From positions 1-64,000 of the forward strand of contig NZ_FOUJ01000003.1 in the NCBI RefSeq assembly GCF_900114835.1: a stretch of DNA of 64,000 bases. The letters are read 5' to 3'. Shown in pieces: positions 1 to 64,000 of this stretch. The notes below the pieces were generated by a model, which saw nothing but the letters and a program-made list of their open reading frames with translations, ran no database searches and was not told the origin of the DNA. Origin of the DNA: Methanolobus profundi. GTDB taxonomy: Archaea; Halobacteriota; Methanosarcinia; Methanosarcinales; Methanosarcinaceae. Both the position numbers and the translations under genes were made by a program. Positions within the stretch are counted from its first letter, which is position 1; each line of letters opens with the position of its first letter.

Positions 1-554
1 GAGAATGAAGCATCCTCATCACGGATCTTTTCAACAGTATAATACTTCTGGGAGTTAGTTAGGTTATCGCTTCCAATCGTAGTTACACCAGTAAGAAGAG
101 TCACAAGGTTTGTTGCTGCACTATCACCAAAGGAGCCCATAGCACCATTAGATTGACCTGCTTCAGAATAAGATTTTGTATTTCCTGCATATACAAGGTT
201 GTTCGCTGTGGTACCATCAGTGATGGAAACAACTACCTGATTGACATCTACAGGAGAACTACCGACATTAAGTCCTACTTTAAGCTTAAGAAGGTCAATT
301 GTGTCTGACATATTTGTTGCTGAGTTCTTGGCACGGACACCCTCGATGGTCTTTACCATCAGGTTGGATGATACTTCCTGTGTAGCCTGCTTACCGGTTG
401 ACTGTGCCTTCTGCTGAAGTGTACCGGAAGTCTGAATCAATACAGCAGCTGCAACTGCTGCTACAAGAACCATGGCGATGAATATGATAAGGGTACCAAT
501 ACCCACCTGAGCCCTGGTGTCTTTTTTCATATGTAATACTTTGTTTGCTTTCAT
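1..554 (-). CDS. flaB: Archaellin (FlaB-type archaeal flagellin), 3' end outside the window
   Basis: Major filament protein of the archaellum. About 184 N-terminal residues are visible and the gene runs off the left edge. The start is ATG at 554-552, behind a GAGGAGGA ribosome binding site. The N-terminus is a class III (type IV pilin-like) signal: a short basic leader ending around KKDTR, then AQVGIGTLIIF, then a long hydrophobic helix rich in Ala and Val. FlaK-type peptidase should cut just before AQVGIG, and the helix then packs in the filament core. The remainder is the Ser/Thr/Asn-rich outer domain expected of an archaellin. Further fla genes probably lie to the left. Family assignment is firm; paralogue number cannot be told. 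Confidence 0.93.
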   Translation of the reverse strand, partial: MKANKVLHMKKDTRAQVGIGTLIIFIAMVLVAAVAAAVLIQTSGTLQQKAQSTGKQATQEVSSNLMVKTIEGVRAKNSATNMSDTIDLLKLKVGLNVGSSPVDVNQVVVSITDGTTANNLVYAGNTKSYSEAGQSNGAMGSFGDSAATNLVTLLTGVTTIGSDNLTNSQKYYTVEKIRDEDASF

Positions 555-702
555 GTACGATCCTCCTCTTTATATCCTTCGATTTTTGGATATACTACTA
601 TTATAGTAGTGAATAATATATATACCATTTGGTTGGAAATATCAAACAACAAACTAGTCGCAATTGCACAATGAAAATATATAAATAAAATAAAACTAAT
701 GT
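555..702. promoter_or_regulatory. Divergent promoter region between archaellin and the 7-TM gene
   Basis: A 148-bp AT-rich spacer separates two divergent genes. On the plus strand an ATATATAAATAA element near 676-687 lies about 25 bp before the GTG at 703, the spacing expected for a leaderless archaeal transcript. An AT-rich TATATATA-like stretch near 615-625 could serve the archaellin gene on the minus strand. Confidence 0.5.
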
Positions 703-1512
703 GTGTATGATATAGAGATGAATCCAGGACTCCTGCTGAACGGCACCATCAGTTTTGCAATAACATTGTCGTCCTTTGCATTCGCCTGGGTCTTATCCAG
801 GAACCAGGACCAATACAAAGAGAATAGCAAACCTGCTCTTTTTTCGCTAATCATATTCTGGACAATTGTAGCAATAACATACCTGCCTACTTCACTCAGG
901 ATGTTCGCTGCATATTTTGGGAACCAGGAAATGGATGCTATATTATACTTCATAGCAGCAGTCCCATTTGCTTTTATTTCAGTTCCGCTGGTCTTTTTCA
1001 TAATATATGTGATCACAGGAAGTATGAAGATCGGAGAATATACATCACTGATATTCACATTCATAGGAGCAGCTTATCTGGCATTCCTTTACAATAGCGG
1101 AATAGTCGGACCTATAGTAACTGACTGGGGTTCAATCTTTATGATCAACAGTGATGCTGCCATCAATCTATATCTGATGGGACTCTTTGTAATACCCACT
1201 TCAATGATACTTGGGCTTTTGTTGCTCATATTGTTGCAAAGGATGCCAAAGAGAATACGCTATAGAACAGCACTCCCACTCGTTGCAATATCATTCGTTT
1301 TTGATTTCATGCTTACGGACATGATAGCAATAGTTGATGTGATGCAGATGTTTGCACGCCTGTTCGTTCTTATAGGCACAGTGCTTGCATACCTTGCTTA
1401 CTTCCCCCCACACACCGTACAGGAGAAGTTAGGCATCCAGGAACAAATGAATAACACTCACATAAACCCCATTGACCATAACATCGAATTCTTTTTGAAG
1501 GATAGGAATTAG
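703..1512 (+). CDS. Seven-helix integral membrane protein of unknown function
   Basis: A 269-aa hydrophobic protein with about seven predicted membrane helices and a polar C-terminal tail of about 35 residues. I recognise no catalytic motif and no family beyond a general 7-TM layout like that of sensor-kinase N-termini. The GTG at 703 sits about 25 bp after a TATA element and has no Shine-Dalgarno sequence, so a leaderless start is likely. ATG at 718 is the alternative. It is divergent from the archaellin gene, which hints at a link with motility or its control, but that is only inference. Confidence 0.75.
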   Translation: MYDIEMNPGLLLNGTISFAITLSSFAFAWVLSRNQDQYKENSKPALFSLIIFWTIVAITYLPTSLRMFAAYFGNQEMDAILYFIAAVPFAFISVPLVFFIIYVITGSMKIGEYTSLIFTFIGAAYLAFLYNSGIVGPIVTDWGSIFMINSDAAINLYLMGLFVIPTSMILGLLLLILLQRMPKRIRYRTALPLVAISFVFDFMLTDMIAIVDVMQMFARLFVLIGTVLAYLAYFPPHTVQEKLGIQEQMNNTHINPIDHNIEFFLKDRN

Positions 1513-1582
1513 AGACCTTAATATCAGACCTGTGCATTAAAAATGAAACAAAATATTGTTTCATTTAAAAGGTACCGATATT

Positions 1583-1618
1583 TTTAAATACATTAACACT
1601 TATGTACATGTTTGTACA
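1583..1618 (+). promoter_or_regulatory. trp promoter with two TGTACA (TRP-box-like) operators
   Basis: A TTTAAATA box at 1583-1590 is followed by two TGTACA hexamers at 1603-1608 and 1613-1618, 10 bp apart start to start. TGTACA is the consensus bound by the archaeal tryptophan repressor TrpY in Methanothermobacter. Their position, about 13-28 bp after the TATA box, overlaps the expected transcription start, which suits repression of trpCBA. No trpY gene is in the window. Confidence 0.7.
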
Positions 1619-1642
1619 TTAAAGAACATACGTGGTTATTCG

Positions 1643-2434
1643 ATGCACTCGGTTATAAATGATATAGTCAATTCTACAGAAAAGAGGATCCTGCAAATTG
1701 ATAACGGAGATACCCTGAAAAGAGATCCAGAAAAAAGAGATATTGTCAATGCGATCAGAACTAAGAGGTCACTGAACAAAGTTGCTGTCATCTCAGAAGT
1801 TAAACCAGCATCTCCTGGCAAGAAACTAAGAGACATATCCCCGGAAGATGCAAAGGAGATAGCAAGCGAGATGGAAAGGGCCGGAGCAATCGCAATATCC
1901 GTACTTACTGAACCTGAGTTCTTCCATGGATCCCTCGACAACCTGAAAGCTGTAAGAAGTAATGTGTCCATCCCGGTACTACGCAAGGACTTTATTGTTG
2001 ATAAGATCCAATTTGAAGAGACACAAAGCGACCTTATTCTACTGATAGCCGGAATACTTGGAACGAAACTTGAGGAAATGGTGCAATTAGCGATTTCAAA
2101 AGGATTCGAGCCCCTGGTAGAAGTACATAATAAAGAGGAACTTGAAGAAGCCCTAAAAACAAAAGCAAGAGTTATAGGTATAAACAACAGGGACCTCAGT
2201 ACACTGGAGATCGATCTGGATACTACTCTTGAACTTGTTCCAAGAATAAAAGAATTCGATAATGAGAACGGAACTGAGCACATTATAATAAGTGAAAGTG
2301 GTATGCATACCACAGACGATATCAGGAAGGTTATAGAAGCAGGTGCTGATGCAGTACTTGTAGGCACCTCGATAATCAAAAGTGGCAAGATATATACCAA
2401 GACAAAAGAACTGGTTGATGCACTTGATGAATAA
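1643..2434 (+). CDS. trpC: Indole-3-glycerol phosphate synthase
   Basis: Catalyses ring closure of CdRP to indole-3-glycerol phosphate in tryptophan synthesis. The 263-aa beta/alpha barrel shows the family signatures: EVKPASPGKK with the catalytic Lys near the N-terminus, LRKDFI, the late SESGM loop and the VGTS phosphate-binding loop. I chose ATG at 1643 rather than the upstream extension because the TRP boxes and promoter lie inside that extension and the protein then has the usual length. It is the first gene of a trpC-trpB-trpA operon, 18 bp before trpB. The trpE, G, D and F genes are not adjacent in the visible sequence. Confidence 0.95.
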   Translation: MHSVINDIVNSTEKRILQIDNGDTLKRDPEKRDIVNAIRTKRSLNKVAVISEVKPASPGKKLRDISPEDAKEIASEMERAGAIAISVLTEPEFFHGSLDNLKAVRSNVSIPVLRKDFIVDKIQFEETQSDLILLIAGILGTKLEEMVQLAISKGFEPLVEVHNKEELEEALKTKARVIGINNRDLSTLEIDLDTTLELVPRIKEFDNENGTEHIIISESGMHTTDDIRKVIEAGADAVLVGTSIIKSGKIYTKTKELVDALDE

Positions 2435-2452
2435 GACAGATGGAGGAAGAAT

Positions 2453-3667
2453 ATGAAAAGATCGATGTATGGCAAGTTTGGGGGGCAATTCGTTCCTGAG
2501 GTACTTATGCCTGCACTTACAGAGCTTGAAGAAGCCTATGACAAATATAAAGAGGATCCTGAATTCCTTGCAGAACTTGACTATTATATGAAGGAGTTCG
2601 CAGGCAGAGAAACACCACTCTATTTTGCGAAGAACCTGAGTAAAAAATACGGCATCAAGATATACCTTAAGAGAGAGGATCTTGTACATGGTGGTGCCCA
2701 TAAGCTGAACAACACACTGGGACAGGCACTTCTGGCCAAATATATGGGAAAGGAAAGGCTCATTGCTGAGACAGGTGCAGGGCAGCATGGAACTGCAACT
2801 GCAATGGCTGCAGCTAATATGGGATTCATTTCCGAAGTATACATGGGTGCAAAGGACGTGGAACGTCAGCACATGAATGTTTACAGAATGGAGCTGATGG
2901 GGTCCAGGGTAAATGCAGTCGAATCCGGTTCAAAGACACTGAAAGATGCCATCAATGAGGCACTGAGGGACTGGGTCACCAATGTTGAGAACACGCACTA
3001 CCTGATAGGTTCTGTGGTAGGACCACACCCATATCCAATGATAGTACGTGATTTCCAGAGTGTGATCGGGAAGGAAGTAAAGGAACAGATCATGGAGAAG
3101 GAAGGACGTTATCCAGATTCCATTGTTGCATGTGCAGGCGGTGGAAGCAATGCAATGGGCATATTCCATCCATTTATAGAGGATAAAGAGGTCAAGCTCT
3201 TCCCTGTTGAAGCAGGTGGCAAAGAGATGAAGACCACCGAAAAGGAAGCATTGCACTCATCCTCGCTCTGTGCCGGTGAAGAAGGTATACTTCAAGGCGC
3301 ACACACAATGATATTACAGGATAAGTACGGACAGATACTTGAATCAAGTTCTGTATCTGCTGGCCTTGATTACTCTGGCGTGGGACCTGAACTTGCATAT
3401 CTGGCAGATATTGGCCGGGTAACACCATGCAATGTCAATGATGATGAAGCACTTGAAGCATTCTACGAGCTCAGTCGCCTTGAAGGTATTATCCCTGCTC
3501 TGGAATCATCACATGCAGTAGCATATGTCATGAAGATGGCAAAGACAGGAGAACTTGGAGATCTTGTGGTCATCAGCCTTTCTGGCAGAGGTGACAAAGA
3601 CCTCGAGACAGTATTTAAACTAAAAGAAGAGGAAGAGGCAAAAGAAGGAAAGGAGGCCTCCCTGTGA
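2453..3667 (+). CDS. trpB: Tryptophan synthase beta chain
   Basis: PLP enzyme that condenses indole with serine in the TrpA2B2 complex. The 404 residues carry the PLP lysine in [10 protein letters not shown] (Lys84), the ETGAGQHG segment with the catalytic Glu and the GGGSNAMG phosphate-binding loop. This is the classical TrpB1 type that pairs with TrpA, not the longer TrpB2. The C-terminus is a Glu/Lys-rich tail. The stop codon overlaps the start of trpA by 4 bp (GTGA), indicating translational coupling. Confidence 0.97.
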
Positions 3668-4440
3668 GAATAGCAGAGAAATTCGCAGAACTTGAAAAGA
3701 AAAAAGAGAAGGTACTGATCACTTACGTATGTGCAGGTGATCCTTCTGCAGAAGCAACAAAGGACATTGTCCATGCACTTGTAAAAGGTGGCGCTGATAT
3801 AGTAGAACTTGGACTTCCATTCTCTGACCCTGTTGCAGATGGACCTACAATACAGGCTGCAGCTACCAGAGCACTTGCAGCAGGTATGACCCCGGACATC
3901 TATTTTGAGATGGCTGCATCGATCAAAGAAGATGTTCCACTTGTATGCATGACATATTACAACCTGATATACAAGAGAGGGACGGAAAAGTTTGCAAAGG
4001 ACTGTGCAGAATCAGGAATTACAGGAATAATCGTTCCCGATCTTCCTGCAGAAGAATCAGATGAACTGCACGATGCATGCAAAAAGAATGGTGTTGACCT
4101 TATTTTCCTGATAACCCCTGTGACCACAGAATCAAGGATGAAGAACACACTTGAAAAGACATCAGGTTTTGTCTACATAGTCTCAAGACTTGGAGTTACA
4201 GGTGAAAGAGTAGATGTGGCAGATTCCACCAAGAAGATACTTGGACGTATCCACACAGATGTTCCAAAAGCTGTCGGTTTTGGCATATCCAATCAAAAAC
4301 AGGCTTCTGAAGTTATCAAAGCAGGAGCAGATGCAGTTATAGTAGGATCTGCTTTTGTCAGCATCATTGCTTCAGGCGATAATGTCAATGAGAGAGTAGA
4401 GAAACTTGCATCCGAACTAAAAGAAGGCTGCAAAGAATAA
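3664..4440 (+). CDS. trpA: Tryptophan synthase alpha chain
   Basis: Cleaves indole-3-glycerol phosphate and channels indole to TrpB. The 258-aa barrel has the catalytic Glu48 (in [10 protein letters not shown]) and Asp59 (in [10 protein letters not shown]), plus the C-terminal GFGIS and VGSAF phosphate-binding loops. It starts with GTG inside the trpB stop region and is the last gene of trpCBA. It faces ftsY, 45 bp away. Confidence 0.97.
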
Positions 4441-4485
4441 TAGTTAGATATTGGGAATAAAATAAAAACAGAAAGGAGTGGGGAC

Positions 4486-5619
4486 TCATTCTGCAAATAG
4501 CTGATCCACGAACCATTTGGGATCGAATTTGCGCAGGTCATCATATCCCTGCCCCATTCCTAAGAACAATATTGGTTTTCCGGTGATGTATGCAATTGAT
4601 ATTGCTGCGCCACCTTTAGAATCGGCATCTGTTTTCGTAAGGATAGAACCATTTATCGCAACAGCATCATTGAACTGAGCTGCCCTTTCAACCGCATCAT
4701 TACCTGCAACTGCCTCATCAACAAATATGATGAGATCTGGCGGAGCCACACGGCATACTTTCTTCAATTGCTCCATAAGGTTGATGTTCGTATGCATTCT
4801 TCCGGCAGTGTCTGACAGGACAACATCAACATTATTTGCCTTTGCATGCTGTATAGCATCATATATCACAGCAGCAGGGTCACCCTGTTCCTGATGTTTG
4901 ATTATCTTCACACCGATCTTGTCGGCATGTATAGCAAGCTGGTCTATAGCACCTGCCCTGAATGTATCACCTGCAGCTACTACTACTGACATACCCTGAT
5001 CCTTGAAGCGCTTTGATAATTTGGCAATGGATGTTGTTTTACCGGTTCCGTTGATACCAATGAAAACAATGTGTACTGGCTTATCAGCATCTTTTACGTA
5101 GTCATCGAGGTCGAATACATTTGCACTCATCACATCATAGATAGCTTTTTTGAGAGCATCTTCAACGATATTCCCGGTGTTGCTTCCTATACGACGCCTT
5201 GTCCCTACAAGCTGATTCTTGACGGACTCCACAATAGCCTCTGATACGGAAAGAGCGATATCGCTTTCAAGAAGTGCCATCTCAAGGTCCCATAATGGTT
5301 CTTCGAGATCATCTTCTTCAAGGATGAATTCCCTTTCAAAAACAAGAGCCTTTGCTTTCTGAGCAAAACCAAATTTCTTAGCGCCAGAGGACTCATTTTT
5401 AACTGATCCCGCCTCCGAGACCGGTTCGGACACTGGTACGGCTTCCTCAACTTTGGACTCGACAGTTTCCTGTGCGGAAGGTACTGGAGTTGATGATGTA
5501 GGCTCTTCCTGAGGAGCATCTGCAACAGCTTCCGGTTCTATAGCAACTGCCTTCTCATCGATCTTGCTGCTGATCTTATCTTTGAAGCCAGTAAGTTTTG
5601 ACTTAAGCTTATTGAACAC
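4486..5619 (-). CDS. ftsY: Signal recognition particle receptor FtsY
   Basis: SRP receptor GTPase that docks the SRP54-ribosome complex at the membrane. The N-terminal region, about 90 residues, is acidic and low in complexity (Glu/Ala/Pro/Ser/Val). The NG domain follows, with GINGTGKTTS as the G1 loop, DTAGRMHTN as G3, TKTDADSKGG as G4 and beyond, and GMGQGYDDL near the end. I chose GTG at 5619 (MFNKLKSKL), giving 377 aa. TTG at 5628 is an alternative. It ends the conserved ribosomal-protein/prefoldin cluster transcribed on the minus strand. Confidence 0.95.
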   Translation of the reverse strand: MFNKLKSKLTGFKDKISSKIDEKAVAIEPEAVADAPQEEPTSSTPVPSAQETVESKVEEAVPVSEPVSEAGSVKNESSGAKKFGFAQKAKALVFEREFILEEDDLEEPLWDLEMALLESDIALSVSEAIVESVKNQLVGTRRRIGSNTGNIVEDALKKAIYDVMSANVFDLDDYVKDADKPVHIVFIGINGTGKTTSIAKLSKRFKDQGMSVVVAAGDTFRAGAIDQLAIHADKIGVKIIKHQEQGDPAAVIYDAIQHAKANNVDVVLSDTAGRMHTNINLMEQLKKVCRVAPPDLIIFVDEAVAGNDAVERAAQFNDAVAINGSILTKTDADSKGGAAISIAYITGKPILFLGMGQGYDDLRKFDPKWFVDQLFAE

Positions 5620-5661
5620 GTGATACAACCCGTAAATTTGTTAAAAATAGAAAAAAAAGGT

Positions 5662-6108
5662 TCACTGGGAACCTGGCATTCCCTGAGCCTGCTGCTGCTG
5701 GCTAAGGAATGATTCAATAGCCTGCATCTGCTGACTTATCTGAAGCAGGGCATTGTTCATATTGTCGAGAGCTGTCGTGAGCCTTTCCTTACGGCGCTCA
5801 AGAATAACCTTTGCATCCGCAATTGGCCTTTCGACACTTATACCTGCCCCGACATCAACCACTACATTATCAGAGCGGCTGATATTGGCATATACAAATG
5901 AACCGGAACCGATCGGGAACATCATCTCAGAACCATCAGAAACATTGCTGAGTTCTTCAATGGTGCCCAGAGCACGATTGCAATCCTCCATGGAGATCTG
6001 GACCATGCCTACCTGTTGCTGTAACATCTCCGCTCGCTTCTGGAACTCGCGGTGCTGGTTCGCAAGGACCCTTGGGTCCTGTCCATTCATACCTGCCATA
6101 GAGATCAT
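5662..6108 (-). CDS. pfdA: Prefoldin alpha subunit
   Basis: Subunit of the hexameric jellyfish-shaped chaperone that hands unfolded proteins to the thermosome. The 148 residues show the expected coiled coil (about 10-55), a central beta-hairpin segment ([11 protein letters not shown], then [13 protein letters not shown]), a second coiled coil (about 95-135) and a Gln-rich tail. The ATG at 6108 overlaps the stop of the LX gene by 4 bp (ATGA). ATG at 6099 is another possible start. Its place between LX and ftsY is the standard archaeal order. Confidence 0.93.
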
Positions 6109-6281
6109 GCCTCTGTAATACTTTCGATCTTTATCATGTTCCTTTTAAGACCATGCTGACTGCCAAAGAGTGAATACGCTTTGTCAAGTGCATTCTTCTC
6201 GTTCTGGCTCTCAATGGTCTTTGCGAACTTTTCCCATGCTATTCCGGCCCTGAATGTGCCTTTGACCTGAAATGTCTTCAT
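6105..6281 (-). CDS. rpl18a: Large ribosomal subunit protein LX (L18Ae/L20a)
   Basis: A small archaeal 50S protein, 58 aa. It has the characteristic opening [11 protein letters not shown] and the middle segment with [24 protein letters not shown] chose ATG at 6281 because an AGGTGATT ribosome binding site lies about 4-7 nt before it. The longer GTG-initiated form is unlikely because its start codon is part of that site. Confidence 0.93.
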
Positions 6282-6302
6282 TTGAATCACCTGTAACTGT
6301 TA

Positions 6303-6956
6303 TTAAATAAAGCCCAGTGCGTCCTCTATTCTTCCAAGTTCATGACCCGTGGTCTTTGAACCTGCAACGTATCCTTTGGAATTGGCCAACAAGCCTGAGC
6401 CCACCATCTGTGTGCCGTAATTTGATGTGCCGATATCCACCGGAAGTCCGAACAGTTCTTCAAGAACCTCCAGTTCCGAAGCGGTAGCCCTTGGATTTAC
6501 AAGCAGACCTTTGTTAGTAGCAACAGCGGCCATTCCTACGGTCTTGGTGCCTCCGATCGTGCCACGCCTGACATCGACCTTCAGAGCCTTTCCTATAGCT
6601 TCAATGGACCTGTCGCTGAGCTCTGGATGTACCAATGCAGCTGAATCGTTAGCCAGGACTACATTTCCTATGGCATTCAATTTGCCAGGGATCTCAAAGA
6701 CGGGTACATCCATCTTATCCTGCCCCCTCACATTGGAACCTCTAGAAACAAGCAATGCATTGGAGTTTCCACGACAAAGTGAACCCACAATAGTACCTCC
6801 ATTGATGAGAGTCTCCACTACATTAACCTGTAACAACTGCCCAAGGGCGTTTCTGGTATTCTCTGAAGTGTTCGGTGGCACAAGTGCCATATCTTCAGTA
6901 CACGTTGCAAAAGCCCCAATAATGGGGCTTTCCTGAATAGTTATAGTTCTTAACAT
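6303..6956 (-). CDS. eif6: Translation initiation factor aIF6
   Basis: Ribosome anti-association factor that binds the large subunit and blocks premature subunit joining. The 217 aa form the pseudo-fivefold pentein fold. Repeat-like elements such as [21 protein letters not shown] and GLLVNPRAT are visible at intervals. It lies between L31e and LX, as in many archaea, so it is probably cotranscribed with ribosomal proteins. Confidence 0.96.
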
Positions 6957-6996
6957 TATATTACGATCTATAGACTGGACTTTTCATGAGGAGCGA

Positions 6997-7263
6997 TCAT
7001 GCAAGTTCTGCCTGAACTTCGCCATCCTCGAACTTTGCAGCTCTTATACGAATGGACAAAGGTGGCTTCTCAGCACCGCGTTCCCATATCTTTTCGTTGA
7101 TCGTCTTGTCTATCTTGATCATATCAGGTTCTGCCTTCATATGCTTTGTAAGGTATGACCTGATAACTTTCAGAGCGTGTTTGGACCTCTTCCAGCGAGG
7201 AGCTTCCTTCACTTCACGGAGAGGAATTGTGTATATCTGCTCTTTTACTATGTCGTCTGCCAT
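6997..7263 (-). CDS. rpl31e: Large ribosomal subunit protein L31e
   Basis: 50S protein of 88 aa, located near the peptide exit tunnel. The [20 protein letters not shown] segment and the following [11 protein letters not shown] are diagnostic. Start ATG at 7263 has a GGTGATC site just upstream, inside the 13-bp gap to the L39e gene. Confidence 0.95.
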
Positions 7264-7276
7264 TATGATCACCTGC

Positions 7277-7432
7277 TTATTTCACATCGAGACTGCTTCT
7301 TCTCCAGTGTCTTCTCTTTGGATGGCTTACAACCTTACGGTTGGTCTTGATGATGACCCAGGTAGGAACCCTGTGGTTCTGCCTGTGTGCCTTAGCCAGC
7401 CTTGTTTTCTGTCCTTTTGTATTGTGGCTCAC
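7277..7432 (-). CDS. rpl39e: Large ribosomal subunit protein L39e
   Basis: A 51-aa basic protein that lines the ribosomal exit tunnel. The reading frame opens with GTG at 7432 ([19 protein letters not shown]), contains [14 protein letters not shown] and closes with the typical [12 protein letters not shown]. An AAGGTGAG ribosome binding site lies about 5 nt before the GTG. Length and neighbours (L31e downstream, PP-loop gene upstream) match the archaeal norm. A size cut-off could easily miss it. Confidence 0.95.
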
Positions 7433-7486
7433 TTGTCTCACCTTATACTATGATTGATATTGTTAAATTGATAGATCTTGAACTTT

Positions 7487-8107
7487 TTAGTTCATGATCG
7501 CTTTTTTGCGTTCGATAATATGCGACTGCACATGTGTTGGGAAGATATCCCTGACCTTTTCCGAACCATTGCGCTGTTTGATAAGTTCCCGAAGTTCGGT
7601 CTCATAGTCCGCTTTCAGGACATTCTCGCTCAGACCTTCCTCGATAACCAGATGTTCCTTCACAAGTTCATTGACCGCAGCACGCCCGAACCCTTTAAGG
7701 GGACATACATAATGAACCCCAAAACGGTCCTCAATACTCCTTATCTGAGAATGTTCCAGCAAAGGAACACGATCATCGCGACGGATACCGTCTGCAATGA
7801 AAGAGGTATTCTCATCAGAAGCAAGATGCTCGATCACACTTTTGTGAATGAAATTTATGGCATTCTTTGGAAAACCATCCTGCATGATAATATCATATGC
7901 CTTTTCAAGGATCGATATGTCAGGCCTGATAACCCTGTGAGGAAAACCAAGCGTTTCTGCAGCCTCTGAAGCTACCTCCCCTACAGGAAGTAACGAAAAA
8001 CTGCATGTGACCAGTTCGATCTCGAAGAACGGCTCCAGCAATATTGCAGAAAGGGAACTATCCTTTCCACCGCTGAATAGGACTGATACCTGCATGAGAA
8101 TTCTCAC
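7487..8107 (-). CDS. PP-loop ATP pyrophosphatase-family protein (COG2117-like)
   Basis: A 206-aa protein with the SGGKDSS PP-loop near its N-terminus that binds ATP and adenylates a substrate. A late region (DGIRRDDRVP, then CPLKGFGRAAVNELV) resembles tRNA-modifying members of this superfamily. The precise substrate is unknown; tRNA thiolation or a related modification is an inference from the family. The GTG start at 8107 overlaps the PDCD5-gene stop by 4 bp (GTGA). ATG at 8095 is an alternative. Conserved location among ribosomal-protein genes suggests a translation role. Confidence 0.85.
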   Translation of the reverse strand: MRILMQVSVLFSGGKDSSLSAILLEPFFEIELVTCSFSLLPVGEVASEAAETLGFPHRVIRPDISILEKAYDIIMQDGFPKNAINFIHKSVIEHLASDENTSFIADGIRRDDRVPLLEHSQIRSIEDRFGVHYVCPLKGFGRAAVNELVKEHLVIEEGLSENVLKADYETELRELIKQRNGSEKVRDIFPTHVQSHIIERKKAIMN

Positions 8108-8463
8108 ATACGCTTAATGGTGGGTTCCCTCTTCTTAGGTTGCATCTGAACCAGAAGCTGTTTGAGTTTCTCGTCATCGATCATTGATTGAAGCCTGCCA
8201 CTTTGTGCAAGCATGATCAACTGAGATTCAAGCTGCTCTACCAGTTCCTTTCGGGACATACGTAGATTGGTCAGCCTCTCACGTGCTTCCGGAGTGAGGA
8301 TCTGACGCATCAGAGCCTGCTTCTTTGCTTCCATCTCAGCCTGCGCCTGCTCCTGCTGCATTGCTGCCTGCATATCGGCACCGCCCATCTGTTGTTGGGT
8401 CGCCTGTTGCTGCTGCATTTGCGCAAGCCTTCTTCTTCTTATTTCTTCAAGGTCGTCCGTCAT
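8104..8463 (-). CDS. PDCD5-family DNA-binding protein
   Basis: A 119-aa homologue of human PDCD5 and yeast Ymr074c, predicted to bind DNA and possibly to interact with chaperonin. It has an N-terminal EIRRRRLAQM helix, a Gln/Met/Ala-rich stretch (about 17-50) and the conserved core ILTPEARERLTNLRM, followed by LVEQLESQLIMLAQSGRL. ATG at 8463 has a GGTGAC site at suitable spacing. The basic IKRM end is typical. It lies between S19e and the PP-loop gene. Confidence 0.93.
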   Translation of the reverse strand: MTDDLEEIRRRRLAQMQQQQATQQQMGGADMQAAMQQEQAQAEMEAKKQALMRQILTPEARERLTNLRMSRKELVEQLESQLIMLAQSGRLQSMIDDEKLKQLLVQMQPKKREPTIKRM

Positions 8464-8535
8464 GAAAGTCACCTGTGCTTTACAGAAATGTAAGCAATGA
8501 TCCCTTATAGGAGTTATCGAACACGAATTCTGCGA

Positions 8536-8985
8536 TCAGTACTTAGCAAGACCAGGAATTGTTTCCACGAGGTCCTGTTTAACCTGATATGCAACGTTGT
8601 CAAGCATGGACTGTCCCTGTGGGGACACTACACGACCGCTCTTAAGAGCACGTACGAAACCTGCTTCTTCAAGCTGCTGAAGAGCTGTTCTTGCAATAGA
8701 ACCGCTTCCCTTTGCTTTAACACCAGGTGCAGCTCCTCTGTCCTTCTTTCCACCGTAGACGGATCTAAGTCTCTCGACACCGATAGGACCCTGTGTGTAA
8801 ACGGTCCTGAGTACTGCGGCACACCTTGTGTACCACCAGTCTTTTTCGCTAGGTGGAAGCTCTTTGTGCACACCGGTCTTTGCGTAAATTGCCCACTCAG
8901 GCGGATTTACTTTATCATTCTCTTTCAACTTTTCTGCTACCTTTGTTATTAACTCGGCTGCAGGAACGTCATATACAGTTGTCAT
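8536..8985 (-). CDS. rps19e: Small ribosomal subunit protein S19e
   Basis: 30S protein of 149 aa involved in small-subunit maturation. Diagnostic parts are [18 protein letters not shown], the [11 protein letters not shown] segment, [19 protein letters not shown] and the winged-helix portion with [11 protein letters not shown]. It is the first gene of the minus-strand cluster that continues through PDCD5, the PP-loop gene, L39e, L31e, aIF6, LX, prefoldin and ftsY. Confidence 0.96.
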
Positions 8986-9084
8986 TAATTATTCTCCTGA
9001 ATTATAATATCTGTTAAGATACCCACCTTCTGCAGGACTCAATTGCATCAGGTATAGTTCAGCTGGATTTGTGATGTTTAAACT

Positions 9085-9105
9085 ATTGAGTAGTATATAC
9101 GTGTT
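9085..9105 (-). promoter_or_regulatory. Probable promoter of the S19e-to-FtsY cluster
   Basis: On the minus strand a CGTATATACTA element (about 9092-9102) lies some 110 bp before the S19e start. It is the best TATA candidate in the 143-bp gap after purA. It implies a leader of roughly 80 nt. Confidence 0.45.
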
Positions 9106-9128
9106 TCGGCAGTTTTTGCTTATCCGCC

Positions 9129-10400
9129 CTATTTTTTGAAGGTTTGTTCCCTTGCAGGACCAACTGAGACGTATTCAACAGATACACCCATCTTCTCTTC
9201 AAGATAGGTAATATAGTCCTGTGCTGCCTGTGGAAGGTCAGCAAACTCCTTCACACCAGTAAGATCATCATCCCACCCAGGAAGGTCCTCATAGACAGGC
9301 TTGCATCTTGCAAGTGCAGATGTATCCTCTGGAGGATAGTCAATGATCTGCCCGTCAAGTTCGTATGCAACACATACCCTTACAGGGTCAAGGTTGGACA
9401 GGACATCGATCTTAGTAAGAGCAATTGATGTGTACCCATTGAGATAGATAGCTTTCTTAAGGAGCGGAAGATCGAACCATCCACATCTTCTTGATCTGCC
9501 TGTGGTTGTTCCAACTTCGCCACCGACTTCCTGTATCTGTTTTCCGACATCATCGAAAAGCTCTGTTGGAAGTGGTCCTTCTCCTACACGAGTAATATAT
9601 GCCTTGACTATAGCCAGCACATTGTCGACCCTTGTAGGACCTACTCCGATATTGGCACATGCTGAACCTGCAATTGTACAGGATGATGTAACGAACTTCT
9701 GTGTTCCGTGTATGACATCCAGGTGAGTACCCTGTGCACCTTCAGCAAGGACATTCTTGCCTTCATCGATCGCTTTGTTAACTTCATATGATACATCAGT
9801 GATATAAGATGCAAAACGTTCACCGAGTTTCACATACTTATCTATAAGTGCCTCGTCCCTTACAATAGAAGGATCACCACCAAGTTCCTTTATTGCTGCT
9901 TCCTTTGAAGGTGCTATCTCTTCAAGTCTATTCAGGAACCGTTCCTTGTTTGTAAGATCTGCCATGCGGATCTCATCCCTGGCAACCTTGTCAATGTATG
10001 CAAATCCAATACCACGTTTTGTTGTTCCGATCTTCTCGGTCCTCATGGCCTCCCTGAGACCATCAAGTTCAATGTGATATGGCATTATTACACTGGCCTT
10101 GGCATCAACACCAACCCTCTTTGCATCAAGCTCGATACCACCCTCTGCAAGCATATCGATCTCTTCTGCCAGAACCCCTGGGTCAACAACAGTACCCGGA
10201 CCAATAAGTACCCTTGAATCTAAAAGAAAACCTGAAGGAATAAGATGGAGCTTGTATACATCCTCACCCACCTTTACGGTGTGTCCTGCATTGTTCCCGC
10301 CCTGGAAACGAACGACCAGATCATACTCACCGGACATGAGGTCAACTATCTTACCTTTACCTTCATCGCCAAATTGCGCACCTGTGATTATCGTAAACAT
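9129..10400 (-). CDS. purA: Adenylosuccinate synthetase
   Basis: GTP-dependent ligation of IMP and aspartate, the first committed step to AMP. At 423 aa it is the long bacterial-size form, not the short form of some archaea. Visible signatures are GDEGKGKIVDLM at the N-terminus with the catalytic Asp, the NNAGHTV motif with the catalytic His, GTTKRGIGFAY, and the TTTGRSRRCGWFD segment. A methanogen would also use it for purine salvage. It is separated from S19e by 143 bp and is probably a separate transcript. Confidence 0.96.
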   Translation of the reverse strand: MFTIITGAQFGDEGKGKIVDLMSGEYDLVVRFQGGNNAGHTVKVGEDVYKLHLIPSGFLLDSRVLIGPGTVVDPGVLAEEIDMLAEGGIELDAKRVGVDAKASVIMPYHIELDGLREAMRTEKIGTTKRGIGFAYIDKVARDEIRMADLTNKERFLNRLEEIAPSKEAAIKELGGDPSIVRDEALIDKYVKLGERFASYITDVSYEVNKAIDEGKNVLAEGAQGTHLDVIHGTQKFVTSSCTIAGSACANIGVGPTRVDNVLAIVKAYITRVGEGPLPTELFDDVGKQIQEVGGEVGTTTGRSRRCGWFDLPLLKKAIYLNGYTSIALTKIDVLSNLDPVRVCVAYELDGQIIDYPPEDTSALARCKPVYEDLPGWDDDLTGVKEFADLPQAAQDYITYLEEKMGVSVEYVSVGPAREQTFKK

Positions 10401-10445
10401 GGGTGCAGGATTATTCTGTTGGCTTAATAAAGTTTTGATTGGCCC

Positions 10446-10805
10446 TCAAAGGTCCTCTTCGAACACCAGCATGCGAGCCCCTTCATCAAAGAATCCGGAG
10501 GAATCTGCTCTACGACATCTGAGTGCCTTGGTGATACCCATATCTACCAGAGTATCGATGAGTTTTTCAGCAACCGTAATACTTACATTGAATTCAGACT
10601 GGAGCATATAGATGGCATCAGGCCGCTTTACCGAGTAGAAGCAGGCACGTGATCTCTTGTCGGAACTGCAGTCCCCATAACCATCACATTTCATTACACG
10701 AGAACTGTTCTTGAAGTGGATAGCAAGTCCCTGCCAGGAATGAACGTTATGCATCCCCTTGATACCGTATATAGTGGCCTTTGTTCTTTCTTTAGGTCGT
10801 ATCAC
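10446..10805 (-). CDS. Conserved-looking hypothetical protein with a Cys cluster
   Basis: About 119 aa, family not recognised. A Cys cluster at about residues 42-56 (CDGYGDCSSDKRSRACF) could bind a metal or Fe-S cluster. The C-terminal half reads like a small winged helix (SEFNVSITVAEKLIDTLVDMGITKALRC). I prefer the GTG at 10805, because a TTATATAATT box is about 24 bp upstream and no ribosome binding site is visible, so the gene is likely leaderless. TTG at 10811 is the longer alternative. It lies 45 bp upstream of purA, same strand. Confidence 0.6.
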   Translation of the reverse strand: MIRPKERTKATIYGIKGMHNVHSWQGLAIHFKNSSRVMKCDGYGDCSSDKRSRACFYSVKRPDAIYMLQSEFNVSITVAEKLIDTLVDMGITKALRCRRADSSGFFDEGARMLVFEEDL

Positions 10806-10957
10806 AAACAAGTATTGTGGCTAATTATATAATTATATTACGTATTTTAATTTCTAACTAATTTGACTTGCGAGTAAATAAACTTAAAAGTTTGACAATA
10901 TAAGTTCAGAAGGTTTTAATACCATTAGATTGTTCATTAATAACGAGTGGAGATCAA

Positions 10958-11221
10958 ATGCTGACAAGCACAATAATAACCACAACAACCAGTACGATAT
11001 CTTCAACTGCAGCAGGTATTGCGATGACAACATCACCAGGGCTGCCCGAATACGGTGTGCTGGCGGTCATTGCACTGATATTGTTGCTTTCGGCAAAAGA
11101 GATCTTATCTGCTTCCGAGAAGTGGAACAGATCCCTTGATTGTTCATTAAATATGACGATCATGCCGTTGTTGGTATCGTTTGTAGCAATAGTGATCTTT
11201 AAGATATCAGAGATAATCTGA
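10958..11221 (+). CDS. Small membrane protein, two predicted helices
   Basis: An 87-aa protein with a Thr/Ser-rich N-terminus (residues 1-26), a hydrophobic helix (about 32-46) and a second one near the C-terminus (about 66-84). No family recognised. A GGAGATC site precedes the ATG. The Thr/Ser-rich start followed by LPEYGVLAVIALI looks like a surface-linker and anchor, but that is inference. Confidence 0.6.
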   Translation: MLTSTIITTTTSTISSTAAGIAMTTSPGLPEYGVLAVIALILLLSAKEILSASEKWNRSLDCSLNMTIMPLLVSFVAIVIFKISEII

Positions 11222-11325
11222 TATCTTTTTCTTTTTTGATATTCATTAGCTACTGCCATTTAAAATAAAAAAGAAGACAGGACAGACCCACATAGTGGGC
11301 CCACGGTTATAGATAATTCGTGAAC

Positions 11326-12315
11326 TTACTTATACCGATTCTTTCTGTATCCGAGCAATATTGCACCAAGGCAGACCACACCAATGACCCCACCTACAAT
11401 CCCAAGATCAGGTAGCTTACTTTCCACACCTGAGGCAGACTCGTTCAGAATATAACCTTCGTGTGTTTCTGAGTCAGCAGTGCTTTCAAGGCTTTCAGAA
11501 CCATCATCAGAGGTTGATGCCTCACTTTCAATATCTTCACCAATGCCATCCGAATCGCCCGTATCCTCACCAAGTGATTCTGCCGGAACTATCTTCAACT
11601 CAGTACCAGTATGACTGCTACTGCTTTTCTTTGTACTTGAAGAAGATGAAGAGGAGGAAGAAGAAGAACTATCATCATCGGTCTCTTCTTCGATATCACC
11701 AAGAGAGAGCTGTCTACTCTGGCCACCGATATTTAGATCAAAAACTCCTTCCGGCATATTCTCTGTAGTATATGTATATTCAAAATCACCATTAGAATCT
11801 GCAGTTATGGTGGCCTGTGCACCAAAAGTAAAAGTCACTTCACTACCAGAAGACGTACCACTTAATTTGATGTTGTATGTTCCACTGTGGATCTTCCCCG
11901 TTCCAAATGTGGCCACATTATTGTTTATCGAGATATAATTCCCAGGAACAGATATTGGAATACCCAATAGGGAGATAGAGATATCAAGATCATCCACACC
12001 TTCCGCTCTCAGGCTAAATGAATCAGAACCATCAGGAATTGTAACCTTTCCAATATTATATTCATACTCTCCATCTGAAACTGTCTGCACATTACCAAAA
12101 GAAACTGAAGCAGATATCTCTTCATTAGGATCTGCCTTGCCTGTGACGGTCACAGTATCTCCAGGCTGAGGATCCTCAGGAGATATCGTGAGCTCTGTCA
12201 CCTCCGCATAAACAGGAGAGACCAATAAACTAAGAACAATTGCCACGATATATGATATGAGTATCGTTCTTGAATAAACTTTTGAAAGATGGAAAGGAAA
12301 AATATTTTTTATCAT
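11326..12315 (-). CDS. Secreted, Ser-rich, C-terminally anchored surface protein
   Basis: A 329-aa protein exported by a signal peptide (basic start, hydrophobic helix, cleavage near PVYAEV at about 38). The ectodomain looks like tandem Ig-like beta-sandwich modules, one opening with LTISPEDPQPGDTVTVTGKA. A Ser-rich linker (about 218-242) and an acidic Asp/Glu/Ser stretch (about 250-290) follow. The C-terminus (LPDLGIVGGVIG, membrane helix, then YRKNRYK) has the layout of archaeal sorting or anchor signals, but it is not a clear PGF- or PEF-CTERM. Likely S-layer-associated; function unknown. Confidence 0.7.
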   Translation of the reverse strand: MIKNIFPFHLSKVYSRTILISYIVAIVLSLLVSPVYAEVTELTISPEDPQPGDTVTVTGKADPNEEISASVSFGNVQTVSDGEYEYNIGKVTIPDGSDSFSLRAEGVDDLDISISLLGIPISVPGNYISINNNVATFGTGKIHSGTYNIKLSGTSSGSEVTFTFGAQATITADSNGDFEYTYTTENMPEGVFDLNIGGQSRQLSLGDIEEETDDDSSSSSSSSSSSSTKKSSSSHTGTELKIVPAESLGEDTGDSDGIGEDIESEASTSDDGSESLESTADSETHEGYILNESASGVESKLPDLGIVGGVIGVVCLGAILLGYRKNRYK

Positions 12316-12468
12316 TATAAATGCATCTCCATGGATGAACCTCTGAGAGGAACGGAATTATGTTGCAACGTTCCATATAAAGGCATGTATTTATTTAATG
12401 CTTACTGTAAATTTTTTAGTCATTATAAAAAATAATGAATAATAGACCGGACCATACCAACTCATGCA

Positions 12469-13293
12469 TCAGTTCATCAGAGGTATGATCCCGAACAGGA
12501 AGATATTGACAAGACCGTGTGTCAGAGTGATAAGCGGAAAGCTATTGGTCCTCTGGAACATATAACCAAGCAGGAGCCCTGCAAAAGATGTAAAGAATAT
12601 CTCATAGATAGTCCCATATCCGGAGTGCATCACACCGAAAAGGAAACTTGCAAGCAACAGTCCTTTGACAGGACCGAAAGAATCTGAAAGCCTTGTCTGC
12701 AACAGTGACCTGAAAACAAGCTCTTCTCCCAGACCTACAAAAAATATCATAACTATAGATATCTTCAAAATACTGTCAAGGGACAGATCAGGGATCAGAT
12801 TCCCGGCATGTATAGTAAAATTCTCACCCTGTGCTATCAGGAATCCAACCAGTACAGCAAGTGGAAGAAGCTTGAGCATACCCTGAAAATGGAATCCCAG
12901 AGTATCTTTTTTGATAGACTGATGTTTTATAATGAAATAAGCTGGCAGTACCATTGGTGCATAAACGTAGACATAGAGATAAAGTGTCATCTCCGAGAAC
13001 ACAGGCATGGACATATTCAGAAGCCTCAATATAGGAAGCAGTGAAAGTACCTGAAGTGAACGGGAAACATGCGTGCCATCTATCCATACAGAAGAAATGG
13101 ACAATGCAACAAGTGTAACTACATGTAACATTACGCCTGCCCGGATATTCCCAGAATACAAAAGGAGTTCTGCCAGAACTACCATTAACATTGCGATGCC
13201 AATGATATAACCATCAGTGAGCCCCGGAACCACAGAAGAACTTGTTTGTCCGATATCATGAGGATCTGAGCCCAGTTGTTCATGGTCTGTCAT
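12469..13293 (-). CDS. CPBP-family (CAAX-like) intramembrane metalloprotease
   Basis: A 274-aa multi-helix membrane protein with the CPBP/Abi signature: GEELVFRSLLQTRL (EExxxR), FLFGVMHSG (second motif with His) and THGLVNIFLF (third motif, His and Asn). These residues would form an intramembrane glutamate/histidine metalloprotease site. I chose ATG at 13293, which overlaps the stop of the upstream DUF1616 gene by 4 bp (ATGA) and has a GGAGG site 5 nt before it. Substrate unknown. The coupling suggests that both proteins act together at the membrane or in surface-protein maturation. Confidence 0.85.
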   Translation of the reverse strand: MTDHEQLGSDPHDIGQTSSSVVPGLTDGYIIGIAMLMVVLAELLLYSGNIRAGVMLHVVTLVALSISSVWIDGTHVSRSLQVLSLLPILRLLNMSMPVFSEMTLYLYVYVYAPMVLPAYFIIKHQSIKKDTLGFHFQGMLKLLPLAVLVGFLIAQGENFTIHAGNLIPDLSLDSILKISIVMIFFVGLGEELVFRSLLQTRLSDSFGPVKGLLLASFLFGVMHSGYGTIYEIFFTSFAGLLLGYMFQRTNSFPLITLTHGLVNIFLFGIIPLMN

Positions 13294-14174
13294 TGTGCCT
13301 CCGTAACGTTTATCCATAAATGAAGGTCTCTGTAGGGTTCTGTCATATTATCATCCCTGTAAAGCAAGTACTGCAACTTCATATCAGTACCTGTCACAGC
13401 AGGAACGAAAGATACAGGTCTTTCCCATGTTACATTATGAGCCAGAGCCACATGCTGTAAGTTTTCAGGAGTGTCCATAGTCTCATTGTCAAGCTTGATA
13501 ACTATCGAATAATTGACCACATCATACTCATGGTTCACTACACCTACGATGACATCAACACTATTCCCTACAACCAGCTCCGTCCTGTAATTATCTGCCA
13601 TACGCTCAGGTCCGAGTATATAGAACTCGGTGAACTTCTCCCCCTGTTTAGGAGTTACGACAACATATACAAGGGTCATCACCGATGCAAGTATAGATAT
13701 CACCAGAATGATGGTCAGTATACGATCCAGTCTTGACTCCGGTCTCTCACTTATCTCTGCTTTGACCGAGTCGAACATTTCCCTGAAAGGAACGAAAAAG
13801 GCATCATCTCCAAGGGATTCTCTTCGGAAGATGGCGATCAGGGCCATGATAATAGTGAAATTTGTAAGGAATACAAGAATAGGTACAAGCCTGATCCCCC
13901 ATGGAGTATAGTTCAATCCAAGACCTATAAGAGGGACCACAGCAATACTAAGCCCAAAGCTCAGTGCGATCCTTTCAATGCCATCAAGATCATCCTTTCC
14001 CGGGAACAGAGCAGCGATAAGAGCATAGCCGGGTAGGAAAAGGACCATCGGTAGACCCAGAACAGTACGTAATGGACTATCGCTAAGAAACGGGACAAGC
14101 ACGAATATATCAGTGAGCAGCACAAGGGCTATCACCAATTTAATGTCAGCAGGGGTTTGTTTTTTATCCGGCAT
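13290..14174 (-). CDS. DUF1616 membrane protein
   Basis: A 294-aa protein with four predicted helices in the N-terminal half, a cytosolic loop, one more helix near 150-172 and a C-terminal extracytoplasmic beta-rich domain (about 175-294). The LGLPMVLFLPGYALIAALFP segment is typical of DUF1616. The family occurs in archaeal surface-glycoprotein and glycosylation neighbourhoods, but its biochemical role is not known to me. It is translationally coupled to the CPBP protease gene downstream. Confidence 0.8.
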   Translation of the reverse strand: MPDKKQTPADIKLVIALVLLTDIFVLVPFLSDSPLRTVLGLPMVLFLPGYALIAALFPGKDDLDGIERIALSFGLSIAVVPLIGLGLNYTPWGIRLVPILVFLTNFTIIMALIAIFRRESLGDDAFFVPFREMFDSVKAEISERPESRLDRILTIILVISILASVMTLVYVVVTPKQGEKFTEFYILGPERMADNYRTELVVGNSVDVIVGVVNHEYDVVNYSIVIKLDNETMDTPENLQHVALAHNVTWERPVSFVPAVTGTDMKLQYLLYRDDNMTEPYRDLHLWINVTEAQ

Positions 14175-14296
14175 TTTATTCTCACATAGGTACAGTTTAT
14201 AATATATTTAATGTTTTGGAGATCTTTATGCCTTAATTGACATAAAATATAGAAAATAAGCTTTCATCCATGGTACAACTAAACAGGATGCAATGA

Positions 14297-14422
14297 CTTA
14301 AAAGATGTCGTACGCCAATTTATAATGCAATATTATATAAAGATAAGGATCATAAAATAAAGGTAGAACTGGAAAACTATTATCCTGAAGATCCTACCAT
14401 GATCGAACAGATATTCTTCTAA
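14297..14422 (+). pseudogene. Possible remnant of a protein C-terminus (about 41 codons)
   Basis: The region before the FIST gene contains a frame without start codon that reads like real protein: a charged segment (ILYKDKDHKIKVELENYYP) followed by EDPTMIEQIFF and TAA at 14420-14422. It opens right after a stop codon at 14294-14296. It may be the tail of a deleted gene or a chance frame. The FIST gene starts 23 bp further on. Low confidence. Confidence 0.3.
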
Positions 14423-14445
14423 CAGACTGGACAAAAGAGGGCTTT

Positions 14446-15567
14446 ATGTATATTCCTACATCAAATGTTCATGACATCATTAATGCCATAGAAGAGCTTA
14501 ACGTTCCAAAAAATGAAACTGTATTCATTATGCTTGCTGAGCAAGAGCTACCTGACATCACACATCTGCTATCTGAACTTAACAAAAAAAAGATAGATTT
14601 TATTGGTGCTTTATTTCCGGGGCTTATCTACGGACCTAAAAAATACAAATCAGGAGCAATAATCTACCCACTTCCTGTAATGCAAAGACCAATTCTGATA
14701 CAGGATCTGAGCAAATCCAATCTTGAACTGGAAAAGATGATACAGCAATTCAAACCAGATAAAAAAAAGAGTGCTACAGCCTTTATAGTAGTTGACTGCC
14801 AGTCATCGAATATTTCCTCGTTCCTTTCTTCATTCTTCAATCTCTTTGCAAATTCCATTGAATACATGGGATGTGGCGCGGGTTTTCTCGATGTGAGCTC
14901 CAGAAAATGCATATTCACCCCTGATGGCTTTTTTCAAGATTCTGCTGTTATTTCCTTCATTGATATGAAATGTAAATTAGGCGTACATCATGGATGGATC
15001 AGATCCATAGGTGCAGCAGTTGTAACAAAAAGTGAGGGCAACATTATTAAAGAACTGAACTGGAGAAATGCCCTTGAGGTCTACACAGAAATAGTCACTC
15101 CGGATATGGGGACAAAGTTCGATGATACTAATTTCTACAAAATTTCAAGGCGTTACCCATTTGGGATATATACTGAAGGACATGAGGACCTTATCAGAGA
15201 AGTTCTTATCGCAACTGATGAAGGATATCTTGTTTGTGCAGGAGATATGCCAGAGAATGCCATCCTGAATATTCTGAAAAGCGATAAGAGATCACAGATA
15301 AATTCAGCAGAAAAAGTATTGGATGATTGTTTTAAAGAAGATGACCTTGACGTTGAACATTGTCTTGTTCTGGATTGTATAGGAAGGGCACTTTATCTTC
15401 AGGAAGGTTTTGAAGAGGAACTCATCGCAATATCAAATGGATTGAAAAACCGGAATGTAAACATAATCCCCGAAGGAGTGATGTCACTTGGAGAGATCGC
15501 TTCAATGGGTGAAGATATGATCGAATTCCTGAATAAGACGATCGTAGTAGGGGTATTTCATGAATAA
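14446..15567 (+). CDS. FIST-domain sensory protein
   Basis: A 373-aa soluble protein with a FIST_N-like segment (about 15-200, including LFPGLIYGPKKYKSGAIIYP and the MGCGAGFLD turn) and a FIST_C-like segment (about 215-350, including GYLVCAGDMPENA and CLVLDCIGRALYLQ). FIST domains are proposed to bind small ligands such as amino acids in signal transduction. Its stop overlaps the following histidine kinase start by 8 bp, so the two are almost certainly made together and the FIST protein likely modulates that kinase. The ligand is unknown. Confidence 0.8.
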   Translation: MYIPTSNVHDIINAIEELNVPKNETVFIMLAEQELPDITHLLSELNKKKIDFIGALFPGLIYGPKKYKSGAIIYPLPVMQRPILIQDLSKSNLELEKMIQQFKPDKKKSATAFIVVDCQSSNISSFLSSFFNLFANSIEYMGCGAGFLDVSSRKCIFTPDGFFQDSAVISFIDMKCKLGVHHGWIRSIGAAVVTKSEGNIIKELNWRNALEVYTEIVTPDMGTKFDDTNFYKISRRYPFGIYTEGHEDLIREVLIATDEGYLVCAGDMPENAILNILKSDKRSQINSAEKVLDDCFKEDDLDVEHCLVLDCIGRALYLQEGFEEELIAISNGLKNRNVNIIPEGVMSLGEIASMGEDMIEFLNKTIVVGVFHE

Positions 15568-16831
15568 GCCCATGCAATACACAGACATATTCAATCAGGT
15601 ATCTTTGCTATATGAACTGTCATTGTCCATTGGCAACTCACTTGATATCCATGAGAATTGTGATACGTTCCTAAAAAAGCTCATGGCCAGAAAACGAGCA
15701 AATTATGTGTCTGTTTGGATAATGGATGAATATCTCACATTTGAACAAAAGGATACTGCAAGCCTAGTATATGCCCATCCGGAATATTACATTCAGGAAA
15801 CAGAGCTCAAACTGTCCCACCCCATCATTTCTATCATCTCCCATGATAGCCCACTTATTCTTAACTCCCGGGATAATGAACTAAATGACCATATAGCCGA
15901 GAAAAAGCTAACATCAGGCTCCTGTATACTTTTCCCACTAAAGGATATTGGGGTATTGAGCCTATACTGGATAAATGAGCTCAGTGATTCACAGACCATG
16001 GCCAACCAATTAAGCAAGGTCGTATCAAAATTCGCATTCTCACTTGAGGCATGTCTGCTTCATAAAAGGGCATTGTGGGAAATAGAAGAAAAGAACAGGG
16101 AATTCGAAGCAAGATTGCATGCAGAATCCTCGAACCGTGCCAAAAGCGAGTTCCTTGCCATCATGAGCCATGAGCTCCGCACCCCCCTCAATTCCATAAT
16201 AGGATTCTCAGACCTGCTTACAGACGGACTTGCCGGAGAGCTAAATGAGAAGCAAGAGCATTATGCATCTAATATCTCAAACAGTGGGAAACATCTCCTT
16301 ACTATAATAAATGATATTCTTGATCTGTCAAAGATCGAGGCTGGAGAGATGGAGCTCAACTATGAAGAGGTATTTGTGACCGATATCATCGACGAAGTTG
16401 TGATGAACATCAGCCCGCTATCATCACAGAACAATCTGTTGATAGACACATCAAATATAGATGACGTCATCATAACAGCAGACAGGAAGAAGATCAGACA
16501 GATACTTTTGAACCTTGTAGGGAACTCAGTTAAATTCACACCCTCAGGAGGAACTATAAAGATATTCACGTTCCTGAAGGATGAAATGATAAACATCTGT
16601 GTGCAAGATACAGGGATCGGCATTTCATCAGATGATCAGAAAAAGCTCTTTGAGCCATTCCAACAACTGGATTCTGCCCTCAGTAGAAAATATGACGGGA
16701 CAGGACTTGGACTATCACTTGTCAAAAAGCTTACTGAAATGCACAATGGAACGGTTTCTGTTGAAAGTGAGCTCAACAAAGGCAGTACTTTTACAATTTC
16801 ATTACCTATGGATCATCGGGAAAAGTACTGA
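15560..16831 (+). CDS. Soluble histidine kinase (GAF-like sensor, HisKA, HATPase)
   Basis: A 423-aa kinase without membrane helices. Residues about 10-170 look like a GAF sensor, a helix follows, then HisKA with the phospho-acceptor His204 in MSHELRTPLNS. The ATPase region has the N-box (NLVGNSVKFTP), the DTGIGIS G1 box and GTGLGLSLVKK. The start ATG lies within the end of the FIST gene. No response regulator is in the window, as is common for methanogen kinases, so the output partner is unknown. Confidence 0.92.
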   Translation: MNKPMQYTDIFNQVSLLYELSLSIGNSLDIHENCDTFLKKLMARKRANYVSVWIMDEYLTFEQKDTASLVYAHPEYYIQETELKLSHPIISIISHDSPLILNSRDNELNDHIAEKKLTSGSCILFPLKDIGVLSLYWINELSDSQTMANQLSKVVSKFAFSLEACLLHKRALWEIEEKNREFEARLHAESSNRAKSEFLAIMSHELRTPLNSIIGFSDLLTDGLAGELNEKQEHYASNISNSGKHLLTIINDILDLSKIEAGEMELNYEEVFVTDIIDEVVMNISPLSSQNNLLIDTSNIDDVIITADRKKIRQILLNLVGNSVKFTPSGGTIKIFTFLKDEMINICVQDTGIGISSDDQKKLFEPFQQLDSALSRKYDGTGLGLSLVKKLTEMHNGTVSVESELNKGSTFTISLPMDHREKY

Positions 16832-16853
16832 TAGATACAATAAGAACACGGCT

Positions 16854-17219
16854 TTATTTCTTCTTTTTTCTCTGTTTCTTTTCCTTCACCGGAAGTGAAA
16901 GAACGTAAGTATAAGAGATGTCAAGCCACTTTTGCATCTGTTCATCATCGTCATAAACAGACGGTGGAAGAAGAACATATTCCTTCATCCTGCGACCCAT
17001 TGGTTCAAATGGGACTGCTTCATCATGTTCTGCAAAAAGGGTCTCCTGATCATCAGGTTCAAGGCGCAGCATGATGCTGTCCTGATGCACACCTACGAAC
17101 ATATTCCCCCGCACAAAATATACAGGGCTGCCGAACATTTTCCTGAACTCTACATCAAGATCTGCCACTGCACCTTCTAATAGGTGGGTCAGTTCTTCAG
17201 ATGCTTTTTTCCATGCCAT
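16854..17219 (-). CDS. TfoX/Sxy N-terminal-domain protein
   Basis: A 121-aa protein resembling the TfoX N-terminal domain: an opening helix (ELTHLLEGAVADL), the FRKMFGSPVYFVRGNMFVGV strand-turn-strand, then IMLRLEPDDQE and a late YVLLPPSV segment. The Lys/Arg-rich tail (KEKKQRKKKK) may bind nucleic acid. In bacteria TfoX regulates competence; no such role should be assumed here. It converges with the kinase gene, 22 bp apart. Confidence 0.8.
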   Translation of the reverse strand: MAWKKASEELTHLLEGAVADLDVEFRKMFGSPVYFVRGNMFVGVHQDSIMLRLEPDDQETLFAEHDEAVPFEPMGRRMKEYVLLPPSVYDDDEQMQKWLDISYTYVLSLPVKEKKQRKKKK

Positions 17220-17364
17220 TTAATCTCTCCCCATTAATAGGTGTATACGAACATCTATTTTAGATCACTGCACCAGACAATGGAGATATACGGATAATTC
17301 CCCGATCATGAGAAGTGATCTCTTTCCACAGTACGATAACTATTTAAGTAATAATCTCAGAATG

Positions 17365-17408
17365 AAATTATATTATCTTTGAAAGAGATAATAAGGGAGT
17401 GATAGAAA
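17365..17408 (+). promoter_or_regulatory. Promoter and leader of the small ferredoxin
   Basis: AAATTATATTA at 17365-17375 is a likely TATA box. A GGGAGTGAT ribosome binding site sits about 5 nt before the ATG at 17409. Confidence 0.5.
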
Positions 17409-17585
17409 ATGTCAGCTATTATTGATAAGAGTACATGTACCGGATGCGAACAGTGTGTTGATACCTGCCCTGTAGATGCCATCACAATGGCCGAAGGAGA
17501 TGTTGCATTAGTTGATGCAGATGCCTGTGTAGATTGTGGTGACTGTGTGGATATCTGCCCTGTAGAAGCAATAACAATGAAGTAA
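17409..17585 (+). CDS. 2[4Fe-4S] ferredoxin
   Basis: A 58-aa acidic ferredoxin with two CxxCxxCxxxCP motifs: CTGCEQCVDTCP (10-21) and CVDCGDCVDICP (40-51). The halves are near-repeats, each ending in PV-AIT. Such clostridial-type ferredoxins carry low-potential electrons between CODH/ACS, Hdr, Fwd and membrane complexes in methanogens; the actual partner here is not visible. A promoter and a ribosome binding site precede it, and a hairpin follows 28 bp after the stop. It stands alone. Confidence 0.95.
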   Translation: MSAIIDKSTCTGCEQCVDTCPVDAITMAEGDVALVDADACVDCGDCVDICPVEAITMK

Positions 17586-17613
17586 GTTCCTTTTCTATTT
17601 TCATTCTATACTA

Positions 17614-17639
17614 CAGAGGGAAAAATGGTATTCCCTCTG
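17614..17639 (+). terminator. Hairpin after the ferredoxin gene
   Basis: A perfect 9-bp stem (CAGAGGGAA at 17614-17622 with TTCCCTCTG at 17631-17639) with an 8-nt loop. No long T tract follows, although TTTTCTATTTTCATT lies just before it. It may end the ferredoxin transcript or protect its 3' end. No gene is visible in the rest of the 17586-17852 gap. Confidence 0.5.
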
Positions 17640-17852
17640 AAATAATATCAAGCTGTTCAGGCATAGCCCCTTCATGATCCTATGTTGATCCAGAGTGAGC
17701 ACTACATGTTATGCATTCCTGCAGTCTACCAGTTACCAGTCATTATACCGCCTGGTCCGCTTAATGGATATCACATTATAGAACAAGCTCACATCATCAA
17801 AATAAAAGAAGTAAGTGCCTTTCTAAAAGACACTTATCGAAGGATCATGTAT

Positions 17853-20141
17853 TTACTTATCAAGTATCACTACATGTAGTGAATTACCTCTCCAGATGCT
17901 CAGAGTATCGAACTCCCAGTTGCTGGCAAGCCCTCCTGTAGCATTGAAAGCCCGGCTGCGTCCCTCGAGATAGAACCTATAACCACCTTCATCAACCGAT
18001 GATGGAACAGTAACGGTCCAGTCAAGTGTCTTATTATTGTCACTTACAGTCTGATGCCAGTAGCTATCGCTTCCTACAGAACCGGAACATCCGGTGAAAC
18101 TAATGGTTATATCCCTCAGATGAGCTGCAGCCACATTGTAGCTGACCCTCAGATCAATATCAGTTCCTGCCGTCCTTTTAATGATCGGACAATGGAGAGG
18201 AGCTTCTGTCCACGTACCTCCTGATTCCTTGTACTCAAGCTTGAGGAAGTCCACCGGAGCAGGTTTGCTGTTATCGATGACAACTTTTACAGGGTCAAGA
18301 ACAGCAGCTATCGGGTTATGAGCTGCATCATAGAGTTCCAGTCTCAGTTCATATTTACCATCTGGATACCGGTGTGTTCTCCAGTTGATCAGCGTGTGGT
18401 AAGGGAAATAGTCGTTAGGTGGCGTCAATACCTCATAGAAACCACTTACATCCGGCTTTACATGATGAGATGTACCGGCACTGATGTTATAAACATGCCA
18501 GGATTCATTGAAGTGTGTCTCACTTCCACCCTCATACTTGTAGAACACCTTGTAATAGCTTGCAGTACCATATTCAGGACAACCGACGATCCTGATGGTC
18601 TTACAAAGTGGTGTTTCAGCATCCGGACGAACGATGTGAGGCAACGGGAAAGCAATGAACTGCTTTGGTCTGTTAACTCCTTTGACGTAACCTTCACTAT
18701 CAAAATACATTGGATCGATGGCAATATCATTGAACCCTACGATCCCTGCTTTGGTACATGGTGCATAGGACTGACCGCATGGGACACAGATCGCATTGGA
18801 CCATGCCTCTATCTGGACATCCGTGGTAGACTCGCTCAGGTTCCAGTTAACATCGAAATATCCCTCTTCATAGATCGTCTCAAGCACGCCATCTGCATCA
18901 ATGTCCTGTTCGACCTTGAATACAATATCAGGCACATCAAGGAAAAGGTTCCACTCAGGAACGATCTCAGGCCAGCAGCGAAGCAGCCTTACAATAGGCT
19001 TTGAAACACGGATCTGCGCCATGGTAGCAGCAACATCCTTCTTTTGCTTCCCTAGCATCTCCATCATCAGATCATCATCCGGCAGAGATGGAGGAGCGAT
19101 CGAATGAGGGAAAGCCGGCTCATCAAGAACTGAGGAACTTTCCTTGCTTACAGGCTCGAAAAGAGCATCCTTTTTGAACAATGTCTCACGGACAGCCTCA
19201 AAACGTGACTTTGTGAACAGGGCACTTGTATTGTCAATGCTTCTTTCACTGGAACGTAGCTCATTCCTTATATTGACAGATATCTTCTCGACCACATCAT
19301 CGTTTGTGACCTTCAGGTTCCTGTACTCGGTCTCTTTGATAACCGGTTCCGTTGGTGGCCATGGTTCAGGTCTTGGCTTTACCTTCATCTCAGGAAGTTG
19401 TTCCAGTTCAGGATAATACCTGATATCAGGCTTCACCCCCAGATCTATAGCCTCAAGTACCGTTGGCCGCTTAAGGATCTCCCAGAGACAACGGTAACGT
19501 AGTCTCCACCTCAACACAGCATCGATATCGAAATACGGGATATTCACACAGAAATAACCACATTCATCCGTCTTTGTAGTAGCGATCTCTTCCCTGCGGT
19601 GAGGGAAGAACGGAAAGATCCAGCCCCATGGAAGACCGGGTGTTGGGTACCACCAGAAAAAGTTGAGGTCTACATCATAAACACGAACTGTAGCCCCAGG
19701 TACCGGACATTTCTCACCCGTTGTCGGATCTGTCTTAAAGACGCGTCCACATACTTTGTGCTTCAGTTGTAAAAGACCAAGCACAGTATCCACCGGCTTC
19801 AAATATAGGTCTGCCTCCTTCAGCACACCCTTATTAGAGATGACCGTTTCTCTGGAAATACTTGCAGTAGCTGCATTATCCGACCCGGCAAGCCTTTTTA
19901 TCTGAGTACCTTGTATCATATCCTCAGGAACTATCGAGATCTTCGTATTCTCAGGCAACTTTGAAGCATCCACATTAAGTGCAATATCCACTTTATCTGT
20001 TGTCAGCTTCTTCTCTGCCAGTATCTTTACTTCATCCCCTTCTTCTGAAAAAACCACTGCTTTTAATGGAATTGGGGAATTCCTTACGCCTTCCACCTTT
20101 GTTGATATTTTGACTCCACTTATTTTTCTGGCTCTTGCCAT
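17853..20141 (-). CDS. Large multidomain protein with a carboxypeptidase-regulatory-like domain
   Basis: A 762-aa protein with no signal peptide or membrane helix. The N-terminal 130 residues are beta-rich. About 130-210 resembles a CarboxypepD-regulatory fold (KVCGRVFKTDPTTGE, then the ATTKTDECGYFCVNIP strand pair). It is interrupted by an aromatic, Pro-rich loop (FFWWYPTPGLPWGWIFPFFP) and followed by Arg/Trp-rich WRLRYRCLWEILKRP. A charged linker (about 260-370) leads to a C-terminal half of beta-sandwich character with several Cys. ATG at 20141 has a GGAGTG site; the upstream extension is less likely. Function unknown. The unusual composition suggests transfer from bacteria, but I cannot test that. 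Confidence 0.7.
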   Translation of the reverse strand: MARARKISGVKISTKVEGVRNSPIPLKAVVFSEEGDEVKILAEKKLTTDKVDIALNVDASKLPENTKISIVPEDMIQGTQIKRLAGSDNAATASISRETVISNKGVLKEADLYLKPVDTVLGLLQLKHKVCGRVFKTDPTTGEKCPVPGATVRVYDVDLNFFWWYPTPGLPWGWIFPFFPHRREEIATTKTDECGYFCVNIPYFDIDAVLRWRLRYRCLWEILKRPTVLEAIDLGVKPDIRYYPELEQLPEMKVKPRPEPWPPTEPVIKETEYRNLKVTNDDVVEKISVNIRNELRSSERSIDNTSALFTKSRFEAVRETLFKKDALFEPVSKESSSVLDEPAFPHSIAPPSLPDDDLMMEMLGKQKKDVAATMAQIRVSKPIVRLLRCWPEIVPEWNLFLDVPDIVFKVEQDIDADGVLETIYEEGYFDVNWNLSESTTDVQIEAWSNAICVPCGQSYAPCTKAGIVGFNDIAIDPMYFDSEGYVKGVNRPKQFIAFPLPHIVRPDAETPLCKTIRIVGCPEYGTASYYKVFYKYEGGSETHFNESWHVYNISAGTSHHVKPDVSGFYEVLTPPNDYFPYHTLINWRTHRYPDGKYELRLELYDAAHNPIAAVLDPVKVVIDNSKPAPVDFLKLEYKESGGTWTEAPLHCPIIKRTAGTDIDLRVSYNVAAAHLRDITISFTGCSGSVGSDSYWHQTVSDNNKTLDWTVTVPSSVDEGGYRFYLEGRSRAFNATGGLASNWEFDTLSIWRGNSLHVVILDK

Positions 20142-20473
20142 AACCTTCACTCCTTTATGCACATTAAGAGAACAGAGGTTACACCTAATGGATGTAGAGA
20201 TCAGACATGGCAGGCCATGGGATCATATCGTCTTTTCCCACAATGACGATATTCCATAATAACAGTCTCCCCGTCTGTTAAAACACCCTTGCTATCAGTA
20301 TTGCGATACAACCCCTGTATCCCACTGAATGGTAATAATTACCTGATTAAAAGTCGGTTATATTCTTATTTATAAATAACCGTGCTAAAATAAAATTGAT
20401 AGTCTACTATCACATCTATCCAATTTTTACTATGACACATTTTTTTATATATCAATAGATCCAATTAGAGGCA
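20142..20473. other. 332-bp divergent intergenic region
   Basis: No gene seen. A TTTTTTATATATC element at about 20446-20457 is the likely promoter of the dolichol-kinase-like gene starting at 20474. An AT-rich stretch around 20350-20390 could serve the divergent multidomain gene. Confidence 0.4.
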
Positions 20474-21058
20474 ATGGCTTCTATTTCCTTTGCTAACGAA
20501 CTCATGAGAAAGGGCATACACCTAACATCGATACTGATCATCCTTGTCTATGCATTTCTGGGGAAACAGGAAACACAGACATTGCTTATCGTCTATCTGG
20601 TGATCATACTAAGCATAGAACACCTGCGACTTGACAGAGGCATCAAACTTCCCGTATTCCACATACTGCTACGCCAAAAGGAGAAGCAAGGACTTGGATC
20701 ACACGTTTATTTCACCCTTGGTGCACTGGTAGCGGTCTCAGTTTTCAGCAAGGATGTTGCCTTTACAGCAATACTCATGACCACCTTTGGAGATATGAGC
20801 GCTGCACTTATTGGAAAAAGATTTGGTAAGATCAGGATATTCAGCAATGGTAAAAGTCTTGAAGGATGCATCGCCGAGTTCATAGTAGACCTTACAATAG
20901 CTGTCCTCTTACTTGGCAATCCACTTGTAGCGATCCTTATGGCCTTTGTTGCCACCTATGTGGAAACCACATTTGTTAATATCGATGATAATCTGGCAAT
21001 AGCTGTATTTTCCGGTATCTTTGCAGAAGCGGCGTTCCTATTGATCGCACATACATAA
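20474..21058 (+). CDS. Dolichol kinase/SEC59-like CTP-dependent lipid kinase
   Basis: A 194-aa membrane protein with about six helices. It carries the motifs of the SEC59/VTE5/CDP-diglyceride-synthase-like superfamily: an N-terminal RKGIHL, HVYFTLGALV, FGDMSAALIGKRFGK and GKSLEGCIAEF. These enzymes phosphorylate polyprenols or related isoprenoid alcohols from CTP. In an archaeon the likely substrates are dolichol for N-glycosylation or an isoprenoid alcohol in lipid salvage; which one is open. A GAGG site precedes the ATG closely. Confidence 0.85.
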   Translation: MASISFANELMRKGIHLTSILIILVYAFLGKQETQTLLIVYLVIILSIEHLRLDRGIKLPVFHILLRQKEKQGLGSHVYFTLGALVAVSVFSKDVAFTAILMTTFGDMSAALIGKRFGKIRIFSNGKSLEGCIAEFIVDLTIAVLLLGNPLVAILMAFVATYVETTFVNIDDNLAIAVFSGIFAEAAFLLIAHT

Positions 21059-21071
21059 AAATGAAAATAGC

Positions 21072-21144
21072 GGTTTGTGATGCCTGTGAACAGAAGAAAC
21101 ATTCACAGGCATCTATCCCAAACCAGGGATTCCCCACGAATCCC
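21072..21144. other. Two strong adjacent hairpins, possible structured RNA or shared terminator
   Basis: Between the convergent lipid-kinase and histidine-kinase genes, an outer pair (GGTTTG 21072-21077 with CAAACC 21119-21124) encloses a perfect 12-bp stem (GATGCCTGTGAA 21079-21090 with TTCACAGGCATC 21102-21113, 11-nt loop). Two bases on lies a 7-bp stem (GGGATTC 21126-21132 with GAATCCC 21138-21144). No T tract follows either way. The rest of 21059-21295 is AT-rich. Confidence 0.5.
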
Positions 21145-21295
21145 CTGTATCGTTGAACCCGACACCCACGAATATTTGTCTATCTCAATAATATTTAAAA
21201 TAGCCCTATTATTTTTCAGATCAAGAATAAATTAAATTATAAATATGCCAGATATCAACCATATATTACATAATATCGGAAAATACATAAAATAT

Positions 21296-22315
21296 TCAAT
21301 GTGTAATAGAAAGGTTTATAGGCAACTTCAAAAAAAAGGTTGACCCATTTCCCAGTTCGCTCTCCACCCAGACCTTGCCCTTATGCAGTATAGCAAGTTC
21401 CTGAACAATGGATAATCCCAGACCTGTTCCTTTATATCCTGTTTCCTCAGTGGTTCCGAGCTGTTCGAAAGGTTCGAAGATCTTCCGAAGCCCTGCCGCA
21501 TCGATCCCATGCCCGGAATCAGTAACTCTGATGAGGACCATATCCCCATCCTTTTTTGCTTCCAGCTTAACATGACCTTCTTCAGGAGTGAATTTTATCG
21601 CATTGCTTGCAAGATTGAACAACATCTGTTTCATTTTTACCTTATCAGCATTCAGAATATCGAGTTCTGCATCTATATCATATGTCAGATCGACCTTTTT
21701 CTTTCGGGCCAGCACTTCAAGTATTGAGCCCACCTCATCAAAGAGCTCCTGAACATGGAATTCCTCAATGTTCATCCCTACTTTCCCGGATTCTATCTTT
21801 GCAAGATCAAGCAACTGATTGATCAGGTGAAGAAGATGAGAGCCGCTCATTGAGATATTCCGCACATAATCCATCTGCTTTTCATTGAGCGGACCGAATG
21901 TATCATCCTGCAGCATTTCCGAAAAACCTATAACAGAATTAAGAGGGGTTCTCAGTTCATGGCTCATATCTGCAAGGAACTTGCTCAATCTCATATTTGC
22001 AATGTCAGCCTCATTCTTAGCCCTTATCAGGTCTTTTTCAAGTTCCTTCCTTGATACGAGCTCCCTATTGGCCTCTTTCCACCTTCTGTATGAGAAAATA
22101 AGCAGGGCTACTGTAGTATATGCGGTCAATGTGAAGAATTCATCTAATTCCCATGCTTCGTGAGTTACTAGAAATTCAATGATATGATCAAAAAGATCGA
22201 ATACCAGTGTGAGAAAAAATACAATTATCCCACCGACCACCACTAAGAATGTATCCCTTTGTAAATTATGCTCATTACTCAACAAATAACCCCACATTAT
22301 CGATCGTTCAAGCAC
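21296..22315 (-). CDS. Membrane-bound histidine kinase (two helices, HisKA, HATPase)
   Basis: A 339-aa kinase with two predicted membrane helices (about 22-40 and 60-77) joined by a short loop, then a coiled coil (80-110). The H box has His119 in MSHELRTPLNS. The ATPase domain shows NLASNAIKFTP, DSGHGID and GTGLGLSIVQE. With almost no extracytoplasmic domain it may sense membrane state or an intracellular partner. The GTG at 22315 is the longest start; ATG at 22297 also fits. No cognate response regulator is visible. Confidence 0.9.
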   Translation of the reverse strand: MLERSIMWGYLLSNEHNLQRDTFLVVVGGIIVFFLTLVFDLFDHIIEFLVTHEAWELDEFFTLTAYTTVALLIFSYRRWKEANRELVSRKELEKDLIRAKNEADIANMRLSKFLADMSHELRTPLNSVIGFSEMLQDDTFGPLNEKQMDYVRNISMSGSHLLHLINQLLDLAKIESGKVGMNIEEFHVQELFDEVGSILEVLARKKKVDLTYDIDAELDILNADKVKMKQMLFNLASNAIKFTPEEGHVKLEAKKDGDMVLIRVTDSGHGIDAAGLRKIFEPFEQLGTTEETGYKGTGLGLSIVQELAILHKGKVWVESELGNGSTFFLKLPINLSITH

Positions 22316-22343
22316 CCATCAGCCTCAATTAAAGAGGCACATA

Positions 22344-23099
22344 TCACCGTTCTTTGATCTTCTCCCTCAGTTTAATGATAGCAGTTGTCGGCGGTACTTT
22401 CTTCGGGCACACAGCCACACACCTGTAAACAACATCACATCCCCACACACCTTCATGAGAATCGATATCCGATAAAAGTTTCCCGACATCTTCTTCATCG
22501 TTGCGAGGATCAATGAAGAAGCGCCATGCTTTGGCCAGAGCGGCAGGTCCGAGATATTCCCCATCCCTCTCTGCTGCCGGACAACTCCCATGACATGTGG
22601 CACACAATATGCAATTGGTGTACTTCTCTATCTGCATCTGTAAAGCAGGCTCCATCAAGGTCTGTTCATTACCTGCATCTTCCGGCACACCTAACCATGG
22701 TCCAATTGAGTCCACCAGTCTGAAGAAATGGTCCATATCAACTATAAGGTCCCTGATGACCTGCAGGTTAGGAAGAGGTTCAACAAGGATCCCCTCTTTG
22801 TCCTCATCCTTGCTGTCGTGCTTTAAAGATACATTTTCACTTTCAGGATCATGAACAACTTCGGTCCTTGCATCTGACAACTGTGTCCGACATGCAAGTC
22901 CGGGTTTCCTGTTAATTAGCATTGCACAGCTTCCACAGACAGCACCTCTGCATGAATACCTGAAACAAAGACTTCCATCCTGTTTCTCCTGTATCTGGAA
23001 CAATGCTTCAAGTACCGTCATCCCCGGCCTTTCCTCAACCTCAAAGGTCTCATACCAGATAGTATTCCCATCCTGCCTTCGGATCGTCAGCTTAACCAT
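22344..23099 (-). CDS. sdhB: Succinate dehydrogenase/fumarate reductase iron-sulfur subunit
   Basis: A 251-aa electron-transfer subunit. The N-terminal [2Fe-2S] domain has CRYSCRGAVCGSCAM with the later Cys in LACRT. The C-terminal domain has the [4Fe-4S] motif CILCATCHGSCP and the third-cluster Cys set around CDVVYRCVAVCPK. There is no CCG domain, so it is not a thiol:fumarate reductase TfrB of the long type. No sdhC or sdhD membrane anchor is nearby, so the quinone-like acceptor is unclear and the complex may be soluble. It overlaps sdhA by 1 bp. Confidence 0.9.
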   Translation of the reverse strand: MVKLTIRRQDGNTIWYETFEVEERPGMTVLEALFQIQEKQDGSLCFRYSCRGAVCGSCAMLINRKPGLACRTQLSDARTEVVHDPESENVSLKHDSKDEDKEGILVEPLPNLQVIRDLIVDMDHFFRLVDSIGPWLGVPEDAGNEQTLMEPALQMQIEKYTNCILCATCHGSCPAAERDGEYLGPAALAKAWRFFIDPRNDEEDVGKLLSDIDSHEGVWGCDVVYRCVAVCPKKVPPTTAIIKLREKIKER

Positions 23100-24772
23100 C
23101 AGTATTCCCTCCTCTTTGGAGCGAAAGTACCGATATTCACTTCTTTGTATTCAAGCCGTGGCTCTTTATCCATAAAGGCAAGAGTATGCTTCAACCACTT
23201 CTCATCATCCCTTTCAAGATGGTCTGTCCGGTAATGTGCGCCTCTGCTCTCTTCCCTTGCAAGTGCTCCAAGAGTTATAATATATCCAAGTTCAAGCATC
23301 CCCTGTAATTCAAGAGCATTGACAAGCTCGAAATTAAAGACCTTTACATTGCTCTGGACCCGCAGCTCCAATGCCCTTTTTCTGAGATGCTTAATCTCTT
23401 TCAATGCATGTTCCAGTCCTTTTCGGTTCCTGAAGACACCAACATGTTCCTGCATTACCCTCTGAAGGTCATCCCTTATGGAAGCAAAGTTCTCACCCTC
23501 GCCGCCGATCATCCCTGATATCCTGTCCTCTTCCATCCTGAAAGCTTCCATGAGCTCATCTTCATCAGGTCTTGATACAGAACGTGCATATCCGACTGCA
23601 TCCATGCCTGCCCTCCTGCCAAAGACAACTGTATCCAGAAGTGAATTACCACCAAGACGGTTAGCACCATGCACACTGATGCAGGCACATTCCCCCACAG
23701 CATAAAGACCCGGCATCGGCGTTCTGCCATCCTTATCAGAGCTCACCCCACCCATGGAATAATGCTGGCCCGGCTGAACTGGTATTGGTTCCTTCACAGG
23801 GTCGATACCTGCAAAGTCAATGGATATCTGCCGGATACCCGGAAGACGCTCGTTGATCTTCTGCTTTCCAAGATGTGTAAGGTCAAGATGGACATAACCT
23901 TCTGGGAAGCCTCTGCCTTCATCTATCTCTTTCTGTATGGCCCTGGCAACGATATCCCTTGGTGCAAGTTCCATTGCATCCTTTGCATATCGCTCCATGA
24001 AACGCTCGTGTTCCCTGTTAAAAAGATAGCCACCCTCACCACGTGCACCTTCTGTTATCAGTATATTAGTACCCCACAAAGTAGTGGGATGGAACTGAAC
24101 GAATTCCATATCCTCCAACGGAACTCCGGCATTGTATGCCAGACTTATCCCAAAGCCCCTGTTTATTATGGCATTCGTAGACCTCTGGTAGATCCTGCCA
24201 TATCCGCCAGTGGCAAAGATCGTTGCTTTTGCACGAAAGACCTCCAGCTCAGAATCTGCCAGGTCCATTGCGATACAACCTGTACATTTGCCATTATCGG
24301 TAACAAGTTTTGTCACAAGACGTTCATTGTACACTTTGATCTTGTACCTGAGAACCTGCTCATATAGAGTGTGTAAAAGGTTATGTCCTGTCCTGTCCCC
24401 TGCAAAACACGTCCTTGGAAATCCTGCTCCTCCAAAAGGTCGCTGGGCTATCCTGCCATTCTCCTGTCTTGAGAAATTACAACCCCAGTTCTCCATCTCG
24501 ATAACCCTTTCAGGAGCTTCCTTACAAAGTACTTCAACCGTATCCTGATCAGCGAGGTAGTCGCTACCTTTCACAGTGTCAAATGCATGTCCCTCCCAGC
24601 TGTCATCAGAACCAAGCGATGCATTGATACCACCCTGTGCTGCACCGGAGTGACTTCTTATAGGATATACTTTGGAGATCACAGCAACATCAGCACCCAG
24701 TTTGTAAGCTTCAAGAGCTGCTCTGAGTCCGGCAAGTCCTCCGCCTATCACAATTATGTCGTGGTCTATCAT
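23099..24772 (-). CDS. sdhA: Succinate dehydrogenase/fumarate reductase flavoprotein subunit
   Basis: A 557-aa FAD protein. Visible are the Rossmann [13 protein letters not shown] motif, the FAD-attachment region [13 protein letters not shown] with the conserved His, the active-site stretch around [21 protein letters not shown], and [19 protein letters not shown]. The most likely use in an anaerobic methanogen is reduction of fumarate to succinate, but direction cannot be read from sequence. ATG at 24772 overlaps the upstream lyase stop by 4 bp (ATGA), so lyase, SdhA and SdhB form one operon. Confidence 0.93.
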
Positions 24773-26154
24773 TTTTTTACTCCCGTCAATTCCATGGGAT
24801 CAAGCAGATGCTCTACACCATGATCATCAAGTAACCCCATCTCGATAACCACTTCCTTTATAGTACGGCCTTCATTATGTGCCCGGTATGCTACCTCAGC
24901 AGCTTTGTCATATCCAATTACAGGAGCAAGTGATGTTGCGATCGCAAGACTGGAAGCAGCAAGTTCTGCACATCTTTCAGTATTGACAGTCAGCCCGGAA
25001 AGACACTTTCTGTTGAAAGATGAGATCGAACCGGATAGTATCCTGATAGAACCCAGTATATTGTGTGCCAGAAGTGGTGTGAATACATTGAGCTCAAGTT
25101 GTCCGGCCTGAGCGGCCATCATAATAGTGGTATCATTGCCCATCACCTGAAAACATGCCATGTTAAGCATTTCCGCCATTACGGGATTGACCTTTCCCGG
25201 CATTATAGATGATCCCGGCTGAACTGCCGGCAGATCCAGCTCACCCATGCCAGCCCTTGGACCACTTGAAAGCAGGCGAAGGTCATTTGCGATCTTGGTC
25301 AGGCTCACTGCAAGTCCCCTGAGTGCAGCAGAACAGGCAAGTATGGAGCCTGCAGCCTGTGTAGCCTCAAATGGATCTTCGGCCAGTCTGAAACCGATAC
25401 CTGTTATAGAGTTCATTTCCCTGATCGCGATCTTCGAAAAACCCTGTGGAGCATTCAGACCTGTACCAACTGCAGTTCCACCCATGTTCAATTCCAGCAG
25501 ACCGTCCACAGCTTCCAGTAAACGTTTCATGTCAAGTTCTATCATTCTGAAATATCCACTGAACTCCTGCCCCATTGTCAGCGGAACTGCATCCTGTAAG
25601 TGCGTTCTTCCGGGTTTGACAATTGACATGAGCCCGACCTTCTTCTCATCGAGAATAACAAGAAGTTCATCGATAGCAGGGAGCAGCGATGAGTAGACAG
25701 TTTCGACAGCTGCAATGTGAATAGCAGTATGTGTCGTGTCGTTGGAGGATTGGGACATGTTAACGTGGTCATTTGGATGGATGATATCATAGCGTCCCTT
25801 TTCATAGCCCATGATCTCAAGTGCTCTGTTGGCAATGACCTCGTTAGCGTTCATATTCTGTGATGTTCCTGCACCTGACTGGAAAGCATCTACCACGAAC
25901 TGGTCACTCAATTTCCCTTCTCTTACCTCATATGCAGCTTCGACCAGACTCTTGCCAATATGCGTGTCAAGCTTTCCCAGTTCCATATTTGCCTTTGCGG
26001 ATGCTATCTTTATAGCTGCCTGGGCCTTGATGAACTCAGCAGGTAATCGCTCACCACTTACCTGGAAATTATCCACAGCCCTTGCTGTCTGTGGACCATA
26101 ATAGACATCTTCCGGCACTTCCACCTCTCCAAGAGTGTCTTTTTCAAGTCTCAT
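24769..26154 (-). CDS. Fumarase class II/aspartase-family lyase
   Basis: A 461-aa lyase of the fumarase/aspartase superfamily, with the signature [12 protein letters not shown] in the catalytic loop. Several segments look more aspartase-like than fumarase-like: [22 protein letters not shown] and [14 protein letters not shown], which has Met where fumarases usually have Lys. It makes fumarate from either malate or aspartate. Being first in an operon with SdhAB, it would feed fumarate to the reductase. Most methanogens use the unrelated class I fumarase. Fumarase and aspartase cannot be separated firmly by eye. Confidence 0.8.
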
Positions 26155-26345
26155 AGGACCTCCTTTAAAATGAACTCAAGAAAATCACTTGTCAAGTTCC
26201 CCATAAAAATACTGGAGTTTTTGTGTAATAAAGATATGCACTGTGTTTTCTGCATATATTCCATGAAAGTGCATCGAAAGGGATGCTATCCATCTATTCC
26301 ACTTGCCAGAATCCTTTAATAACTATAAAGCCAATCTAGTAACAT

Positions 26346-26609
26346 ATGACAGAGAACAAAACCGAAGAGCAGACATTAACAGAAGAGAAGAGCAAAGGGA
26401 TATCTGGCCGCGAACTTCTTCAGGACACATTGAAGAGCCCATCCATTGGCAATGCTTCAATTCCTGCTTTTGGGATCGAGTATGCTCCTCACAAAGCTCA
26501 GGGTCTGCAGAGCTCATCAGATATGTGGATCGACAAGGGCAGGCTCTTTGAAGGGATCCCGGTTGAGAAGAGGGACCTCGAAAGCGCCAAAAGACTTTCA
26601 CGCCAGTAA
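26346..26609 (+). CDS. Small hypothetical protein
   Basis: An 87-aa soluble, charged protein; family not recognised. The N-terminal 28 residues are Glu/Lys-rich, and the middle SIGNASIPAFGIEYAPHKAQG looks ordered. The ATG at 26346 lies about 25 bp after a TTTAATAACTATAAAG promoter-like element without a ribosome binding site, so it is probably leaderless. It is divergent from the lyase operon. Confidence 0.6.
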   Translation: MTENKTEEQTLTEEKSKGISGRELLQDTLKSPSIGNASIPAFGIEYAPHKAQGLQSSSDMWIDKGRLFEGIPVEKRDLESAKRLSRQ

Positions 26610-26869
26610 TTATCAATTTTAAAGGACTGTGTGCTGATCACACCTTGCAGACAACTTATCGATCTTGTCCTCATAAAGGCATAATCACAATTTATTTTCT
26701 TTGACCTGCTTTTGATCGAAATGTAATTCTATCGTTATGCTTTTGGTACCCATTGAAATCAAATAAAATTGATTTGAACGCAAGCTTGTTTTTTGACAAG
26801 TTATTTATATAACGCGATAATACGATATTATATACTCAAATTAAACATCAGTTATAAAGAGGTTAGAAA

Positions 26870-27049
26870 ATGGCACCATGGGAATATGATATAAGGTCTG
26901 TCCGCTATGGAGAATGGGACAGCACGAAAGAAGATCTGAACGAGCTAGGCATGGATGGCTGGGAACTTATACGTTTTTCAGAGGATGTAGATGAGAACGG
27001 TAACATCAAAGCATTCTTCAAAAGGCCAGTCGATTGCCTGGAATGCTAG
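26870..27049 (+). CDS. DUF4177-like small protein
   Basis: A 59-aa protein: MAPWEYDIRS at the start, LNELGMDGWELIRF in the middle, AFFKRPVDCLEC at the end. The opening strand followed by a helix and the GWEL turn is the pattern of DUF4177-like proteins, whose function is unknown. A TTATATAAC element at about 26811-26819 is the likely promoter, with AAAGAGG about 9 nt before the ATG. It ends with two Cys. It lies downstream of a 260-bp gap in which no other gene is visible. Confidence 0.75.
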   Translation: MAPWEYDIRSVRYGEWDSTKEDLNELGMDGWELIRFSEDVDENGNIKAFFKRPVDCLEC

Positions 27050-27131
27050 ATCCTTTTTTCTCTCTTTTCTCTTAATTATTTAGTATTAAACCTGACTTGT
27101 TTTATTTTTATGGTCCCGCCTCTGCTAAAGA

Positions 27132-29210
27132 TCATTGGCTATCATACTCATCCCGGTCATCAGAGATAGTTCTCTCTTTGTGATCAACAGGGAGAATGAC
27201 ATGGACCATTGTTCCTTTATCTTCGCTACTCTCGACCCAGATATCCCCACCATGTGTTGAAATGATCTTCTTACTAATGAAAAGACCAATACCTGCTCCC
27301 CCATATTTCCTGGTAGGGGAACCGTCGACCTGATAGAAATCATCGAATACTGAGGCAAGTTTCTCTTCAGGGATGCCAATGCCATTATCCTCTACGGATA
27401 TGTGCACCTGGTCACCTATCAATGATGCCTTCAAAGATACGGACCCACCCCTTGAAGTGAACTTGATAGCATTGTTAAGCAGGTTCCAGAAGACCTTACC
27501 AAGATGATCCTCATTACCCTCTATCTCAGGTATTGAAGATACGATATCCATAGACATTCTTATTCCTTTGGAATCTGCATCCTGTAACAGGTTCGAATAT
27601 ATATCCTCAAGCAAAAGGTTCAGGTCTACCATTGAGAAACTACAACTAAAGGTCTCTTTCTTAGAGCTTGCCATGTAAAGCAGCGAATCGATCAGCTTCT
27701 CCAGTTTATAGGAAGCATTGATGATCCGATCAAGTGCTTTCTTCTGTCCGGGGTTTATCGTGCCTACACTTTCACTATGCAGCACCTCTGCAAACCCTTT
27801 TATCGAATTCATAGGCGTCCTTAGCTCATGACTTATGTTCGATATGAACTCATCCTTCATCATATCAAGGGACTTTAGCTGTTCATTCTTGATCGATACT
27901 TCCTCTGCATATTTCTTGAGAGCATCTTCGTTCTTCCTGATTTCGGTGATATCCTTACCTGCAGCAAGTATTCCTGTAAGTTCGCCATCCTCGTCCCTGA
28001 TCGCTGAATTATGCCAGAGGACAAGTTTTTTCTCCCCACTCTTTGTGATAGTAGAACACTCACAGTACTGACTTTCTTCAGTACCACTATCCATTAGTGA
28101 ATGGCATATATCCCTCATCATAGGCCGGTCCGCTTCAGGAATTATCCTGTCGACCCAATTTGTTCCCATGACCTCCTCTTCCTCGTATCCAAGAAGCTCC
28201 GTTACTTTCCTGTTGATAAGGATAACAAGACCCTCGGCATTGACCATTATGAACATCACACCGGAATCATCAAGATACCTCTGAGTAAGTTCTTTCTCCA
28301 TTTTTAGTTCCCTGGTCCTCTGGGCTACCGAAGAAGTAAGGTCCTCCTGTCTGCTCAGTACAAAATAGGCCATCAGACTGAGCAAGAATACAGGAAGGAG
28401 GGTGATAGCTTTGAACACATAGGTCTGCTTAAGGATAGCACGTTCCCATCCACCTTCCGGGATCCGGGCAATGGTCAATTCCTTGTTATAAAGGTAAATG
28501 GTCTGAACGACCGGATCCTTTAAGAGAACATCAGGATTACCGAATACAGTCCCATTGCTGGCACTTAAAACAACATTATCGCTCTCGGGATCGATACCAA
28601 CCTCTTCAAAAACAACCGGCATATCGATCACCATTGACAGGATCCCAAAGAACTCACCATCTATAAATGTAGCCTCTCTAGCTACAAGACCCAGTCCACC
28701 TTGCCTCAATTCATATGGACCGCTCAAGATCACCTTACCTGAACTGATAGCAAGTTCGACATCGTTCCTCACGTCCTCACGACTGTCATTTATAAGGTCA
28801 TGCCCCTTGACGTTCGCTGCCTCCTCTGGAGGATACACATACTGCTGGACCCCCCCGGGAGCAATGGCAAAATTACGTATACCCCCGGGTCCTGTATACA
28901 GCACTTCCGCATAATCGAAAAAATGTTCTTCCATACTCTCACAAGTATTATGAAGCTGAGTGAATGAGGCCAGGCTATCGAGAAGGACTACTCTTTTGTT
29001 TACACCCATTGATAATGCATTTGCCTGCAATATGAGTGTGTTCTCCTCTTCTGACCTCAGGTCATGTATCAGATCCTGCTCATACCAGAAATTCACCTGT
29101 GTCCATATAACCAGAAGAAATAGGAATAGGAATACAGTTATCATTACTTTATCAGGACGAAATAACAGACCATGCGGTCCTGTCTTTCCTTGATCACCCA
29201 AGGTATTCAC
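27132..29210 (-). CDS. CHASE-PAS histidine kinase
   Basis: A transmembrane sensor kinase of about 690 aa. A first helix (VMITVFLFLFLLVIWTQ) and a second (AITLLPVFLLSLMAYFVL) flank a CHASE-type extracytoplasmic domain (visible RNFAIAPGGVQQYVYP and SGPYELRQGG). A PAS domain follows (YLDDSGVMFIMVNAEGLV), then HisKA with ISHELRTPMNS and the ATPase domain with NLLNNAIKFTS, DNGIGIP and GAGIGLFISKK. The start is uncertain: GTG at 29210, or TTG at 29201 behind GAGGTGA at better spacing. CHASE domains bind small external ligands. No response regulator is present nearby. Confidence 0.9.
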   Translation of the reverse strand: MNTLGDQGKTGPHGLLFRPDKVMITVFLFLFLLVIWTQVNFWYEQDLIHDLRSEEENTLILQANALSMGVNKRVVLLDSLASFTQLHNTCESMEEHFFDYAEVLYTGPGGIRNFAIAPGGVQQYVYPPEEAANVKGHDLINDSREDVRNDVELAISSGKVILSGPYELRQGGLGLVAREATFIDGEFFGILSMVIDMPVVFEEVGIDPESDNVVLSASNGTVFGNPDVLLKDPVVQTIYLYNKELTIARIPEGGWERAILKQTYVFKAITLLPVFLLSLMAYFVLSRQEDLTSSVAQRTRELKMEKELTQRYLDDSGVMFIMVNAEGLVILINRKVTELLGYEEEEVMGTNWVDRIIPEADRPMMRDICHSLMDSGTEESQYCECSTITKSGEKKLVLWHNSAIRDEDGELTGILAAGKDITEIRKNEDALKKYAEEVSIKNEQLKSLDMMKDEFISNISHELRTPMNSIKGFAEVLHSESVGTINPGQKKALDRIINASYKLEKLIDSLLYMASSKKETFSCSFSMVDLNLLLEDIYSNLLQDADSKGIRMSMDIVSSIPEIEGNEDHLGKVFWNLLNNAIKFTSRGGSVSLKASLIGDQVHISVEDNGIGIPEEKLASVFDDFYQVDGSPTRKYGGAGIGLFISKKIISTHGGDIWVESSEDKGTMVHVILPVDHKERTISDDRDEYDSQ

Positions 29211-29440
29211 CTCTCCCCATAATACCCGTTTATAAGATAGAGGCCAAACATTATAAATATACAGGTCAATTAAATAAATTATTATATAGGAGTTTATTAT
29301 TTTATAGATAATTATAATCATATTGCGTATAATCAATAGTTTTAAATAGTATTAATACGGTAAAGGGATTCTGTGTTCCGGTAAAAAACGACCCAAAAAC
29401 GTCCAACTGGAATAACTCAAAAATAACAGGTAGAATAAAA

Positions 29441-29863
29441 ATGACTCAAACAGTCACAAATATGAACAATATACATATCCCGGAAGGTTACAGCCTCAGA
29501 AGGATCCAGTTCTATTTCTGGTTAGGAATGTTCTCGGCGATCTTTCTTAGACTAATAATAATAGCTGATTATTACAATGGTATATTGTCAAAAGCTCTGT
29601 TCTACCTGGGTGTTATAGGATACCTGGTGTTCTTTGCACACAGATACCACGTAGCAACACGCCGGGTAGGTGTTCTAAAGAACCTCGACCTACTTGGAAA
29701 GATAGAGAGCAGGACATCTTTGACAGAAGAGGAGTATCGCGGATTGGAATACATCATGTGGAGTCTCTCAGTCTCAAAGGAACGTATGAATTACCTGGTG
29801 ATATTTGCCTTCTCGGTAATAGCAATTGTATTATCACTGGCACTTGACCTGGGCCTTGTATAA
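29441..29863 (+). CDS. Small membrane protein of unknown function
   Basis: A 140-aa protein with hydrophobic segments at about 25-46, 50-68 and 113-138, and a cytosolic stretch containing KIESRTSLTEEEYRGLEYIMW. Family not recognised. AACAGGTAG lies about 6-14 nt before the ATG. It starts about 230 bp from the divergent kinase start and precedes the truncated corrinoid gene by 73 bp. Confidence 0.65.
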   Translation: MTQTVTNMNNIHIPEGYSLRRIQFYFWLGMFSAIFLRLIIIADYYNGILSKALFYLGVIGYLVFFAHRYHVATRRVGVLKNLDLLGKIESRTSLTEEEYRGLEYIMWSLSVSKERMNYLVIFAFSVIAIVLSLALDLGLV

Positions 29864-29936
29864 GAACAAGAAGAAATAACGATCAGAACGACACAAATAA
29901 AGAAAGAAGAACTACACCAAAGATCAGGTGAGATAT

Positions 29937-30245
29937 ATGAACCCAACAAAGGAAGAGATCATCGATAAGGCAAAGCATGCTGTAATGGATCTCGACGAAA
30001 GCGCAGTCGAAAGTATAGCCTATGAAGCTCTTGAAGCAGGCGTAAGTCCTGTAGAACTTATAGAACAGGGATTCATCGAAGGCATGAAAGCTGTAGGCGA
30101 CCTTTTTGAAGAAGGTAAGTCACAGCTCGCCCAGATATTCGAAGCCTCCCACATCGTGGAGTCAGGCATGAATGTGCTCAAGCCAACTATTATGGGTTCC
30201 AAAGATGAAGTATGCTGGTTCGGAAACCTCGTCGTTGGAATGTAA
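29937..30245 (+). pseudogene. Truncated methyltransferase corrinoid protein (cap domain only)
   Basis: A 102-aa frame matching the N-terminal four-helix cap domain of methylamine/methanol/methylthiol corrinoid proteins (MtmC/MtbC/MttC type, about 215 aa when complete): an opening EEIIDKAKHAVMDLDE, then VSPVELIEQGFIEGMKAVGDLFEEG and ASHIVESGMNVLKPTI. The normal next part is a cobalamin-binding Rossmann domain with DxHxxG. Here the frame turns into unrelated sequence (KDEVCWFGNL) and stops. I see no continuation in the other frames, and a terminator follows 20 bp later. ATG at 29937 has a good GGTGAG site, so the fragment may still be translated. Confidence 0.8.
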
Positions 30246-30264
30246 TACTACAAATAACAACATT

Positions 30265-30299
30265 TGTTCTGTCACTGACAGAACACTACCTCCTTTTTT
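30265..30299 (+). terminator. Terminator after the truncated corrinoid gene
   Basis: A perfect 10-bp stem (TGTTCTGTCA 30265-30274 with TGACAGAACA 30276-30285) followed by a T6 tract at 30294-30299. As RNA the central bases form the loop. This is the clearest terminator-like element in the window. Confidence 0.65.
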
Positions 30300-30590
30300 C
30301 TCCACATTTTTAATTGATCGGTCACAATAAGGCAGATCAGTATACATATAAAAAACTTCAGGGTCTCCCTTCTGTAGGGCAAACTTATTTATTTCAATGC
30401 GGGTTTTTATTCCCTAGTCTGAACACCCTGCGGACAGTTGACATCATGGTCAGCAAAACAGTTGATATCGGTAGGGAATTATTTGAATGGATAGGAATGC
30501 CACAGGCAAACGGTACTAACAATTCCGGCAGAATGGCCGGTCCTGATCTTATAGAATATCATTATCAAATTATATGTAACAGGTGACATT
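30300..30590. other. Leader region of the aconitase gene
   Basis: Part of a 345-bp stretch without a convincing gene. CATATAAAAAAC at about 30344-30355 is a possible TATA box. A CCGGC/GCCGG hairpin lies near 30524-30540. A GGTGAC ribosome binding site precedes the aconitase ATG. The 5' leader would be long, over 200 nt, if that promoter is used. Confidence 0.35.
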
Positions 30591-33374
30591 ATGACAAATG
30601 ACGATCTCAAAGATCCATTTGGATCCAAACAGACCATCAATATCGGTGACAAGAAGGTAAACCTCTATCGCTTGAAAAAGCTTGAAGAGCAGGGAATCAC
30701 CAACATTTCCAGATTACCTTACTCCATCAGGGTCTTGCTCGAAGCAGTATTAAGGAACGTGGACGGAAGGGTGATCACAGAGGAAGATGTGAAGAACCTG
30801 GCAAGCTGGAGTCCGAAAGGGGTTCTTGCAGTCGACATACCATTCACTCCTTCAAGGGTACTTATGCAGGACTTTACAGGAGTGCCTGCTGTTGTAGATA
30901 TTGCTGCTATAAGGTCAGCAACCCAGAGACTTGGTGGCGACCCATCGACCATCAATCCTGTGATCCCTGCAGATCTGGTCATCGACCACTCCATACAGGT
31001 AGATTACTACGGCACATCATATGCCCGTAACTGCAATGAGAAGTACGAGTTCCACCGCAACCAGGAAAGATATGAACTGCTCCACTGGGCACAGAATGCC
31101 TTTGACAACATGAGAGTGGTCCCACCTGCAAGCGGCATCATCCATCAGGTCAACCTTGAGTACCTTGCATCCGTGGTCCATCTCAAAGAAAAGAATGGCG
31201 AACTTGTAGCATATCCTGACACACTTGTAGGTACCGACTCACACACTACCATGATCAACGGACTTGGTGTCCTTGGTTGGGGTGTTGGTGGTATCGAGGC
31301 TGAAGCCGTAATGCTCGGTCAGCCATATTACATGCCTATCCCTGAAGTTGTAGGATTCAAGCTCACAGGAGAGCTCAAGGAAGGCGTATCATCCACCGAT
31401 CTGGTACTTACCGTTGTAGAGATGCTCAGGAAGCATGGTGTTGTCGGTAAGTTCGTAGAGTTCTACGGACCAGGATACAAGGCACTTGAACTCACAGAGA
31501 GGGCAGTACTTGCTAACATGGCACCTGAATACGGTGCTACAATGGGATTCTGTCCTGTTGATGAAGTTACACTTGCATATATGACAATGACAGGAAGAAA
31601 CGAGGAGCAGGTCAGCCTTGTCAGACAGTACTGCAAGGAACAGGGACTCTTCCTTGAGGACGATGCACCTGAACCGGAATTCACTTCAACACTTGAACTT
31701 GACATCAGCACAGTAACACCATGTCTTGCAGGACCAAAGAGACCTCAGGACCGTATACCTGTACAGGATATGTCAAGGGCATTCCACCAGACCATGAAGG
31801 ACGTATTCGCTTTAAAGAGCGGAAAGGCTCCTAATGGGGATGACGAAGATTACAGTCGCTGGCTCGGAGAAGGCGGATACAGTGTTTCAGAGATCACACA
31901 TCCACATCACACCGGCATCACAAAGATCAAATGTGCAGACGATGTCGTAGCAGTGACACACGGTTCTGTTGTTATCGCATCCATCACATCATGTACCAAC
32001 ACATCCAGCCCTGCACTTATGATCGGTGCAGGAATACTTGCAAAGAAAGCTGTTGAGAAGGGACTGAAGGTCAAGCCTTTCGTCAAGACAAGTCTGGCAC
32101 CTGGTTCCCGTGTAGTTACAGACTACCTTGAGAAAGCAGAACTTATGCCATACCTCGATGCACTTGGCTTCCACCTTGTAGGATATGGATGTCTTACCTG
32201 TATCGGAAACAGTGGCCCACTCAATGAAGCTGTCTCGAACAAGATAGAGGAAAAGGACCTGACAGTTGCAGCAGTTCTCAGTGGTAACAGGAACTTCGAA
32301 GGAAGGATCAACTCACAGATAAAGGCAAATTACCTTGCATCACCAATGCTTGTTGTTGCATATGCACTTGCAGGTAACGTTGACATCGATCTTATGAACG
32401 AGCCAATTGCCTGTGACCCTAACGGACAACCAGTATACCTTAAAGACATATGGCCAGGTAAAGAAGAGCTTGATGAGGCTATCAGTAAGGCTGTAACACC
32501 AGAGATGTTCATGGAACAGTACTCCAATGTATATCAGGGAACAGACCTCTGGAGAGAACTTGAAGCTCCTAAGGGACTGCTCTATGAGTGGGATAATGAC
32601 TCAACATACATCCAGGAACCACCTTTCTTCAAGGACTTCCCACTCGAGGTGGATGGTCTGGCAGACATTAAAGGAGCACGTGCTCTTGTAATGGTGGCTG
32701 ACAGTATAACCACCGACCACATTTCACCAGCTGGTTCAATTCCATCAAGCTACCCTGCAGGCCAGTACCTGATCTCAAAGGGCGTTGATGAGAAGAACTT
32801 CAACTCATACGGATCCAGGCGTGGTAACCACGAGGTCATGATGAGAGGAACATTCGGAAATGTCCGTCTCAAGAACAAGCTCGTTGGCAGCAAGGAAGGT
32901 TCATGGACCATACACCAGCCTGATAACGAGGAAATGCCGATCTACGATGCTGCTATGAAGTACGTGGAAGAAGGTACTCCACTTGTCGTTGTAGCAGGGA
33001 AAGAATACGGAACCGGTAGTTCACGTGACTGGGCTGCAAAGGGAACCCAGCTCCTTGGTATAAAGGCAGTTATTGCAGAATCATTCGAAAGGATACACCG
33101 CAGCAACCTTGTAGGTATGGGCGTTCTTCCACTCCAGTTCAAGGAAGGAGAATGTGCAGAGTGTCTCGGACTTACAGGAAAGGAAACTTTCGATATTACA
33201 GGAATAGACGAGCTCAAGCCATTCGGTGAGGTAACAGTTACCGCAAGATCGGAAGACGGTGCAGAAAAGACCTTCAATGTTGATGTTCGCCTGAACTCCG
33301 AGGTAGAGGTAGAGTATTACATGAACGGTGGAATACTTCACAAATTCCTGAGGGACAAAGTAAAGGGAGAATGA
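30591..33374 (+). CDS. acnA: Aconitate hydratase, AcnA type
   Basis: A 927-aa [4Fe-4S] enzyme that isomerises citrate to isocitrate. The cluster ligands are in SITSCTNTSSP and CLTCIGNSGPL. The substrate-binding GTDSHTTMINGLGVLGWGVG loop and the C-terminal swivel-domain GTGSSRDWAAKG are clear. It is the long IRP1/AcnA form typical of bacteria, not the short archaeal homoaconitase/IPM isomerase type. With citrate synthase next door it supplies the oxidative route to 2-oxoglutarate used by Methanosarcinales. A terminator hairpin overlaps its stop codon. Confidence 0.96.
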   Translation: MTNDDLKDPFGSKQTINIGDKKVNLYRLKKLEEQGITNISRLPYSIRVLLEAVLRNVDGRVITEEDVKNLASWSPKGVLAVDIPFTPSRVLMQDFTGVPAVVDIAAIRSATQRLGGDPSTINPVIPADLVIDHSIQVDYYGTSYARNCNEKYEFHRNQERYELLHWAQNAFDNMRVVPPASGIIHQVNLEYLASVVHLKEKNGELVAYPDTLVGTDSHTTMINGLGVLGWGVGGIEAEAVMLGQPYYMPIPEVVGFKLTGELKEGVSSTDLVLTVVEMLRKHGVVGKFVEFYGPGYKALELTERAVLANMAPEYGATMGFCPVDEVTLAYMTMTGRNEEQVSLVRQYCKEQGLFLEDDAPEPEFTSTLELDISTVTPCLAGPKRPQDRIPVQDMSRAFHQTMKDVFALKSGKAPNGDDEDYSRWLGEGGYSVSEITHPHHTGITKIKCADDVVAVTHGSVVIASITSCTNTSSPALMIGAGILAKKAVEKGLKVKPFVKTSLAPGSRVVTDYLEKAELMPYLDALGFHLVGYGCLTCIGNSGPLNEAVSNKIEEKDLTVAAVLSGNRNFEGRINSQIKANYLASPMLVVAYALAGNVDIDLMNEPIACDPNGQPVYLKDIWPGKEELDEAISKAVTPEMFMEQYSNVYQGTDLWRELEAPKGLLYEWDNDSTYIQEPPFFKDFPLEVDGLADIKGARALVMVADSITTDHISPAGSIPSSYPAGQYLISKGVDEKNFNSYGSRRGNHEVMMRGTFGNVRLKNKLVGSKEGSWTIHQPDNEEMPIYDAAMKYVEEGTPLVVVAGKEYGTGSSRDWAAKGTQLLGIKAVIAESFERIHRSNLVGMGVLPLQFKEGECAECLGLTGKETFDITGIDELKPFGEVTVTARSEDGAEKTFNVDVRLNSEVEVEYYMNGGILHKFLRDKVKGE

Positions 33375-33390
33375 ACTTTCATTCTCTTAT
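33367..33390 (+). terminator. Hairpin overlapping the aconitase stop codon
   Basis: GAGAATGA (33367-33374) pairs with TCATTCTC (33379-33386) across a 4-nt loop, followed by TTATTTTGT. The left arm contains the TGA stop. Confidence 0.55.
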
Positions 33391-33393
33391 TTT

Positions 33394-33511
33394 GTACACG
33401 GTTGTTCATACATTAAAATAATATAATTATATTGTGGCGCTGGAAAGCCAGCAAAGTATATATATGGACAACCGAAAGGTATTATTGAACATATTTTAAT
33501 AAAACGTGTAC
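33394..33511 (+). promoter_or_regulatory. Citrate synthase promoter with nested inverted repeats
   Basis: The 161-bp gap before citrate synthase holds TATA-like elements (AATAATATAATTATATT at about 33417-33433 and GTATATATATGG at about 33456-33467) and two inverted-repeat pairs: GTACACG (33394-33400) with CGTGTAC (33505-33511), and CGGTTGTTCAT (33399-33409) with ATGGACAACCG (33464-33474, one G-T mismatch). A small CTGG/CCAG hairpin sits between them. This looks like operators or a structured leader. Confidence 0.45.
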
Positions 33512-33535
33512 TTCGATCCATCGGGGGATTTTTAT

Positions 33536-34633
33536 ATGGAAGAGATGAAAAAAGGCCTAGAAGGCGTAGTAGCTTTGGATACCAAAATATCCTATATTGA
33601 TGGTATTCAGGGGATCCTTATGTATAGGGGCGTCAAGATAGAGGATCTTGTTGACCTGCCTTATGATGCGGTTTCCTACCTGCTTATCAACGGAAAGATC
33701 CCCAACGAATCTGAATTATCTGAATATTCACAGGAATTAAAGGACAACCGTATCATCAATGGTAAACAGATAGATGTCCTGAAGGAATTCGATTTTGGTG
33801 TTGAGGCTCTTGATGGCCTTAGAACGGCTATTTCCTGCACAGCACATTTTGATCTTGAGAATAACCATCATTCTCCTGACGCTAATAAGAACAAGACCAT
33901 AAAGCTTGTTGCAAAGTTCCCAACTATTGTTGCGGCTCTGCACCGTGCAAGTTTTGATAAGGAACCCATAGAACCAAAGGACGATCTGTCCCATGGTGCA
34001 AATTTCCTTTACATGCTCACTGGAAAGATACCTACTGATCTTGAAGCTGAAGCAATGGAAAAGGATCTCATACTTAGTGCAGAACATGAACTGAACCCAT
34101 CAACATTTTCATTGAGGATCGCAGCATCCACTTTATCTGATCTTTACTCTGCAGTCATATGTGGCCTTTGTACTCTCAAAGGACCATTGCACGGAGGAGC
34201 CAGAAAAGGTGTAATGGACATGCTTGATGAAGTTGGGAACATCGAAAATGCAAGACCGTATGTTCTTAACAAGCTTGAAAGAAAAGAGAAGATAATGGGA
34301 TTCGGGCATCGTGTTTACAAGACATATGATCCAAGGGCAAGGATATACAAGGACGTTGCCAGAAGATTATCAATAGAGAATGGCGATACATCCTGGTTCG
34401 ACCTTGCAGAAGAACTTGAGAACATCCTGTATCATGAATTTGTGGAGATCAGGGGAAAGCCGATCTATCCTAACGTAGATTTCTATTCGGCAGTTGTTTA
34501 CAAGTACCTGAACATACCAGCTGAACTTGCAACATCCATATTCGCAATGGGCAGAGTATCAGGATGGATAGCTCACTGCATGGAACAATATGCGGACAAT
34601 AGAGTGATAAGGCCAAGGGCACATTTTGTCTAG
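33536..34633 (+). CDS. gltA: Citrate synthase
   Basis: A 365-aa enzyme condensing oxaloacetate and acetyl-CoA. The catalytic residues are visible: His in LKGPLHGGARKG, His in IMGFGHRVYKTYDPRA, and Asp in YPNVDFYSAVVY. The size matches the short dimeric archaeal and Gram-positive type. ATG at 33536 is supported by a GGGGGATT site; the GTG at 33506 would include it. Together with the adjacent aconitase it starts 2-oxoglutarate and glutamate synthesis. Its closeness to the 2-methylcitrate synthases means a side activity cannot be excluded. Confidence 0.94.
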   Translation: MEEMKKGLEGVVALDTKISYIDGIQGILMYRGVKIEDLVDLPYDAVSYLLINGKIPNESELSEYSQELKDNRIINGKQIDVLKEFDFGVEALDGLRTAISCTAHFDLENNHHSPDANKNKTIKLVAKFPTIVAALHRASFDKEPIEPKDDLSHGANFLYMLTGKIPTDLEAEAMEKDLILSAEHELNPSTFSLRIAASTLSDLYSAVICGLCTLKGPLHGGARKGVMDMLDEVGNIENARPYVLNKLERKEKIMGFGHRVYKTYDPRARIYKDVARRLSIENGDTSWFDLAEELENILYHEFVEIRGKPIYPNVDFYSAVVYKYLNIPAELATSIFAMGRVSGWIAHCMEQYADNRVIRPRAHFV

Positions 34634-34639
34634 GCCTAC

Positions 34640-35077
34640 TTAATTTCTTTTCTCACATTCCCTTTTCAGACTATAGTTCATACTTTCAAAGCCCTTTCTT
34701 ATCTTTACACCGATCATGTGTAGTACAAGAGGAGCCAGTATACCTCTGAACCTTTCGCACTGGATCATACGTGTCCTGTTATTCTCCAGTTCTTCAAGTC
34801 TGAAAGCGTGTTCACCGTCAAATATACCTTTTACCCAAAGATTACCCTTCCACCTGAACTCATTGATAGGTTCCACTTTTGTGACAAGGGGAACGATACG
34901 CATACCTTTTGTTTCAGGTGGCTGCAGGAAGATATCAAGTCTTGAGCCTTGCTCAAGCTTTCCACTGATATTAGTTACAAAAGGATTCCATTCGCCATAA
35001 TTATCAAAATCTGTCAGTAGGTCCCAGACCTCGTTGATAGGAGCTTCAATTGTTACATCGGTACAGATCTTATTCAT
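34640..35077 (-). CDS. SRPBCC (START/Bet v1-like) domain protein
   Basis: A 145-aa helix-grip protein with the typical opening TIEAPINEVWDLLTDFDNYGEWNPFV and a long C-terminal helix (MIGVKIRKGFESMNYSLKREC). Such proteins bind hydrophobic ligands; none can be named here. It starts at ATG 35077, about 10 nt after GGAGGT. It converges with citrate synthase, with 6 bp between the stops. Confidence 0.88.
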   Translation of the reverse strand: MNKICTDVTIEAPINEVWDLLTDFDNYGEWNPFVTNISGKLEQGSRLDIFLQPPETKGMRIVPLVTKVEPINEFRWKGNLWVKGIFDGEHAFRLEELENNRTRMIQCERFRGILAPLVLHMIGVKIRKGFESMNYSLKRECEKRN

Positions 35078-35453
35078 CGTGAGGTAAACCTCCGGAAAAA
35101 AGGAAGTCGTAAGAAAGAATTATTTGGTCGTTCACACTAAATACCCGCTTTTATACTACCCGCTTTAGCGTTCATTAAATATATAATTTTAGATGATATG
35201 AAAATAAAGAGCATAAAGAACATGATCACCTGCAAACCGGGAAAGAATAGATAAAGAAATCAATTATGAACATTTATATCGTCGCCTACTCCTGCCTAAG
35301 GTCTGCATGGATTAAAAAGTTTACTCTTTGATCAGAATATCCAGCAATATCATTTATTAAAAGAACAACTCCAAGTAAGCATTTTTATATTTCCTGCATC
35401 ATTGTAGCTTCACTTACAGTAAAAGAATTTAATTCAACAAAAAGGTAATTATC
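35078..35453. other. 376-bp divergent intergenic region
   Basis: No gene seen. On the minus strand a GTATAAAAG box (about 35149-35157) is flanked by two copies of AAAGCGGGTA (about 35143-35152 and 35159-35168), a possible operator for the SRPBCC gene. On the plus strand TTTTTATATTTCC at about 35379-35391 probably drives the TM2-like gene. Confidence 0.4.
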
Positions 35454-35660
35454 ATGGGTGGAAATCAAAAACACGGTGTTCCGGCACTACTTTCATTTTT
35501 CATACCGGGACTGGGACAGATAATAAAAGGCGAGATATTCAAAGCGATCGGCATATGGGTGGTCCTTGGGATCTGCTGGTTCCTACAATTCATCCTTATA
35601 GGTTACATAATAGGACCTATTGTCTGGCTCTGGCAGATATACGATGCTTACAACAATTAA
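35454..35660 (+). CDS. TM2-like small membrane protein
   Basis: A 68-aa protein with two hydrophobic helices (about 10-25 and 30-60). The pattern is of TM2-type proteins: PALLSFFIPGLGQIIKGEI, then a second helix ending in WLWQIYDAYNN. The function of such proteins is unknown. An AAGGTAATT site lies about 5 nt before the ATG. It converges with the fmdD-like gene, 25 bp away. Confidence 0.8.
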   Translation: MGGNQKHGVPALLSFFIPGLGQIIKGEIFKAIGIWVVLGICWFLQFILIGYIIGPIVWLWQIYDAYNN

Positions 35661-35685
35661 ATGACCAATTAAGGAAAAGAGATGA

Positions 35686-36090
35686 TCAGAATATATCTCT
35701 TATTCCTGTAACCTTTTCTCCTTTTGAACCCTGTACAGTAGCCTCAAAGTCCTTGAATTTAGGAACACCTGTGCCACCGGTCTCATCTGGCACAAGAGCA
35801 TTGGACCATGGACCATTCACCATGTAAGCGATCCCCTGATGAGCTTCTTCGTGTCCTGAGCTTTGTGCTGTAACAACTACTTTTCCAAAAGCATTCTTAA
35901 CAACAACGGTCTCTCCTTCCTTGATAGAAAGTTTGACCATATCCTTTGGGTCGAGTTTGATAACTGCTGAGAGCTTTTCGTAATCCTCACCAAAACGTGA
36001 TGTCTCCTGAGCAGTGTTCTGGAAAACATCCCTGTAGGTCACTATCTTCAATTTGATCTCCGGTGCAGCAAGGAATTGTCCGAATCCCAT
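35686..36090 (-). CDS. fmdD: Formylmethanofuran dehydrogenase subunit D
   Basis: A 134-aa molybdopterin-dinucleotide-binding domain. Characteristic parts are the opening KLKIVTYRDVFQNTAQE, LDPKDMVKLSIKEGETVVVKN and GIAYMVNGPWSNALV. In the Fwd/Fmd complex it forms the site for the Mo or W pterin together with subunit B. Its start overlaps the fmdB stop by 1 bp (TGATG). Mo or W type cannot be decided from sequence. Confidence 0.92.
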   Translation of the reverse strand: MGFGQFLAAPEIKLKIVTYRDVFQNTAQETSRFGEDYEKLSAVIKLDPKDMVKLSIKEGETVVVKNAFGKVVVTAQSSGHEEAHQGIAYMVNGPWSNALVPDETGGTGVPKFKDFEATVQGSKGEKVTGIRDIF

Positions 36091-37340
36091 CAGATCGCCT
36101 CCGTTATCCTTGTAAGTATTTCCTCGTCAGATAGCTTGTCTGTATCGACTATCTTTTTCATTTCGATCTCCACACCATCCATTCTGATGGCTGTGCCACC
36201 TGCTTCAACACCACCGAGTGCACAGGGAATTGTTACCGTGGACCTTGTTGCTGTAAGGTTCTGGCACGGGTCTATGGTAATGAGTGGGATCTCCGCAAGA
36301 TAACGTGAAACTGAAAGTGGCAAACTCGACAACGGATCGGAACCGATGATAAGAGCAGCATCTACTGACCTGTTCCTGAGAGCCTCGACAACCGACTGTT
36401 CAGCACCATGTTCTGCCTCACCTGTTTCGGGGTTGAACTTGACGCGGTTGATGTATCCGGTCTCTTCAAAGAGATCATGGTTGAAACCTCTCATATTATA
36501 CTGCCCGACCATAGGGATCAGATTGAAATCAGATACCTCATTGAGCTTGTTCATCAACTTGAACAGAGGTTCAAGTTCTTCAAGGGAATAGACAAGTCCC
36601 AGACCAACGCAGATGACACCGAACTTTGCCTTTTTCAGAACGCCTGACAGTTCCAGTATCCTTTTAACATCAAAACCATAGGATGTTTTTGGAACTTTTC
36701 CTGACAGCGCACTTACAAGAGCATCCATGAACTCCGCATCCCCGCCCATAGGGATCTGGTAGAAGCGGTTGTCACCGGATATAACAGCAGTATCGGACTT
36801 CCTTACATCAATGGTTATTGCGGTCCTGTCCTCTTCCCATCCTCTCTGGCGTTCCTTGCCACGTGGGAAATAGGAATATCTTGAAAGGTGACGTGGGTGT
36901 GAATTGGAAGGGTCTGCACCCCAAAAGATTATGACATCGGCCTTATGCCTTACATCATCGAGTGTGCACGTCTTTATTTTATCCTGAAGTATCGCCTCGA
37001 CAATAGGACCCTGACAGAAAGAGGATGTATCATCGATGTATGCACCTGTCTTCTTTGCAAGGGCTATCGACCTCTTTTGTGCCTCTGAACTGGAATTACC
37101 ATGACCGAATATCAGGGGGTTCTTTGCATCACTGAGTATTTCCGCAGCTTTTGAAATTGCTGTATCTACTTCTGCTTTTTCCCCGTCAACGGTACATTCC
37201 ATCGGATCACTGCAGCCTTTCATACGTGCAACACCTTTCCGGCATGCAGCATGTACCGTAGCTACCTTGTTCCCTTCTATGTCTACCTCTATATCATCAC
37301 AGAGGAGAGCACAGCCTGTACAAACATAATATTCACTCAA
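36090..37340 (-). CDS. fmdB: Formylmethanofuran dehydrogenase subunit B
   Basis: A 416-aa catalytic subunit that interconverts CO2 and formate inside the complex, using a Mo or W pterin. An N-terminal [4Fe-4S] site (CTGCALLC, then AACRKG) is followed by the metal-ligating Cys109 in TSSFCQGP and by pterin-binding segments such as FWGADPSNSHPRH. In methylotrophic methanogens the enzyme runs in reverse, oxidising the formyl group to CO2. Only D, B and a G-like protein lie here; A, C, E and F must be elsewhere. Confidence 0.94.
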   Translation of the reverse strand: MSEYYVCTGCALLCDDIEVDIEGNKVATVHAACRKGVARMKGCSDPMECTVDGEKAEVDTAISKAAEILSDAKNPLIFGHGNSSSEAQKRSIALAKKTGAYIDDTSSFCQGPIVEAILQDKIKTCTLDDVRHKADVIIFWGADPSNSHPRHLSRYSYFPRGKERQRGWEEDRTAITIDVRKSDTAVISGDNRFYQIPMGGDAEFMDALVSALSGKVPKTSYGFDVKRILELSGVLKKAKFGVICVGLGLVYSLEELEPLFKLMNKLNEVSDFNLIPMVGQYNMRGFNHDLFEETGYINRVKFNPETGEAEHGAEQSVVEALRNRSVDAALIIGSDPLSSLPLSVSRYLAEIPLITIDPCQNLTATRSTVTIPCALGGVEAGGTAIRMDGVEIEMKKIVDTDKLSDEEILTRITEAI

Positions 37341-37377
37341 ATGATCACCACATTTTAAAAATAAGGAAAAAAGCCGA

Positions 37378-37839
37378 TCAAACGAATTCGATCGCCTTTG
37401 TAGGACACGTATCTATACATGCGACACAGAGTATCTTGTTCTCTCCGAAACGACGGCATTCCTGTACATTCCTTGCCTTCACCACACCATCTTCTACCTT
37501 GAAGATGACCTTATCAGATGTCGGAGCTTTTCCACTTCCTGCTCCCAGCGGGTCATTGGCAACATTTACAGGACATGCTACAACACAATTCCCGCAACCG
37601 ATGCATTTCTCATCATGAACGATCAGCCCGGTCTCAGTGACATTCTTTACAGAAGCGAACATCTCCGATAACGTCTCATAATTGGCCTTGTGTTTTGCAT
37701 CATTTACAAGCGGAGTACAATCATCCACTTTTACCTTGCGTGCCAGAAGATCAACGGCAAATGCCATACATGTACTCTTCCCGCATTCCTTACAGTTAGT
37801 TTTTGGAAGTAACTGGTATATTTCCATCACACTTGCCAT
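37378..37839 (-). CDS. Fe-S protein of the formylmethanofuran dehydrogenase locus (G-like)
   Basis: A 153-aa protein with an N-terminal four-cysteine Fe-S domain of the CODH/Fe-S type (NCKECGKSTCMAFA plus the later Cys in DDCTP). The C-terminal ferredoxin part has CIGCGNCVVACP and CVACIDTCP, the latter preceded by a Cys in NVQECRRFG. As first gene of the D-B operon it probably passes electrons to and from the B subunit. Naming it FwdG is inference from position. Confidence 0.82.
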   Translation of the reverse strand: MASVMEIYQLLPKTNCKECGKSTCMAFAVDLLARKVKVDDCTPLVNDAKHKANYETLSEMFASVKNVTETGLIVHDEKCIGCGNCVVACPVNVANDPLGAGSGKAPTSDKVIFKVEDGVVKARNVQECRRFGENKILCVACIDTCPTKAIEFV

Positions 37840-37909
37840 TACATATCACCTTACCAAAAAGCCAATTAAGAGCATACAAATGAATTGATCACTGTTTTGT
37901 CTGATAGAC

Positions 37910-38188
37910 TCAAACCTTGAAGAACAGTGAACAGTGGCAACTGCCATCATTTTCAATTTCATCATGGTGGAAGATACATGGACAGATGATCTTTCGATCC
38001 TCATCTTCATTACCAGTTCTCAGCCTGCATGGACAGTATTGTTTTCCATGCTCTTGCTTGTTTCTGGAAAGGCCCTCAATGACCATATTAAGAGCTTCTT
38101 CATCCGGATTTAAAATAAAACCTTTCTTCTGTGCATATTTTGATGCCCACTCGTGTGTTTTTTCCATTATTGGTGCAAGGTCTGTCAT
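37910..38188 (-). CDS. Ferredoxin-thioredoxin reductase catalytic chain-like protein
   Basis: A 92-aa protein with the FTR motif set: CPCRLRTG (about 52-59), ICPCIFH and SCHCSLFF. These ligate a [4Fe-4S] cluster and form the redox-active disulfide that reduces thioredoxin with ferredoxin electrons. Archaeal forms often work without the variable subunit. Start MTDLAPIMEK at 38188. It lies upstream of the fmd genes and near hcp in a redox-related stretch. Confidence 0.9.
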   Translation of the reverse strand: MTDLAPIMEKTHEWASKYAQKKGFILNPDEEALNMVIEGLSRNKQEHGKQYCPCRLRTGNEDEDRKIICPCIFHHDEIENDGSCHCSLFFKV

Positions 38189-38326
38189 AGATTATCTCCG
38201 ATATAGCAATTAAAAAGTATGCTTGATATATTCAGGATATCATTATTTATCTATTTCCCACAAGCAGCAGTCACTGACCAGTGCCTGATCGCTGATAGAA
38301 AAAGATGGAGAAGCCAGATAGCTGGC

Positions 38327-38665
38327 TTACACCATTTTTGTCGGTTCGGTCTGACGAGGGACCTTCGTCACAAGAACACGGAAAAGTCCGTCGCTTTCGT
38401 TCAAAAGCCTGTGTGGGATCTTTGCAGGACTTTCAATGAGCATGTCCTTTGTGACGGTCTGCTGTTCATCACCGATCTCAACTATGCCTTCACCTTCCAG
38501 TACATAAAAAAAGACATCCACTGGAGTAGAGTGCTTTTTAAGAGCATCGCCAGGTTTTAACTGCATGTGCATGACCTGGGCATGCTCAGTATCATAGAGC
38601 TTGTGCACAGTAACTCCATGAGGGTTGTCCTTCTTCTCTGCATTGTTGTAACTTGTTATTATCAT
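38327..38665 (-). CDS. Cupin-domain protein
   Basis: A 112-aa single-cupin protein. The first motif is MQLKPGDALKKHSTPVDVFFYVLEGEG and the second lies around PAKIPHRLLNESDG. Two His and one Glu in these motifs could bind a metal. The substrate is unknown. It is 79 bp downstream of hcp on the same strand, suggesting a shared stress or nitrosative response. Confidence 0.85.
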   Translation of the reverse strand: MIITSYNNAEKKDNPHGVTVHKLYDTEHAQVMHMQLKPGDALKKHSTPVDVFFYVLEGEGIVEIGDEQQTVTKDMLIESPAKIPHRLLNESDGLFRVLVTKVPRQTEPTKMV

Positions 38666-38744
38666 TTATTCACTTCCTAAAATAAGTATAAAATTAAAAG
38701 CAAGGGTTTCAATAAAAGCCTTGCTAAGAACTGCTGTTAAAAGC

Positions 38745-40430
38745 TTAAATGAGAAGGTTGAGGTCTTCTTCAACTGTTGAGTTCGGCCTGATGTTGAAGT
38801 TCTCTACAAGCACATTCAGGACGTTCGGTGAAACAAATGCCGGAAGGGTAGGACCAAGCATAATGTTCTTGACACCAAGACTCAGCAGTGCAAGAAGTAC
38901 AAGGACAGCTTTCTGCTCATACCATGCAATGTTGTATGCTACCGGAAGATCATTGATATCCTCAACACCGAATGCTTCTGCAAGTGCCTGTGCGATGACA
39001 ACCAGTGAGTAGGAATCATTACACTGGCCTGCATCGATAACCCTTGGAATACCTCCGATATCTCCGAGATCAAGCTTGTTGTAACGATACTTTGCACATC
39101 CTGCTGTAAGGATAACAGTGTCCTTTGGAAGAGCCTCTGCAAAGTCGGTGTAGTAATCCCTTTCCTTGTGCCTGCCGTCACATCCTGCCATGACAACGAA
39201 CTTCTTGATATCTCCTCCCTTTACAGCCTCTATGATCTTGTCTGCAACTGAGAGTGCAGATACGTGAGCGAAACCGCCCATGATGGTTCCTTCCTCAAGC
39301 TGTTCAGGTGCTTTGCATGCCTTTGCCTGCTCGATGATGACTGAGAAGTCCTTTCCTCCATTCTCACCGGCATCAATGTGAGTGACACCATCAAAACCAA
39401 CTATTCCGGTCGTGTAGATCCTGTCGATGTAGCTTTCCTTTGGAGGAACGATACAGTTAGTGGTCATGAATATAGGACCATTGAACTTCTCGAACTCCTC
39501 CTTTTGCCTCCACCATGAGCCTCCGTAGTTACCAACGAAATTATCATACTTCTTGAAAGCCGGATAGGAGTTTGCAGGAAGCATCTCACCATGGGTGTAG
39601 ACATCAACACCGGTCCCCTGGGTCTGCTCCAGAAGCTGGGCAAGGTCATGCAGGTCGTGTCCACTGATCAGGATACCCGGATTGTCCCTTACACCGATAT
39701 TTACTGCAGTTGGTTCAGGGTTGCCGTATGTCTCGGTGTTAGCCTTGTCAAGCAGAGCAAGAGTAGTAACCCCCATTGAACCACATTCAAGCACCATTGG
39801 GACCAGTTCATCTATACCCATTTCCTCATCCATTGTTGCAAGGAGGGCTTTCTCGATGAATTCCATTACAGTGTCATCTTTATAACCAAGTACATTTGCA
39901 TGGTGAGCATAGGCTGCCATTCCTTTGAGACCATATATCAGCAGTTCTCTAAGGGAACGTATATCCTCATTCTCGGTGGCAAGTACTCCGGTATTAATGT
40001 TAGCAATGCTCTCTGCTGTGACCTTTGCCATTACAGGTATTTCCTCTCCTGCATTTGGAGCTGCACCGAGAAGCTTCTCTTTTATCCACCTTGGGAAAGA
40101 AGAACCTGACTTCTCATTGAGAACCTTGGCATCAAGAAGTTTCTTCTTAATTCCATCCTTTATCTCAAAACCCTCATTAATGAGCTTTTCAAAATCAACT
40201 TTACTGAAATTTGTATTTGTGACAGTGGCAAAGAGACCATCAAGGATGAATTCATCGGTCTTTGCGTCATTAAGATTGTTTGCCCTTGCCTTTGAATTGT
40301 AGAATGCAATACTTTTCAGGACGTAAATAAGGTCATCCTGAAGGTCTGCAACTTCGGGCTTCTTTCCACAGACACCGCTCTTTGTACATCCGGTGGCATT
40401 AAGAGTTTCTTCACACTGATAACAGAACAT
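38745..40430 (-). CDS. hcp: Hybrid cluster protein (hydroxylamine reductase)
   Basis: A 561-aa Fe-S protein implicated in NO/hydroxylamine reduction and nitrosative stress. The N-terminal cluster motif MFCYQCEET with the following [10 protein letters not shown] is clear. The hybrid cluster region includes [45 protein letters not shown] and [10 protein letters not shown] chose ATG at 40430 because GGTGA lies 5 nt before it; the longer start would include that site. Confidence 0.95.
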
Positions 40431-40455
40431 TTTATTCACCATGCTTCCTATATTA

Positions 40456-40537
40456 GATATCTTTAAGATACTGCTATATTAGGGATACTTGCATATAAGG
40501 AGAATAGTTTCTAAGTGGATACCTGCATATAAAGATC
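40456..40537 (-). promoter_or_regulatory. hcp promoter with tandem repeats and a palindrome
   Basis: On the minus strand two near-identical blocks, CTTATATGCAAGTATCC (about 40483-40499) and CTTTATATGCAGGTATCC (about 40517-40534), lie 34 bp apart and each contains a TATA-like core. Closer to the gene are a palindrome, TATCTTTAAGATA (40458-40470), and two CTAATATAG copies. This could be two promoters plus operators. No gene is visible in the rest of the 304-bp gap (40431-40734). Confidence 0.5.
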
Positions 40538-40734
40538 ATAAAGTGCTCATTCACGAACGTCTTATTATCACATCATCAACGAACATCTTTCATACATACA
40601 GATGCATCTCTCCATTCCCATACATTTACCCGATTAAAATTAGTGACCACAACTTTATAAATCTATCTGGACTGAGCACAGCCAATGATCTGTGTCCGAA
40701 TGCACAAAATTTAAAAAAGAAAAAATGAGGAGCT

Positions 40735-42141
40735 TTACTCCTCTTTTCTGCTCTGGAATATGAAAGCAAGTCCTATAATTGCTGCTATTGGAAGAGCAAT
40801 TGTCGGGAACTCAGGGATCTCATTAGGATCTTCGTTGCTCTCATTTACCCAGGTCTTTGTTACCTCGTTGGAGGAAACGGTTTCCTGCTGGTCGTTGATA
40901 AAGCTTGCAACTATGACATCAGTACCTTCGCTGATACCAAGGTACGTAAATGTTGCTTCACCATTCGCATCGGTGAATGCTGTTGTCACAAGACCTGCGT
41001 GAGGACCGGAAACGATCTCAAAAGTAACTTCCTTTGATACTACAGGGTTACCAGCATCATCCTGAATTATTGCTGTTACCGTGTTGTTATTGCCCAGAGG
41101 ATCTGTTGTGGATGCAGGACCCAGGACTATACCTTCACCTACAATAGCCACTGTTGACTTAAGGTCGAAGTATGCGAAGAAGATATTGTCATCACCAGAT
41201 GGGTTCTTTGTGTAAACAGTGATAGTATCATCACCATCTTTTACGAAAGGCAGTATGTTGTAAAGTTCATCATCAAGACGAGGATCAATTGAGGAATACT
41301 GGTACGGATCTACTGGATTCTTATTGCTGTCATCCAGACCACCTACTGTAATCAGTGCACCATTTGCCGGCTGACCATCATCTTCACCGCCTGCTGCAGA
41401 TGTAAGTCTCTTGCCGTTCACATCGATGATGCTGTACTGAGCTGAACCTGACTGATAACTGAATGATATACCAACACCCATATCCATACTTATACCAGAG
41501 TTGTTTGTGTCAACAGGGTCTGCAAGGAGCAGGTTGAAAGTGTCGCCTGCAGGGCTCTGTGCACCAAAGAGAAGAACTATAGTATTATCAGCTGTCTGAG
41601 CAGGATCATCAAAGATCACCACAAGTATTGTTCCGTCGATGTTATAGGAATTATCTTCGATTATTGTGAAGTCGACCCTTCCTGCCGGAGCATTGTCGAT
41701 CTTTGTCTTTACCAGGGATGTAACATCTGCCCAGTGGTTATAGGTGTCACCGTGGACAAAGTAGTCCCAGTTCACATTCTGATCATCGATCTTTACCTGA
41801 CCATTGACTATTGCTGATGCACCCCAGAGTGAAGCTGCAGCCATGTATGCAGACCTGACAGTTGCACCTGCAGGCTTTTCAACCTGAATTATACCGGTAC
41901 CTGTTGTTCCCAGTCCATCAACAGAGATACTGATCTTTCCTGTCTCTGTGACCTTTGGTGAAAGGCTTGTTGTTGAAGATACTGCTGGCCCTACAGGTTC
42001 ACAGGATATGCTGAACGCTGGTGTCGTTACTGTTCCAGGTGTATTTTCGTCTGCGTCTGCTGGCAGCATAAAAGCTGATGACAGGACAGCCAAACACACG
42101 AAAAATGTCATTATGTTCGTTATTTTATCTTTCAAATCCAT
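40735..42141 (-). CDS. PEF-CTERM surface protein with a Big_1-like domain
   Basis: A 468-aa exported protein. A signal peptide (about 1-28) is followed by a large beta-rich region (about 50-330) containing WDYFVHGDTYNHWADVT, which resembles DUF3344-type surface modules. A bacterial-Ig-1-like domain (about 345-440: AIIQDDAGNPVVSKEVTFEI) comes next. The C-terminus is a textbook PEF-CTERM signal: IPEFPTIALPIAAI, a membrane helix, then SRKEE, the substrate of an archaeosortase. ATG at 42141 follows GAGGGTGGT. Role: cell-surface structure or adhesion, inferred. Confidence 0.88.
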   Translation of the reverse strand: MDLKDKITNIMTFFVCLAVLSSAFMLPADADENTPGTVTTPAFSISCEPVGPAVSSTTSLSPKVTETGKISISVDGLGTTGTGIIQVEKPAGATVRSAYMAAASLWGASAIVNGQVKIDDQNVNWDYFVHGDTYNHWADVTSLVKTKIDNAPAGRVDFTIIEDNSYNIDGTILVVIFDDPAQTADNTIVLLFGAQSPAGDTFNLLLADPVDTNNSGISMDMGVGISFSYQSGSAQYSIIDVNGKRLTSAAGGEDDGQPANGALITVGGLDDSNKNPVDPYQYSSIDPRLDDELYNILPFVKDGDDTITVYTKNPSGDDNIFFAYFDLKSTVAIVGEGIVLGPASTTDPLGNNNTVTAIIQDDAGNPVVSKEVTFEIVSGPHAGLVTTAFTDANGEATFTYLGISEGTDVIVASFINDQQETVSSNEVTKTWVNESNEDPNEIPEFPTIALPIAAIIGLAFIFQSRKEE

Positions 42142-42378
42142 ATGGATACCACCCTCACTTTTTGCTATCTCAAAATCGATAAGTGAGTAAGTGTGCACAT
42201 ATGCGCAGGACATATTTAAAATGATGTTTTTATATCAGTATGACAATAATAAAAAAACAGTTTGAAGATAGATGATAGTAAATAAATTTTTACATAATTA
42301 TAAATAAATACGAAGAGATGAGAGTAAATGTACACACAGATATAAAATTTTAATACATACTGATATTAGATAATTATT

Positions 42379-43086
42379 CTAAGCCACCTTTTCAAAGAAA
42401 GGTAATTTATCAGGGTGATGACCTGCATCAAGGTAATAGTTCTTGAACTTACCACTTGATTCGATAACAAGACAACCCATATCTTCCAGTGTCCTTATAT
42501 GGGAAGCAACCGCGGACCTGGTTATTCCTAAAGTATCCGAGATCTCCGTATTGGTTATGCCAGGGTTCTCATAGATCAGACTACATACCTTCTTGCATGT
42601 CATTCCCTGAAGATGAGGTTCTATGGTCTTCTTGTGGTCCTTATCCCAGAGATCAGTACCGTTGCGGAATAAACTAACATAGTTCCCGTTCTTGAATAGA
42701 AGTATCTTTCCAGATTCCTTCAAAGTATTAACATGATAACGAACAGTACCCCTTTTAAGCCCAAGGTCCTTCTCGATCATATTGACCGTACTGCCCGGAT
42801 TATCCTCTATAAAATTAAGAATATTCAGGCGATTCTCATTCTTTGGATCCTTCTTGACCCATGCCGTGAGAAGTGCTACAAGTTTCCAGCCGAGTGCCAG
42901 GATAATCGCAATGATGGTTATTAATTGATAATTCAATGGTAATTCCCAAAATGATAAATTTGTATCAAAACCATCATCATCTATAATTAAATTATCATCT
43001 TCATGATAAACAATAGAATATTCGCCATTACAAGGCATTATAAGAAGAAGACAAAAAGATAAAAAAAGAAAATGGGATTTTTTCAT
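42379..43086 (-). CDS. Membrane-anchored regulator with two winged helices
   Basis: A 235-aa protein with a signal-peptide-like N-terminus, a short external segment (about 22-48), one membrane helix (about 52-75) and two winged-helix DNA-binding domains: first NILNFIEDNPGSTVNMIEKDLGL with GTVRYHVNTL, second SLIYENPGITNTEISDTLGI with SAVASHIRTL. This layout (external sensor, one helix, tandem MarR/ArsR-like wHTH) is common in Methanosarcinales. It is 18 bp downstream of the secreted-protein gene, so the two probably form one unit. Confidence 0.88.
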   Translation of the reverse strand: MKKSHFLFLSFCLLLIMPCNGEYSIVYHEDDNLIIDDDGFDTNLSFWELPLNYQLITIIAIILALGWKLVALLTAWVKKDPKNENRLNILNFIEDNPGSTVNMIEKDLGLKRGTVRYHVNTLKESGKILLFKNGNYVSLFRNGTDLWDKDHKKTIEPHLQGMTCKKVCSLIYENPGITNTEISDTLGITRSAVASHIRTLEDMGCLVIESSGKFKNYYLDAGHHPDKLPFFEKVA

Positions 43087-43104
43087 AAGTCCCTTATAGT
43101 TTTT

Positions 43105-43566
43105 TTATATTGAATAATCTTCTGTTCCACTTACAGAATAACCATATACCCTACATCTCCAGGTTCCCTGTTCAATACCATTATTATTGTTAATGTACAA
43201 AGTTATTCTTCCATTTATGCTACCATCAGCAGAATCATAAAAATAACCTATGCAGTTATCACTTGGATCATAGATATAGAGCTTAAGAGAATCACTTGTG
43301 TCGCCCCAATTAAGATCAACCTTCAATGATTCGGTATATGAACCTACATATTTTCCATGCCAGTTGGTCTCTCCCTGAGTAATGGTATCAGTAATTGACA
43401 TAATACTAATTCCACCATCATCTGACTTCACCGGAACCACTTTGTATCCTAAGTCCTTCGCATCGATCAATACGAAACCATCATCTGTATTCTTGTCAGC
43501 CTGACTTGCACTTGCTATCGATATACAGAGTAAAAATACTATAAATCCTATTGCTATCTTTCTCAT
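43105..43566 (-). CDS. Small secreted protein with a PPC-like beta domain
   Basis: A 153-aa exported protein: signal peptide (about 1-20, ending ASASQA), then a beta-rich domain with NWGDTSDSLKLYIYDPSDN and GTWRCRVYGYSVSG that resembles the pre-peptidase C-terminal (PPC) fold. An AGGAG site precedes the ATG. It is transcribed just ahead of the membrane-anchored wHTH regulator and could be its external partner or target. That is inference from position. Confidence 0.8.
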   Translation of the reverse strand: MRKIAIGFIVFLLCISIASASQADKNTDDGFVLIDAKDLGYKVVPVKSDDGGISIMSITDTITQGETNWHGKYVGSYTESLKVDLNWGDTSDSLKLYIYDPSDNCIGYFYDSADGSINGRITLYINNNNGIEQGTWRCRVYGYSVSGTEDYSI

Positions 43567-43634
43567 TGTTTGTACTCCTACTAGTTATTTTTTACTAGTT
43601 AACAGAAAAAAGATGAAAATTTGTACTATATAAC

Positions 43635-43658
43635 TTTTATAGCCATTGATCAAACTGT
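43635..43658 (+). repeat. Copy 1 of a 24-bp dispersed repeat
   Basis: Contains ATAGCCATTGATCAAACTGT. It matches copy 2 (43819-43842) at most positions. Confidence 0.6.
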
Positions 43659-43689
43659 AAAATAAAACCAGAAATAGGAGGAATTTTAT

Positions 43690-43815
43690 TGTGGAGTTGA
43701 CCCGGGATTATGCAAGGTTGGGAGAAGAGAACAGAAACATTCTCTCCGTCCCTCAATTCCCGTGCAAGTTTGTTGGTTGGGTACAAACAATTCTTTCAAC
43801 ACAGAATTATAATAA
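43690..43815 (+). ncRNA. Candidate structured non-coding RNA
   Basis: A region richer in G and C than its surroundings, with possible nested pairing: TGTG..TTGA near 43690-43700 against TCAACACA near 43796-43803; AGAGAA against TTCTCT around 43725-43745, flanked by GGGA and CCC; and TTTGT against ACAAA near 43770-43790. No coding frame fits. Strand and ends are guesses. Confidence 0.3.
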
Positions 43816-43818
43816 AAC

Positions 43819-43842
43819 CATTATGGCCATTGATCTAACTGT
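43819..43842 (+). repeat. Copy 2 of a 24-bp dispersed repeat
   Basis: Contains the self-complementary core ATGGCCAT followed by TGATCTAACTGT. It starts 184 bp after copy 1. Confidence 0.6.
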
Positions 43843-44041
43843 TATTTTTTTACAATGAGAGATCCTTGCGTGTTAGTTGTTAATTGGAGCGCCGGTTAGA
43901 TAGGAAACATATGAAATAAACTTGTCGTATGTTTAAATTATAAATGATTAAATAATTTAATATATCCATAAATAAGAACAAGTAGATATCGACCCAGAAA
44001 GGAAAGTGAAGAGGACAACATTTGTCCTCTTACATATTTCT

Positions 44042-44055
44042 GCGCACATGTGCGC
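44042..44055. promoter_or_regulatory. Perfect 14-bp palindrome GCGCACATGTGCGC
   Basis: The palindrome extends imperfectly to about 22 bp with flanking TTCT/GGAA. It lies about 215 bp before hdrA. A related but imperfect sequence (TGCACATATGCGCA, 42194-42207) lies about 55 bp before the PEF-CTERM gene start. Possible operator. Confidence 0.4.
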
Positions 44056-44097
44056 GGAAGGTAAAACAAAACTTAATACGAACAATTTGCTTAAATC

Positions 44098-44121
44098 CAT
44101 TATGGCCATCTATTAAACTGT
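44098..44121 (+). repeat. Copy 3 of a 24-bp dispersed repeat
   Basis: Contains CATTATGGCCAT followed by CTATTAAACTGT. It starts 279 bp after copy 2. Confidence 0.6.
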
Positions 44122-44268
44122 TCATATATCATAATATAGAGGGAGTACGTGATCACCACCGATGCACAATAAACATTGAAATTACATACGACTTAATGGT
44201 TTTTCACCATTCATCCAAAACTATATCTTGCTACAGGTCATCATTTCCTCTCGGAAGGAGTCAACTAT

Positions 44269-46623
44269 ATGCGAATTGGAGTTTACATCTGTCATTGCGG
44301 ACTGAACATCGCACATACCATTAACGTCGAGTCATTAAGAGAAAAGGTCAGTGAGCTTGATGGTGTAAAGGTTGCCAAGAACATACAGTTCATGTGTTCT
44401 GATTCAGGACAGGAATCCATTGTCCAGGACATAACCGACCTTGATCTCAATCACATACTTGTAGCAGCCTGTTCTCCCCACCTGCACGAGCAAACCTTCA
44501 AGAGAGTGCTCGAAAAAGCAGGTCTTAATCCTTTCATGCTGGAAATGGTCAACATCCGCGAGCAGTGCTCATGGGTACATATGGATGACCCTCAGATGGC
44601 AACACAGAAAGCCTTTGACCTTATCAGGATGGGAATTGCCAGGCTCAAGTTACTGGACCCGCTCCAGCTCAAGAAAGTACCAGTGAAAAAAGATGTGCTT
44701 GTCATTGGAGGCGGCGTTGCCGGAATCGAAGCCTCCCTCACGCTTGCAAACTCAGGACACCACGTATATGTAGTTGAGAAAGAGCCAACCATCGGTGGAA
44801 AGATGGCACTGCTCAATGAAGTGTTCCCCACCAACGACTGTTCCATCTGTGTGCTTGCTCCGAAGATGACCGATGTGGACCAGCACCCCAATATAGACCT
44901 CATCACACTTGCAGAGGTCACTGATGTATCAGGACCCGTAGGGAATTTCCATGTGACTATTACCAGAAAACCACGATACGTCCTTGAAGATAAATGCAAG
45001 GGCTGTGTTGACGAATGTGGTCGTGTTTGTCCAGTAGAAATAGCAAACAGATTCGATTCAGGTCTTGGAAGAACGAAGGCCATCAACATGCCGATACCAC
45101 AGGCGGTCCCACAGGTAGTCTATATTGATAATGAGTACTGTGTAGGCTGTGGACTATGCAAACAGGCATGTCCTGCCGATGCTATCGATTATCATCAGAA
45201 AGAGGAAAAACTGGAATTCACTGTGGGAGCCATAATACTTGCAACAGGTTACAACCACTTCGATGCTTCCCGCAAACAGGAATATGGTTATGGCATCTAT
45301 CCCGATGTCATCACTAACATGGAGCTGGAGCGACTATTGAACGCTGCTGGTCCAACAAAGGGAAAAGTGCTCTCACCTTCAACAATGGAAATCCCGAAGA
45401 AGGTATCATTCATACAATGTGTCGGTTCAAGGGACGAGAAAGTAGGAAACCCGTATTGTTCAAGGGTATGCTGTATGTCAAGCATGAAGAATGCACAGCT
45501 TCTCAAGGAACGTTATCCTGAGATTGATATTACTATTCATTACATAGATATCCGTGCAGGCGGTGAGATGTACGAAGAATACTACATCCGCAGCCAGGAA
45601 ATGGGCATCAGTTTCATTCGCGGGAAGGTAGGAGAGATACTACAGGACACACAGGGTAAACTACAGCTTCGTTATGAGGACACCCTGAACGGTGAGATAT
45701 ACGAGGAAACGTCTGACATCGTAGTTCTTGCAACAGGCATGGAGAACGTAAAAGATGCAGACCGCATCTCCAGAGTGCTTAATCTCACACGACGCACAGA
45801 CCGCTTCTTCTCAATAGCCCACCCAAAGATGCGACCTGTTGACTCCCATGTAAAGGGTATCTACATAGCAGGCTGTGCATCCGGTCCTAAAGAGATACAG
45901 GTATCAATTGCACAGGGAAGTGCTGCTGCTGCCAAGGCAATGCAACTCCTGTCAAAGGGCGAACTGGAGATGGACCCCTTAAGTGCACATGTAAACCCGG
46001 ACAAATGTATCGGATGCGGCATATGTGCTGATGTCTGTAAGTTCAACAAGATCACTATGGTCGATGGCAAAGCAGTTGTTGACGAACTCTCATGTATGGG
46101 ATGCGGAGCATGCAGTGCATCATGTCCTGCCGATGCCATATGGATGCGTAACAGCACCGATGAGCAGATAATAGCTCAGATCCACGCTGCTACAGAAGTT
46201 AAATCAGAATTCCCGTTGGTCGTTGCTTTCCTCTGTAACTGGTGTAGTTACACATGTGCAGACCTTGCCGGAACTTCAAGGATACAATATCCAACCAATA
46301 TACGAGTTATTCGTGTCATGTGTGCAGGACGTGTGGACCCATCCTTTGTCCTTGAAGCACTTGAGAACGGTGCGGACGGTGTGCTTGTGGCAGGATGCCG
46401 TCTTGGAGAATGTCACTACATCTTTGCCAACTACAATGCAAAGAACAGGATGGAAGCCCTGCAGGAAGTCCTTGGTGACGTAGGAATTGACCCTAAACGT
46501 CTAAAAGTGGAATGGATATCAGCTTCCGAGGGCGAAAGATTTGCCAGTTCCATCGAGGATTTCGTAGACTATCTGGAAAAGATAGGACCTATCGGCTCCG
46601 AGCTAAAGGAGGGAGAGCAATGA
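44269..46623 (+). CDS. hdrA: Heterodisulfide reductase subunit A fused to MvhD (HdrA2 type)
   Basis: A 784-aa FAD and Fe-S protein. It has an N-terminal HdrA domain (ICHCGLN, MCSDSGQ), an FAD Rossmann motif (VLVIGGGVAGIEA), an inserted ferredoxin with CKGCVDECGRVCP and CVGCGLCKQACP, the C-x3-CC motif in YCSRVCCM, and a second pair CIGCGICADVCK and CMGCGACSASCP. From about residue 645 it continues as MvhD (FLCNWCSYTCADLAG, MCAGRVDP, CRLGECHY), the [2Fe-2S] link to F420 or hydrogenase modules. This matches the HdrA2 fusion known from Methanosarcina acetivorans. The third N-terminal Cys of other HdrA proteins is Val20 here. The stop overlaps the polyferredoxin start by 4 bp. Confidence 0.93.
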   Translation: MRIGVYICHCGLNIAHTINVESLREKVSELDGVKVAKNIQFMCSDSGQESIVQDITDLDLNHILVAACSPHLHEQTFKRVLEKAGLNPFMLEMVNIREQCSWVHMDDPQMATQKAFDLIRMGIARLKLLDPLQLKKVPVKKDVLVIGGGVAGIEASLTLANSGHHVYVVEKEPTIGGKMALLNEVFPTNDCSICVLAPKMTDVDQHPNIDLITLAEVTDVSGPVGNFHVTITRKPRYVLEDKCKGCVDECGRVCPVEIANRFDSGLGRTKAINMPIPQAVPQVVYIDNEYCVGCGLCKQACPADAIDYHQKEEKLEFTVGAIILATGYNHFDASRKQEYGYGIYPDVITNMELERLLNAAGPTKGKVLSPSTMEIPKKVSFIQCVGSRDEKVGNPYCSRVCCMSSMKNAQLLKERYPEIDITIHYIDIRAGGEMYEEYYIRSQEMGISFIRGKVGEILQDTQGKLQLRYEDTLNGEIYEETSDIVVLATGMENVKDADRISRVLNLTRRTDRFFSIAHPKMRPVDSHVKGIYIAGCASGPKEIQVSIAQGSAAAAKAMQLLSKGELEMDPLSAHVNPDKCIGCGICADVCKFNKITMVDGKAVVDELSCMGCGACSASCPADAIWMRNSTDEQIIAQIHAATEVKSEFPLVVAFLCNWCSYTCADLAGTSRIQYPTNIRVIRVMCAGRVDPSFVLEALENGADGVLVAGCRLGECHYIFANYNAKNRMEALQEVLGDVGIDPKRLKVEWISASEGERFASSIEDFVDYLEKIGPIGSELKEGEQ

Positions 46624-47924
46624 CCGAGGAATGCCGTGAAGGTTCCCTCTGCGTCGATAAGGATATGGATCTCGATGGCTCCCATTTCATCTATCGCCAG
46701 ATAAGCAGTAAGTCTGTCAAGTTCCTCGATTATGATTACAAAAGATGTGTGGGCTGTGGCATATGTGTAGGACTCTGTCCCACAAAGGCACTGGAACTTG
46801 GTCCCATGCAGGAGATATCCACAGGACTGGATGCACCACCTGTGATGATGGACCTTGAGAAATGCACATTCTGTTCCATGTGTGCCAACTTCTGTCCTGT
46901 GCATGCCTTTAAGATGACCGAGGAGGGAGAGCTCCCTGAGAAGGACGAATTCCCAACCTATGATTCCTATGTCAGGATGAATGAGAAATGTCTCCCATGC
47001 GCCCTCTGTAAGGCTGCATGCCCCGAGGAGGCAATATATGTCGAGTTCACCTTCCAGAAGAAAGAGGAGATAGCACCCTTTAAAGAAGGAGCAGAAGGTG
47101 AGATAGAGATAGATACGGACAAATGTAACTTCTGCGGCCTCTGTGCTGAATTCTGTGAGGCATTCCTGCTTGTGGAAAAAGAAAAGACACCAACCGATAT
47201 CCAGCCATTTGACCTGCTTCTGGTGGATGAGGATAAGTGTGACTACTGTGTGCTGTGTCAGGACCTCTGTCCCGAGGATGCCATCAGGGTCAAAGGCGAG
47301 AAAAGAGGTGAAGCTCCTGAGATAGAGGGAGTCGTCACAGTTAACGACGATAAATGCACACGGTGTACCTGGTGTCAGGCTGTCTGCCCGTATGATGCTG
47401 TTGACCTCAAGAAACAGTTCGAGGGAGAGCTTAGTCTCATAGAGATAAATGTGGACAAGTGCGACCCACAGGGCTGCCATGGCTGTTTCAATGTATGTCC
47501 TTCACATCTCTGGTATGTACCCGAGGACGGAGCGAAGATAGCCGCACTACACGACTACTGTACCTATTGTGGTGCCTGTGTCAATGCCTGTCCAAAGGAT
47601 GTAATGACAGTAAAACGTACAAAGGTCCATCATACCGATATCCCGGATTCTCCATGGGCACAACAGTGGCGTGATGCCATTGATTCCATGGTCACTGGTA
47701 AAAGGGACCATCCTGATATCTCAAGGACACTTGAGGTCGAAAAGGAAGAACACAAAGAACATGTTGAAGTGGAGCTTCCTAAGATCGACGGCTCATTGCT
47801 CAAAATGGCAAAAGAGCGTATCGAAAAGGCAAAACCATTGCTTGATAATGTTAAACTTCGAAAGATGCTCGAAGATGAGAAAAGTGAGAAGCTCAGTGAT
47901 GAAATAAAAAAGAGACTGGACTGA
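46620..47924 (+). CDS. Polyferredoxin with eight [4Fe-4S] motifs
   Basis: A 434-aa iron-sulfur wire. Eight motifs can be read, among them CVGCGICVGLCP, CTFCSMCANFCP, CLPCALCKAACP, CNFCGLCAEFCE, CDYCVLCQDLCP, CTRCTWCQAVCP and CTYCGACVNACP. One is expanded to CDPQGCHGCFNVCP, and the fourth ends in Glu instead of Pro. The charged C-terminal tail (about 385-434) is helical. It resembles FwdF-type polyferredoxins. ATG at 46620 overlaps the hdrA stop (ATGA), with GGAGGGAG upstream. It probably collects low-potential electrons from this HdrA. Confidence 0.92.
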   Translation: MTEECREGSLCVDKDMDLDGSHFIYRQISSKSVKFLDYDYKRCVGCGICVGLCPTKALELGPMQEISTGLDAPPVMMDLEKCTFCSMCANFCPVHAFKMTEEGELPEKDEFPTYDSYVRMNEKCLPCALCKAACPEEAIYVEFTFQKKEEIAPFKEGAEGEIEIDTDKCNFCGLCAEFCEAFLLVEKEKTPTDIQPFDLLLVDEDKCDYCVLCQDLCPEDAIRVKGEKRGEAPEIEGVVTVNDDKCTRCTWCQAVCPYDAVDLKKQFEGELSLIEINVDKCDPQGCHGCFNVCPSHLWYVPEDGAKIAALHDYCTYCGACVNACPKDVMTVKRTKVHHTDIPDSPWAQQWRDAIDSMVTGKRDHPDISRTLEVEKEEHKEHVEVELPKIDGSLLKMAKERIEKAKPLLDNVKLRKMLEDEKSEKLSDEIKKRLD

Positions 47925-48025
47925 GCCTTCGGTGACTAAGATACTACTTAAAAAGTAACATAAAAGAGTATGAAAGGCAGGAATATCCTGCCATTATCAT
48001 TTTCGACTATTCTACCATCAAAGGT

Positions 48026-48214
48026 TCAGTGTGACTGTGCGTACCTTTCAGCAAGTATAGCCCTTTTGAGCTTGAACTGAACTCTCTGCTGGTCCCACTG
48101 GTATTTCTCAGCAAGGAACCTGATGAGCCTCTTTTTGGAAGCTCCCTTGAGTGCGTTCTTAAGCATCATCTCTTCGATGAAGGCTTTCTGCTGTTCGGTG
48201 TCAAGTTCAGGCAT
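48026..48214 (-). CDS. 62-aa basic helical protein ending the hdr-fdh operon
   Basis: Family not recognised. The protein is predicted all-helical and Lys/Arg-rich: AFIEEMMLKNALKGASKKRL, then FLAEKYQWDQQRVQFKLKRA. ATG at 48214 overlaps the fdhA-like stop by 1 bp (TAATG) and has a GGAGGT site 6 nt before it, so it is surely translated with the operon. It has no Cys, so it is not an electron carrier; an assembly or regulatory role is possible. It faces the polyferredoxin gene across 101 bp. Confidence 0.75.
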   Translation of the reverse strand: MPELDTEQQKAFIEEMMLKNALKGASKKRLIRFLAEKYQWDQQRVQFKLKRAILAERYAQSH

Positions 48215-49662
48215 TAGCATACCTCCATGGATATAGCGGTTGAAACTCCCTTAGCTATAGGCAGTTTCTTTGCTGTCAGTACAAGACCATCAGGAATTGC
48301 TTCCACACGGAATCTCATCTTCAGTTCACCCATCTCACCTTTCAGGTTCACACAGCCGCCCTTCTTAAGACCGAGCTTTTTGACCGTGTTCCTGTTGAGA
48401 AGGACAAAGTCATTGTCATCCTCCCTGTCGGACCACATGAAAGGATTGTACAGATACCTTAGTTCATACATGTCCTCAGGAATTTCAACTAAAGATAGTT
48501 CAATTTCAGAACCTTTACATTGTGCAGTTCCTGTTTCACGAGATCCTATAGTTTTCATCACAAGATAGTTCATCTCGTCATGGGTGAAGGTCTTCCCGCC
48601 GATACCTGCATTGAGCAGTGACAGGGCATCCACACCGGCCTTTCCTGTACCGCTGTTCTCCTGAAGGCTGTCCTCAACGTTCAGGAAGGTACCTGCCTTG
48701 CTGTAAACTGGGTCAGTGGCAATGACAACATCGGCCATCTCTGCAGCCGGACCGTTAACTGAACCGATGACTATCAGCTTATCGAGATTCTTCAGTGCCT
48801 CAATAGCTGCTTCAGCATCAGGCATGAGCTCCACAGGGTCACTGTCAAGCGTTACGAGTGTCCTGATATTGCCAAGCTCGATATCCTCCATTAGTTCTGC
48901 AAGGCCCATCATATTGCCGTCCTTATTTGCAAGAAGTGCAGCTCCGTTGCTGTTCATGAAAGGCTTCATGAACTGAATTCCTGCACCTGTTCCCTTTGCC
49001 AGTGATTTTACAGACTTTAATATTCCGGCATCTGAATTAGGGTGAACATCAGCTATGATCAACGATTCACTGTCAAGTTCCAGTTCACCATATTGCTCAG
49101 GCTTCAGGTCAAGTGTCTCATCAGCCAGATTCAGTGGGTTTGTACCGACTGAGATAATGTGTGCCCCATTCTTCTTTGCTGCAAGCAGTCTCCTGACAAT
49201 GAGAGGATACTGGACATATGGATCTACGAAAAGGACTATCTTTTTTGCCTTTTCGATCTCAGCCAGTGTTCCCGGTTCAGGCATACACATCTTCTGAATA
49301 CCGGTCTGAACAACAGTACCCAGTGTTTCAGCAAGCTTTGTGAATGCCATCTGTTCCTCGTTACTGGTATTGCCCACGGACAGCAGTGCAACACTGTCAG
49401 TGTCAGCATCCTTAAGGATCTCAACTGCTGCTTTTATGGCAGTTTCTGCATCCACAGCAGAGCCATCTGTCATATTTACAGCATTATTAGCTTTAGCGTA
49501 ATAGTGCGGGAGTTTCATCCCGAACCTGCAGAGCTTTCCAAGATTCACTGGGCTGCTCTTCATGTGGTCGATACTTAACTTACCTTCATCGTTCTCTCTG
49601 ATGAAAAGTCCGCATCCTACACCACATCCGGGGCAAATCGTCTGATATATCATTTCCTTCAT
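48214..49662 (-). CDS. Formate dehydrogenase alpha-like molybdopterin protein, reduced form
   Basis: A 482-aa member of the FdhA/FwdB molybdopterin family. The N-terminal [4Fe-4S] motif is intact (CPGCGVGC, then GKLCRFG). A pterin-binding segment (ISVGTNPLNLADE) and a C-terminal dinucleotide-binding domain (about 415-482) are present. It is about 200 aa shorter than typical FdhA. Where FdhA has the catalytic Cys/Sec-His segment, only GIQKMCMPEPGTL is seen, with no Cys-His pair. Formate oxidation is therefore doubtful. ATG at 49662 overlaps the fdhB stop by 4 bp and has GGAGGTGAT upstream. Confidence 0.8.
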   Translation of the reverse strand: MKEMIYQTICPGCGVGCGLFIRENDEGKLSIDHMKSSPVNLGKLCRFGMKLPHYYAKANNAVNMTDGSAVDAETAIKAAVEILKDADTDSVALLSVGNTSNEEQMAFTKLAETLGTVVQTGIQKMCMPEPGTLAEIEKAKKIVLFVDPYVQYPLIVRRLLAAKKNGAHIISVGTNPLNLADETLDLKPEQYGELELDSESLIIADVHPNSDAGILKSVKSLAKGTGAGIQFMKPFMNSNGAALLANKDGNMMGLAELMEDIELGNIRTLVTLDSDPVELMPDAEAAIEALKNLDKLIVIGSVNGPAAEMADVVIATDPVYSKAGTFLNVEDSLQENSGTGKAGVDALSLLNAGIGGKTFTHDEMNYLVMKTIGSRETGTAQCKGSEIELSLVEIPEDMYELRYLYNPFMWSDREDDNDFVLLNRNTVKKLGLKKGGCVNLKGEMGELKMRFRVEAIPDGLVLTAKKLPIAKGVSTAISMEVC

Positions 49663-50810
49663 CTTGGCATCACCTCCAGGAAAGGTGGTCTCTCAAGTGT
49701 CATTCCGGCCTTGTAGTTGTATTTCTTCTGTGACTTTTCAGCAAAGCGTCTGAATATTGTTGTTACCGGAATATCTGCAGGACAGACATCAGTACACTGG
49801 CCACAGCCTATGCAACTATCTGACAGGTGCATCAGGCGGACCATGTGGAACATGCTCATCCTGTAATTGTCCTCAAGATTGTGATACATGGTACACTTGG
49901 AATCCTCACCACAGGTACATGCAGGACATACCTCCTTACAGGCACCACAGTCGATACAGTCAGCAAATTGCTCCATGTAGTATCTGGTACGTTCACCATC
50001 CGGTATCTCGGTGAATATCTTCTCTGACCATTTTTCGCTCATGGAGAGCATGACATTGTTCACCTTCTCCCTGATTGCGATGGCCTTGTCACTTGCAGGT
50101 TGGATCTCTATGAAACCAGCCTCAATGGCATTCTCCAGTAGACGGACACCCTTCTCGTTCATTACTTCACAGAAGGTCGCGTTTCCTGAAAGTTCACCGA
50201 TGACACCCCAGTTACCACATGCAAGGTCTGCATTAACTGGTATCTTGACATCACAGTAACGGCAGCTCTCACGCCTTCCGTAACCTGCTTCCTCAAGCTC
50301 ATCAATTGAGATACCTTTCTCCTCACCGGACCTTGTCCTGAAGATAAGATTACCCTTCTCGATGTTCTCGCCTGTGACATCCTCAGGGTCTATCTCATAC
50401 ATGTTGATGAGCATCTCCTGGGTCTGTACCGGGTACATGGTCCCACCGCAGTTGAGACCTATAAGATATGCATTGTCGATATCGACCTCATTGCGCTTTG
50501 CCTGTTCGATGACACCTCTGATATCACATGCTTTTCCAGGCATGGCAACGTTCTTACCCACAGCGTACTTTGCAAGGTTCACAGGAACTGTGTGCATACT
50601 TCCTGCTGATGCAAGGACCTCGTTCACATCGCTGGTTATGATGGGTACAGCCTCGTACTCGCTTATGTGTTTGAGTACAACGACCTCTTCAACAAGTCCC
50701 TTTTCAAGAGCTGCTGCCAATACTGCAGTTACAAGACCGCCGGAAGCTCCCTTGTTACGAACTCCGGTGTCTGTCGAATAGCCTATTATTCTGTCTCCAA
50801 CTTCTACCAT
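49659..50810 (-). CDS. fdhB: FdhB/FrhB-family F420-binding iron-sulfur subunit
   Basis: A 383-aa F420 oxidoreductase subunit. The FrhB-type core has the opening NKGASGGLVTAVLAAALE, the MPGKACDIRG segment and CRYCDVKIPVNADLACGNWG. Two ferredoxin motifs follow: CIDCGACKEVCPAC and CIGCGQCTDVCP. The layout is that of FdhB of F420-linked formate dehydrogenases, with FAD expected. It lies 1 bp after mvhD and overlaps the fdhA-like gene. In this context it would pass hydride electrons from F420H2 to MvhD and HdrA or back. Confidence 0.9.
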   Translation of the reverse strand: MVEVGDRIIGYSTDTGVRNKGASGGLVTAVLAAALEKGLVEEVVVLKHISEYEAVPIITSDVNEVLASAGSMHTVPVNLAKYAVGKNVAMPGKACDIRGVIEQAKRNEVDIDNAYLIGLNCGGTMYPVQTQEMLINMYEIDPEDVTGENIEKGNLIFRTRSGEEKGISIDELEEAGYGRRESCRYCDVKIPVNADLACGNWGVIGELSGNATFCEVMNEKGVRLLENAIEAGFIEIQPASDKAIAIREKVNNVMLSMSEKWSEKIFTEIPDGERTRYYMEQFADCIDCGACKEVCPACTCGEDSKCTMYHNLEDNYRMSMFHMVRLMHLSDSCIGCGQCTDVCPADIPVTTIFRRFAEKSQKKYNYKAGMTLERPPFLEVMPR

Positions 50811-50811
50811 A

Positions 50812-51243
50812 TCAGTTCACCCCCTCTGGCTTAAGAGGACTTGGTCCGAGCTTTCTGACCTGTTCAGTTACTTCCCTGACGAAGTTTGCGAACTTCTCAC
50901 CTTCACTGGCACTTATCCAGCTAAGATGAAGCCTTTCAGGCTCAAGGCCCAGTTCCAATACCATATCTTCCATGAAATCATACCTGACCTGTGTCTTGTA
51001 GTTACCATTGACATAGTGACAGTCACCAAGGTGACATCCTGTTACAAGGACCGCATCCGCACCTTCAAGGAATGCATTGAAAACGTGGAGCGGGTCGATA
51101 CGACCGGAACACATGACACGGATGATCCTCAGGGATGCAGGCTGCTGGAATCTTCCCATACCTGCTGTGTCGGCACCGCCGTAACTGCACCAGTTACAGC
51201 AGAAAGCGACTATCTTTGGTTCCCATTGTTTGTTCTCTGTCAT
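50812..51243 (-). CDS. mvhD: MvhD, [2Fe-2S] linker subunit of HdrA
   Basis: A 143-aa protein with the Cys set [25 protein letters not shown] and CHLGDCHY, and the typical [14 protein letters not shown] near the end. It carries electrons between an F420, hydrogenase or formate dehydrogenase module and HdrA. ATG at 51243 is preferred because GGGGAGG lies 7 nt before it. The upstream reading extension runs inside hdrA. Its sequence parallels the C-terminal part of the fused HdrA at 44-46.6 kb. Confidence 0.93.
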
Positions 51244-51245
51244 TT

Positions 51246-53231
51246 TCATTCCTCCCCGAAGGTGAATACATTCTTCACCTGTGCCAGTAGCTGATCGTTC
51301 TTGAAGTGGTTCTGCTGCAATGCACCTGTCGGACAGGCCACTGCACATGTTCCGCAACCCTTGCAGAGTGCCTTGATAATATTGAGTTTGCCGTCCTCCA
51401 GTGAAAGGGCCTGGAAAGGACACATTGGTACGCAAATTCCACAAGCAACACAGATATCGTCATTAACATCGACGGTGATACCTTCTGTTATCGCTTTACC
51501 CTGTGCCAGATAGCGTGATGCACGGGCAGCGCATGCACTTCCCTGTGATACGGAATACGGGATGTCCTTTGGTCCCTGGGTGACACCGCCTATGAATATA
51601 CCATCCAGTGTGGTGTCCACTGGCTTGAGCTTTGGATGTGCTTCCATCATGAAACCATCAGCAGCCCTGCTTACCTTAAGGATCTGCCTGATACGTTCAG
51701 TGCTCTCACCTGAGACAGCACCGACACTGAGGACCAGAAGGTCAAGATCAAGGTCGATGATATCGTTGGTCAGTGTATCTTCAACACGGACCTTCAGATC
51801 ACCATTCTCAACTTCGGTTACCTTTCCTGGTTTACCTCTGATGAAACGGATACCCATGTCCCTTGCACGGTCATAGAACTCCTCATAGTTCCTGAAGGGG
51901 GTCCTCATGTCCATGTACATTATATAGACCTCAGAATCAGGATATTTCTCCCTGATGAGCTGAGCGTCCTTGAGAGCGTACATGCAGCAGAAACTGGAAC
52001 AATATCTGTTACGCTTCTTGTCCCTGCTTCCCACACACTGGATGAAACCGACCTTCTTTGGTGGTTTTACATCGCTGGGTCTGACTACTTTACCCATTGT
52101 AGGTCCGCTGGCATTTATCAGGCGTTCGAGCTCCATGCCCGTAATTACATTATCGTAAAGTCCGTATCCGAAATCATGGGTTGGTTCAGGGTCATATACA
52201 TCAAAACCTGCTGTAACAACTATGACACCAACATCAAGTTCGGAGAACGAGTCTTCCTGCTCCATTATAACAGAATTACTGCTGCATGCTCTGGAACATG
52301 CACCACAGTCGATGCATACTGACCTGTCAACAACAGCTCTCAGAGGAACAGCCTGTGGGAATGGAACGTAAATTGCCTTACGTGTACCTATACCCTCATT
52401 GAACTCGGTGTTAGGTACCTCTACAGGACACTTCTGAACACAGAGACCACAGCCGGTACAGGTATCAACATCTACATAACGTGCCTTGTGCTTTACCTTC
52501 ACCTTGAAGTTACCGACATATCCGTCCACTTCCTCTACTTCGGAATATGTCATCAGTTCAATGTTCTTGTTCCTGGCAACCTCTACCATTTTCGGACCAA
52601 GGATACAGATACTACAATCGTTGGTCGGGAAGGTCTTGTCGAGCTGTGCCATCTTTCCGCCGATGGATGGGTTCTTTTCCACAAGGTAGACCTTGTAACC
52701 CATATCTGCGATATCAAGAGCTGACTGCATACCGGCAACACCGGCACCGATCACAAGTGCTGTGTCTGTTACCGGAACCTCATTTGACTGCAGAGGTTCG
52801 AGCTTAGATGATCTTGAAACACCCATGCGTACAAGTTCGCAGGCTTTCTCTGTTGCCTCTTCCTTTTCCTGCATGTGTATCCAGCTGCAGTGTTCCCTGA
52901 TGTTAACGAATTCGAAAAGATAAGGATTCAGACCTGCTTCTTCCACACATGCCCTGAAGATAGGTTCGTGTGTCTTTGGCGTACATGCTGCCACAAGCAC
53001 ACGGTTGAGCTTGTTATCTTTAATTGCCTGCTTGATCTCGGACTGACCGGAATCACTGCAGGTATATTTGTTGACCGAGGAGCGTACTACATCGGGAAGT
53101 GTGCCTGCATAGTCTGCCACTTTCTGACAGTCCACGACACCTCCTATGTTAACTCCGCATTCACAGATGAAGACACCTATTCTGGGCTCATCCATGTCAT
53201 TTGTATCATCTGTTATTTCTATTAAAGCCAA
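51246..53231 (-). CDS. hdrA: Heterodisulfide reductase subunit A (unfused)
   Basis: A 661-aa FAD-dependent bifurcating subunit. The N-terminal Cys set is complete ([19 protein letters not shown]). The FAD motif is [14 protein letters not shown]. Ferredoxin motifs are [36 protein letters not shown] and [12 protein letters not shown], plus YCSSFCCM. It begins with TTG at 53231 behind GGTGAT at 5-nt spacing, with a non-canonical extension of about 15 acidic residues. It is separated from hdrB by 135 bp containing T-rich and repeated sequence, while mvhD follows directly. Confidence 0.95.
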
Positions 53232-53366
53232 ATTTCATCACCCGTTTTTTATGGCGCAGACTACCGCCCGATAATATGATAAAAAATAAAAAAATACGTT
53301 TTTCTGTTTTTCCGTTTTTGATGTCGTTTTTCCGTTTTTACAATCGTGATGGAATAAAAGATAGGA
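53232..53366 (-). promoter_or_regulatory. hdrB-hdrA spacer: repeats, T-tract and possible internal promoter
   Basis: Read on the minus strand: two copies of AAAAACGGAAAAAC (53326-53339 and 53306-53319), then a T-rich stretch TATTTTTTTATTTTTTATC (about 53277-53296) that resembles an archaeal terminator, then ATCATATTATC. The break in an otherwise overlapping operon suggests partial termination or reinitiation that separates hdrCB from hdrA-mvhD-fdhBA. Confidence 0.45.
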
Positions 53367-54269
53367 TCAGGCCATTAAAGAGCCATCATTTATCTTTTCA
53401 ATGAATTCAGAAGTGCTGGTGACATTAAGGTCGATCCCAAGCTCCTCAGGGGACAGTCCCATTGCAAGTCCCAGAAGCTGGGTGTAATGCAATACAGGAA
53501 TTCCATAGCTTGTGCAGGATCCCTCGTTTATGTCCTTCTGGCCGGAATCGAACTGAAGATGACAGAATGGACATGCATTGATGATGCAGTCGACCTGTGC
53601 ATCGGCCATGTTCTCCAGTTTCTTCTCGGTGATCCTGAGTGTTGCATCGTGGGCAGCAGCTCTTGCTCCTCCACCGGCACCACAGCACATCATCTTGTCC
53701 TCATAATCAACGCTTGTAGCACCTGTGGCTTCCACAAGTTCGTCGAAGAATGTGATATCGCCACTGACAAGTCTTGAATCAGCTTCTTTGAGAGGTTGTA
53801 CAAGGTGACATCCATAATGCACGGCCACTCTCATGTTGAGCGGAGCAGTTACCAGTTCCCTGATACCTTCCACACCGATCTCCTGATAAAGATACTCTAT
53901 CACGTGGCGAACATCATGCTGGCCCCTGAACTCATGACCTGTCTCGAAGAGTTTCTCATTGACATCCTTCTTCAGATCAGCATCACTTTTCAGTTCATGA
54001 TCAGCTTCTTTCAATGTACTGTAACATCCATTACAGATAGTAAGAACATCATCGTCCATTTCCTCGGAGAGAGCGATATTCCTGGAAGCAAGTGTCAGCC
54101 AGGTAACTTTATCGAAGGACCTGAACACACCGGGAGCAGGACAACATGATGCTCCTTCCAGGTCGTCAAGCTCTATGCCGAGTTTTGAAAAGGTCTTCTT
54201 TGTTGCAGCCTCAATACCTGGATAACGGTTCGGTGCCACACAACCGAGGAAAAGGGACAGGTTGCTCAT
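53367..54269 (-). CDS. hdrB: Heterodisulfide reductase subunit B
   Basis: A 300-aa catalytic subunit that reduces CoM-S-S-CoB at two non-cubane Fe-S clusters. It shows both Cys-rich CCG-family motifs: FLGCVAPNRYPG, then ASCCPAPGV and ICNGCYSTL; and HYGCHLVQP, MMCCGAGGGARA and ACPFCHLQFD. ATG at 54269 (MSNLSLFLGC) overlaps the hdrC stop by 4 bp (ATGA), with GAGGAGGG upstream. Confidence 0.95.
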   Translation of the reverse strand: MSNLSLFLGCVAPNRYPGIEAATKKTFSKLGIELDDLEGASCCPAPGVFRSFDKVTWLTLASRNIALSEEMDDDVLTICNGCYSTLKEADHELKSDADLKKDVNEKLFETGHEFRGQHDVRHVIEYLYQEIGVEGIRELVTAPLNMRVAVHYGCHLVQPLKEADSRLVSGDITFFDELVEATGATSVDYEDKMMCCGAGGGARAAAHDATLRITEKKLENMADAQVDCIINACPFCHLQFDSGQKDINEGSCTSYGIPVLHYTQLLGLAMGLSPEELGIDLNVTSTSEFIEKINDGSLMA

Positions 54270-54808
54270 GCACCCTCCTCTACTACCTGCTGCTGAGTGA
54301 AGCATGTCTGATGCATCATTGCAGCACTCTCTACATGTTCTACAGGTTTGCTCTCTGCTACAAGTTCATCAAAACCTGTGAGTCGAAGAAGGGTCTTTAT
54401 CTCACTCAGGCCCTCTATGGAAGCCTGAACGGTTGGAGGTCTCTTGTCAAGACCGAGATGAACTCTCTTTTCCATGGCATCTGCATTGGTTGGAACAGCA
54501 TGGCCGTAGTTCACAAGCATCTGACCGACCTTCTTGTGGGCCTCAAGCATCTTTCCTTTATGAACTGCTTTTTCCCTGATGGCCAGAACCGCATCCACGA
54601 GATTAACATCCTGCGGACAGTTGTCCTGACAGCGGTAGCAGGTGGTACAATAGAATATGAAAGGAACCATCATGCTCTCTTCAGTTTCCAGCCCAAGTTT
54701 TTCCATCTGCAGGAACCTGCGGATCCTGTATGTTTGTTCCTGTTCTCCCATTGGGCAGACAGATGTACATTGACCACATTGATAGCAGCGTTCTATATTG
54801 GATGACAT
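54266..54808 (-). CDS. hdrC: Heterodisulfide reductase subunit C
   Basis: A 180-aa ferredoxin-like subunit linking HdrA to HdrB. Two [4Fe-4S] motifs: CYQCGQCTSVCP (about 8-19) and CTTCYRCQDNCP (about 54-65). The C-terminal half is helical. First gene of the hdrCBA-mvhD-fdhBA operon. The start is ATG at 54808, with GGGATCTT about 5 nt upstream. Confidence 0.94.
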   Translation of the reverse strand: MSSNIERCYQCGQCTSVCPMGEQEQTYRIRRFLQMEKLGLETEESMMVPFIFYCTTCYRCQDNCPQDVNLVDAVLAIREKAVHKGKMLEAHKKVGQMLVNYGHAVPTNADAMEKRVHLGLDKRPPTVQASIEGLSEIKTLLRLTGFDELVAESKPVEHVESAAMMHQTCFTQQQVVEEGA

Positions 54809-55104
54809 TTTAAGATCCCGTCCTTTTATCACGATTAATAATTGATTTTAACAATGGAATCAATATAATTTTAACATATAAACGCTTCGCATATCGTTTT
54901 CATTAATTCTCATAAACTTTAATTTACCAGCATAATCTCAAATTTGTTTCAATTGAAAAAGAGGGTAAATTTGTTTTCTCGCCGTGAACTGTGTAAAGAG
55001 TGCGGCACGTGAGATGACACGCTCACGCAACAATAAGTTTATACATCCTGAGGCTGTTTGTTGTGTAAACCGACGTATGCGAAACTAATTTGGTGAGATC
55101 ATCC
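54809..55104. promoter_or_regulatory. Divergent promoter region of the hdr-fdh operon and gatE
   Basis: A 296-bp spacer with no gene. The minus strand is AT-rich around 54840-54950, including TATGTTAAAATTATATTG near 54865-54882. On the plus strand AATAAGTTTATACATCC (about 55031-55047) may be the gatE TATA box, about 60 bp before the start. GGTGAGAT precedes the gatE ATG. Confidence 0.45.
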
Positions 55105-57006
55105 ATGAGTGACAAATTCGATTACAGAGAACTTGGCCTGAAATGCGGGCTTGAAATTCACCAGCAACTTGACTCTAAACAGAAGTTGTTCTGCAGGTGC
55201 CCTACACAGATAAGGAATATTGAGGAATCGAACCATGAGTTCTTCCGTTATCTCCGTCCAACAGCAAGTGAGATGGGAGAGACCGACAGGGCTGCCCTTG
55301 AACAGTCCAAACTAAGACGCAAGTACGTCTACAAGGCATATGATACGACCTGCCTGGTGGAGAACGATGACGAGCCTCCAACAGAAGTGAACAGGGAAGC
55401 ACTGGACATTGCCCTTAGTATCACAAAACTGCTCAAGATGGTGCCTGTGGACCAGGTACATATGATGCGTAAGATAGTAGTGGACGGTTCTAACACCTCA
55501 GGTTTCCAGAGAACAGCATTCCTTGCAAAGGACGGATACCTTGACACATCAGTTGGTCCTGTCGGGGTCGGTGTGCTCTGTCTTGAGGAAGAGGCCTGCC
55601 AGAAGATAGAGGACCAGGGAGATTCTATAATATACTCTCTTGACCGTCTGGGTATCCCACTTGTCGAGATAGGAACTGATCCTGATATCATCTCACCACA
55701 GCATGCAAAGGAGACTGCACAGCAGATCGGTATGCTCCTGCGTTCCACCGGAAAGGTGAAGCGTGGACTTGGAACCATACGCCAGGATGTTAACATATCA
55801 ATTGCAAAAGGTGCACGTGTAGAACTGAAAGGTGTTCAGGCACTGGATATGATAGAGACCATGGTAGAGCGTGAGGTCGAGCGTCAGGTCAATCTCCTTG
55901 CAATGAAGGATGAACTGCTCGAACGTGGTGCATCCGTATGCGATACTATTTTCGATGTTACTGATATTTTCAAAGAGACACAATCCAAGGTCATCAAGAA
56001 GACGATAAAGAAAGGAAAGGTCTATGCTGTCCTGCTCCGTGGCTTTGATGGCTATGTCGGCAGAGAAGTACAGCCGGGAAGACGTCTTGGTACCGAGTTC
56101 TCAGACCGTGCAAAGACATCAGGTGTCGGTGGCATATTCCACACAGATGAACTTCCTGCATATGGCGTGAGCGAAGAGGAAGTACAGGCACTTCGTGCTG
56201 AGGTCGGTGCGGAAGAGAACGATGCTGTGGTAATGGTCGCAGACCGTCAGAACAGGGCGTGGGGAGCTATGGAAAGTGTGATCATACGTGCAAAGGAAAC
56301 ACTTGAAGGTGTTCCGGAGGAAACACGCAGAGCACTTCCTGATGGTAACAACTCCTACCTGAGACCACTCCCAGGTGCTGCAAGGATGTACCCTGAGACC
56401 GATGTTCCACAGGTGAACATCTCTCCTGAATATTTCGATGCAGTGGAGATACCTGAACTGCTCACAGAAAGGGCAAAACGTTTCGAGTCCGAGTTCGGAC
56501 TTCACAGGGAACTTGCTGAGAAGATAGCCTATTCCACATACCTTCCTCTCTTTGAGGAGATCATGGGTATGCTTGGTGACAATGAGAATGTCAATGCCAC
56601 ACTTGTGGTCAGGACACTTACAGGAACACTACCTGAGCTGAAACGTGACGGTGTCGAGATCGATAATCTTGAGGACAGACACTTCATAGACATATGCAGC
56701 TTCATTGCAGAAGGTGGAGTGCCAAAGGAAGCTATCGATGGCCTTTTACGTGCTATGGCGTGCGAACCTGGCATCTGTGCAAAGGATGCAGCTGAGAAAA
56801 TGGGACTTGGTAGCATTGATGTGTCAGATGTAGAGGACATGGTGGAAGCTATCATCAAAGAGCGTCAGGACTTCGTGAAGGAAAAGGGCATGGCTGCGGT
56901 CGGTCCTCTCATGGGTGTCGTGATGGCAGAGGTCCGTGGGAAGGTAGATGGTAAGATTATCAGCGAGATATTAAAACAAAAGATTAATCAATATCTAAGT
57001 ACATAA
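55105..57006 (+). CDS. gatE: Glutamyl-tRNA(Gln) amidotransferase subunit E
   Basis: Archaeal-specific tRNA-dependent amidotransferase subunit, 633 aa. It activates Glu-tRNA(Gln) and receives ammonia from GatD to form Gln-tRNA(Gln). The GatB/E signature is seen in [27 protein letters not shown] and [16 protein letters not shown]. The inserted GAD domain (about 285-400, with [16 protein letters not shown]) distinguishes GatE from GatB. The C-terminal helical and tail domains are complete. The GatD gene is not in the window. Confidence 0.96.
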
Positions 57007-57016
57007 TATATTTTTG

Positions 57017-58090
57017 ATGTGGTTATCTTTTACTATTCGGTCCAGAGAATTATTAAGCAGGGGACTGCTCCTGCTTACTTTTTTGACATTATTGATGTCA
57101 TGTGCGTCCGCTGCGGTCATTATCGACAGTGATGTTAAACTTACCAATACTACAAATGCCAACCATCCGGCGTGGAGTCCTGATGGCAGCAAAATAGTCT
57201 ATGCAGCTGATCAGGCTATATGGATCATGAACAGTGATGGTTCTGATCAGAAGAAGCTCTATGACGGAATGGCATGGGAAGGAGAGCCGGAATTCAACGA
57301 TGACGGCACAATGATCTATTTTGCCACAGAAAGTAAGAAAGCATTCTCCGCCCGCTACATCAGCATCCATGTGATGAATGCAGATGGTAGTGAAGGAATG
57401 AAATTAACTGAGACCGCAGATTCCAGAGCACCTTCATTAAGTCCTGATGGAAGCAGACTTGTATACACATCACGAGCTTCCGGAAATTATGATATATGGA
57501 CCATGTCACCTAATGGATCGGACAGGGTCAGGCTTACGGATGCTTCAGGTGATGAGAGCTCACCATCATGGAGCCCTGATGGGAAAACTATTGTATATTC
57601 AACATCAGGAGATATTTTTACGATAGGCGTTGATGCCGTAAGACCTGTACAGCTTACCAGTGATATGTATGACAACGTGGAACCATCCTATAGTCCGGAT
57701 GGGGAATTGATAGTCTATGCATCCAATGTTGGTGGAGACTATGACCTGTGGGTACTGAACTCCGATGGCAGTTCCCATATGAAGCTTACCAGTGACAGGT
57801 CTGCAGAACGGGCACCTGCATGGAGCCCGGATGGAAGCAAAATAGCCTATGTGTCCAACAGGGATGGTGAGTTCAATATATGGGCCATGGCGGTCCAAAA
57901 CGGAGATATAGAGCTTGAAAGGATCGAAGAACCTCCTGAGGTCGAGGAAAAGAAGATCGATAATGAGTATGTGCTCAAACTGCGTGACTATGCTGCAAAC
58001 AAGCCCAGGGAGTTCATTGGTATAGTTCTTTTGGCATCTTTCGCTTTTGTAGTACTTATTGTGGGGTCATTCCTGAGAAAGATCTCATAA
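57017..58090 (+). CDS. TolB-like beta-propeller protein anchored at the cell surface
   Basis: A 357-aa exported protein. A hydrophobic signal segment (about 12-32, ending MSCASA) is followed by PD40-type propeller blades with repeated SPDGSKIVYA-like motifs: AWSPDGSKIVYA, SLSPDGSRLVYTS, SWSPDGKTIVYS, SYSPDGELIVYAS, AWSPDGSKIAYVS. A C-terminal helix (EFIGIVLLASFAFVVLIVG) and basic end anchor it. No ribosome binding site is seen, so the start (ATG 57017) is uncertain. Ligand unknown. It lies between gatE and carA. Confidence 0.85.
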   Translation: MWLSFTIRSRELLSRGLLLLTFLTLLMSCASAAVIIDSDVKLTNTTNANHPAWSPDGSKIVYAADQAIWIMNSDGSDQKKLYDGMAWEGEPEFNDDGTMIYFATESKKAFSARYISIHVMNADGSEGMKLTETADSRAPSLSPDGSRLVYTSRASGNYDIWTMSPNGSDRVRLTDASGDESSPSWSPDGKTIVYSTSGDIFTIGVDAVRPVQLTSDMYDNVEPSYSPDGELIVYASNVGGDYDLWVLNSDGSSHMKLTSDRSAERAPAWSPDGSKIAYVSNRDGEFNIWAMAVQNGDIELERIEEPPEVEEKKIDNEYVLKLRDYAANKPREFIGIVLLASFAFVVLIVGSFLRKIS

Positions 58091-58183
58091 TCCTGAATTT
58101 TTCAGCCTTACTCTCTTCAAAAAATGAAGAGGCCATCGCAATGCTTATAGCCTATTCCTCACATGTATTCGCAGGTTCAAAAG

Positions 58184-59281
58184 ATGAATGCAGTACTAGG
58201 ATTAGAAGATGGGACTATTATAAAAGGCACTGGCTTTGGTGCCGAAGGTATCGTTTCCGGGGAACTTGTTTTCACAACTCAATATACTGGCTATGAGGAG
58301 GCTCTTACAGACCCTTCATATAAAGGCCAGATCCTTATGTTCACTTATCCTCTTATAGGCAACTACGGCGTCAGTGGCAACTGTATGGAGTCCAGTGGCG
58401 TCAAAGCTGAAGGTCTTGTGGTCAGGGAGGCTTGTCCCGAGCCGTCTCACCACTTAGGAAAGAAGACCATTGTTGAGCTTATGGAGGAAGAAGGCAAGCC
58501 CGGCATTGCAGGCGTGGACACACGTATGCTAACTATAAAGACCCGTGAGCACGGAACGATGCGTGCAGCCCTCGTCAATGGTAGTGATGATGGAGAGGAG
58601 GCAGTAAGGATCGCACGTTCACAGAAGAGCATTTCTGATATAGATCTTATCTCACAGGTAACCTGTCCTGAGCCTTTCAGGCTTGAGAGTCCTTTAAGGG
58701 ACCCTAACAACCCGATAAATGTGGTTCTTGTGGACTGTGGCCGTAAGCTCAGCATCGAGAGGAGCCTTCTGGCAAGAGGTATAGATGTGACCGTCGTACC
58801 GGGTAACTCATCTATCTCAACAATAGAATCATACGACCCTGACCTATTGTTCATTTCCAATGGTCCCGGAGACCCTGCACAGGCACAGGATGCGGTCGCT
58901 GCTGTGAAACACTTCACAGGTGAACTGCCGATAGTAGGCATATGCCTGGGTCACCAGATCATCTCCCGTGCACTTGGTGCTGATACATATAAGTTGAAGT
59001 TCGGTCACAGAGGAGCAAACCAGCCTGTTAAGGACCTTGAAACAGGGATCGTTCATATCACATCCCAGAATCACGGATTTGCTGTGGATGGAGATTCCTT
59101 TGAAGAGGCAGAGGTTGCAGTTACACAGTATAATACTAACGACAAGACGGTCGAAGGTATTGCACACAAATATCTGGACATGTTCAGTGTACAGTATCAC
59201 CCTGATGCACACCCCGGTCCAATGGATACCGAGGGAATATTCTTTGAGAAGGTTCTCAAACTAGCAGGAGGAAAGAAATAA
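58184..59281 (+). CDS. carA: Carbamoyl phosphate synthase small chain
   Basis: A 365-aa glutaminase subunit supplying ammonia to CarB. The N-terminal CPSase domain begins VLGLEDGTIIKGTGFGAEG. The GATase class I triad is visible as Cys in GICLGHQII and His/Asp in QYHPDAHPGP. ATG at 58184 is favoured for matching the usual start; an in-frame ATG lies 21 bp upstream. The stop overlaps the carB start by 1 bp (TAATG). Confidence 0.95.
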   Translation: MNAVLGLEDGTIIKGTGFGAEGIVSGELVFTTQYTGYEEALTDPSYKGQILMFTYPLIGNYGVSGNCMESSGVKAEGLVVREACPEPSHHLGKKTIVELMEEEGKPGIAGVDTRMLTIKTREHGTMRAALVNGSDDGEEAVRIARSQKSISDIDLISQVTCPEPFRLESPLRDPNNPINVVLVDCGRKLSIERSLLARGIDVTVVPGNSSISTIESYDPDLLFISNGPGDPAQAQDAVAAVKHFTGELPIVGICLGHQIISRALGADTYKLKFGHRGANQPVKDLETGIVHITSQNHGFAVDGDSFEEAEVAVTQYNTNDKTVEGIAHKYLDMFSVQYHPDAHPGPMDTEGIFFEKVLKLAGGKK

Positions 59282-62200
59282 TGCCAAAACGTGACGACAT
59301 TAAGAAAATACTCCTGATAGGTTCAGGACCAATTATGATCGGGCAGGCAGCAGAATTTGACTTCTCAGGAAGTCAGGCATGCCGCTCCCTTAAGGAAGAA
59401 GGTTATGAGGTCGTACTTGTAAACTCCAATCCGGCAACCATAATGACAGATCCGGATACAGCAGATGCAGTTTACATCGAGCCAATAGAGGCAAAGACCA
59501 TTGAGAAGATCATAGCGAAGGAAAGACCAGATGGTCTTATTGCAGGTATTGGTGGACAGACCGGACTCAATATTACAAGTGAGCTCGCCGAGAATGGCGT
59601 CTTTGAAAAGTATGGAGTGGAACTCCTTGGTACTTCCCTTGAAGCTATCAAGAACACTGAGGACCGTGAACTTTTCAAGCAGGCAATGGAAAAGATAGGC
59701 GAAAAGGTACCTCGCAGTACTGCAATATCAACATTAAAGGAAGCTGAAGCTCTTATAGATGAACTTGGCCTTCCCCTGATCATCCGTCCTGCATACACTC
59801 TTGGTGGTGCTGGTGGCGGTATCGCTTACTCCAGGGAAGAGTTGCTGGAAATAACGGAGAGAGGACTGAGGCGCAGTCGTATCAACCAGGTACTCATCGA
59901 GGAAAGTGTCCTCGGATGGAAAGAATTCGAGTACGAGGTAATGCGTGATTCAAATGACACCTGTATTGTCATCTGTAACATGGAGAACCTTGACCCAATG
60001 GGTGTTCACACAGGCGAGTCCATTGTTGTAACTCCATCACAGACCCTCAATGATGAGGAACACCAGATGCTTAGGAGTGCAGCTATTAAGATCATCCGTG
60101 CATTTGGAATTGAAGGTGGATGTAATATCCAGTTCGCTGCAAAGGATGGGGAATACCGCATTGTGGAAGTCAACCCACGTGTATCCCGTTCATCAGCACT
60201 TGCTTCAAAGGCAACAGGTTATCCGATCGCCAGGGTAACAGCTAAGATCGCTATTGGAATGGCACTTGATGAGATACTCAATGATGTTACCAAGAAGACA
60301 CCTGCATCCTTTGAACCAACTATCGATTATATTGTCACAAAGATACCAAGGTGGCCATTCGACAAGTTCGTAACAGCTGATAACACGCTTACAACAGCCA
60401 TGAAGAGTACCGGCGAGGTCATGTCGATCGGCCGTACTATTGAAGAGTCACTTCTAAAGGCTGTACGTTCCCTTGATATCAAGATGGACTTTGGCAATGG
60501 AGAATGGTCCAACAACGAGGTCAAGACCCTGCTCAAGACACCTACGAGCGAGAGGCTTTTCGTGATCTACCATGCACTTGCAAATGGATTCTCAATTGAA
60601 GAGGTGTCAGAGCTCTCAGGAATTGATGTTTTCTTCCTCCGGAAGATCAGGAACATCATTGATATGGAGAACTCTATAAAGGAGGCAGCAAGCTCCGGCG
60701 ATCTATCTGCAGATGTTCTGCTTGATGCAAAACGTATGGGACTGACAGATACAAGGATCGCTGAGATCACAGGCAAGACCCGCGAGGAGATCAATGACCT
60801 CAGGCGCGAGTTAGGGGTCATATCTACATACAAGATGGTAGATACCTGTGCAGCGGAGTTTGCAGCTGCAACACCATACTATTATTCATGTTATGAACAG
60901 ATGTGTGAGGTCGAGCCAACCGAGAATAAGAAGATACTGATCCTCGGTGCAGGTCCTATACGCATTGGTCAGGGAATAGAGTTCGATTACTGTACCGTCC
61001 ATGCAGTAACTGCTATCAGGGATGAGGGGATCGAAGCCCACATCATTAACAACAATCCTGAAACAGTATCTACTGACTACGATACCTCAGATAAGCTCTT
61101 CTTTGAGCCTCTGACGCTTGAGGATGTAATGAATGTGATCGAGCGTGAGGATCCTGATGGTGTACTGGTGCAGTTCGGTGGTCAGACATCTGTCAACCTT
61201 GCTCTGCCACTTGAGAAGGAGCTTAAAAGGCGTACCGATCTTAAGACCGTTATCATGGGAACATCCCCTGATGATATTGATGTCGCAGAGGACCGTGAAA
61301 GGTTCAATCACATGATGGAAAAGCTGGAGATCAACCAGCCGGATGCAGGTTATGCAACATCACAGGAAGAAGCGATCACTATTGCTAATCGCATTGATTA
61401 TCCTGTACTTGTGAGGCCATCATACGTTCTTGGTGGAAGGGCCATGGAGATCGTCTACGACCAGAACGATCTGGAACGTTACATGCGTGAGGCAGTAAAT
61501 GTTTCACCGGAACATCCGATCCTTATCGATGATTTCCTTGAGGGTGCTGTTGAGATCGATGTTGATGCCGTGTGTGACGGTGAGGACGTGCTCATCGGTG
61601 CTATCATGGAACATATCGAGGAAGCTGGTGTTCACTCCGGTGACTCTGCATGTGTGATCCCACCGCAGTCACTCTCAGATGAAACACTGCAGATAGTACG
61701 TGATTACACTCGCAAGATCGCACTTGCACTTAATGTCAAGGGTCTTCTGAACATTCAGATGGCACTTCAGAATGACAAGGTCTATGTGCTTGAAGCAAAT
61801 CCACGTTCAAGCAGGACCATTCCATTCGTATCAAAGGCAGTCGGACTTCCAATGGCAAAGATCGCAGCCCATGTTATTATGGGGCAGAGCCTGAAAGAAC
61901 TTGGCTACACTTCACTGGATGAACCAAAGGTCAAACACGTTTCCGTGAAAGAGGTACTTCTGCCATTCGATAAACTCCCGGGAGCTGATCCAATACTCGG
62001 TCCTGAGATGAAGAGTACCGGTGAGGTCATGGGTGTGGATTACGATTACGGACGTGCATTCTTTAAGGCACAGCTCAGTGCTGATAATCTCCTGCCACTC
62101 TCAGGCAAGGTATTCATGTCCATCAGGGATGAGGACAAGGAACAACTGGTGGATGTGGCACGCAAGCTGAAAGATGCAGGTATAGAGCTTATCGGTACCC

Positions 62201-62505
62201 GTGGTACTGCTGTATTCCTTGAAGAGAAGGGGATCGAGATGGACATCATTAAGAAGGTCCATGACGGCAGTCCAAATGTGATCGACATGATGCGCAGGGA
62301 TGAGGTGGCTCTTGTCATCAATACCCCAACCAACAAGCAGTCCCGCAAGGACGGCTCAAGGATACGCCGTGCAGCAGTGGATTTCAAGGTTCCGTATATC
62401 ACCACTATCCAGGCAGCTGTTGCAGCATCCAACGCCATCGTCTCAATGAAACAGGGAGAGGGCGAGGTCAAATCGATAAATGAATATCACAGGGATATGG
62501 CTTAA
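59281..62505 (+). CDS. carB: Carbamoyl phosphate synthase large chain
   Basis: A 1074-aa enzyme with two homologous ATP-grasp halves: KKILLIGSGPIMIGQAAEFD at the N-terminus and KKILILGAGPIRIGQGIEFD at about residue 550. RPAYTLGGAGGG and RPSYVLGGRAME are the matching later motifs. An oligomerisation domain and a C-terminal MGS-like allosteric domain (about 930-1074) complete it. The product feeds arginine and pyrimidine synthesis. It is a single, unsplit gene, unlike in some thermophilic methanogens. Confidence 0.97.
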   Translation: MPKRDDIKKILLIGSGPIMIGQAAEFDFSGSQACRSLKEEGYEVVLVNSNPATIMTDPDTADAVYIEPIEAKTIEKIIAKERPDGLIAGIGGQTGLNITSELAENGVFEKYGVELLGTSLEAIKNTEDRELFKQAMEKIGEKVPRSTAISTLKEAEALIDELGLPLIIRPAYTLGGAGGGIAYSREELLEITERGLRRSRINQVLIEESVLGWKEFEYEVMRDSNDTCIVICNMENLDPMGVHTGESIVVTPSQTLNDEEHQMLRSAAIKIIRAFGIEGGCNIQFAAKDGEYRIVEVNPRVSRSSALASKATGYPIARVTAKIAIGMALDEILNDVTKKTPASFEPTIDYIVTKIPRWPFDKFVTADNTLTTAMKSTGEVMSIGRTIEESLLKAVRSLDIKMDFGNGEWSNNEVKTLLKTPTSERLFVIYHALANGFSIEEVSELSGIDVFFLRKIRNIIDMENSIKEAASSGDLSADVLLDAKRMGLTDTRIAEITGKTREEINDLRRELGVISTYKMVDTCAAEFAAATPYYYSCYEQMCEVEPTENKKILILGAGPIRIGQGIEFDYCTVHAVTAIRDEGIEAHIINNNPETVSTDYDTSDKLFFEPLTLEDVMNVIEREDPDGVLVQFGGQTSVNLALPLEKELKRRTDLKTVIMGTSPDDIDVAEDRERFNHMMEKLEINQPDAGYATSQEEAITIANRIDYPVLVRPSYVLGGRAMEIVYDQNDLERYMREAVNVSPEHPILIDDFLEGAVEIDVDAVCDGEDVLIGAIMEHIEEAGVHSGDSACVIPPQSLSDETLQIVRDYTRKIALALNVKGLLNIQMALQNDKVYVLEANPRSSRTIPFVSKAVGLPMAKIAAHVIMGQSLKELGYTSLDEPKVKHVSVKEVLLPFDKLPGADPILGPEMKSTGEVMGVDYDYGRAFFKAQLSADNLLPLSGKVFMSIRDEDKEQLVDVARKLKDAGIELIGTRGTAVFLEEKGIEMDIIKKVHDGSPNVIDMMRRDEVALVINTPTNKQSRKDGSRIRRAAVDFKVPYITTIQAAVAASNAIVSMKQGEGEVKSINEYHRDMA

Positions 62506-62553
62506 TTCTCCTTATCCCCTATTATTTTCAGGATCAGTTAAGGATCTGATATT

Positions 62554-63735
62554 ATGACAAAGAAAGTAGTACTTGCTTATTCAGGCGGACTTGACACTTC
62601 AGTGTGCATTCCGCTTATCAAAGAAGAATACGGCTACGATGAAGTGATCACTGTCGCCGTTGATGTAGGACAGCCTGAGGATGATGTCAAACAGGCTACA
62701 GAGAAGGCACAGAAGATCAGTGACAAGCACTTCACCCTTGATGTGCGTGAGGAGTTCGTCAATGATTATATCTTCCCTCTTATCAAGGCCAATGGTGACT
62801 ATGAAGGATATGTCATGGGCACATCCATCGCACGTCCACTCATCGCAAAGAAGGTCGTTGAGATCGCTGAGAAGGAAGGCGCTGTTGCACTTGCACACGG
62901 CTGTACCGGCAAAGGCAATGATCAGCTTCGTTTCGAGGCAGTTTTCCGCCTTACAGACATGGATGTCATCGCACCTATGAGGGACATGAACCTTACCCGT
63001 GAATGGGAGATCGAGTATGCTAAGAAGCACGGCATACCAGTAAGTGTCACAAGCGCAAAGCCATGGAGTGTTGACGAGAATATCTGGAGCCGCAGTATCG
63101 AGGGCGGTAAGCTTGAGGACCCTGGATTTATCCCACCTGAGGAGATCTACCAGTGGACCGTTTCCCCTGAAGCAGCTCCTGAAGGACAGACACTTGTTAT
63201 CGGCTTTGAGAACGGTGTCCCTGTTTCCCTTGACGGCGAGGAGATGAACGGTGTTGAACTTATCATCAAGCTCAACGAGATAGCAGGTTCCCATGGTGTC
63301 GGCAGGACCGATATGATCGAGGACCGTGTTCTCGGACTTAAAGCACGTGAGAACTACGAGCACCCTGCAGCAACTGTACTGCTCACAGCTCACAAGGACC
63401 TTGAGAAGCTTGTACTCACAAGGGCAGAGCTGAAGTTCAAGAAAGGTGTTGACGACCAGTGGTCAGAACTTGCCTACTACGGCCTTGTTGACGAACCACT
63501 CTACGCAGACCTCAATGCTTTCATCAACAAGACACAGGAACGTGTTAGCGGTACTGTGACAGTGAAACTGCACAAGGGCAGCGTTATCATACTCGCACGT
63601 ACATCCCCGTATGCACTCTACTCAGAAGACCTCGTGTCCTTTGACAGTGCGACCATCGACCAGAAGGATGCCGAGGGCTTTGCAAAGTACCATGGCTTCC
63701 AGGCAAGGATGTACAAGAAGGTTATTGAAAAGTGA
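62554..63735 (+). CDS. argG: Argininosuccinate synthase
   Basis: Ligates citrulline and aspartate with ATP in arginine synthesis; 393 aa. The N-type PP-loop [10 protein letters not shown] is at residue 8. Also visible are [30 protein letters not shown] and the [16 protein letters not shown] segment. It lies 48 bp after carB, so carA-carB-argG is a likely arginine operon. A terminator hairpin overlaps its stop. Confidence 0.97.
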
Positions 63736-63768
63736 AGTTCACCTTCACTTTCTAATTCTCTATTTTTT
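63731..63768 (+). terminator. argG terminator
   Basis: AGTGAAG (63731-63737) pairs with CTTCACT (63743-63749) across a 5-nt loop. T-rich TATTTTTTT follows at 63761-63769. The left arm includes the TGA stop codon. Confidence 0.6.
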
Positions 63769-63769
63769 T

Positions 63770-64000
63770 GTCAACGTTACTCTGATCTGTAGTGCAATTT
63801 CATCTACAGTCAGTTTTATACTGGAAAATGCTACTTTATAGAAAAGCATAGGCCCTTGACCAAGTATTTACTCCTTTGAAATGTTGTGCCAAATTGGAAG
63901 TATGACTTTTTTATATATAATGCAACTTTGAACTCAACTGTTTTCAATAACTGCACTATTTAAAGACTCTCCAGAATTCTAGTAAAGGAACGTGCCGCCT
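63770..64000. other. Right-end intergenic sequence
   Basis: No gene recognised. A TTTTTTATATATAATGC element at about 63908-63924 looks like a promoter for a gene beyond the window. Confidence 0.3.

What the first reader, a model, noticed from the sequence alone, without database searches (positions are those of the whole stretch)
29937..30245. Orphan cap domain of a methyltransferase corrinoid protein
The reading frame matches the N-terminal helical domain of MtmC/MtbC-type proteins, then diverges and stops at 102 aa, before any cobalamin-binding DxHxxG. It keeps a good ribosome binding site and has a clear terminator, so it may be a recent pseudogene or a standalone small protein. Neighbouring methyltransferase genes are absent.
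Basis: partly seen in the sequence, partly recalled or inferred. Interest (0 to 1): 0.6.

Follow-up and report, generated by a model that had tools for sequence, protein, structure and literature searches.

The report
Free-standing cap domains without B12
Methanolobus archaea carry a conserved family of small proteins that are only the "lid" half of a vitamin-B12 methyl-carrier protein; this one is not a broken gene but a maintained stand-alone protein, probably a partner or regulator of methyl-transfer enzymes.

Summary
The ORF at 29937-30245 is real: 102 aa, a complete PF02607 cap domain most like trimethylamine corrinoid protein MttC (AF2 model vs 7xcn: TM 0.82, 0.9 Å). It is not a recent pseudogene. 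The genome has two more cap-only paralogues (105 aa, 41-43% identical), and cap-only proteins occur in all 27 Methanolobus genomes searched (66 copies, 64 without an internal stop) and in 4 genomes of a second genus of the family, but not elsewhere among 238 genomes of the class at that threshold. Pairwise dN/dS is 0.05-0.12 in the window's orthologues; length, start, ribosome-binding site, C-terminal FGNLVVGM and a covarying terminator hairpin are conserved. No B12-domain remainder lies downstream. All 60 stand-alone caps lack the [FY]LP motif that is invariant in 29/29 full-length corrinoid proteins; a fourth paralogue (cap plus degenerate core without DxHxxG) lacks it too. The window copy is paired with a 140-aa membrane protein even where surroundings are rearranged; another paralogue sits near a second mtaA. 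Best reading: a corrinoid-free cap family, kept as a protein-protein module that modulates methyltransferases or corrinoid proteins in trans. Existence and selection are shown; the mechanism is inferred and unproven.

The parts
29937..30245 (+). capA: stand-alone cap-domain protein, 102 aa (PF02607 only)
29926..29931 (+). ribosome-binding site AGGTGA, conserved as (A)GGTGA in orthologues
30105..30137 (+). codons for residues F57-I67: position of the corrinoid-facing loop; [FY]LP of corrinoid proteins reads QLA here (Q63-A65)
   Evidence: the MetH contact residues used for comparison are from memory
30219..30242 (+). C-terminal FGNLVVGM, conserved in group A; matches linker/first strand of the lost B12 domain
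30265..30285 (+). terminator-like hairpin followed by T-rich tract, compensatory changes in orthologues
29441..29863 (+). 140-aa membrane protein gene, constant upstream neighbour of capA (73-bp gap)
   Evidence: membrane nature read from hydrophobic segments, no Pfam match

Best explanation
Shown: the ORF is a functional gene (by selection) for a stand-alone cap domain related to MttC-like methylamine corrinoid proteins but without the B12-binding half, one of several paralogues in Methanolobus. Inferred: it no longer carries a corrinoid but keeps the cap fold and works as a protein-protein module in trans, docking where a corrinoid protein's cap docks (on an MT1 such as MttB, on an MT2 such as MtaA, or over the corrinoid of another carrier), so tuning or chaperoning methyl transfer. 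The window copy may be tethered to, or signal to, the 140-aa membrane protein made from the gene just upstream.
For: Intact ORF with dN/dS 0.05-0.12; cap-only copies in 27/27 genus genomes with a clear score gap (111 bits and above against 105 and below) to full-length proteins; AF2 model matches the MttC cap, TM 0.82, rmsd 0.9. In the MttB-MttC crystal structure the cap, with loops of the core domain, makes the main contacts with the MttB dimerization loop (PMC9842639), so an isolated cap has a plausible docking site. [FY]LP absent in 60/60 stand-alone and 9/9 degenerate proteins, present in 29/29 full-length, while F57/L64/I67 and the scaffold are kept. capC lies near a second mtaA in most Methanolobus loci, and capD directly precedes mtaA in G014. 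Membrane gene-capA pair kept across rearrangements. Precedent: small protein MtrR interacts with the MtrA subunit of the Mtr methyltransferase and affects its activity in M. mazei (PMC13370731).
Against: No interaction, expression or phenotype data. The window copy itself is not beside methyltransferase genes. The 140-aa membrane gene occurs widely in the order without capA, and capA is lost or decayed in a few Methanolobus, so neither needs the other strictly. Other methylotrophic genera of the family have full-length corrinoid proteins but no stand-alone caps at the threshold used, so the protein is not needed for methylotrophy as such. The mtaA linkage is seen for two groups only and could be chance.
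Confidence: 0.45

Rival explanations
1. Recent pseudogene: a truncated mttC-like gene still carrying its ribosome-binding site and terminator.
For: Stops exactly where the B12 domain would begin; a few species do show decayed copies (internal TGA in G004, TAG in G064, frameshift in G069, C-terminal remnants only in G070 and G075).
Against: Same length and end in orthologues, dN/dS 0.05-0.12, three diverged paralogues, no B12 remainder.
Confidence: 0.02
2. Partner or sensor domain of the 140-aa membrane protein, with no present role in methyl transfer (a repurposed helical scaffold).
For: Constant pairing upstream of capA, even in G064 and G076 where the other neighbours differ; the corrinoid-facing [FY]LP is absent.
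Against: Paralogues B, C and D lie elsewhere without that membrane gene; the membrane gene exists without capA in other genera.
Confidence: 0.25
3. Trans-acting lid that binds the upper face of a corrinoid held by another protein, protecting or parking it.
For: Positions equivalent to the MetH cap residues F708/L715/V718 (from memory; ungapped alignment to 1bmt) stay F/L/I in most stand-alone caps.
Against: [FY]LP is absent in all; those three positions may simply be helix-core residues.
Confidence: 0.15

Closest known systems
Cap domain of trimethylamine corrinoid protein MttC (PDB 7xcn)
   Same: Fold and length of the helical cap (MttC residues 2-84), 42-45% identity, linker aligned to the start of the core domain
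   Different: No B12-binding core, no DxHxxG, [FY]LP motif absent, gene not beside an MT1 gene
PF02607 cap of methionine synthase MetH (1bmt) and of MtmC (3ezx)
   Same: Same fold (TM 0.73 and 0.76), hydrophobic cap positions mostly kept
   Different: There fused to a cobalamin-binding domain
Small regulatory proteins of methanogen enzymes (MtrR on Mtr; sP36 on ammonium transport)
   Same: Small free proteins that modulate a large enzyme or transporter (works-like comparison only)
   Different: No sequence relation claimed; MtrR has 49 aa and is not described as a cap domain
Split methionine synthase of Phaeobacter inhibens (PMC5764234)
   Same: MetH modules encoded as separate proteins
   Different: There cap and B12 domain stay together in one protein

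Membership tests
PF02607 (B12-binding_2, cap domain) | Scores above the gathering cut-off over the full model | tested here: met
   69.4 bits vs 23, model positions 2-74 of 74
Methyltransferase cognate corrinoid protein (TIGR02370, MttC/MtbC/MtmC type) | Cap plus B12-binding core with DxHxxG | tested here: not met
   62 bits vs cut-off 215.3, only positions 1-78 of 197; no core in any frame downstream
Methyltransferase cognate corrinoid protein (TIGR02370, MttC/MtbC/MtmC type) | [FY]LP motif of the cap (29/29 in the full-length set) | tested here: not met
   QLA in the window protein; 0/60 stand-alone caps
Methyltransferase cognate corrinoid protein (TIGR02370, MttC/MtbC/MtmC type) | Gene beside its cognate MT1 methyltransferase | tested here: not met
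   Neighbours are a membrane protein gene and aconitase
Pseudogene of a corrinoid protein | Relaxed selection or disrupted frame | tested here: not met
   Intact in orthologues, dN/dS 0.05-0.12
CarH/LitR-type B12 photoreceptor regulator | MerR-type DNA-binding domain plus cap plus B12 domain | tested here: not met
   Only the cap domain found by Pfam and NCBIfam
Corrinoid or methyltransferase binding by this protein | Physical interaction | not testable with these tools
   Needs biochemistry

The most novel reading that the evidence does not exclude
Methanolobus has evolved a multi-copy family of corrinoid-free 'decoy' or adaptor caps, derived from one MttC-like ancestor by losing the B12 domain, that regulate methylotrophic methyltransferases in trans: a layer of control in methanogenesis for which I found no report.
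Probability: 0.3. Interest if true: 0.75.

Novelty: new variant of a known kind. Interest (0 to 1): 0.5.

Why it matters
Cap domains are known as built-in lids that shield or release a corrinoid cofactor. A conserved family of free lids without cofactor or core would mean the lid has a separate, selected function, and it gives a ready set of small proteins with which to test how methanogens control the flow of methyl groups from methylamines, methanol and dimethylsulphide to methane.

Tried and rejected
Frame-shifted or downstream B12-domain remainder: none. Plasmid-borne relatives: matches are metH, an unannotated stretch of the same kind, or a corrinoid protein. Pfam identity for the upstream membrane protein: none. 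Literature for stand-alone PF02607 proteins: nothing relevant found. A first terminator pair map was mis-registered and redone. Modelling the degenerate cap-plus-core paralogue gave confidence only for its cap. The MttB contact residues of the MttC cap are in a supplementary table that could not be read, so conservation was not mapped on that interface.

Full report
Observation. The ORF at 29937-30245 encodes 102 aa with a full-length PF02607 match (E 2.9e-19) and no cobalamin-binding core. The start is fixed by an AGGTGA site at 29926-29931, conserved in orthologues as (A)GGTGA upstream of the ATG. A hairpin at 30265-30285 followed by a T-rich tract (z -3.9) is kept in orthologues with compensatory changes: 81% of cells pair against at most 50% when the partner is slid, and 6 cells change on both sides.

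Not a pseudogene. A search of the window's own genome found 13 places related to the cap. Two are further cap-only ORFs of 105 aa, 41-43% identical, ending like the window protein just after FGN(L/I). Searching 27 genomes of the genus gave 66 cap-only copies, one to four per genome; 64 have no internal stop, one has a TGA (G004) and one a TAG (G064). Named relatives carrying the window orthologue include Methanolobus vulcani, M. bombayensis and M. psychrotolerans, hence the genus name. In 238 genomes of the class, cap-only proteins above the threshold occur only in this genus and in four genomes of genus g14 of the same family; from memory of the chromosome length, g14 may be Methanomethylovorans (unverified). 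There is a clean gap between the lowest stand-alone score (111 bits) and the best full-length protein (105 bits). Pairwise dN/dS within orthologue groups A, B and C is 0.02-0.17, and 0.05-0.12 for the window's group. The core domain of the genome's own MttC finds nothing in the 900 bp around the ORF in any frame.

Anatomy. The AlphaFold2 model (pLDDT 86) is the helical cap plus an added low-confidence C-terminal helix. Its best solved matches are the MttC cap in the MttB-MttC complex (TM 0.82, rmsd 0.9, 45% identity) and MtmC. Comparing 60 stand-alone caps with 29 full-length corrinoid proteins, the motif [FY]LP (F or Y, then P two residues on) is present in 29/29 full-length and 0/60 stand-alone proteins. 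The 60 include the same gene fetched in overlapping loci and close orthologues, so they are not 60 independent losses. The three positions that in MetH (F708, L715, V718, recalled from memory and placed by the ungapped alignment to 1bmt) touch the cobalamin remain F/Y, L/I/M and I/V/M. Most stand-alone caps instead share GF(I/V)EGM(K/R) in helix 3 and the FGN tail.

A fourth, related family. Group E, beside isocitrate dehydrogenase and a 98-aa coiled-coil-like gene in both genera, is a cap plus a core that has lost DxHxxG and [FY]LP (0/9). In a maximum-likelihood tree of the cap, the stand-alone groups and the Methanolobus E proteins form a clade with ultrafast bootstrap 96, apart from the full-length corrinoid proteins. 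With 85 columns and a midpoint root this is moderate evidence for one corrinoid-less ancestor.

Context. Group A, the window's group, follows a 140-aa membrane protein gene with a gap of about 70 bp and usually precedes aconitase and citrate synthase. In G064 and G076 the other neighbours differ but the pair stays. The membrane gene is widespread in the order without a cap gene; in G069, G070 and G075 the cap gene beside it is frameshifted or reduced to a fragment, and in G004 none is found. Group C stands upstream of a TPR gene, a DUF7544 gene and maf, within about 2-4.5 kb of an mtaA in most loci; this genome's other mtaA lies with mtaC-type and other methanol genes on contig C11. In other genera the closest mtaA orthologue is far from the DUF7544 gene. 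In G014 the group D gene directly precedes mtaA.

Mechanism. What is shown: a maintained cap protein family without a B12-binding domain. What is inferred: a protein-protein role in methyl transfer. In the MttB-MttC structure the cap, with loops of the core, makes the main contact with the MttB dimerization loop (PMC9842639), so a cap without a cofactor could occupy that site; linkage of two groups to mtaA points the same way, and M. mazei offers a precedent for a small protein acting on a methyltransferase (PMC13370731). A role tied only to the membrane partner is the main rival. Neither has been tested.

Verdict. The finding is sound and more interesting than 'fragment': a conserved stand-alone cap family, for which I found no description in the papers searched.

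Noticed in passing
window 26870-27049 (+): 59-aa ORF matches NCBIfam NF053529 Sp36 family (E 5e-24), the small protein reported to inhibit ammonium transport in M. mazei (PMC10714827); it is a frequent upstream neighbour of the capA locus in Methanolobus.
   Followed up: partly
window 30314-30586 (+): 90-aa ORF before aconitase is probably spurious: in G018 only the stretch reading YLFQCGFL(F/Y)PS is kept, which looks like a conserved promoter or leader of the aconitase gene.
   Followed up: no
L054 (G030), between capA and aconitase: A 432-aa gene whose C-terminal part looks TIR-like by eye is inserted here in one species only.
   Followed up: no
L070 (G014), L115 (G062): Group A caps with a C-terminal extension of about 20 aa, mostly ending in YCC; in G062 three such copies lie within about 4.5 kb.
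   Followed up: no
L075 5845-6519 in gene orientation (this genome, contig C16) and L076-L079, L081-L084: Cap plus degenerate B12-like domain without DxHxxG, conserved between isocitrate dehydrogenase and a 98-aa coiled-coil-like gene in two genera.
   Followed up: partly
window 24769-26154 (-), 30591-33374 (+), 33506-34633 (+): Fumarase-family lyase, aconitase-like and citrate-synthase-like genes (read from sequence) cluster around the finding.
   Followed up: no
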